IMG/VR virus record: IMGVR_UViG_3300046536_000055
Coordinates: 1 to 25,523 of that record
Strand: one strand, 5' to 3'
Length of the DNA: 25,523 nucleotides
Source of the DNA: a virus
A program made the position numbers and the translations under genes. Within the stretch, counting starts at the first letter, position 1, and each line of letters opens with the position of its first letter. The notes under the pieces are model-generated. The model was not told the origin of the DNA. It worked only from the letters and a program-made list of their open reading frames with translations, and ran no database searches. Positions 1 through 25,523 of the stretch are shown in pieces.

Positions 1-6
1 AAGGTC

Positions 7-157
7 GTGAGCAAGCACCTCGAAACCGTCATCCGCGACAACGCACCGCCGCCAGCGGGCGCGCGAGGTGCTGTCGGGCGACTTGACCTGCCCGTGTGGC
101 CGCCTCAACCCGGAGAACTGCACCGAAGACCCGTGCCGGTTTCCGTTCGCGTCATGA
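7..157 (+). pseudogene. Small Cys-rich ORF, apparently +1 frameshifted
   Basis: Reading from GTG at 7 gives MSKHLETVIRDNA. After the GCA at 43-45 the sensible continuation lies one base further on (skipping C46): RRQRAREVLSGDLTCPCGR then LNPENCTEDPCRFPFAS, stop at 155-157. The two parts join into a natural 49-residue protein with a CPCG knuckle and two further cysteines. Without the shift the first frame turns into Pro/Arg-rich nonsense overlapping the next gene. The break could be a real inactivating insertion, a sequencing error or, less likely, a programmed +1 shift. The stop sits in the ribosome-binding region of the next gene, suggesting they were an operon. Alternative: only a shorter GTG-started (68) Cys-rich peptide is made. 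Confidence 0.45.
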
Positions 158-169
158 GGAGACGTCGCA

Positions 170-637
170 ATGATGAGCACCGAAAAAAAGGACTGGGTCG
201 CCATCGACGAAGCCCTGGACCAGATTATGCGGTCAACGGGATGCTCGCGCAGGGTCGCGCGCAAAAAACTCGCTGCGAAAATGAAGTCTGGGGAGGTGCA
301 CTATAAACGCACGCTCGAACCACCGCAGCCGTACTTGCCGCCAGAGGAAGCGGCCGAGCAATTCAGCGAAGACCCAAGAAACATCTGGGTGCAGCTCGAC
401 GTCTTTTTGCTGCAAGCAAATTTTACGAAAGATGAAATTATGGGTGAGCTGAGATCAGGGCGTCTCATGACCGAGGCATCTGACAGCGTGCATATGACCG
501 TTATCTTGCGGAAGCAGGTGTCGCCGGCCCAGATCAAGGTTTCCGGGCAAGCGCTTGTCGATTGGATGAGCAATCCGGCAACGCCGCGTCACCTCGTCGA
601 GAAATGGCTTAGCGGTCTAAGCCAGCGCAAGAATTGA
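170..637 (+). CDS. Conserved-looking hypothetical protein, convergent to the late operon
   Basis: A 155-residue protein I cannot assign. It opens with a helical unit (WVAIDEALDQIMRSTGCSRR, VARKKLAAKMKSGEV) of the kind seen in many short alphaproteobacterial hypothetical proteins. Two further helical segments follow (FLLQANFTKDEIMGELRSGR and QALVDWMSNPATPRHLVEKW). Overall it is charged and soluble, with no signal peptide or membrane helix. A good GAGGAG lies 8 bases before the ATG at 170. It is transcribed toward the amidase and the stops are seven bases apart. It may be a phage accessory gene or the first flanking gene. The base composition in its middle appears less GC-rich than the tail genes by eye. 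Confidence 0.72.
   Translation: MMSTEKKDWVAIDEALDQIMRSTGCSRRVARKKLAAKMKSGEVHYKRTLEPPQPYLPPEEAAEQFSEDPRNIWVQLDVFLLQANFTKDEIMGELRSGRLMTEASDSVHMTVILRKQVSPAQIKVSGQALVDWMSNPATPRHLVEKWLSGLSQRKN
605..624. terminator. Perfect 8-bp inverted repeat at the convergent junction (possible late-operon terminator)
   Basis: TGGCTTAG, loop CGGT, CTAAGCCA forms an 8-bp perfect stem with a four-base loop. It lies in the last codons of the plus-strand 155-residue gene and 21 bases downstream of the amidase stop on the minus strand. Read on the minus strand, the stem is followed by TTTCTCG, only a weak T-rich tail. It could therefore help end the late transcript. On the plus strand no T run follows. It may also be chance codon pairing. 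Confidence 0.35.
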
Positions 638-644
638 AGCCTGT

Positions 645-1730
645 TTAGGTGACCGGCACGCCGTTGACGAGCACGACAACCTCGCCCACCACGTCGATGT
701 CGACCCGAACGGTCGCCGGCCGGGCTGGCGGCACCGGGCGCGGTGGCCGGTCGCCGCCTTCCGGTGGCCGCTCTGCCACTTGAGGCGGCCCGCCGAGCAC
801 CTGGGCGATCTGCTCGCATATCACGTCGAAATTCGTTTCGTAGAGCGCAGCATCGGCGGTGCTGTCGACAAAGCACGTCTCGATCAGGATTGCGGGCTGC
901 TCGGTGTTGTTCAGGAAGTACAGGTCAGTCCGTTTCTTGCCGCCGCGGTCGATGAAGTCGCCAGCGTCCGCGATGGCCGCCGACATCTCGCCCGCGAGCG
1001 CCGACTGTGTGACGTACAGCACCTCGGTGCCCATCGGCTTACTGGTCTGTTCGTAGGCGTTGAAGTGCACGCTCACGTCCAGCTCGCGCTGCTGCGCGTT
1101 GTGATAGTTGACGATCGTTTCGAGGTTCTGATTTTGGCTCGTGCTTGTGTCATCGTGAAACGTCATCACGTCGACGCCGCGGGCAGCGAGCTTGTCGGCC
1201 ACAGCCTCGACCACGCGCCGCGCCTCGTCGACCTCGTCGAGCACCCCGCTGGCGCCGCGCACAAGTTTGCCGTGGCCTGAAGAAATGACAATGCGATCGT
1301 ATGGCATGATGGTGTCTCCCTGTTCCTGATCGAGCGGAAATGTCACCTCGACCTCGTCGTCGGTCTGGATGCCCAACGCGTCCATGAGGCCGGGCGAGAT
1401 ATCGGCGATGCGCCCGGTATCGACATGCGGACCCCAGTCGGCCGGGTCGCAGACGAACTCTTTGCCGGTCTTGGGCGCGCGCACCAGCACCTTGACGTCG
1501 AGCAAGTCGTCTTTGGACGTGCCAGGAGCGTCATAGTCCCAGCGGCATGCGATGTAGAAGACGGCCGGGTTGAGCCTGCGCGCCAGCCCGGTCGTGCCGG
1601 GCGGCTGCGTCGGCAGGAACAGGTGCGGCGCCATGTCGACCGAGTAGATGAAGGCGAGCGGCTCCGATGGCGAGACGCCCATGTCCTCGGGGCCGCCGAA
1701 CCACGAGACCTTGCCGCGCAACTTGGTCAT
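645..1730 (-). CDS. Endolysin: N-terminal double-psi-barrel-like region plus N-acetylmuramoyl-L-alanine amidase
   Basis: A 361-residue peptidoglycan hydrolase. Residues about 144-313 are an Amidase_3 zinc amidase cutting the bond between MurNAc and L-alanine. Zinc ligands fit His153 (SSGHG), Glu166 (LDEVDEA) and His222 (VSVHFNA); the catalytic glutamate fits Glu284 (ILIETCFVDS). Residues about 5-132 contain RWDYDAPG, CDPADWGPHVDTGRIADIS (Asp98, Asp110) and DDEVEVTF, a double-psi-barrel-like pattern comparable to that in the tape measure. Residues 314-340 are a Pro/Arg linker and the final 20 residues a short hydrophobic beta hairpin. No signal peptide is seen, so it likely depends on the upstream membrane protein for access. 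It ends seven bases from the convergent plus-strand gene. Confidence 0.92.
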   Translation of the reverse strand: MTKLRGKVSWFGGPEDMGVSPSEPLAFIYSVDMAPHLFLPTQPPGTTGLARRLNPAVFYIACRWDYDAPGTSKDDLLDVKVLVRAPKTGKEFVCDPADWGPHVDTGRIADISPGLMDALGIQTDDEVEVTFPLDQEQGDTIMPYDRIVISSGHGKLVRGASGVLDEVDEARRVVEAVADKLAARGVDVMTFHDDTSTSQNQNLETIVNYHNAQQRELDVSVHFNAYEQTSKPMGTEVLYVTQSALAGEMSAAIADAGDFIDRGGKKRTDLYFLNNTEQPAILIETCFVDSTADAALYETNFDVICEQIAQVLGGPPQVAERPPEGGDRPPRPVPPARPATVRVDIDVVGEVVVLVNGVPVT

Positions 1731-1737
1731 GTTGTCC

Positions 1738-2013
1738 TCACGGTTTCTTGCCCAGCTCCCGCGTCAGCACGTCGACGATCCGGCGAATGCTTGCAGCGTT
1801 CGCCTCGGTCTCTTTCTCAGTGACCGTCAGCCGATTGTTGATCTCGGCGAGGTGCGGCGAGCCGCGGACTTCGAGCGTGTTCACCCGCGTTTCCAGCCGC
1901 ACCATGTAGGAGATTATGCTAACACCAATCCCGGCAAGGGCTAAGGCTTGAGCAAGAAGGAAGTACAGCAACGTGCTGTTGTCCTTCATCCATGATCTGG
2001 CCTGCATCATCAT
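1738..2013 (-). CDS. Small one-helix membrane protein with coiled coil (holin or spanin candidate)
   Basis: A 91-residue protein with one predicted transmembrane segment (about 13-38, LLYFLLAQALALAGIGVSII) and a following coiled-coil-like tail (RLETRVNTLEVRGSPHLAEI and beyond). Three in-frame ATGs occur at 2013, 2010 and 2007 with a weak AAGAG upstream, so the exact start may be any of them. It lies just before the amidase gene, where holins, spanin components and similar lysis membrane proteins are found. No second transmembrane helix, signal for lipidation or Rz/Rz1 nested pair is visible. Holin-like is the most economical label; an XhlA-type membrane anchor is also possible. Confidence 0.68.
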   Translation of the reverse strand: MMMQARSWMKDNSTLLYFLLAQALALAGIGVSIISYMVRLETRVNTLEVRGSPHLAEINNRLTVTEKETEANAASIRRIVDVLTRELGKKP

Positions 2014-2034
2014 TGTTTTTTTCTCTTAATTGCG

Positions 2035-3813
2035 TCATGGCCGCGCCTCCAAAGCCTCGATGCGAGCCATTGCTTCCTGCAGTGCTTTCGTCAGCGCCGC
2101 GATCACCGTGAACGGGTTAGGTGACTGGATAGTGTCAGGCGCATCCTTGACGCCGGTCGCAGCCGATGGCGTCAGCGTCTCCTGCAACTCATGGGCGATG
2201 AAGCCCCAGCGCTCGATGTCGTCGGCGGCGAACAACGGGCCATAGGCTTCCTGCGGCGGATCGATGCCTTGCTCTTGCGCCGCCTGTTCGGCCTTCAGTT
2301 TGTCGGCGGCGTAAGCCTTGATCTGACTTGGCGGAGTGAATTGCGCCTGCGTGTACTGGATCGGGCGCAGCGCCTTGACCGTGTCCCACATGGCGGGCAA
2401 CGGCAGCACGTCCTTCTTGATGCGGTAGTCCGATGACGTAGTGATCGTGCCAAGGTTGGTGGCATCGATCCATAAATTCTGCGGCGACCAATCGATGTTG
2501 AAACGGTTGGAGCGAACCGCACCACCGTCACCGGCCGTGCAGCAGTATCCATGAGACGACCGGAAAGTGGCGCTGGAAACGAACTGGGTGCCTCCCTGCG
2601 TAACGAAGTTCGCACCATCAAAGCCAATGTAACCGCTAGAGCCGTAGAAATAGTAGCCCGCAGTCCCGGAGCGGGAAGCGGTGATGTCGCCAGCACTGAT
2701 GCTGCCAGCAACAGTCAATGTTCCATTGACTGTCGGATTGCCCGTGAACGCTGGCGAGGCCAGCGGAGCCTTCAGCGCGTCCTGCGTGTCGACGTAGGTC
2801 TTGTCGGCCTTCAGCGCATCGGCGGTGTCGACATAGCTCTTGTCGGCCTTCGCCGTATCGCTTGGATGGACGTGATCTTGCCGCGCAAAATTTGTTGACG
2901 TTCCAATAGCTGCGGCGCCATCCATAAGAGGCGGCACAGTTGCGGGACTCCCAGCGCCAGGAATCCCTTGCGGTCCCTGCGGCCCGACGAGCGACGTCCC
3001 AGCCGGCCACGCACCCGAGGTCTTCGGGCCAAAAAGGTAATTGCTCGCGGTGTTGATGTAGAAATTTCCGTTGACGCCAATTCCAGACGTCGGATCGCTC
3101 GTGCCGTAAAGCACGGTATTGCCAGCGACGCCTTGCGGTCCTGTGTTGCCAATCGGCCCTTGCGGCCCGACGAGAGAAATGCCGGCCGGCCAAGCGCCTG
3201 CGGCCTTCGGGCCATAGATGAAGTTCGTCGAGGTATTGATATAGAAGTTGCCGTCAACCCCAGTGCCGGCGGTCGGATTGCTGGCGCCGTAGAGCACGCT
3301 GTTGCCGGCCGTTCCCGGCGGCCCCGGTACGGTGGATGCGGCGCCCGTTGGGCCGGTCGGCCCCGGTGGCCCGGTCGCTCCCGCAGGCCCAGTCGCACCT
3401 GGAGCGCCCGTCGCTCCGGTCGGCCCCTGCGCTCCGGGCGACCCTTGCGCGCCGGTTGCGCCAGTCGGCCCTTGCGGCCCCGGTATAGTCGAGGCGGCGC
3501 CCTGCGGCCCCTGTGGACCGGCCGGCCCCTGCGGCCCCGGTATGATCGAGGCCGGCCCTTGTGGCCCCTGAGGCCCCAGCGGCCCTTGAATTCCTTGCGG
3601 CCCTGGCGGTCCTGGCGGTCCACCGGCCGGCCCTTGTGGCCCTTGCGGTCCTTGCGGTCCCGGCGGCCCGCCAGCCGGCCCCGGTGGCCCTGGCGGCCCC
3701 TGATCCCCCGAAACAATCGTCTCGATGTTGTCATAGGCAAGCACGACAACGGCACTGGTGTCGTCGGCTGAAACGATGGCGTCATAATCGGTACTGACCT
3801 CGACGAAGCTCAT
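2035..3813 (-). CDS. Collagen-like tail fibre with duplicated modules and C-terminal S74 intramolecular chaperone
   Basis: A 592-residue fibre. Residues 1-36 form an attachment region. Residues about 38-169 are collagen-like G-X-Y triplets, broken by AS(I/T)(I/T/V)PGP interruptions. Residues 171-220 and 232-281 are two copies of a 50-residue module (NxVLYG...GNFYIN...YGPK/FGPK...SLVGPQGP). [19 protein letters not shown] trimerisation-type segment lies at 313-330. Residues about 455-592 are an S74 chaperone with [10 protein letters not shown] (predicted self-cleavage serine at 460/461), then [11 protein letters not shown] and a final coiled coil. In known S74 fibres the chaperone folds the trimer and cuts itself off. 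I chose ATG 3813 because it overlaps the preceding stop; upstream in-frame codons lie in that gene. Confidence 0.92.
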
Positions 3814-4157
3814 CGCGTCGGTCCCGCATTGTTGGTCAGCGTGCCGCCCCACACCCTCGTTTTTAGACCCGCTAACGTCATGATGAGGGAATGATCGAAG
3901 CTGCCGAGCCCAAGCCGCTCAAGCGTGTCCTGCAGAATCTTGACCGTGAAGAAGCCATGCACCGGATCGGTGATCACGATCTCGCCGGTATCGGTAGCGA
4001 GTCGCAAGAGCGCATCGGCGTCCGCGGCGTGGCGGCGCAACATCATCTCAAGCGAAGCGCCGGTGATGTTGATCGGCGTGGTGCTATCGACCGTCACGTA
4101 CTGAAATAAGCGATAAAAGTCGGCGTCGTTCTCGACCGTGATGTTGACGATGGCCAT
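3810..4157 (-). CDS. Small BppU-like baseplate/fibre-associated beta protein
   Basis: A 115-residue protein with the plan of small baseplate-upper-type domains. It begins with a beta strand and aromatic residues ([18 protein letters not shown]), then the [20 protein letters not shown] element, [14 protein letters not shown], and a late strand ([20 protein letters not shown]). Such proteins commonly precede or link to collagen-like phage fibres. Its stop overlaps the start of the next fibre gene as ATGA (3810-3813), suggesting the two products work together, possibly with this one as adaptor. Family assignment is moderate; function is inferred. Confidence 0.65.
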
Positions 4158-4169
4158 TTTCCGCGCCCC

Positions 4170-4781
4170 TTACGGGAAGGTATTTGAGATCGCTGCAAAA
4201 GCCGCATCGATCTGCGCCAGCGTCGTGATGGTGCCTGCATTGATGCTCGTCACCGTGCTGCTCTCGCAAGTGAAGCAGGATTGAACAAAGCCGGCGACGT
4301 CTTGAAGCAGCGTCGCAAGTTGCGCCTCGCTCAATTTGATGAAGCTCCCATCGGAAAGCTTCCAGTCGGTGACGTGCCCTGGATTCGCCACCGCATAGTT
4401 ATGGGCGCTGTCTATCGTGTTGCGCGACACCGGATCGGTCAGAAAAGGCACGGCGCCGCCAAGGCTTGTGACGGCCACGCCGCCGCTTGCGTGACGATAG
4501 CGCGCATCGGCTGCGTAGGCCGCAAGCTGCCCTTTTGTATATGTCGTCGGCGTTGGTTGGACGAAGGTGGGCGCATTTAACAACCATGCTGGCAAAACGT
4601 TGTAGGCTTTGATCACTTCTGCCAATTCTGGTTCGCTGGCGATTGGCGATGCCGCATGGATTGCGGCCCAATCTATATAGGCCTGATCCGATGCCGCAAC
4701 CATGGTGTTGGTTGCGCTCGAATAGACATCGGTCGTCGATCCGCCGACGATCCAATAATGATTGGCAATGCTAACTGTCAT
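4170..4781 (-). CDS. DUF4376 domain phage tail protein
   Basis: A 203-residue protein whose residues about 85-195 fit the DUF4376 pattern. It reads AADARYRHASGGVAV, then FLTDPVSRNTIDSAHNYA, WKLSDGSFIKLSEAQLATLL, and finally VAGFVQSCFTCES with an I-AGTITTLAQID ending. Proteins with this domain usually follow fibre genes in phages and are thought to be tail-fibre-associated. The N-terminal part has short strands (HYWIVGGSTTDVYSSATN), often seen on such proteins. ATGA overlap with the preceding fibre stop suggests equal-rate synthesis. No known catalytic site is visible. Confidence 0.78.
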   Translation of the reverse strand: MTVSIANHYWIVGGSTTDVYSSATNTMVAASDQAYIDWAAIHAASPIASEPELAEVIKAYNVLPAWLLNAPTFVQPTPTTYTKGQLAAYAADARYRHASGGVAVTSLGGAVPFLTDPVSRNTIDSAHNYAVANPGHVTDWKLSDGSFIKLSEAQLATLLQDVAGFVQSCFTCESSTVTSINAGTITTLAQIDAAFAAISNTFP

Positions 4782-6076
4782 AGATATTGCCCTCCTGTCG
4801 CCAACGATCCCGCTATTGTTCCGGGCAGGTAACTTGCCCCTCTTCCATTGGTGTCAATGACGCCATTGGAAGTTCCGATGTATTTCGCTCCGGTGACGTT
4901 TCCTGCGCCCGTGATGCCTGACCAAATTGGCCGCGTCTGCCCCCCGTTTGAGGCAATAACAAAACCATTACTGAATGTCACCGCATTTGGGATATTCAGA
5001 GTTGGGTTGTTTGGTGTGGCATTCAATAGCGTGCCGTTCTCGTAACCGTATTGATGCGCCAGAGCCGAACCCGTGATCGTGCAAGGCCCAAAGACCAGAC
5101 AGCTCGCACTTGGCCCGACCAAAATATGATAGCCGGGAACCGCGCCAAAACTGCAAGCATAGAGACTGAGGGAACTCCCGCTCGTCCACCATAATGCCGA
5201 TCCGAGATCGCCGGAGGACGCCGCTGTGGCCTGGAAACTGAAACCATTCACGGAGAAGTTTCCGCCAGCGCTTGCGCGCCAACAGCTTCCCGAACCTGAA
5301 TTAAGAATCAACACCGCGCTCGGATTTGTCGTATTTCCAACTAGCGCCACCAAGCCGGAACCATTCGGCTGCGGAAAATCCACCGGCGTTGGATTTGAAT
5401 AAGTTCCATCGGCCACATGAATTGTAAATGTCCATCCGCCCAAGTTATATTTTTTCATCGTTGCAAGGGCTTTTTGGATCGTCTGGAACGGCCCGCTCTG
5501 GCCGCCAATAGTCGCCGAAGTGCCGTCGTAAAGCGTATCGCTACCGGTGCTGGCGTTGACATAAAGATTTTGCGGCGCAGTCAACAGCACGGAGCCGCCA
5601 ATGCCGACGCCGCCAATTGCCTGAAAGTTCGCGCCGTCGTAGGCGACTTCGATCAATTGATTTGCGATCAGTTCATATGGATTTATCGGAGACAGATCGG
5701 TGTGGATGAGGGGCGCCCCGCCGATGCCGTTCACGTTTATGGTGACTTTCGAGGTATTGCCGTATTTTAGTTTGATGACGAAACGCTGGCCAAGCGCATA
5801 AGCTGAGATCGGAACGGTCGGCGTGATCGCGATCTGATTCGGCACACCCTGGTCAGTGCCGTAATTGACGAGCCCAGCCTGCACGGACTTCGCGAGCTGA
5901 AAGAGATCGGCAGCGCTCGGCGTCAGCGCATTTGCATTTATGAAGTTGACGATCTCACGCTGCGGGTTCTCGATCGAGGCTGCGGGCGGGATCGATCCCA
6001 TCGTCCCGGTCGACGGGTTGCCATTGATGTATGAAGAATTTGGATCGGAAACTCCGAAGGGCGCTTCGTATTTCAT
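4778..6076 (-). CDS. Tail fibre protein with predicted right-handed beta-helix
   Basis: A 432-residue tail fibre or tailspike. The N-terminal 1-75 (YINGNPSTGTMGSIPPAASI, then ENPQREIVNFINANALTPS) is the typical baseplate-attachment region of phage fibres. From about 168 the pattern LYVNASTGSD then GPFQTIQKALATMKKY then TIHVADGTYSNPTP opens a pectate-lyase-type parallel beta-helix. The remainder is Gly/Ser/Asn-rich short strands without obvious catalytic residues, so carbohydrate binding is as likely as cleavage. The C-terminus is short and shows no S74 chaperone. The gene's right-hand codons look more AT-rich than the surrounding tail genes, consistent with exchange of the receptor-binding part. 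Confidence 0.85.
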   Translation of the reverse strand: MKYEAPFGVSDPNSSYINGNPSTGTMGSIPPAASIENPQREIVNFINANALTPSAADLFQLAKSVQAGLVNYGTDQGVPNQIAITPTVPISAYALGQRFVIKLKYGNTSKVTINVNGIGGAPLIHTDLSPINPYELIANQLIEVAYDGANFQAIGGVGIGGSVLLTAPQNLYVNASTGSDTLYDGTSATIGGQSGPFQTIQKALATMKKYNLGGWTFTIHVADGTYSNPTPVDFPQPNGSGLVALVGNTTNPSAVLILNSGSGSCWRASAGGNFSVNGFSFQATAASSGDLGSALWWTSGSSLSLYACSFGAVPGYHILVGPSASCLVFGPCTITGSALAHQYGYENGTLLNATPNNPTLNIPNAVTFSNGFVIASNGGQTRPIWSGITGAGNVTGAKYIGTSNGVIDTNGRGASYLPGTIAGSLATGGQYL

Positions 6077-6843
6077 GGTGTCCCTGCCATTGGATCGCCG
6101 GGCTTTCCGATGCCCGAATAGTCGAAGATGATTTGCGTGTGCGCCGGCTTCAACCTGTTCAGCAGGCATTCGAGATCGGTTGCGAGCCCGATGCGCAGAT
6201 GCGGATCGACGCCGGTCTGTCCCTTGGCGACGCGAAACCAAGTCAGCGCCGCCAGATGCACGTGCACCGTCCAATAGAAGCGGTTGGTTTCCGGGCCGAG
6301 ACCGTAATACGGATATTCCGACAGCTCGCCCCCGGCCACGTTCTGACCGTTCGGGTTTTTGATCGGCTGGCCCCATTCGTTGTACATCGGATCGGAGCCG
6401 TCGCCGTAGATGCGATTATCTCCGCATCGGTCGATGCCGACCACAAAGGTGCGATACTCGGTGATGGTGATCGAGTACCCGAGTTGGGCGGCGACGCCGA
6501 TAAAGAACTCGCGCGACTGGGCTCCGAGCATCGTCATCCGCATGACGAGCGCGAGCTGGCGCTGGCCTATGGTCTGCGGCTCGGCGTAGCATTGGTCTGG
6601 CAGTCCGAAATTTCGCTCCCAGTCCGGCAACAGCTCGATCGTGCTGCGCGGGTCGCTTTCCATCTCCAAGAGTTTTGAGGCGCGGATTTCGATGTCGCCC
6701 CAAATCCCGGTTAGCCCGCGGACCACCTTCATCAACGTGCTGTCGTCTTCGCGAGGCCACGCCTGCCCGAGCGGCAACAGGCTCTGCAGGGCGTCGGCGT
6801 ATTCTTCGCCGGTTCTGGTCACGTGGCGGTCGGGCTCAGGCAT
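6073..6843 (-). CDS. Baseplate protein, Mu gp48 (YmfQ/DUF2313) family
   Basis: A 256-residue protein of the tail-tip group after gp47 in Mu-like phages. The N-terminal signature EEYADALQSLLPLGQAWPRE, DIEIRASKLLEMESDPRST and ELLPDWERNFGLPD are clear family motifs. The C-terminal half contains a beta-rich region and conserved-looking FYWTVHVHL, then the end RLKPAHTQIIFDYS. The start overlaps the endonuclease gene by 8 bases, and the stop overlaps the fibre start as ATGA (6073-6076). It connects the baseplate wedge to the fibre network in homologous systems. Confidence 0.92.
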   Translation of the reverse strand: MPEPDRHVTRTGEEYADALQSLLPLGQAWPREDDSTLMKVVRGLTGIWGDIEIRASKLLEMESDPRSTIELLPDWERNFGLPDQCYAEPQTIGQRQLALVMRMTMLGAQSREFFIGVAAQLGYSITITEYRTFVVGIDRCGDNRIYGDGSDPMYNEWGQPIKNPNGQNVAGGELSEYPYYGLGPETNRFYWTVHVHLAALTWFRVAKGQTGVDPHLRIGLATDLECLLNRLKPAHTQIIFDYSGIGKPGDPMAGTP

Positions 6844-7369
6844 CTCGCGGCTCGCCTTTCAGATATTCAACTGCTCGCAACAGGCCATCAAGATTATCGC
6901 CCAACTTGCCAAGTCCCATATTGCAATCGCGGCAAATGTAGCCGCGAAAAGCACCAGTATGATGATCGTGATCCAGCACTAATTTCTTTACACGAGAGCA
7001 GATGTCGCAACGACTGTCCGTCGGCCGCGGCGGAAAAACGGTGCATTCAACATAGCCGTTTTTCTTTGCTGCGTGACGACGGGAATGAGCCGCTCTTTTC
7101 TCAAAGTCAATTTTCGATTTCAAAGTTTCGTATCCCCCGGTCTTTCTATAGTGCTCTCTCCTATATACGCGTTTCTTTTCGGCATTTGCGCCGTACCATC
7201 GTTTGTTGGCAGCGGCGACCTTGTCGGGATTCTCAGCCTGCCATTGCTTGTCGTAGGCGGCTTTGTTCTCCGGGTTTCGCGGCCATTTTTTCTTATACGC
7301 TGCGACCTTCTCGGGATTCGCAGCCCGCCAGCTTCTATTGTATGCCGCTCTTTCTGCTACGCTTTTCAT
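6836..7369 (-). CDS. Recombination endonuclease VII-like (HNH) protein inserted between gp47 and gp48
   Basis: A 177-residue protein. The C-terminal half matches the endonuclease VII / HNH fold. Cys121 and Cys124 (CDIC), DHDHHTG (133-139) with the catalytic His region, and Cys146/Cys149 (CRDC) followed by Asn150 make a complete zinc-plus-active-site set. The N-terminal half is a basic tandem repeat: about 14-15-residue units marked by Trp at 14, 29, 43 and 58 and by NPEK/NPEN/NPDK turns, probably a DNA-contact region. I chose ATG 7369 because it overlaps the gp47-like stop; a longer in-frame extension runs through the gp47-like gene in the wrong frame. It is not a tail part and is likely a mobile or accessory nuclease. 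The stretch looks less GC-rich than its neighbours by eye. Confidence 0.87.
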   Translation of the reverse strand: MKSVAERAAYNRSWRAANPEKVAAYKKKWPRNPENKAAYDKQWQAENPDKVAAANKRWYGANAEKKRVYRREHYRKTGGYETLKSKIDFEKRAAHSRRHAAKKNGYVECTVFPPRPTDSRCDICSRVKKLVLDHDHHTGAFRGYICRDCNMGLGKLGDNLDGLLRAVEYLKGEPRDA

Positions 7370-8439
7370 GAGTACAAAATTGTTCCTATCGTCGGCATGT
7401 AGCCGGGCGCCGGCATCGGCGTCGTGACGAAGTCGAGTTCGTGAGACTGCTCGCCGACCGCTTGGCTGATCGCCTCGTCGACCCAGGACCGAAACATGGT
7501 CTGGCCGGGCTCGGAGCGCCCGAATTCCATATCGCCGATCGAGGTTTCGATGCGGCCGCGAACGGTCGGATCGTCGTTCACCAGATTGCGGATGGTGATG
7601 TCGTAGAAGAACAGTATCGGCGCCACAACGTAGCAATCCTTGACCGTCACCGGGCGCATGGTGTCGATGTAGTCGCTCACGACCTGAATGTCGGCCGGCG
7701 TCGGCAGGCCGTGATTGTCGGCATAAAGGTCGTCCATGAGAAAGCGCAACGTGATAGTGCCCACGCCCTGCTCGGGCGCAGCCCACGCGCGCGTGACGCC
7801 CGGCACCGCCATCGCCCACCGTATGTAGTCGGCCTGACTGCCGCCCATCGGTGGGTTCTGGATGCGGAACAGGATGCGCTCGCGTAGCTGGTCGTCGCTC
7901 TCGATGTCGACCCCGCCCGTCATGTCGCCCTGCAGCGTCGCAGTCGGGCCGCCAAACACAGGTGGCTGGATCGACACTGCGGTCCCGTCCGGCAGATTGC
8001 CGGCGATGCCCGCCGTCAGCGCCACCGCGTCGGCGGTGCCCTGGCCGCTGGCGTCGATCTCGCCGGCCTCGATGGTCTGATATTGCAGGTTGTTGGCGCC
8101 GGTCAGCAGCGTGCCGATCGGGATTATGATGCCGGGATTTCCCTCGAACAGAACGGTGCCATGGGCATAGGTCGCGGCCTTGCGGCCTTTCGAGCCGTCT
8201 GAATTCGTCAGCCAGATGATGCCGAAACGGTCAAGCCATTCCCTCTCCGCCGTATCGACCATGATCTGCTTGGCGAGCCAATCCAAATAGAGATAGGCCA
8301 TGTTGCCGAGCCCGGCCATCGCATCGCTCATGATGCGCAGCACCGAGTTTGGGATCATCGCCTTGGCGCCGAGCTGGCTCAGCACATAGTCGCGCGTCAA
8401 CTGGCGAGTCGCTTTCAGGGTTGGGGTGAGCCACGGCAT
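7366..8439 (-). CDS. Baseplate J-like protein, Mu gp47 family
   Basis: A 357-residue baseplate wedge protein of the T4 gp6/P2 J class. The N-terminus TPTLKATRQLTRDYVLSQLG is followed by an aromatic helix (MAYLYLDWLAKQIMVDTAE), a gp47-type feature. Next come the J-domain strands (GTVLFEGNPGIIIPIGTLLT, then AVALTAGIAGNLPDGTAVSI) and the loop PPMGGSQADYIRWAMAVPGV, highly typical of this family. The C-terminal half supports interaction with gp46/gp48 equivalents. The stop overlaps the start of the endonuclease-like gene as ATGA (7366-7369), so the inserted gene is coupled to it. Confidence 0.95.
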   Translation of the reverse strand: MPWLTPTLKATRQLTRDYVLSQLGAKAMIPNSVLRIMSDAMAGLGNMAYLYLDWLAKQIMVDTAEREWLDRFGIIWLTNSDGSKGRKAATYAHGTVLFEGNPGIIIPIGTLLTGANNLQYQTIEAGEIDASGQGTADAVALTAGIAGNLPDGTAVSIQPPVFGGPTATLQGDMTGGVDIESDDQLRERILFRIQNPPMGGSQADYIRWAMAVPGVTRAWAAPEQGVGTITLRFLMDDLYADNHGLPTPADIQVVSDYIDTMRPVTVKDCYVVAPILFFYDITIRNLVNDDPTVRGRIETSIGDMEFGRSEPGQTMFRSWVDEAISQAVGEQSHELDFVTTPMPAPGYMPTIGTILYS

Positions 8440-8440
8440 T

Positions 8441-8947
8441 TTAACGCCCTCCCCGCAGATCGGTCCAAAGCTCGTTGTAGCGAAGCTCGATCTCGGGCTG
8501 CGGCCCGCGATAGATCACAACGCCGATGTCGATGCGATCGATGGCGGTCTGCTCGGCCAGCACGTCGATGCGCGACGCGATCATGTGAGAGGTGAACGGC
8601 GCCATTGCGGTGCGGGTCCAGCCCTCGGCGCGCACCAGGGTCGAGCCCTGCTTTGCGGCCGTGCCGGTGATCTTCGCGCGACGCAAAAGCCAGAGCAGGC
8701 AACCGACCGGCCAGCCGTCCCACAGCTCCTCTGCGTCAAGGTCTCCCCACCAGCCTCGCCGATCCGTTGCGTCTGGGTCGGGCAGCTCCTGGTCGATCGG
8801 CGCCAGCGCGTCGGTGCCGAGCGCGATGATGACAGCCGATTGCAGGTCGTACCCCTCGGCAACGAGGTTCTGATCCGTCATCAGCCAGTCGAGCTGGACG
8901 GCGTAGCTTGGAAAATCGAGTTGTTGCAGATAGCGGATGTCGGCCAT
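8441..8947 (-). CDS. Baseplate protein, Mu gp46 family
   Basis: A 168-residue wedge protein (T4 gp25-like role in Mu tails) that helps nucleate the sheath at the baseplate. Family markers are the N-terminal VQLDWLMTDQNLVAEGYDLQ and SAVIIALGTDALAP segments, then DRRGWWGDLDAEELWDGWPV GC and a LLRRAKIT helix. I take the ATG at 8947, which shares one base with the gp45-like stop (TGATG); a TTG one codon upstream is less likely. It is followed immediately by the gp47-like gene. Confidence 0.9.
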   Translation of the reverse strand: MADIRYLQQLDFPSYAVQLDWLMTDQNLVAEGYDLQSAVIIALGTDALAPIDQELPDPDATDRRGWWGDLDAEELWDGWPVGCLLWLLRRAKITGTAAKQGSTLVRAEGWTRTAMAPFTSHMIASRIDVLAEQTAIDRIDIGVVIYRGPQPEIELRYNELWTDLRGGR

Positions 8948-9957
8948 CAATCCCCCATCCTTGCTTCCAGCGCCGACACTCTGCTTGCGAGTTCGGCAAT
9001 CAGTCTGTCGCGCGCGTCGAACATTTCGGTCGTGGCGACCGGATTTCCGTTCACCGATGTCGGCCCGGCCAAGGCGATTCCTTGCGTGCCGTTGATGTTC
9101 ACCTGCAGACCCTGCACGACGGTCGAGGTAGTGCCATTTATGTTCACCTGCTTGCTTTGGACGGTGTGCTTATCGGTCGAGGTAACGACGTGCTCCTTGC
9201 CGCCGAAGGTCCATCGAGCAGCTTCCTTGTCGTGATCGGCAACGCTGTTGTCGCCGGTCCTGAAATCGATTTTCTTCTTGGTTACCCGCAATTCGGTATT
9301 TACGGTGTCGCCCTCGTGTTTGTAGTTCTGCTGGCCGCTGCTCGATCCGCTGCCGCTCGCGTCGAGCTGCCCCGCGCTCGCACCGCCGCCGGAACTGCCG
9401 GAACCGCCAGAGCTTCCCCCGGGGCGCTTCTGCTTTTTCTTTTCGACATGGCGCAGCGACACCATCCGCTCCGTGCTCTGGCCGCTCCCGCTGCTCCCGC
9501 CGCCGCCGCTCTGCTGCTGGTCGTCCAGCGAAAGCAGAAAGACCCCGGTGCGGCGTATCAACGTCATTTGCCCGATGTCGTCATATTGCGCGTTCTCGCC
9601 GGGCTTTAGCCCCATCGGGCGGTGCCGGCGATCGTCGACCGCGATGACCACCGGATGGTTGCGCTGACCGCCTGGAAAGAGCGCAATTCCCTCGGCCGCC
9701 GGTCCCTTAATCGCCTCGCCATTTCCGCCCGTTCCGCCGCCGCCGCCTTGCTGGCCTTGCTGCTGCTGATCGCGCCCCAGCGGCACGGAGCTGAAGCCGA
9801 AATGCTGGAAGCGCTCGACGGCTTTGCGAAACTCCGAGTTCATCCCATCGAGGTGCAACGTCTGCATCATCGGATTGTCGTTGCCCTGGTTGATGGTGAA
9901 GCGCTGCACCATGTGCATGACGCGCCCCGACATCTCCAAGAGGCTGTTGCGGTTCAT
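8947..9957 (-). CDS. Baseplate spike protein, Mu gp45 type, with Gly/Ser/Gln insertions
   Basis: A 336-residue homologue of the Mu gp45 central spike that pierces the outer membrane. Mu gp45 is about 200 residues, so this version is much longer. Family features are the N-terminus with RVMHMVQRFTINQGNDNPMM, MQTLHLDGMNSEFRKAVERF, and the phrase GENAQYDDIGQMTLIRRTG. The extra length is partly low complexity: Gln/Gly-rich at residues 63-80, Gly/Ser at about 147-160 and again 178-210. The C-terminal part has repeated VNINGT units typical of a beta-helical shaft and finishes with a short coiled coil (IAELASRVSALEARMGD). I see no HxH iron-binding tip as described for some spikes. Confidence 0.9.
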   Translation of the reverse strand: MNRNSLLEMSGRVMHMVQRFTINQGNDNPMMQTLHLDGMNSEFRKAVERFQHFGFSSVPLGRDQQQQGQQGGGGGTGGNGEAIKGPAAEGIALFPGGQRNHPVVIAVDDRRHRPMGLKPGENAQYDDIGQMTLIRRTGVFLLSLDDQQQSGGGGSSGSGQSTERMVSLRHVEKKKQKRPGGSSGGSGSSGGGASAGQLDASGSGSSSGQQNYKHEGDTVNTELRVTKKKIDFRTGDNSVADHDKEAARWTFGGKEHVVTSTDKHTVQSKQVNINGTTSTVVQGLQVNINGTQGIALAGPTSVNGNPVATTEMFDARDRLIAELASRVSALEARMGD

Positions 9958-9958
9958 C

Positions 9959-11191
9959 TCAATTCCTCAGCAACGGCGCGTTGGTTTGCGCCGTCCCTTC
10001 CTCGTCGGCCTTGGCCTTCGCGGCGATGTCCGCTGCCGCCTGCGCCGCGGCGTCGGCCCTCTGTTTCGCCATCGTTTCCGCCATCGCGTCGCGATAATTG
10101 AGCAGGCCGTTCATGTGAATCGGCCTGACCATCTGCAGCGTGGTCGTGGTGCCTTGATCGTTCTGCTCGTAGACGCAGCCCGCACAGCCGAGCACGAGCC
10201 CGTTGAGGATCAGCGACGGCGAGGTGACGGTGTAGTATTCGCCGGCCTTCCACACATCGCTGCTTTGGTTCTGATCCTTGAACCAGCCCTGGACGGTTAT
10301 CTGGGCGTCGAGAAAGCTGCCCTCGGTGAAGACCTTCTCCATCATGGCCCGGCGCTGCACGCCGTGCATGGTGTCGGCGACATCGGCAATCGTCACCAAG
10401 TAGCGGTTCCGCGTCGAGCTTCCGACCTCGTATGCGATCTGCTTGTTCTTGGCGTCGCCGTATGAGCTGTCGCTTCCGGTCCCCTGGCCGAGCACGTAGA
10501 TTTTTTTGTAAACCTTCTGATCCCGAAACACTGCATTCGCACGCAGGACGTTCACGCCCTCGATCAGGTCGCCGCTTGGGCTTGCGGCATGCTCGCCGAT
10601 CGCCAGCAGGCCGCCATTGGCGTTCGAACCGATGACGATGTTTCGGTCCCTCGCGTAGCGTTCCAGCGCCGCCATTATTGTGTCGCCGGGCTGGATCTGA
10701 ATGTTCTCGTAGGGCGTCGGATCGACCAGACCCTTTTCCTCCAATGCAATGCCGAGATGTTCCATCAGGTCGCGCGCCAACTGCGACCATGCTTTACCGT
10801 CGTGGCCGTTCAGTTTCTCGATTGGCACCGATGAATCTGTCAGATCGACAGTGTCGCCGCAGCCGATCAAGCGAACGCCGTGGTTGTTCGCGTCCAGGCC
10901 GACGTGGCGCTCGGTGATGTAGCCGAACACCGCGGGCACGCCGCCGATATAGACCCGCACGATGTCGCCGGGCACGAACTGCAGGGCGTCCCAGGTCTGC
11001 GGGATTGGGCTCTCTTCGGTGGCCTCGAATTGAAAGACCGGGAACGGCTCCGTCACGCGCTGCTCGACCCGCACCGATGTCCAGTTTGTGTAGAGGCCGC
11101 CGCGCACTTCCAGCGTCGCGATTTCCTTGCCGGTGTTCAGGCGAACCGGAATCGGCTGCGGAGCGAGACGGGCGGGGAGCGTGAGCGCCAT
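9959..11191 (-). CDS. Baseplate hub protein, Mu gpP (gp44) type
   Basis: A 410-residue hub protein equivalent to T4 gp27/Mu gp44, forming the trimeric ring between tail tube and spike. The N-terminal half is beta-rich (TLEVRGGLYTNWTSVRVEQR, then QFVPGDIVRVYIGGVPAVFG and YITERHVG). The mid-region has NIQIQPGDTIMAALERYARD followed by NANGGLLAIGEH, a standard hub motif. C-terminal beta sequence includes VQGWFKDQNQSSDVWKAGEY. The last about 40 residues are an Ala/Lys-rich helix. It lies between gpN-like and gp45-like genes, as in Mu, with single-base gaps on both sides. Confidence 0.92.
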   Translation of the reverse strand: MALTLPARLAPQPIPVRLNTGKEIATLEVRGGLYTNWTSVRVEQRVTEPFPVFQFEATEESPIPQTWDALQFVPGDIVRVYIGGVPAVFGYITERHVGLDANNHGVRLIGCGDTVDLTDSSVPIEKLNGHDGKAWSQLARDLMEHLGIALEEKGLVDPTPYENIQIQPGDTIMAALERYARDRNIVIGSNANGGLLAIGEHAASPSGDLIEGVNVLRANAVFRDQKVYKKIYVLGQGTGSDSSYGDAKNKQIAYEVGSSTRNRYLVTIADVADTMHGVQRRAMMEKVFTEGSFLDAQITVQGWFKDQNQSSDVWKAGEYYTVTSPSLILNGLVLGCAGCVYEQNDQGTTTTLQMVRPIHMNGLLNYRDAMAETMAKQRADAAAQAAADIAAKAKADEEGTAQTNAPLLRN

Positions 11192-11192
11192 C

Positions 11193-11861
11193 CTACACCG
11201 CCAGCATCTTGCCCTGGCGCGGGCAGAAAGCAGGATGAATGATCTTGTTCTCAGCGATCAGCTCGGCAAAGCGCGACGGGTCCGCGTAGGCGAGCTGCGC
11301 CATGCGAAGCGCCGGCATCACCACGGGATAGTCGTAGTTGATGACGCGCGGGAGCAGGCGCCCGAGATCGGCGAGATGCTTGACGACGGCCGCTTGAAGC
11401 GAGATCAGCGTCTGATACACCCCGGCATCGAGATCGTCCGACGCAACATCGCTTGTCTGAGCAAATGCCGCATTCGCTGCGGTTGCGAGGGCGTCCACAT
11501 CGTCGCGGGAAACGAAGGTCATCGCCGTGATGATGCGGGCCTCGCAGGCGAGCGTCAGCCGCACGATCGCGAGCACCGTCTGGACCGCCGGAAGGCTCGC
11601 CGGCGCCTCTGCCAAGGCCGCCTTGCGGACCCGGTCCATCGTCACCACCGTCGCCGCGCTCATGCGGGCCAATTCCAGGCACACCATGAATGCGATGGCG
11701 AAGGTCGGCAGATTTGTCATGTTGACGTCCACGATCATCATGCCGACCGCCCGGCGCAGCGAGGTGCCGATGCTTCCGCTCGGATTGACCGCCGACGAAA
11801 GCACCACCGGCCCGATGCGCTGGACAATCCCAAGCACCTCATTTGCTTCGTCGCTCGTCAT
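11193..11861 (-). CDS. DNA circularisation/gpN-type protein, C-terminal half as a separate cistron
   Basis: A 222-residue, mostly helical protein. Its end (ALRMAQLAYADPSRFAELIA, then NKIIHPAFCPRQGKML) is the pattern that closes Mu gpN-type proteins, where a helix is followed by an asparagine and HPAF. The middle is Ala/Val-rich helix, which in single-chain homologues links the N-terminal domain to this end. It starts with ATG overlapping the previous stop as ATGA and is followed one base later by the hub gene. The function is likely to act with the preceding product as one tail-tip component (inference). Confidence 0.72.
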   Translation of the reverse strand: MTSDEANEVLGIVQRIGPVVLSSAVNPSGSIGTSLRRAVGMMIVDVNMTNLPTFAIAFMVCLELARMSAATVVTMDRVRKAALAEAPASLPAVQTVLAIVRLTLACEARIITAMTFVSRDDVDALATAANAAFAQTSDVASDDLDAGVYQTLISLQAAVVKHLADLGRLLPRVINYDYPVVMPALRMAQLAYADPSRFAELIAENKIIHPAFCPRQGKMLAV

Positions 11862-12451
11862 GGCGCACCCGTGAAGATGCTTGGCGGTGAAGGCGGCGCC
11901 GGCGAGGTATCCGCGTTCTGAAGCACCTTCCCATAGGGCGCTGCCTGCTGGGCGGTTGTCGTGGTCGGCTCATTTGGCCCCACCACAGCGTTTTCGACGT
12001 TCGTTGCCGCTTGCGCGACCACTGCGGTTGTCGAGACTGTCGGGCGATAGAACGGCGTGCCGTACTCGACGAACTCCATTTCGATCGTGCAGAAGCCGCC
12101 GCGCTCGCGCGATTCCGAAACGCTGTAGTTCTGCACCATCACCTCGAGGTCGACCGCCATGTATTGCAGCGGCAGACGCAGCGTGCCGGGGCCGTCCATT
12201 TCCAGCGCATTTATGAGAATGTCTTTGTCGACGAGATAATTCGGTCCTATCAAATACCCGTTGACCAAAAACCGGTTCGCCTTTTTACCCATGTCCTCGG
12301 CATAATCGATTGACCTTTTCGGATACTCATGAAGCGCCACGCGCCGGCCGCCGCCGCGAGTGCCGGTTTCCATAAAAAACGTCGCATCCCGAAACCATGC
12401 CGGATACCATTTCTTGCGCCAGGGCGCGTTTGGGATGTCTTTGATCAACAT
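11858..12451 (-). CDS. DNA circularisation protein N-terminal domain (Mu gpN type, first half of a split gene)
   Basis: A 197-residue protein matching the N-terminal DNA_circ_N domain of Mu gpN-like tail proteins, which belong to the tail tip/baseplate. Markers are the N-terminus WRKKWYPAWFRDATFFME, the segment GGGRRVALHEYPKRS, and KKANRFLVNGYLIGPNY with the DKDILINALEMDGPGTLRLP stretch; these are close to the family consensus. The last about 55 residues are Ala/Thr/Pro-rich linker. Mu gpN is about 490 residues and single-chain. Here the gene stops after the N-terminal domain, and the next cistron begins in an ATGA overlap (11858-11861) and resembles the missing C-terminal part. Confidence 0.85.
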   Translation of the reverse strand: MLIKDIPNAPWRKKWYPAWFRDATFFMETGTRGGGRRVALHEYPKRSIDYAEDMGKKANRFLVNGYLIGPNYLVDKDILINALEMDGPGTLRLPLQYMAVDLEVMVQNYSVSESRERGGFCTIEMEFVEYGTPFYRPTVSTTAVVAQAATNVENAVVGPNEPTTTTAQQAAPYGKVLQNADTSPAPPSPPSIFTGAP

Positions 12452-12452
12452 G

Positions 12453-14894
12453 TCAGTTGCCCACCTGGGCAGGCAAAGTCGATGCGTCCGCGTTCACCCT
12501 GCCGGCAGGCGCGCTCGTCGGCTGCATCTGCTTGTAGCTTTGGATCGATGTCTTCTGGAAAAGATCGCCGTTGGTTTTCGTTTTCGCGCGGGCCGCAGTG
12601 CCATCGGAATGGATCTGGACATGAACCTGCCCGTCGACCTTCTGGGCGCCGGCAATGCGCTCGTCGATGCGGCGGTAGCTGAAAGGCTGATCGGTCGGGA
12701 AATCCTTCTTTGAGTAGCCCATCTGCTCGGCAGCGGATGCCGAGATGTCGATGCCGCGCCCAGTGCGCGCCGCCGGCCCAATGTCGGTCTGCGGCAGCAT
12801 GAAAGTTCGGCCATCTGGCGTTGTTACCTCGTGCATCTTGCCCAGGCCGGAACGCGACGGCAGCGCAATGCCAGGGACATAATTTGGCACGCCGGATGCC
12901 GTCTTGCGGCCATATGGCTCGGTTCGATCGGTGCCGAACCCGAAGCCGCTGCCAAATACCGATCCCTTTACGGTCGTTCCATTTCCCGGGCCGCCGCTTG
13001 ATTGTGCTGCGATCTCCGATGCCTTTCCTGGCTCGACGCCGTTTTTTATTAGCGCCTGTCGGGCAGCTTCGAAATTACGAATTCCGAAATGTCCGGTGTC
13101 AGGTCTTCGCCATTGATGCCCGGAAACCATTCCCCATTTGGCGGCGAGCGCGTCCTCGACGTCGGGTGCCAAGCTTGTTCCCCGTTTCGAGCGGACGCCG
13201 TAGCCGATCTGATTCACATCGATTGCCGCGCCAATCGGGTGCCCACTGGCATTTCTTGGGCGAAAGCCGAGCGATCCGGTATCGGGACCGAGAACGCCGC
13301 CCGCTTTTTCATAGTCGCTTAGGAAGCCTTTGAAATTTTGGGCGTATCGCGCGTCTACCTTGAATTGCTTGCCGCTCGGCGTGGTTACAGTCGCCAAGCC
13401 TGTTTTTGTGATCGCCGTGCCTGCCGGGGCCGTGATGCCACCCGAACCGCCCCCCGAGCCCCTTGGAGCGGCGCCGCCCGTACCCGCGCCAACGCTACCA
13501 GGGCCGCTCGGACGGCCATCACGATCCCCCGCGCTGCCAGCGCCGCCAGTCGGGCCAGCAGCACCACCGATGCCGCCAGGAATGTTGATGCCGCCGCCGC
13601 CGCCAGAGCCCGCGCCAAGGCCGCCGCCACCGATGGCGCCGCCGCCGCCTACACCGCCGCTCGCGCCCATCCCACCGGTGGCGCCGCCGCCGAAGAACTG
13701 CGCGCGCCCGCCCCCAGCGCCTGCCTGCGCATAGCTCTGGAAATCCACCAGCGCTTCGAACACGCCTGCCTTGACGATGCGTTGCGCGCCGCTCCCATCG
13801 CCGCCCTCGCCGCGCCGGTCCTCGATTTGGCCCTCTGCGTTTGGGAACGGTAGCGCGCTCAGAAAGTCGTCGTACTTGCCGCCGCCCCCCATGTCGGCGA
13901 ACTTGAAGACCGCACCGGGCAACCCCGGCACTGTTGATCCGGGCGGCGTCGGCACGAATGGCGGTTTGAACGCGGGGGGCAATGGGGGCGGCGGCATTTG
14001 CACGGGCGCTCCCAAGGTGCCAGCGGCCGTCTTCTTTGAATCAACCCACTTTAGAAAGTCGTCCCATTGCTGCTGATATCTCTCCATCTTTTCCATTTCG
14101 GAAGTCAGCCAAGGGAAAAGCGGCGTCGCGACCTTGTTCTTCAATTCGTCCCAAGTTTCGCCAAGGTTTACCAGACCCTCTATGTACTTTTGCGCGGCCT
14201 CCTCTTGTTCATTTGTTCTCGGAGTCAGTTTTGCGAACGTCGCTGCAACCTCATCCGCAGATACCCTCAGCAACTCGGCATTTAGGTGCAAATCGGTGAA
14301 TAATTGCTGCGCCCGATATTGACCGTTCGGCAGCGTCAAAAGCGTATCTTTGAATTTGAAGACTTCGACTAGTTGCTTTCCCTCGTCTTTCAACCCCTTT
14401 AGTTTCGACGCCAGAGGCCCGGCGCCCTTGGCGTACAACTCCATCGCGCTGCCCTGATTGTACTGCAGGGCTCCCATCGCATCGTGAAATCCCTTAAGGC
14501 CCTGCATCATTGACTGCGATGAAACGCCAACCTTCTGAGCCGCGACGCTCCAAGCGCGAATTTCGCGCTCGCTCATGCCCAGTTCTTTGCTGGCGAATTT
14601 CAGCTCAACGAGCTTGTCGGCCACGTCGCTGAAGGTTCGCAGGATGACGCCTGCGGCCACGCTAGCGCCTGCAGCGCCGAGCCCGAACGCGCCCAGAGAC
14701 GGAACGATGGATGTTATTTCCTTGCCGACGCCCTGGATCGTCTTGCCGAGAGTCCCGAAGGTCTTGTTCAGGTCATTTACGGCCGGCTTGATCCGCTGCG
14801 GCATTGCGCCGATTTCGCGGCCCCACGTGCGGAGAGCCGCGAGGCTTTCCTCTGTCGAAATCGTCGCCCGCATGCGCAGGATATCGTCAACCAT
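12453..14894 (-). CDS. Tape measure protein with M15-type peptidase and double-psi-barrel (RlpA-like) regions
   Basis: An 813-residue tail protein that sets tail length and is probably ejected into the cell envelope ahead of the DNA. Residues 1-60 are helical, 62-86 hydrophobic, and 90-290 mostly helical (the ruler part). Residues 296-326 are Pro-rich and about 393-490 extremely Gly-rich. Residues about 500-612 resemble an M15 / VanY-like LD- or DD-peptidase: SGHPIGAAIDVN (His552, Asp559), then HQWRRPDTGHFGI (His602). Residues about 645-722 resemble a double-psi beta-barrel of the RlpA/3D kind: KTASGVPNYVPGIALP, then QTDIGPAARTGRGIDIS (Asp704, Asp716). GGAG precedes the ATG at 14894. The large central low-complexity part makes the true helical ruler shorter than total length implies. 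Confidence 0.88.
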   Translation of the reverse strand: MVDDILRMRATISTEESLAALRTWGREIGAMPQRIKPAVNDLNKTFGTLGKTIQGVGKEITSIVPSLGAFGLGAAGASVAAGVILRTFSDVADKLVELKFASKELGMSEREIRAWSVAAQKVGVSSQSMMQGLKGFHDAMGALQYNQGSAMELYAKGAGPLASKLKGLKDEGKQLVEVFKFKDTLLTLPNGQYRAQQLFTDLHLNAELLRVSADEVAATFAKLTPRTNEQEEAAQKYIEGLVNLGETWDELKNKVATPLFPWLTSEMEKMERYQQQWDDFLKWVDSKKTAAGTLGAPVQMPPPPLPPAFKPPFVPTPPGSTVPGLPGAVFKFADMGGGGKYDDFLSALPFPNAEGQIEDRRGEGGDGSGAQRIVKAGVFEALVDFQSYAQAGAGGGRAQFFGGGATGGMGASGGVGGGGAIGGGGLGAGSGGGGGINIPGGIGGAAGPTGGAGSAGDRDGRPSGPGSVGAGTGGAAPRGSGGGSGGITAPAGTAITKTGLATVTTPSGKQFKVDARYAQNFKGFLSDYEKAGGVLGPDTGSLGFRPRNASGHPIGAAIDVNQIGYGVRSKRGTSLAPDVEDALAAKWGMVSGHQWRRPDTGHFGIRNFEAARQALIKNGVEPGKASEIAAQSSGGPGNGTTVKGSVFGSGFGFGTDRTEPYGRKTASGVPNYVPGIALPSRSGLGKMHEVTTPDGRTFMLPQTDIGPAARTGRGIDISASAAEQMGYSKKDFPTDQPFSYRRIDERIAGAQKVDGQVHVQIHSDGTAARAKTKTNGDLFQKTSIQSYKQMQPTSAPAGRVNADASTLPAQVGN

Positions 14895-14924
14895 TCCAAG
14901 CTCCGATGGCGGTTGACTTTCAGG

Positions 14925-15454
14925 TCATCCGCGTTTTTTCCATCTTTCGCCGGCCGCAAACATTCGATCGGTCCAGAATATATGGTCAAACACTTCTTCT
15001 ATAGGCAGCGCCAAAAACTCCGCCGGGTTTCGTCCGTAAATCTCCGCGAGGCGATAACAGTTTATCACCGCGGCGTCTGGCGCCACCCTTCGGCCACCTA
15101 CCGTCGTAGAAAAAAACCGTATAACAACAGCTCGCTGCAATGATCGAAATCGTCGCCGTCCATGCTCTGGATCGTCGACAGCGGCACTTGGGCGAGAGTC
15201 GACATGATCCGCCCCATAGGCCCCGGGCTTGCCCTGTAAGCGCCTGTCGTCATTTCGATGTGATACGGATAGACATCCCCGAGCGCCATGATGTCGCCGC
15301 CGGTCGGCCTGCGAAAAGTCAGCTCTTTGAGCGTCGCGCCAAAAGCCTGCACCGGCTTTCGCAATTCAATCACCAGTTCTTTCGGCCGCACGTTTTCGTC
15401 TGCCGGCGGTTCGGCCTCCTTGACCGGCTCTATCTTTCGCGGCTGCTCTGTCAT
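14925..15454 (-). CDS. Tail assembly chaperone, long -1 frameshift product
   Basis: This is the predicted extended chaperone, 176 residues: codons 1-115 of the short form, then -1 slippage on U UUU UUU (15116-15110), then 61 residues from the overlapping frame down to 14925. The joined sequence reads LLYGFFSTTVGGRRVAPDAA and continues with NCYRLAEIYGRNPAEFL and VFDHIFWTDRMF. The downstream frame lacks a convincing start of its own: its first ATG (15140) lies inside the upstream gene with no good ribosome-binding site. A G/GT-like or 41/42-like frameshift pair is conserved in most long-tailed phages at exactly this position before the tape measure. The sequence shows the overlap and slippery site; frameshifting itself is inferred. 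Confidence 0.82.
15098..15454 (-). CDS. Tail assembly chaperone, short product (E/41 type)
   Basis: A 118-residue protein of the Mu gp41 / P2 gpE class. Such chaperones bind the tape measure and guide tube assembly but are absent from the virion. The N-terminus is Pro/Glu/Lys-rich and probably disordered. The folded part carries RKPVQAFGATLKELTFRRPT and GGDIMALGDVYPY, both characteristic of the E/41 group. It ends LLLYGFFLRR followed by stop. The end of this frame contains seven consecutive T residues (minus strand) where the ribosome can slip by -1 into the next frame. The short form is made without slippage. Confidence 0.9.
   Translation of the reverse strand: MTEQPRKIEPVKEAEPPADENVRPKELVIELRKPVQAFGATLKELTFRRPTGGDIMALGDVYPYHIEMTTGAYRASPGPMGRIMSTLAQVPLSTIQSMDGDDFDHCSELLLYGFFLRR
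15110..15116 (-). promoter_or_regulatory. Programmed -1 ribosomal frameshift slippery site (T7)
   Basis: On the minus strand the zero-frame codons are GGT TTT TTT CTA, giving a perfect X XXY YYZ heptamer of seven T. A one-base backward slip keeps full pairing of both tRNA-Phe and moves translation into the 61-codon downstream frame. About 23 bases after the heptamer there is a possible stem (GTGGCG / CGCCGC, with one G-U pair and loop CCAGA, at 15070-15086) that might stimulate slippage. The distance is longer than usual, so its role is uncertain. Confidence 0.8.
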
Positions 15455-15473
15455 TCAATTCCCCTCCCCTCCC

Positions 15474-15833
15474 TTAAATCTCGTCGCAACTGATTCCCTC
15501 GAACCTGATGCGAAACTGGCCGTCGTGCGAGTTGATATCGAGCGGCGGCTTGCACCACGCGTTGTGGAGCACGTAGCTCTTTTGATTGATCAGGTCAGCC
15601 TGGATTGTCGAGTTCGTGATCTGCTCCAAGACCTCGATCGACACTTCCGGCAACGTCGACATGTCGCATTCGATGTAGGGGACGCGCGGCAGCTCCTGAT
15701 AGCCGTGGACGTAGTCCTGGCCGGCGATCCCGGTGCGCTCGACCGGCGAGCCAGACACCGTCAGGTTGCCCTTGAGCGGATACATGTTGCCGTCGACCTT
15801 GATGGTCGCGGTGCCTGCTATCGGTCCAGCCAT
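15474..15833 (-). CDS. Tail tube protein, Mu gpM type
   Basis: A 119-residue tube protein that stacks as rings inside the sheath to form the DNA channel. Length and sequence fit the Mu-like tube family. It starts MAGPIAGTATIKVDGNMYPL with the usual GNLTVSG strand, then HGYQELPRVPYIECDMS. It contains the SIEVLEQITNSTIQADLIN segment and ends in GQFRIRFEGISCDEI. AGGAG lies 7 bases before the ATG at 15833. The chaperone gene follows after 19 bases. The sheath and tube genes are normally adjacent in Mu-like phages but are separated here by about 0.9 kb. Confidence 0.92.
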   Translation of the reverse strand: MAGPIAGTATIKVDGNMYPLKGNLTVSGSPVERTGIAGQDYVHGYQELPRVPYIECDMSTLPEVSIEVLEQITNSTIQADLINQKSYVLHNAWCKPPLDINSHDGQFRIRFEGISCDEI

Positions 15834-15856
15834 TGTGCTCTCCTATGTTTCGTGGA

Positions 15857-16513
15857 TCAGGCGGCGACCCTCTGGCGCAGCATCGACACGCCGTCCTGCA
15901 GCGTGACCTTCTGAAAGCAGCGGATCGCGGATGTCGGGCAGGCGTTTACGATGTTGACGCCGCGGCTGCGCAGGTGCGGCACATAAACCGAAAAGTGTTC
16001 CGCCCATTCAGCCCAGCGCCCCGCGCTGCGCGCGCGCTGCTTTTCTCCGAAGTTGAGAAATCCGCCGTCATAGTTTCCGTCGTAGTCGAAGCCGAACAGC
16101 ACGATTTCCCGCGCTCGCTTGTGGATGCAGACTTGCAGCGCGCCGAAGCTGCTGGTGCCGCCGCCGTAAATCTCGCCGGGATTTTCCGCGACGCCCAGGC
16201 CGTCGAGCCGCTTCAAAAGCGTGATGTTCTTCGATGGATACGGAACGCCCCCGACCTGATCCGGGGGCACGGCCCAATAGACGCGGCTTTGCACGCCGGC
16301 GAGCCGATCGCGCCACTCTATGTACCGCGCCATATTGACGCCGAAACCCGCATCGGCCCATGGGATTTCGAACACCGTGCGCTTCACGGCGAGAACGTGC
16401 GCGCCGCGCAGCCGCTCGAAATCGAACCCCAATAGCGATGGCCCGCCGCCGATCACGGCAACGGGCTTGTCGTCCCAATAGGGCTTCGCTATTTTGCCGA
16501 ACGGGTCCGCCAT
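15857..16513 (-). CDS. MptE/DUF115-like Rossmann-fold protein inserted in the tail module
   Basis: A 218-residue protein with a Rossmann-like plan: VAVIGGGPSLLGFDF (residues 18-32) with a GGGPSL nucleotide-binding-type loop. A second glycine-rich segment follows at 117-127 (GGGTSSFGALQ), then a strand ending in EIVLFGFDYDG (136-146), then a conserved-looking NACPTSAIRCF near the end. This pattern matches the DUF115 / 6-hydroxymethylpterin pyrophosphokinase MptE-like group, often found near glycosylation genes and in some phages. I chose ATG 16513 rather than an upstream in-frame start because that extension is only the other frame of the zinc-finger gene and the TAATG junction is tight. It is not a known structural gene, so it may be cargo or a modification enzyme. 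The substrate is unknown. Confidence 0.72.
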   Translation of the reverse strand: MADPFGKIAKPYWDDKPVAVIGGGPSLLGFDFERLRGAHVLAVKRTVFEIPWADAGFGVNMARYIEWRDRLAGVQSRVYWAVPPDQVGGVPYPSKNITLLKRLDGLGVAENPGEIYGGGTSSFGALQVCIHKRAREIVLFGFDYDGNYDGGFLNFGEKQRARSAGRWAEWAEHFSVYVPHLRSRGVNIVNACPTSAIRCFQKVTLQDGVSMLRQRVAA

Positions 16514-16716
16514 TAGGGTGCTCGATTTCCTTTGGCCTGATTTTCCCTTGCTGGGATCTTGCGTTGATCCGCCCACGCGGGCGTGGCACAGTTCGCGCCG
16601 TTTGGCTTCGCGCGACATTCGGTCGCTAAACCACGCCACTCCTTTTTCTTGAGGGCAACGAAAAACTCCGGTGTTGCCGGGAATTCTTCGCCACACTTTT
16701 TGCACTGCCTTTTCAT
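16513..16716 (-). CDS. Small zinc-finger-like protein inserted after the sheath gene
   Basis: A 67-residue basic protein beginning MKRQCKKCGEEFPATPEFF, the start commonly seen in small phage zinc-finger and HNH-associated proteins. Cys5 and Cys8 form the first CxxC knuckle. The expected second knuckle is abnormal: the remaining cysteines are Cys34 and Cys43, eight residues apart, with a Lys/Arg/Asn-rich tail. Either it binds zinc in an unusual way or its 3' half is degraded or frameshifted from a longer homologue. Its stop shares one base with the start of the next gene (TAATG at 16511-16515), so the two form a small cassette. Function is not known; a nucleic-acid-binding role is plausible from composition alone. 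Confidence 0.55.
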   Translation of the reverse strand: MKRQCKKCGEEFPATPEFFVALKKKEWRGLATECRAKPNGANCATPAWADQRKIPARENQAKGNRAP

Positions 16717-16727
16717 ACGCGCAACCT

Positions 16728-18281
16728 TTATGCAGCAATGGCTGTATCCACGCCCCTATTATACTGAAGGCGAAACTGGGCTAACACCGCAAAAACACGG
16801 AGTTGATTCACGAGATCGGGCGGATAGAGAACGTTAAGGCGATTCGGGTCGTTGCTGTCTCTTTCCACGATTAGATTGGTTTTGAATGCGTCTCCGTTTT
16901 CTGTAAGACCTAAGAATTCGTCCTGGCGATACTGCGAAATCAGCTCTGCCTTGATGGTTTTCGGCGTCACGATCGCCTGCCCGGCGCCGAACCGCGTGCC
17001 ATCATCGGCGAGTTTCGAGCGCGGAAATTTCGAGGTTATCGCCTGCCGCTGACGCCGGAACAGCGCCGATAGCGTGGCGAGCGTCGGCACCAGCTCGTAA
17101 GCGTCGTCGCCCTGGCCGTACAAGTTGAACTGATAGGTGGTCGTCTCCCGCAGGATACCGGGCGTTCCTGCGTCGCTCGCCGCCTGCGTCGCGATGCCGA
17201 CGCCCGAGAGATCGTTGCACTGCTTCTTGTTGAACCGCTGATGCTTGGGCGCCGGCAGGCAGCCGTCGAGGCTCAAGGTCTGCAGAGGTCGCGCCGGATC
17301 GTTCAGCAGCGCGCGCGCGGCCTTTGCGGTGTACGCCGCGGCCCAGCACCACGACGGCGTCGGCGAATGGTGCTCGACGCCCATGATCGAGAGCACGCCG
17401 CTGTTGTTGCTCGGGCCGTACTCCATCAGATCCATGTAGCCGGTGTTGTCACCGGCAGCGGTCACGCCGATCCTCGCCCCGAACACATGGCCGTAGAGCT
17501 GGCGCATCCACCCCCATCTGCCGACGTCGCTGAAGCCGTATTCCGTTTCGAGCAGCGCCAGCGTTGTGCTGTCGGTGTAGCCGGTCGCCACGTACTCGTA
17601 GATTTCATCGCCCAGGTTTGCGAGCGCTTTGGTGATGTCCACCGTGCCGGTACCGCTGCTGAGCTTGTTTCCGGTCGGGACCGTGATGCCGAGCCCGAAT
17701 GGCACCTGCTCGGCCGCGAGCAAGCCGCCATAGGCAAGCCGCACGTCGATCTCGTTTGCCTCGACGCCCTTCCACTTCGATGTCAGCGTCACCACGCCTG
17801 CTGCCGCGGCTGCGACGACCGGCATCGAGGGGTCGGCGTTGATCGCCGCTGCGATGTTTGTCCCGGTCACGTCGACCGTCTCGCCGGCGGCGACAAAAAC
17901 CTGAACGCGTCGGCCGCCGATGTAGACCGGGAGCGTGCCGGCGGAAGCTGCTGGCGTCGTCACCGTGATGGCGCCGGTGGCGACGACGCCCGCGGTCGCC
18001 TCTGCGATCGGAAGCACCCACAGCTCCTGCGCAAAATTGTTTTGCGTGAAGAACTGCACCATGGCGTCGAGCATCGAGCCGTAACCGAACAGCACGCGCG
18101 CATCGGCTTGCGACGGCACCGGAATCGGCACGTCGGGGATCGCGGTGCCGTTTGGGAGCATTGTGCCGATTATCAGGGAGGTTAAACGCGAGCGCGGATA
18201 CCCCGCCATGCTTGGATCCACCTCCACCCAAAACAGTGGCATGCGCCAGTTTGACGGGATGCTGTTGAAAGATACGGGCAT
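16728..18281 (-). CDS. Contractile tail sheath protein, Mu gpL type
   Basis: A 517-residue sheath protein that polymerises around the tail tube and contracts to drive it through the cell envelope. Length agrees with Mu-like sheaths (about 500). The N-terminus MPVSFNSIPSNWRMPLFWVE is typical of this family. It is followed by SRLTSLIIGTMLPNGTA, an Ala/Val/Thr-rich beta insertion domain (about 105-200) and GWMRQLYGHVFGARIG. The C-terminal half holds PRSKLADDGTRFGAGQ and, at the end, VFAVLAQFRLQYNRGVDTAI. Its AAGGAG lies 8 bases before the ATG at 18281. It marks the switch from lambda-like head genes to Mu-like tail genes. The tube gene, normally next, is displaced by two inserted genes. Confidence 0.95.
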   Translation of the reverse strand: MPVSFNSIPSNWRMPLFWVEVDPSMAGYPRSRLTSLIIGTMLPNGTAIPDVPIPVPSQADARVLFGYGSMLDAMVQFFTQNNFAQELWVLPIAEATAGVVATGAITVTTPAASAGTLPVYIGGRRVQVFVAAGETVDVTGTNIAAAINADPSMPVVAAAAAGVVTLTSKWKGVEANEIDVRLAYGGLLAAEQVPFGLGITVPTGNKLSSGTGTVDITKALANLGDEIYEYVATGYTDSTTLALLETEYGFSDVGRWGWMRQLYGHVFGARIGVTAAGDNTGYMDLMEYGPSNNSGVLSIMGVEHHSPTPSWCWAAAYTAKAARALLNDPARPLQTLSLDGCLPAPKHQRFNKKQCNDLSGVGIATQAASDAGTPGILRETTTYQFNLYGQGDDAYELVPTLATLSALFRRQRQAITSKFPRSKLADDGTRFGAGQAIVTPKTIKAELISQYRQDEFLGLTENGDAFKTNLIVERDSNDPNRLNVLYPPDLVNQLRVFAVLAQFRLQYNRGVDTAIAA

Positions 18282-18296
18282 CGCGCGATCTCCTTC

Positions 18297-18884
18297 TCAA
18301 TTCGGCTTTTGCTTTGCGGTCTCGTCGACGTCGTACTGGACGATGACCTGTTGAATTTCGGCAGGATCGGTTTGCGCCGTTGGATAACGGCTCTCGACGT
18401 GGAGGGTGTTGAACCAATCGGGGATATTCGGCGGGAATATCGTCTGGCCGAGCGTCACGACCCAAAGGCTGCGGATTTCGTACAGCGTAGTTTCGCCGAT
18501 CTTTGCGACTTGCGCTTCTTCGTCCATGCTCTCGAAGCCGTTCGACATATTCACGAACAAAGGATTGCTGAGCAGCATGTCTTCTAGTTCTTCCATGGTG
18601 TCGTGAAGCGCCAACACGTCGTCCTGCGTTGCTGTCGGCGCGTGAATTCCAACGGAGAACCCCAGCGTCAATTCCCTCTGGAATTTCGGCTCGGCTTGAT
18701 TCGACTGGCCCCACGCCACGCTTTTGCGGCGCCCTCGATAGATGCCGAGCACCGGCAAGTCCTGCGGCGTCACTTGCAGCATCGGCGTCTTGCGGTAGGT
18801 CTTGAACCGCGCGCCGAAGCCGGCGACCGCGAGATCGAAAGCGGCCTTGTGCACCTCGGATGCGGTGTTGCCGTAGTTGATCAT
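18297..18884 (-). CDS. Probable tail terminator / tail completion protein
   Basis: A 195-residue protein between the head connector gene and the sheath gene, the usual place for a tail terminator that caps the finished tail tube and joins it to the head. The start at 18884 (MINYGNTAS) overlaps the preceding stop as ATGA. The sequence has an N-terminal helix (EVHKAAFDLAVAGFGARF), a mid-region strand-rich core (FQRELTLGFSVGIHAP) and a helix (VLALHDTMEELEDMLLSNP). The C-terminal beta region contains YEIRSLWVVTLGQTIFPPNIP. This alpha/beta plan fits gpU/Mu gp37-type terminators, but I cannot identify a decisive motif, so the call leans on context. Confidence 0.65.
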   Translation of the reverse strand: MINYGNTASEVHKAAFDLAVAGFGARFKTYRKTPMLQVTPQDLPVLGIYRGRRKSVAWGQSNQAEPKFQRELTLGFSVGIHAPTATQDDVLALHDTMEELEDMLLSNPLFVNMSNGFESMDEEAQVAKIGETTLYEIRSLWVVTLGQTIFPPNIPDWFNTLHVESRYPTAQTDPAEIQQVIVQYDVDETAKQKPN

Positions 18885-19237
18885 CCGGGCGGCTCCTGCG
18901 TGCGCAGCAAGAGCGTGATGCCGCCCTGGCCGTCCCAATCGCTGTCGCCAATCCAGTATTTGTTGCCGAACGCCGGATGCGTCGGTTCGGTGATTTCGAC
19001 CATGTCGCCGCGATCGGGCACCACGGTGAAATCACGCGCGCGGATGCCGAGCGAGGTTTGCTGATCGGAAAAGATGACCTCGTCTTCCATCTGCACGTCG
19101 AGCGGCGCGGACGAAAACACTCCGCGCGCCACGACCGGGGGCGCCCCGGGGCTGCTGACGGTCAGCGTAAAGCTGCACGCGACGCAGAAAATCCCCACGG
19201 TCCTGTCGAGCACCAGGGCGTCTAAATCCACGAGCAT
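18881..19237 (-). CDS. FII-like head-tail attachment protein
   Basis: A 118-residue protein close in length and layout to lambda gpFII (117), which completes the head connector and docks the tail. A central beta-rich segment has the family-like turn TVVPDRGDMVEITEP, followed by a strand pair (KYWIGDSDW, ITLLLRT). The N-terminal part contains VFSSAPLDVQMEDEVIF. It ends in an ATGA overlap with the next gene (stop TGA inside 18881-18884), a sign of coupled translation. An alternative is a generic head closure protein of another family; position and length favour FII. Confidence 0.68.
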   Translation of the reverse strand: MLVDLDALVLDRTVGIFCVACSFTLTVSSPGAPPVVARGVFSSAPLDVQMEDEVIFSDQQTSLGIRARDFTVVPDRGDMVEITEPTHPAFGNKYWIGDSDWDGQGGITLLLRTQEPPG

Positions 19238-19246
19238 TGCTTTTCC

Positions 19247-19597
19247 CTAAGTCGAAATCGCTATTGCGAATTTGCAGTCGACCGCTTGCTTCACCGGAAC
19301 GTCCCGCGTTCCCGATCTCAGCTTGATGAAGGCGACGGCGCGCGCCCATGCCTTGTCGATTACGATGCCGCTGTTCTCTCGGGCCGTGATCGAGATTTCG
19401 AGTCCCTCGTCATCGAACAGGTCGCTATAGAAATTTCCGTCCGTCGAGACTTGGAACGTCATTTTGTGGGGCATGTTGCCCTTGGTGTATTCTCCCGGCA
19501 CCGTGATGCGGACGATGGTGCCCGCCGAGCAATCGACGCCGTCCGAAAGCGATTCACCCGCCGCGATGGTCGGGCCGTCGATGATGGCAAGTGGCAT
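19247..19597 (-). CDS. Small beta-rich virion protein of unknown role, after the capsid gene
   Basis: A 116-residue protein with alternating hydrophobic/polar strands and almost no predicted helix. It resembles small conserved phage proteins with the pattern TFQVSTDGNFYSDLFDDEG followed by FIKLRSGTRDVPVKQ, usually annotated as hypothetical virion proteins and plausibly a jelly-roll. The position right after the major capsid gene and before the FII-like gene suggests a capsid fibre, a minor decoration protein or a head-tail component. A clear GGGAG lies 7 bases before the ATG at 19597. Expression looks real; function is not established. Confidence 0.72.
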   Translation of the reverse strand: MPLAIIDGPTIAAGESLSDGVDCSAGTIVRITVPGEYTKGNMPHKMTFQVSTDGNFYSDLFDDEGLEISITARENSGIVIDKAWARAVAFIKLRSGTRDVPVKQAVDCKFAIAIST

Positions 19598-19631
19598 CGT
19601 TATCTCCCGCAGTTTCAGCCAGTATTCGAGA

Positions 19632-20645
19632 TCAGGAATGCGTCCCCTTCAGCAGCGCCAGGGGGCGCGAGCAGAAGTTGAGCGCGTTCATCTGCGTGTC
19701 GATGTTGACGCCCTTGTCGTTCTCCATCGGGTATTGCTTGACGTAGCGCGGCAACCCCATCGTGTTGACGGTTTCGATGTAGTCGGCGGGGGCATAGATG
19801 GTTGGGAACAGGTTCGGCACGCCTGTCGGATAGAAATAGGCGGCGTCGGTTTCGACCATCGGGGCGCCAGAGACATAGCCGCGATAGTTGGTCCACAGAA
19901 TTCCGCCGAACGCGAACGAACCCCATGCCTGACCGCCCGAAATGTACTGACCGCGCAATTCGGACGCGTCCATCATGTTGAGATAGGTCGCGCGAACCTC
20001 TTGGGCCATGATCAGGGCATCGAAGAAAGCATCGCCGCAAATCGCTTCGACGCCCGTGAAGCCCTGGCCATCGAGGTTGTTGCCCATCGTGCGGATCACG
20101 GTCGCACATTGCTGCCTGATCGCGCCGGTCGCCGTCGCTGCGCCCAGGACGAAGTTGATGGCCGCCGGCGGCGTGATTCCGTACTCGTTGAACAGGTTCA
20201 ACGTCGTGCCGTCCGCATAGGTCACGATGCCCTTGACGGCGCCGACCCGGCTGTATTCCTGGGTGTATTCCAGCGATTGACCGGCGGTCTGCATGCGTTC
20301 GCCGACCTTCGTCATCACCGCTTCGGTGCCGGTCTCCTGGCCGAACGCGCGAACGCCCTGAACTTCCTCGGCCATGATGGCGTCGTTTATTTCGAAGTGC
20401 GGGACGCCCAGAGCCCGCATCGTGCGCCGGGGCTTCGGCATGGTCTGGCCCGGGCCGCCGCGCGGTGTCGGCCTGACCACGGTGAGGATGTTGTTGTGCT
20501 CCTCGATCGCGACCGTGGTCGTCGCCACGGCGATCTCGTTGAATAGCCCCCTGCTTCCGATATACCCGGGGACGAATTTCAGGTTGTTGATTGCGATCGA
20601 GAGCGGGATTGTGCCGAAGGCATCGCCGCGAAAGATATCGAGCAT
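19632..20645 (-). CDS. Major capsid protein, lambda gpE family
   Basis: A 337-residue protein that builds the icosahedral shell (HK97 fold by family). Lambda gpE has 341 residues. I chose the ATG at 20645 (MLDIFRGDAFG), preceded by AAGGGA/CGGA; an upstream in-frame start would only add sequence overlapping gpD. Signatures are the N-terminal LSIAINNLKFVPGYIGS, VATTTVAIEEHNN, and the helix with FGQETGTEAVMTKVGERMQ. Further on come ICGDAFFDALIMAQEVRATYL and the C-terminal GVPNLFPTIYAPADYIETVN. These match the GpE family. It follows the decoration gene by 31 bases and precedes small connector genes, all consistent with a lambda-type head module. Confidence 0.93.
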   Translation of the reverse strand: MLDIFRGDAFGTIPLSIAINNLKFVPGYIGSRGLFNEIAVATTTVAIEEHNNILTVVRPTPRGGPGQTMPKPRRTMRALGVPHFEINDAIMAEEVQGVRAFGQETGTEAVMTKVGERMQTAGQSLEYTQEYSRVGAVKGIVTYADGTTLNLFNEYGITPPAAINFVLGAATATGAIRQQCATVIRTMGNNLDGQGFTGVEAICGDAFFDALIMAQEVRATYLNMMDASELRGQYISGGQAWGSFAFGGILWTNYRGYVSGAPMVETDAAYFYPTGVPNLFPTIYAPADYIETVNTMGLPRYVKQYPMENDKGVNIDTQMNALNFCSRPLALLKGTHS

Positions 20646-20676
20646 TTCCGTGATCCCTTGTTGGATGGACGCTCGC

Positions 20677-21390
20677 TCAGGAGCGGACGATGATGTTGTG
20701 GGCCGCAAGCGCTCTTGCGATTGCCAGCTTGTCGGCGCCGGTGATGGTCACCGGGTAATAGAGAAGGTTGGCGTTCACCTCGGCGTTGCGCGTCAAAACC
20801 GCGATGTTTGCGTTGGCGCCATTTGTGGTGACGCCGTAAATCGCGATGCCGTCGCACGCGGTGTCGGTCGTGACGTTCGGAGCGAACACCGCCGGCGCGG
20901 TCAGAGTCGCCTGCGTTGCGATCTTCAGCGTCTGGCCGATCTTCACGGATCCCGGGTCCGCGATGGTGCCGACATCGCGCGACCCATGACCGTCCGCTTC
21001 CGACAGAATGAACTCGGCCGGGTGCGACGTTTCGGTCTGAACCGGAAACTGCGGCGTGCCGACGAGAAGATTGATCTGGTCCTGCTGCTCCGCGACCAGG
21101 CCCTTTGTCTCGTCATCCTTGGCGCGTTCATCCGGCGTCATCGCGGCGCGCTTGTCGTCCTCCGCCGCACGCTCGGCGGGGCTCAGCGCCGCGCGGCGCG
21201 CATCTTCTTTCCGTCGCGCCTCTGCGTGCTTGCGCGCAGCGGCGATCCGCTCTTCATTTGCCTTGTATTCGTCCGCACGGAGTTTTTCGTCTGCCTTGAA
21301 TGCAGCCGCACGACGTTCATCAGCCCTCTTGTCCGCATCCGCGCCAATCGCCGCCTGATGCTTGGGCTCTGCTTTTGCATTTTCAGCCAT
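20677..21390 (-). CDS. gpD-like head decoration protein with long charged N-terminal extension
   Basis: A 237-residue protein whose residues about 115-237 resemble lambda gpD, which binds as trimers on the expanded capsid and stabilises it. Matching signals are the length of that part (about 110-120), the beta-rich LKIATQATLTAPAVFAP segment, TACDGIAIYGVTTNGAN, and the final VTITGADKLAIARALAAHNIIVR. Residues 1-105 are very unusual: a helical, Ala/Lys/Arg/Glu/Asp-rich arm with recurring RADE/KADE/KANE units and two similar stretches, LSPAERAAEDDKRAA and MTPDERAKDDETKG. A strong AAGGAG lies 7 bases before the ATG at 21390. It is located between protease and capsid gene, as D is in lambda. Whether the arm is retained in virions or cleaved is unknown. 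Confidence 0.85.
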   Translation of the reverse strand: MAENAKAEPKHQAAIGADADKRADERRAAAFKADEKLRADEYKANEERIAAARKHAEARRKEDARRAALSPAERAAEDDKRAAMTPDERAKDDETKGLVAEQQDQINLLVGTPQFPVQTETSHPAEFILSEADGHGSRDVGTIADPGSVKIGQTLKIATQATLTAPAVFAPNVTTDTACDGIAIYGVTTNGANANIAVLTRNAEVNANLLYYPVTITGADKLAIARALAAHNIIVRS

Positions 21391-21408
21391 TTGAAACTCC
21401 TTCTGGCT

Positions 21409-22425
21409 TCACTTCCTCAAACGGGCGTTGATTTTGTCGGTGATCTTCGACCACGCCGTCGCGGCGACTTGCGCAGGCGGCAACAGCGGATGCTGCGGCA
21501 TCACCGACGGCTCGTCGGCGCGGGCCAGCAGCTCCTTGCGCACCTGCTCGACCGGCGTGCCCGCGCGCACGTAGGCGCCGACGCGTTCGGGCGCGCGCGC
21601 GAGAGCGCAGAGATCGGTGATGCTGTCGACGTAAGCCTTGTGTTCGGCGGCGCCGGTCTTCTTGGCGGCGTTTAGGTTGATCAGCTCGGCGGTGGGCTGC
21701 TGCTCGGGCTCGGGCTCGGGCTGCGGGACTGGATCGGATGCCGGCAGCGCGGGAGGAACCGGCTCCGCTGCCGGCACCGCCGCAGGCTCTGGGGGTTCGG
21801 TTTCATCGTCCCCCGCCAGGGCCTGCAGGCGTGCGGCCGCTGCCTTGGGTAACAGCCGCAACGGGAATTTCGCCGCCATCGTGATTGGCGCGGTGACCTC
21901 GTCGGCGAAGCCAAGCGACTTGGCCTCGTCGGCATCCATCAGGCGATCCTCTTTCATCAGCGCCTTTACCTTCGCCTGGGTGGTCTTGGCGCGGCTCGCG
22001 TAGGTGGCGGTCAGCGACTTGTCGATGCGATCGAGATCGTCGGCGAGCGCGCGGATGTCGTCGGCGCTGCCCATGGCGAAGCCCGACGCGCCGTGCACCA
22101 GCATGAAGCTGTTCGAGGGCATGATGATCTTGTCGGCCGCCATTGCGATGAAGCTCGCTGCCGACGCCGCGATGCCGTCGACATGGGCCGTCACAGTCGC
22201 CTTGTGATTCTTCAGGGCGTTGTGGATGGCGACGCCATCGAACACGTCGCCGCCCGGCGAGTTGATGCGCAGCGTGATGTTGCTCACATCGCCCAGGCCG
22301 TTGAGGTCGTCGAGAAACTGCTTTGCGCTGACGGTGTCCTCGCCCCACCATGAGCGTCCGATCTCGTCGTAGATGACGATCTCTGCGGCGGCTTCCTCGG
22401 CTTTCATCTGAAACCACTGGCGCAT
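21409..22425 (-). CDS. ClpP-type prohead maturation protease with C-terminal scaffold-like extension
   Basis: A 338-residue serine protease expected to sit in the prohead and trim capsid-associated proteins during maturation. Residues 1-195 match the ClpP fold. The predicted nucleophile is Ser88 in GIAASAASFIAMA, with His111 in FMLVHGA and Asp160 in LMKEDRLMDADEAK as the rest of the triad. The substrate-binding loop is INSPGGDVFDG. This differs from lambda, whose gpC is an S49/SppA-type enzyme. Residues 207-247 are Pro/Glu-rich. The C-terminal segment (about 255-338, with AEHKAYVDSITDLCALARAP) resembles the helical tail of phage protease-scaffold fusions. No separate scaffold gene is visible, so this tail may do that job (inference). 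The start at 22425 has GGGAG 8 bases upstream. Confidence 0.9.
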   Translation of the reverse strand: MRQWFQMKAEEAAAEIVIYDEIGRSWWGEDTVSAKQFLDDLNGLGDVSNITLRINSPGGDVFDGVAIHNALKNHKATVTAHVDGIAASAASFIAMAADKIIMPSNSFMLVHGASGFAMGSADDIRALADDLDRIDKSLTATYASRAKTTQAKVKALMKEDRLMDADEAKSLGFADEVTAPITMAAKFPLRLLPKAAAARLQALAGDDETEPPEPAAVPAAEPVPPALPASDPVPQPEPEPEQQPTAELINLNAAKKTGAAEHKAYVDSITDLCALARAPERVGAYVRAGTPVEQVRKELLARADEPSVMPQHPLLPPAQVAATAWSKITDKINARLRK

Positions 22426-22436
22426 GTGGGTGCTCC

Positions 22437-24008
22437 CTATGCTGCCTCTGCCGCGTCCGACGCCGCCTGATCGGCCGCGTCCTGCGCGTCTGCCTCGGCT
22501 TGGTCGGCCGCGGCCTGATCGCTCGGCGACATCGGCTGAGTGGCCGCCGCGTAAACGACGGGGAATGTGAGATCGAGGCTTTCTGCGCGCTCCGCATCCG
22601 CGGCAATGCGCTGGTCGGTTTCCTCGGGGTCGGAACCCTCGGCCTCGATCACGTCGCTGCGGCTCTTGAAGCCCGCATCAACGGCAAGCTTTTCGGCCTG
22701 ACGGTCCTTCAATGGATCGACCCAATCGTTGCGCTGCGGAATCCATTTTGCGGCCTGATATGCCGCTTGCGCCGCGAGGTAGACGCCGGATTCGAGCGGG
22801 AGCGCCTGGGCCAGGACCGCGGTGTCGAGCCAGCGCCGCCAGATCGGCCTGCACATCTGGAAAACGAAGATGTTGTGTTGAAACTGTTCGAGCTTGCGCC
22901 GGTATTCGACGATCGAGCCGCGCAGAGAGCTGTAGTTCGCGCGGCGCAGGTCGCTGGTGCACAGCGAATATGGAATGCCGAGCGCGCTGAACACCGCGAG
23001 CTGCTGGCGATACTGAAACGCCTCGTAGGTGCCGCCGACGTCGGCGGGCTCGGAGAACTTGATGTCCTCGCCCGGCAGCAGCGTCTGCAGGGTGCCGGGC
23101 TCGAGTCCCGACAGCGAAATTCCGTCCTGGCCGCTGCTGTCGTCGTCGCCGTCGATCGGAATGACGTCCTCGGGAGCCGCCGACGTGATGAAGCCGGCGA
23201 ACATCGCGGCGATGCGCTTGCGCTCTAATTCCGCATCATCGTACTGATCGAGGAAGAACAGCCGGATGAGCGCGGGCGTGATGAGCGGCACGCCGCGCAT
23301 CTGGCCGGGCCTGGTGCATTTGAAGATGTGCAGCACTTCGGACGCCGGAACGCGCACCGGCATGAGGCTCCCGGTCGGCTCGATCGGCATGTCGCCGGGG
23401 TGAGTGGGATAGAACCAATAGGCGGCGCGCCGGCCGAGCAAGTCCAGCTCGACGCCGTTCATGATCCAGTTGCCGTTGGGCGCCTGCATGTTCCACTCGT
23501 AGGGGCACATGTCGCTTTCGAGCAGTTGGATTTGCAGCGGCACCAGAAAGCCGTCCTCGACCTTGCGATTTCGAAAACGGATGAAGCACTCGCCGGCTTC
23601 GAACAGCGCACGCGCCACGATGCTCTGCATGCCGTAGAAATCGGCGATGCCGTCTGCGTCGCACTCGTCGGTCCAATCGAGCCACAGCCGTTGCAGCGTG
23701 GTCCGCAGGTCAGGCTGTTCGCTGAGCAGGGACGACGGCTTGATGCCGGTTCCGATGACGTTTGCGGCAAAGCTCTCGGCGGCGGCGTTGGCGTGAGGGT
23801 TGTTGCGCAGCACGTCGCGGCAGCGCGCGCGCAGGAGGCGCCCCGACGAAGTCATGATGACGTTGGTGGTGTACTGCGAGGGGAGCCAGCCCTTGAGACG
23901 GCGCCTGATTCCGGCGCCGTCATAGCCGCTGCGCCAGGGGGTGCCGAACTGGTTCTTGAAGAAGCGCCCCAGGATCCCTTCGGAGAGCAGCGCTCGGAGC
24001 TTGCCCAT
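22437..24008 (-). CDS. Portal protein, lambda gpB family
   Basis: A 523-residue portal protein that forms the dodecameric ring at the capsid vertex for DNA entry and exit. I chose the ATG at 24008 (MGKLRALLSE) because it immediately follows the gpW stop. The longer open frame upstream only overlaps gpW out of frame. Typical lambda-portal features are an early NNPHANAAAESFAANVIG helix, a WLDWTDECDADGIADFYG segment, and the core around CTRPGQMRGVPLITPALI followed by DQYDDAELERKRIAAMFAG. The last about 30 residues are an Ala/Asp/Gln-rich low-complexity tail, unlikely to be part of the conserved fold. The protease gene follows after 11 bases with a GGGAG ribosome-binding site. Confidence 0.93.
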   Translation of the reverse strand: MGKLRALLSEGILGRFFKNQFGTPWRSGYDGAGIRRRLKGWLPSQYTTNVIMTSSGRLLRARCRDVLRNNPHANAAAESFAANVIGTGIKPSSLLSEQPDLRTTLQRLWLDWTDECDADGIADFYGMQSIVARALFEAGECFIRFRNRKVEDGFLVPLQIQLLESDMCPYEWNMQAPNGNWIMNGVELDLLGRRAAYWFYPTHPGDMPIEPTGSLMPVRVPASEVLHIFKCTRPGQMRGVPLITPALIRLFFLDQYDDAELERKRIAAMFAGFITSAAPEDVIPIDGDDDSSGQDGISLSGLEPGTLQTLLPGEDIKFSEPADVGGTYEAFQYRQQLAVFSALGIPYSLCTSDLRRANYSSLRGSIVEYRRKLEQFQHNIFVFQMCRPIWRRWLDTAVLAQALPLESGVYLAAQAAYQAAKWIPQRNDWVDPLKDRQAEKLAVDAGFKSRSDVIEAEGSDPEETDQRIAADAERAESLDLTFPVVYAAATQPMSPSDQAAADQAEADAQDAADQAASDAAEAA

Positions 24009-24009
24009 C

Positions 24010-24213
24010 CTACAGCCCCTTGTCCGCCGGCGAGTACATGCGGATTTGCCGCGTGCGCTTGCCGCCGTTGAGCTGCGTTTCGATGTCGTTGAGGATTTGT
24101 CTGAGGTCGGACAGCGACCGAAATTCGGTGCGCTTGTCGCCGTAGCCGGCGCTGTTGACGCCGGACGCAATCAATTGCGTCAGAGAATCGAGCTGCGCTT
24201 GGCTGAAAGGCAA
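24010..24213 (-). CDS. gpW-like head-tail joining protein
   Basis: A 67-residue protein of the lambda gpW family, which adds to the portal after DNA packaging and helps form the site where the tail attaches. Its length is essentially that of lambda gpW (68). The sequence is mostly helical: an N-terminal helix (SQAQLDSLTQLIASG), a segment with RTEFRSLSDLRQILNDIE, and a basic tail ending in YSPADKGL. It sits between terminase and portal, exactly where W lies in lambda. Its stop at 24010 is one base away from the portal start at 24008, so translation is probably coupled. Confidence 0.88.
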   Translation of the reverse strand: MPFSQAQLDSLTQLIASGVNSAGYGDKRTEFRSLSDLRQILNDIETQLNGGKRTRQIRMYSPADKGL

Positions 24214-24229
24214 GAAACCGAGCCTTGTT

Positions 24230-25523
24230 TCAGGCTCCGAGATAACTCGATCTGAAAATGCGCCTGCCCCGTCGACCGCCGCGAGGCGGGATTGGTGGGG
24301 GCGCCTCGACTACCTCGGATGGGGTTTCCGGCTTCCTGCCGACGCCATCCATAGTGCCTTCCCGTTTGTTTTGCAACGGGATGCGCTGCACGTTCAACAG
24401 GTAGCCGGCCGCGGCCGACATCGCCTCGCAATCGAAAAAGTGGTTGTCCCTCGATCGCTGGACCCATTCGACGCGCCCTGTAGGCTGTTTGAGCCGCGCC
24501 TCGCTGACGAGCTGGTGACAGTAATCGTCGTCGACTCCGCGGAACACATGCCATCCGCCGATGTGGTCGTCCGGCCACCTAAGCCGTTCGTGCACCCAGC
24601 TTTTCCAGTGATCGGTGTCGAGCCGCACGAGGTCGAGCCCGAACTTCGCCGCCCGCCCGTCCTTGCGGCTGACTTCGATCTTGCTCAGCAACAGCGGGGT
24701 GCGCATCGGCGCGCTCGATCCCTTGGTGGGGCGCACGCGGCGCATGAACCGCCGGCAGAATTCGTAGACGCGATTCAGCGGCAGCGTGTCTGTTTTCCCG
24801 GGCCGGAAGCCCGAGTCGACGAATGCGAGCCTGATCGCCAAGCCGCCGACCGGCGCCGAGACGAGATCGCCGAGCGCGTTCCAGATGTCCTCGTCGGTGG
24901 TGTCGCCGCGCAGATAGCCGTAGTCGATCAGCCATGATGTCGCGCGCGCGCCCCAGCCGCGCAGCACCCATGGAATGGAATGCCGCTGCACGTCGCAAGC
25001 CAGCGTCAGATACATGACGTCTGCCGGCACCTCGCCGCGCTGGTACGTGGCCTGCCTCGATTTCTCCTGGATCTCCATCCATTCGGGCACCTCGCCGCCG
25101 CCCGGCGAATACAGCTCGCCGAAGCCCGCATTGATGGCTTGCTGCACCATGGCGTCGTCGCCCGACTGCTGGGCCTCGACCAGAACCGCGACGCGCTCCC
25201 CGAAGGTGACGAACGGCGATGCGAGCCCGGAAACCCAAAACGACACCGCCTTGCTTTCGGGCGGAAAGCCGTGGACGACGCCGGTCTTGTCGACGTTCTG
25301 CCCCGGCGCCGCATAGCGGCCGCGCGCGTTCATGTCGGCCTTGTGCTGATCCCCAATCACGCCGCCGCAATGCGGGCATTCGAGGAAAGTCTGGCGCGCG
25401 GACTCGAGCGGCGATGCCTTGAGGGGGAAGCGCAACAGGTTGAAGCGCGGCACGAAATAGTCGCCGCAATGCGGGCACGGCCAGCACCAATGGTGCCGCG
25501 TGCCCTGCTGCCAGAGCTGCCAG
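24230..25523 (-). CDS. Phage terminase large subunit, GpA family (partial, 5' end outside window)
   Basis: This is the ATPase/nuclease that cuts concatemeric phage DNA and pumps it into the prohead through the portal. Only the C-terminal 430 residues are visible, and the frame is open to the window edge. In the visible fragment, two CPHC knuckles (residues about 16-19 and 49-52) form the zinc ribbon usual in GpA-type terminases. A nuclease-like core follows with acidic residues in LACDVQRH and AFVDSGF. The N-terminal ATPase with Walker motifs must lie to the right of the window. The C-terminus is Pro/Arg-rich. The gene is followed after 16 bases by a gpW-like gene and then the portal, which is lambda order. 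Family assignment is from motifs and context. The GTG at 25453 is not the start, because coherent terminase sequence continues upstream of it. Confidence 0.93.
   Translation of the reverse strand, partial: WQLWQQGTRHHWCWPCPHCGDYFVPRFNLLRFPLKASPLESARQTFLECPHCGGVIGDQHKADMNARGRYAAPGQNVDKTGVVHGFPPESKAVSFWVSGLASPFVTFGERVAVLVEAQQSGDDAMVQQAINAGFGELYSPGGGEVPEWMEIQEKSRQATYQRGEVPADVMYLTLACDVQRHSIPWVLRGWGARATSWLIDYGYLRGDTTDEDIWNALGDLVSAPVGGLAIRLAFVDSGFRPGKTDTLPLNRVYEFCRRFMRRVRPTKGSSAPMRTPLLLSKIEVSRKDGRAAKFGLDLVRLDTDHWKSWVHERLRWPDDHIGGWHVFRGVDDDYCHQLVSEARLKQPTGRVEWVQRSRDNHFFDCEAMSAAAGYLLNVQRIPLQNKREGTMDGVGRKPETPSEVVEAPPPIPPRGGRRGRRIFRSSYLGA

Follow-up and report, generated by a model that had tools for sequence, protein, structure and literature searches.

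CwlP (YomI) is the tape measure protein (TMP) of the Bacillus prophage SP-beta. Its two lytic domains are a lysozyme and an endopeptidase, and the five virion lysins with two domains listed in a 2017 review all came from Gram-positive phages (PMC5380687). Single lytic domains in TMPs are well known (PMC1796659, PMC6116005), and so is a tail-tip protein that combines a double-psi beta-barrel (DPBB) with a peptidase, the baseplate hub gp15 of Anabaena phage A-1(L) (PDB 8kea). The isolated DPBB (termed 'endoglucanase') and M23 domains of this hub each lysed cells, and mutants lost activity or expression (PMC10966104).

We analysed a stretch of viral DNA of 25,523 nucleotides (IMG/VR record IMGVR_UViG_3300046536_000055, hereafter the window), in which a preliminary description had pointed to a TMP with two different peptidoglycan-active-type domains after a long Pro/Gly-rich linker. 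The minus-strand ORF in question (12453-14894) has a product of 813 aa; all four motifs of that description, as well as H552, H602 and D704, were confirmed in place, and a Pro/Gly-rich stretch at residues ~291-485 precedes both domains. The domains were assigned as M15-type and RlpA-like DPBB, so that two different wall-active types are indeed predicted in one TMP. The features of the window considered here are:

12453-14894, minus strand: TMP, 813 aa, with a C-terminal lytic cassette; assigned from PHROG matches and gene order
14025-14894, minus strand: N-terminal TMP part, residues 1-290; common to relatives at 26-44% identity
13440-14024, minus strand: Pro/Gly-rich linker, residues 291-485; from the sequence
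13029-13415, minus strand: M15-type peptidase domain, residues ~494-622; H552, D559 and H602 predicted Zn ligands, D599 predicted catalytic Asp
12669-12977, minus strand: RlpA-like DPBB, residues ~640-742; invariant D704 and D716, QTD and FPTD motifs
12456-12659, minus strand: conserved C-terminal tail, residues 746-813; kept across TMPs with quite different lytic cassettes
15098-15454, minus strand: tail assembly chaperone (Phage_TAC_7, E=5.5e-9), upstream neighbour of the TMP
15474-15833, minus strand: tail tube protein (E=1.2e-28)
16728-18281, minus strand: tail sheath protein of a contractile tail (phrog_165, E=2e-161)
11858-12451, minus strand: DNA circularisation protein N-terminal domain (E=5.3e-22), downstream neighbour of the TMP
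9959-11191, minus strand: Mu gp44/GpP-like baseplate hub (phrog_177, E=6.9e-56)
645-1730, minus strand: N-acetylmuramoyl-L-alanine amidase (Amidase_3, E=8.4e-25), probable endolysin

The best PHROG match of the 813 aa ORF was 'lytic tail protein' (E=1.6e-14). This name, together with the ~290 residues before the linker, which is short for a contractile tail, would suit a separate tail-lysozyme gene that is not the TMP. We consider this very unlikely, as several PHROG tape measure families match the ORF (phrog_2013, 8125 and 2276; E 1e-13 to 1e-14) and no other large gene lies in the interval from the tail chaperone to the DNA-circularisation gene, in the window or in its relatives. The tail assembly chaperone and the tube and sheath genes lie on one side, the DNA-circularisation and Mu gp44-like hub genes on the other, and the same gene order was found again in related loci. 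By gene order and PHROG match the ORF was therefore assigned as the TMP, with the setting of tail length as its predicted role. The whole TMP had no match among PDB sequences, none when used as query in a scan of genome contigs, and falls in no NCBIfam family.

The window phage is a contractile-tailed, Mu-like phage of soil type. A Rhizobiales host is inferred from the Bradyrhizobium genomes that hold close relatives of barrel-bearing TMPs. The separate amidase is the probable endolysin, which suggests a role other than lysis for the TMP domains. The DNA-circularisation/baseplate protein (11193-12451, minus strand) consists of two ORFs with a 4-base overlap, the first similar to the N-terminal and the second to the C-terminal half of phrog_184, which form one frame in related locus L004. 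Elsewhere in the window, a 605 aa ORF (2035-3852, minus strand) matches collagen-like adhesin models and probably encodes a tail fibre carrying collagen-like repeats, and a ClpP-related head maturation protease (21409-22425, minus strand) has a lambda-type portal upstream (22437-24170).

The M15 motifs of the TMP are SGHPIGAAIDVN from residue 550 and DTGHFGI from residue 599, with H at residues 552 and 602. Pfam Peptidase_M15_4 scored the window TMP at 17.7 bits (E=0.0055), below the cut-off of 25. Relatives matched by an HMM of the window-type M15 domain (E 5e-17 to 6e-13) pass this cut-off (E 4e-16 and 1e-16; 51.6-61.3 bits). A PDB search with the HMM of the M15 domain returned Ply500 first (E=0.011), followed by ChiX and another L-alanyl-D-glutamate endopeptidase; in the alignment, SGHPIGAAID fell on SNHNYGVAVD and DTGHF on DYPHF, with the H/D/D/H residues all aligned, and the predicted roles of these residues follow from the match to Ply500. 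These residues, H552, D559, D599 and H602 in the order H-x6-D ... D-x2-H, were invariant in 17 aligned sequences. The AlphaFold model of the domain had a pLDDT of 78.6, and ranks 1-8 of its Foldseek search were all M15 peptidases (VanXYc, LysB4, Ply500 and VanY; E 0.15-1.3). The dN/dS of the domain was 0.08-0.18 where dS was unsaturated, which indicates purifying selection. Among annotated phages, relatives were found for the M15 part alone (Synechococcus phage S-H38 and Rhizobium phage RHph_N65). By sequence and model, an M15-type Zn peptidase domain was assigned to residues ~494-622, with predicted peptidase activity and bond specificity.

The second domain carries QTDIGP from residue 702, with D at residue 704, and GRGIDIS from residue 712. 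Pfam DPBB_1 (PF03330) matched it at E~0.04-0.05 (14.6 bits, not reaching the cut-off of 28.8) and the barrels of 24 relatives at best at E=0.0057, and neither Pfam nor PHROG covers the window-type barrel above threshold. Profile-profile comparison with RlpA-type proteins gave a probability of 97.3% (E=1.7e-11); an M15 profile as control gave 0.4%. By HMM, the two families named in the preliminary description are thus reached through the M15 relatives and the RlpA comparison, the window domains themselves staying below the Pfam cut-offs. The predicted barrel model (pLDDT 86.5) matched the A-1(L) hub DPBB (E 2.4e-5) and PA4485 (E=3.5e-5, TM 0.67/0.78) in Foldseek; loosenin, expansins, kiwellins and MltA were further fold matches in the PDB, and RlpA-annotated proteins were matched in a viral library. 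In structure comparison the first model groups with M15 peptidases and the second with DPBB proteins (PA4485, MltA), as the earlier description expected.

Comparison of 24 phage barrels showed that two Asp residues, in D-x-G-P and GR-x-x-D, are kept in all of them (24/24); these are D704 and D716 in the window. Asp704, named earlier as a residue to replace, is an invariant candidate, and D716 is equally invariant, so it is one of two. The RlpA Glu (TASGE) was found in one of the 24 phage barrels versus 7 of 14 RlpA-type references, and the RlpA His (TAAH) in one of the 24 versus 13 of 14; the QTD and FPTD motifs are invariant within the phage barrel subfamily. The barrel is under purifying selection, with dN/dS of 0.13-0.24 where dS was unsaturated and 0.40 against the most divergent barrel. 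In 385 genomes surveyed across the host class, the known prophage gave the only strong barrel match, so it is a phage domain in that sample, and no credible relative of the barrel was found among annotated phages. Weak barrel matches in Bradyrhizobium (E 1e-4 to 1e-6) were rejected as TMPs, being mostly short RlpA-type proteins; the name 'endoglucanase' was also rejected for the barrel, as a fold label only. On sequence and model, residues ~640-742 are assigned as an RlpA-like DPBB of a subfamily separate from the RlpA type, which is a candidate new lytic enzyme.

The same barrel was also found in proteins of other kinds. In eight loci (L042-L046, L048, L052 and L054) it lies near the N-terminus of Gln/Pro-rich proteins of 600-825 aa with no recognised domain, which are possibly ejected virion proteins. 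Short lysin-like proteins carry it with a possible peptidoglycan-binding stretch (L049:3692-4237), an M15-like H/D/H segment (L053:3476-4381) or a CHAP-like domain (L055:3332-4741). In an unrelated TMP (PhageMin_Tail; L056:1034-4975) the barrel comes after an M23 peptidase, so that peptide cutter and barrel are paired here independently.

The frequency of such cassettes was determined in loci found with sheath and hub queries; prevalence from barrel-query loci was discarded, because the barrel as query biases the sample towards the barrel. The sample, built on exact 8-residue patterns of the window's own sheath and hub and thus restricted to near relatives, comprised 16 distinct complete TMPs including that of the window. 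The DPBB was present in 9 of the 16, beside an M15-type domain in seven and beside a CHAP-like domain in two. The window-type M15 with the barrel accounted for 5/16 (the window, L110, L114, L115 and L116) and another M15 subtype with the barrel for 2/16 (L084 and L124; subtype homology, profile E=2.8e-8), the barrel occurring after M15 subtypes b and c. The two TMPs with CHAP-like domain and barrel were L104 and L128 (PHROG E=1.8e-15; Pfam CHAP 0.0044 in L104). M15 was paired with a glucosaminidase in one (L089). The cassette of L090 has a weak Phage_lysozyme2 match and an M15-like segment, and that of L099 an endolysin-type match and an M15-like segment similar to that of L090. Two PDB sequence searches with other cassette domains gave no match. 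The M15 and DPBB pair is common within its own tail family, so the suggestion that the combination is uncommon does not hold: seven of the 16 TMPs have it, and an active DPBB with a peptidase has a precedent in A-1(L) (PMC10966104).

The TMPs of L089 (12350-14722) and L110 (11097-13529) are 79% identical in the N-terminal part, 86% in the M15 domain and 92% in the C-terminal tail. Between M15 and C-terminal tail there is no convincing similarity, since L089 has a PF01832 glucosaminidase (E=3.5e-7, above the cut-off) where L110 has the barrel. That a glucosaminidase can take the slot of the barrel speaks for a barrel that is likewise directed at glycan. In L104 and L128, it is the peptidase slot that is occupied by another domain, the CHAP-like one. 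The sheath of L005 is 79% identical to that of the window, yet its TMP has neither M15 nor barrel; the sheath of L022 is 54% identical, yet both domains are present, at 68% and 76%. Evidently, the lytic cassettes do not track tail relatedness. The C-terminal tail is recognisable across these exchanges, that of the window being 53% identical to that of L005, and probably anchors the cassette to the baseplate. The TMP of L005 (3399-6467) shares the N-terminal part and C-terminal tail and has a cassette of ~500 aa made up of other modules, with two Cys/His CHAP-like segments flanking an unassigned one.

Lytic-type domains can be dispensable in other TMPs, as is motif 3 of TM4 (PMC1796659), and the two domains here might likewise be degenerate, with no role in wall entry, and be kept as tail-tip scaffolding. 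This is highly improbable, because their catalytic residues are invariant in all aligned relatives, their dN/dS is well under 1, and other lytic families take their place in relatives.

The explanation we consider likely is that the distal end of the TMP is a two-slot virion-associated lysin, composed of an M15 peptide cutter and a glycan-acting barrel. The first slot would be an M15-type zinc endopeptidase, most like the L-alanyl-D-glutamate endopeptidases (Ply500), which cuts stem peptides; the second, the RlpA-like barrel, would have the glycan chain as its target and most likely cleave it. On sheath contraction the TMP would leave the tube with its C-terminal part first, into the periplasm, where both domains would open the wall locally for passage of the tube or the DNA. 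The last ~60 conserved residues may hold the cassette at the baseplate, and related phages trade the cassette among themselves. RlpA needs peptide-free glycan (PMC6895207), and an order in which the peptide cutter acts first would fit a barrel of this fold, though this is speculation. Several observations count against the two-slot lysin: the window TMP alone is below both the M15_4 and the DPBB_1 cut-offs, its M15 model had no Foldseek match at E 0.001 (best 0.15), its barrel lacks the RlpA Glu and His, firm assignment failed for the cassettes of L005, L087, L088 and L102, four of the 16 TMPs, and the barrel of the eight Gln/Pro-rich proteins occurs without a recognised peptide cutter.

Cutting of both the peptide and the glycan part of the wall, as first proposed, remains the best reading and is backed by the domain swaps, but its premise that RlpA-type barrels cut glycan is not simply transferable to the phage barrel, as the RlpA Glu and His are found in 1/24 each. 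The absence of these two conserved residues also fits a barrel that does not cut. It would then be expansin-like or a binding module, gripping or loosening glycan chains, and all cutting would fall to the M15 domain; expansins, loosenin and kiwellins are among its Foldseek matches beside the RlpA-like PA4485. To our knowledge, expansins keep the barrel Asp and yet do not hydrolyse. We regard a non-cutting barrel as unlikely, given that the QTD motif and the Asp of GR-x-x-D are invariant, that a glucosaminidase fills the same slot in L089, and that the barrel of the A-1(L) hub, which shares the fold, lyses cells, with activity or expression lost in mutants (PMC10966104), although that barrel retains the Glu and His. 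Nature has provided a swap experiment in the L089/L110 pair, which makes the function of the barrel directly testable. Tentatively, the two-slot lysin might be extended to a rule for Rhizobiales-type contractile-tail TMPs, each having a peptide and a glycan cutter, one slot often being an undescribed DPBB subfamily (QTD-x-GP ... TGR-x-x-D ... FPTD) that has lost the RlpA Glu/His and either works through another active site or leaves glycan uncut and loosens it; this generalisation is doubtful at present.

The A-1(L) hub gp15 is the closest precedent, in that a single protein of the tail tip combines an RlpA-type DPBB (Pfam DPBB_1, E=2.1e-17) with a peptidase (M23, E=5.5e-11), in a phage which has a contractile tail like the window phage and, as predicted for the latter, a Gram-negative-type host (PMC10966104). 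It differs in being a hub and not a TMP, in having M23 and not M15, and in keeping the RlpA Glu and His. CwlP is comparable in that two lytic domains sit on one tail protein, which is very large (PMC5380687), but its enzyme families are different and it belongs to a siphovirus of a Gram-positive host. The TMPs of TM4, T5 (pb2) and phiIPLA35 likewise have a lytic domain inside the tape measure (PMC1796659, PMC6116005), but one was reported in each, of other families. Ply500 and ChiX, M15C L-alanyl-D-glutamate endopeptidases, share H-x6-D ... D-x2-H with the window M15 domain and are its best PDB HMM matches, although statistical similarity is weak and they are not in a tape measure. The DPBB lytic transglycosylases RlpA and PA4485 (PF03330) share with the window barrel the fold, the TASG start, D-x-G-P and GR-x-x-D; the window barrel differs in missing the RlpA Glu/His, in its own QTD and FPTD motifs and in falling below the Pfam cut-off, and it is not, as RlpA is, a lipoprotein with a SPOR domain. 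Two-enzyme virion lysins had been regarded as a trait of phages whose hosts are thick-walled Gram-positives (PMC5380687), and here a contractile-tail family related to Bradyrhizobium prophages shows a putative two-enzyme design with exchangeable parts. Compared with these systems, two elements are new: the barrel subfamily, and the exchange of domains in two slots seen in Rhizobiales-type contractile tails.

Follow-up and report, generated by a model that had tools for sequence, protein, structure and literature searches.

Why would a phage head decoration protein of the gpD type, a standard example of a cement protein that is widely used for display, carry a long, charged arm in front of its folded domain? 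This question is raised by a gene in the 25,523-base stretch of DNA analyzed here (the window), which is an entire virus record. The minus strand carries a lambda-type head module with genes for a gpA terminase, a lambda-family portal, a ClpP-type protease, the decoration protein, and an E-type capsid protein, and a contractile-tail sheath gene comes after this module. A preliminary description, made from the letters of the sequence, had offered two roles for the arm: an internal assembly aid that is later removed by the protease, or an outward capsid fibre. The second option is the better fit of the two. With slightly better than even confidence, the arm can be read as a charge-stabilized single-alpha-helix rod on the outer surface of the head, which would be hinged to the shell and act as a spacer or brush. 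Coordinates of the relevant features are collected in Table 1.

Table 1. Features of the head module and of the decoration protein, with positions in the window
Feature	Position	Strand	Basis or remark
gpD-type head decoration protein with N-terminal arm, 237 aa	20677..21390	-	Pfam PF02924
Major capsid protein E	19632..20708	-	Pfam Phage_cap_E 1.2e-91; open frame; start position provisional
ClpP-type head maturation protease with C-terminal tail	21409..22425	-	Pfam CLP_protease 8.4e-33; PHROG head maturation protease
Shine-Dalgarno AGAAGGAG before arm ATG	21397..21404	-	8-nt match
Predicted single long helix (rod), residues 8-68, 61 residues, about 9 nm	21187..21369	-	AlphaFold2; charge order
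Two short predicted helices (71-83 and 86-95), proposed hinge, residues 71-95	21106..21180	-	AlphaFold2; conserved
Repeat copy 1 EDARRAALSPAERA, residues 62-75, SPAE box	21166..21207	-	tandem repeat, shuffle test
Repeat copy 2 EDDKRAAMTPDERA, residues 77-90, TPDE box	21121..21162	-	tandem repeat, shuffle test
Linker, residues 96-123, low confidence, candidate capsid-binding Dec-arm	21022..21105	-	AlphaFold2, alignment
gpD (beta-tulip) domain, residues 117-233	20692..21042	-	Pfam; Foldseek
156-residue protease tail from conserved internal ATG, proposed Nu3-like scaffold	21412..21879	-	relatives; lambda analogy

Identity of the decoration protein

The decoration gene sits between the genes for the ClpP-type protease and the E-type capsid protein, which is the gene order of the gpD family. 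Residues 117-233 match the HDPD profile (PF02924) over its full length (positions 1-116 of 116; E 3.2e-14; 53.5 bits, with a cut-off of 29.1), and the protein has no match in PHROGs or NCBIfam. The description of a charged N-terminal arm on a 237-residue gpD homologue is thus borne out, with the domain match starting at residue 117. Residues 1-110 correspond exactly to positions 21061..21390 on the minus strand. Residues 1-111 consist of 45% K/R/D/E and 26% alanine, with a net charge of -2, and the RADE-like units that had been pointed out are real in that RADE occurs twice. Two similar 15-residue blocks had also been proposed. Both exist, but their better register differs from the original pairing: the 15-residue tandem repeat EDARRAALSPAERA/EDDKRAAMTPDERA has an ungapped BLOSUM62 score of 46, attained by 0 of 300 composition shuffles, and the pairing as first noted scores 32, attained by 20 of 300.

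Several other open frames in the window can be recorded here. One of 433 aa (20374..21675, plus strand) is antisense to the whole decoration gene and is probably a by-product of high G+C content and codon bias. An ORF at 15857..16609 (minus strand), flanked by the genes for tail sheath and tail tube, has a weak MptE-like Pfam resemblance (E 0.0047, below cut-off), and a similar ORF, judged by eye, follows the sheath gene in the relative L006 (9445..10167). An 813-aa ORF at 12453..14894 (minus strand) is tape-measure-like in size and place, has a Gly-rich middle, and gives a weak Peptidase_M15_4 match (E 0.0055). A Pfam match to a TnsA-like N terminus (E 0.87) was regarded as chance.

Translation and selection of the arm

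If the start codon had been mis-called, the true protein would begin near the domain and the arm would be an untranslated open frame. This reading could draw on an in-frame ATG at residue 84 (M84) and on the armless state of the gpD homologues examined outside the clade described below. However, the frame before the gpD domain contains two start codons alone: the ATG at 21390, which has AGAAGGAG six bases upstream, and M84, which has no Shine-Dalgarno match. Because no other start codon precedes the domain, and none lies between M84 and the domain, a start near residue 105-115, which the preliminary description had named as the finding that would undo its proposal, is excluded on sequence grounds. 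All 22 armed loci tabulated, including the window and three short-armed loci, have an arm-start ATG with a Shine-Dalgarno match of 4-8 nt, but these matches are not independent evidence because such a match was one of the criteria in the manual choice of starts. Five relatives (L025, L032, L033, L034, and L037) have zero start codons within the 45 residues before the gpD domain.

Substitution patterns also bear on this issue. The dN/dS ratio of the proximal arm is below 1 in 15 of 15 pairs (0.03-0.61), and that of the distal arm is 0.10-0.53 in the 12 pairs for which it could be computed, with three saturated; these 15 pairs share rows, and many are near saturation. Of the four pairs that involve the window, three have a proximal arm that has changed less than the gpD domain (for L065, dN 0.17 versus 0.53), and the two are about equal in the pair with L006 (0.27 and 0.23). 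Judged by these ratios, the arm is under purifying selection. Given this selection, the lack of a Shine-Dalgarno match at M84, and the distribution of start codons in relatives, a mis-called start was rejected and seems hardly credible.

Distribution of the arm

Relatives were gathered with the capsid protein as query, which yielded 63 viral and 3 genome loci. A search of genome contigs with the query P0001 found no relative, whereas the capsid protein found the three. When phage records were searched by tblastn with decoration proteins, the window protein retrieved one record, and those of the armless L041 and the armed L037 retrieved none. A gpD frame was present in 60 of the 66 loci and absent by profile search from L011, L020, L045, L049, L051, and L061. 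Arm classes were assigned by hand with near-copies counted (L008-L010 are copies of the window), giving 28 loci with arms of 93-157 aa, 4 with short arms (31, 35, 38, and about 50 aa; L023, L026, L036, and L046), 24 armless, 2 frame-broken, and 2 cut by a contig end so that the arm state is unreadable (L007 and L018). In L029 and L070, the arm frame has no in-frame ATG at its start.

On a capsid tree of 43 rows, of which 24 carry the armed label (short-armed and frame-broken rows included), this label requires two changes compared to a shuffled mean of 14.5, and 0 of 500 shuffles gave a number as low. The armless L041-L043 and L038 branch just outside the armed clade, the armless L039 lies inside it, and short arms arise at three places (L023/L026; L036; L046). 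The capsid protein is 68-73% identical in the armless L038, L039, and L041-L044, and short-armed or armless close relatives retain the same capsid gene and, in those in which it was read, the protease tail. One gain of the arm followed by loss and shortening would be the simplest history, although a capsid-gene tree may misplace such events because gpD genes may be exchanged between phages.

There are sequence comparisons hinting that the gpD gene has indeed been exchanged. The capsid protein of the window is nearest to that of L012 (86%), and its decoration protein is nearest to that of L006 (62%) among the 26 aligned. The gpD core of the window (20677..21042) is divergent from those of L013 and L017 (dN 0.53-0.57), and the corresponding capsid proteins are 82% and 81% identical.

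The sole named host among the armed relatives is Bradyrhizobium barranii (L070), so that the label "Bradyrhizobium-type" has the support of one genome, and "soil" is likewise presumed from L070. This locus is a prophage, and L029 is a matching virus record. Both contain an arm ATG with a Shine-Dalgarno sequence that is out of frame with the arm, beside a run of seven C (at about 3281 in L029 and about 5281 in L070), which could be explained by slippage, by gene disruption, or by a mistake in the sequencing.

For a wider view, PF02924 was sought around Bradyrhizobium in overlapping samples of genomes at the levels of family (391), class (385), and phylum (398), with matches in 36, 25, and 38 of these, respectively. 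The following counts cover the loci that were fetched. Among 67 loci (L073-L139), 54 had readable domains and a charged arm was present in L073 only, which is once more the Bradyrhizobium barranii prophage described above. The 13 unread loci have frames of 56-153 aa, save L125 (222) and L135-L137 (248, 288, and 465; below the family cut-off). None of the readable ones (30) among a further 31 loci (L140-L170) is armed, and armless decoration proteins, of 208 and 126 aa, are also encoded in the two phage records whose capsid proteins are nearest. The concern that such arms might be commonplace among gpD homologues therefore holds inside one clade, and none was seen elsewhere among the loci read, in agreement with the earlier view that the arm is unusual for the family. 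Comparison of these loci indicates that a clade-limited elaboration of gpD by a charged arm is real.

Other elaborations of the family were encountered. Some distant armless relatives have a large insert inside the gpD domain, with frames of roughly 208-327 aa (L057, L058, L060, L062, L064, L067, L069, L072, L091, L093, and, by eye, L172). Another gpD homologue (L168) is extended at its C-terminus by about 110 residues, which by eye have an Ig-like appearance.

Predicted architecture of the arm

The window protein was modeled by AlphaFold2 as a single chain from 26 aligned sequences (mean pLDDT 83.4, pTM 0.48). Block pLDDT values are 90-97 over residues 21-70, which take in most of the predicted rod, and fall under 50 at residues 103-123 of the linker. 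In one sub-clade, the linker contains a conserved DQINLLxG..F patch. The predicted helix breaks coincide with S-P-A-E and T-P-D-E, which we take to resemble helix-capping boxes, and the short helices start at the two repeat blocks. The divergent relative L037, whose sub-clade has a single repeat block, is predicted to have a low-confidence stretch (1-28), a helix (29-99), a second helix (102-109), a linker, and the domain (pTM 0.48). The two models have a common architecture.

With the window model, Foldseek matched Bas63 (9ncf, E 4e-6), Sf14 (9c2d, 1.9e-4), SHP (1td0, 3.5e-4), and lambda gpD (1c5e, 9.4e-3). Each of the eight Protein Data Bank chains matched at E 0.001 or lower belongs to a phage capsid or decoration protein (identity 12-19%; TM-score normalized by target length, 0.54-0.65), and the modeled decoration domain is a beta-tulip fold. 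Eleven predicted viral structures, each of 114-154 aa, matched the L037 model at E up to 0.001. Among solved structures, a phmmer search gave no match and a profile search gave two chance matches only, in charge- or glutamine-rich stretches.

AlphaFold2 is prone to produce confident helices from charged sequence. The arm might be a flexible, disordered polyampholyte, still forming a surface brush, for which the predicted helix is an artefact. Its richness in alanine and charge and the low confidence of the L037 tip and the window linker are compatible with this possibility. The order of the charges speaks against it. In all 19 arms of at least 90 aa, a set that includes the near-copies L017 and L019, the combined z score for i+3/i+4 charge pairs is 2.89-5.95 (window 4.37). 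Pairs of opposite charge are overrepresented at i+3 (mean z 3.64, above 2 in 17 of 19 arms) and at i+4 (mean z 2.36, above 2 in 12) and depleted at i+5 (mean z -1.11) and i+6 (-2.24), as expected for a helix. The window arm alone has a z score of 4.45 at i+3 and 1.46, which is not significant, at i+4, and its spacings 2 and 8 are also raised (2.95 and 2.59). The K/R/D/E content of the 19 arms is 38-52%, with the window at 45%. Such a charge order favors salt bridges along a helix, and SP/TP boxes occur at the predicted breaks. A disordered arm is therefore considered rather improbable, and the helix with its breaks is the predicted state. A coiled-coil fibre was rejected, as no arm of the 19 has a heptad signal at p<0.05 (lowest p 0.079, in L065).

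A candidate scaffold in the protease tail

It had been remarked that the head module has no separate scaffold gene. This is to be expected, since a single gene specifies both protease and scaffold in lambda and in P2 (PMC8508860), and a scaffold candidate is present within the protease tail. According to the accessible part of another source, the lambda scaffold is Nu3, which interacts with E and C (PMC3224144). From 31 protease frames collected, 25 were parsed for the tail junction, four of them from armless phages. Their tails have 129-179 residues (156 in the window), and the start codon at the junction is ATG in 23 of the 25, with one TTG and one CTG; ATG is also found in L022 and L042. 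This start is conserved in armed and armless phages alike. The tail typically ends in W.KITDKxNAR and then basic residues. The distant L052, L059, L060, and L062 are without the junction motif, and all except L060 retain a W.K....N.R-like end.

By analogy with lambda, the scaffold of the window head is most likely this conserved tail. Many frames have little or no Shine-Dalgarno sequence at the internal start, and hence separate translation of the tail is no more than a possibility. The conserved internal start at the ClpP/tail junction can be noted as marking a candidate nested scaffold gene.

These results matter for the proposal that the arm aids assembly from the inside, as the delta domain does in HK97, and is later cut off by the ClpP-type protease. 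The length of the arm does resemble that of the delta domain (102 residues in the excerpt available), and the protease gene adjoins the decoration gene. Yet the arm is carried by a decoration protein, whose lambda counterpart attaches to capsids that have already expanded, and phages with and without arms share the scaffold candidate in the protease tail. Furthermore, the arm is missing or short in relatives that have the same capsid gene. The proposal is thus not supported, was rejected as the main reading, and is very unlikely, although the arm might still be cleaved off.

Placement and possible function

Several published observations help to position the arm relative to the shell. In the excerpts available, lambda gpD joins expanded capsids late (PMC7602432), JBD30 procapsids are without decoration protein (PMC11445458), Dec-arms at the N-terminus attach to the capsid and can connect trimers (PMC7602432, PMC6775164, PMC11821841), and display is possible for fusions joined through a linker to either end of gpD (PMC12656833). 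Because gpD binding is late, Dec-arms grip the capsid, and fusions are displayable, we infer that the linker lies on the shell and the rod outside. The last of these sources, as excerpted, also indicates that both ends of lambda gpD face the shell and that complementation failed with one N-terminal addition of 16 residues (PMC12656833). Thus, it is no trivial matter for such a protein to accommodate a long arm at this end.

By analogy with its family, the protein would assemble into cement trimers that sit on the outer face of the head once it has expanded. Proceeding outward from the shell, the globular domain would be followed by a flexible linker, probably a capsid-gripping Dec-arm, then by one or two short capped helices as a hinge, and then by a rigid helix, some 60-70 residues long (9-11 nm), with a short disordered tip. 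Three such rods per trimer would coat the head and would most likely serve as a hydrophilic spacer or brush that governs how the virion contacts surfaces, other virions, and host exudates. The arm would be dispensable for assembly, as suggested by its absence from L039 inside the armed clade and by the 31 to about 50 aa that remain in L023, L026, L036, and L046.

Alternatively, the arm could lie flat on the outer shell as an extended Dec-arm that joins neighboring trimers in a wider chainmail, making it cement and not a free rod. The N-arms of beta-tulip proteins do join trimers in P74-26 and Sf14, and the proximal arm is well conserved. However, the P74-26 arm has only about 23 residues, the distal arm in this clade is variable in sequence and length with its charge order retained, and armless relatives manage with a 68-73% identical capsid protein. 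Similarly, JBD30 trimers, which are of another fold, are unlinked in the portion of the source available. A flat, trimer-linking arm is consequently unlikely.

If the arm is instead an outward rod, a more specific and more tentative proposal can be made, for which confidence falls somewhat short of even. Phages of a Bradyrhizobium-type soil clade might carry several hundred hinged single-alpha-helix rods per head, one per decoration protein, that together form a polyampholyte brush. The length of this brush might be tuned in evolution by adding or removing helix, for example to control adhesion to other virions, to exopolysaccharide, or to particles of soil. N-terminal arms of 0 to 157 residues on related capsids look like a natural display experiment. 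This variation makes it possible to ask what a surface brush does for a soil phage and what length of N-terminal fusion a gpD-type protein tolerates.

Comparison with known systems

Among the literature matches listed, which include few subscription journals and were available in part, such an arm on a gpD protein is undescribed, and experiments on an armed phage were not found. The closest relatives of the window protein among known systems are lambda gpD and phage 21 SHP, which have the same domain family, fold, and protease-D-E gene order. Their solved chains have 95-109 residues, whereas the window protein has 111 charged-arm residues before its domain. An N-terminal arm on a beta-tulip trimer is likewise present in P74-26 gp87 and Sf14 gp33. 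As excerpted, the P74-26 arm has about 23 residues and is mostly missing from the crystal structure (PMC6775164, PMC7602432), and the Sf14 N-arms form a lattice (PMC11821841). Those arms are short connectors, unlike the linker, hinge, and long predicted helix of the window arm. JBD30 gp39 also forms outer trimers, and its N-terminal residues 1-52 are unresolved by cryo-EM in the portion available (PMC11445458), but its Soc-like beta-tadpole fold differs from that of gpD.

The delta domain of HK97 is charged and helical. Like the window arm, it comprises about 100 N-terminal residues of a head protein, to judge from the excerpt available. It is, however, a part of the capsid protein that is cut off and set free, and the scaffold of the window head is probably the protease tail. 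The head fibre gp8.5 of phi29 combines a beta-tulip base with a helical projection in the available part of its description (PMC7602432), in a manner that is similar to the proposed rod. Its spike is C-terminal and is a three-stranded supercoil, whereas the window arm is N-terminal and the arms show no heptad signal.

A parallel for the arm itself is found among single-alpha-helix (SAH) domains, which are described as rigid connectors that differ from coiled coils and in which opposite charges are arranged in order at i+3/i+4 (PMC5812594). The arms have this charge order and no heptads. Published SAH domains contain up to 80% E/K/R in the same source (PMC5812594), compared to 45% charged residues and more alanine in the window arm, which also differs in that it sits on a phage head protein and that its single helix is a prediction. 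If the proposed rod is correct, rigid single helices would join Ig-like domains, fibres, and supercoils among the known decorations of capsids.
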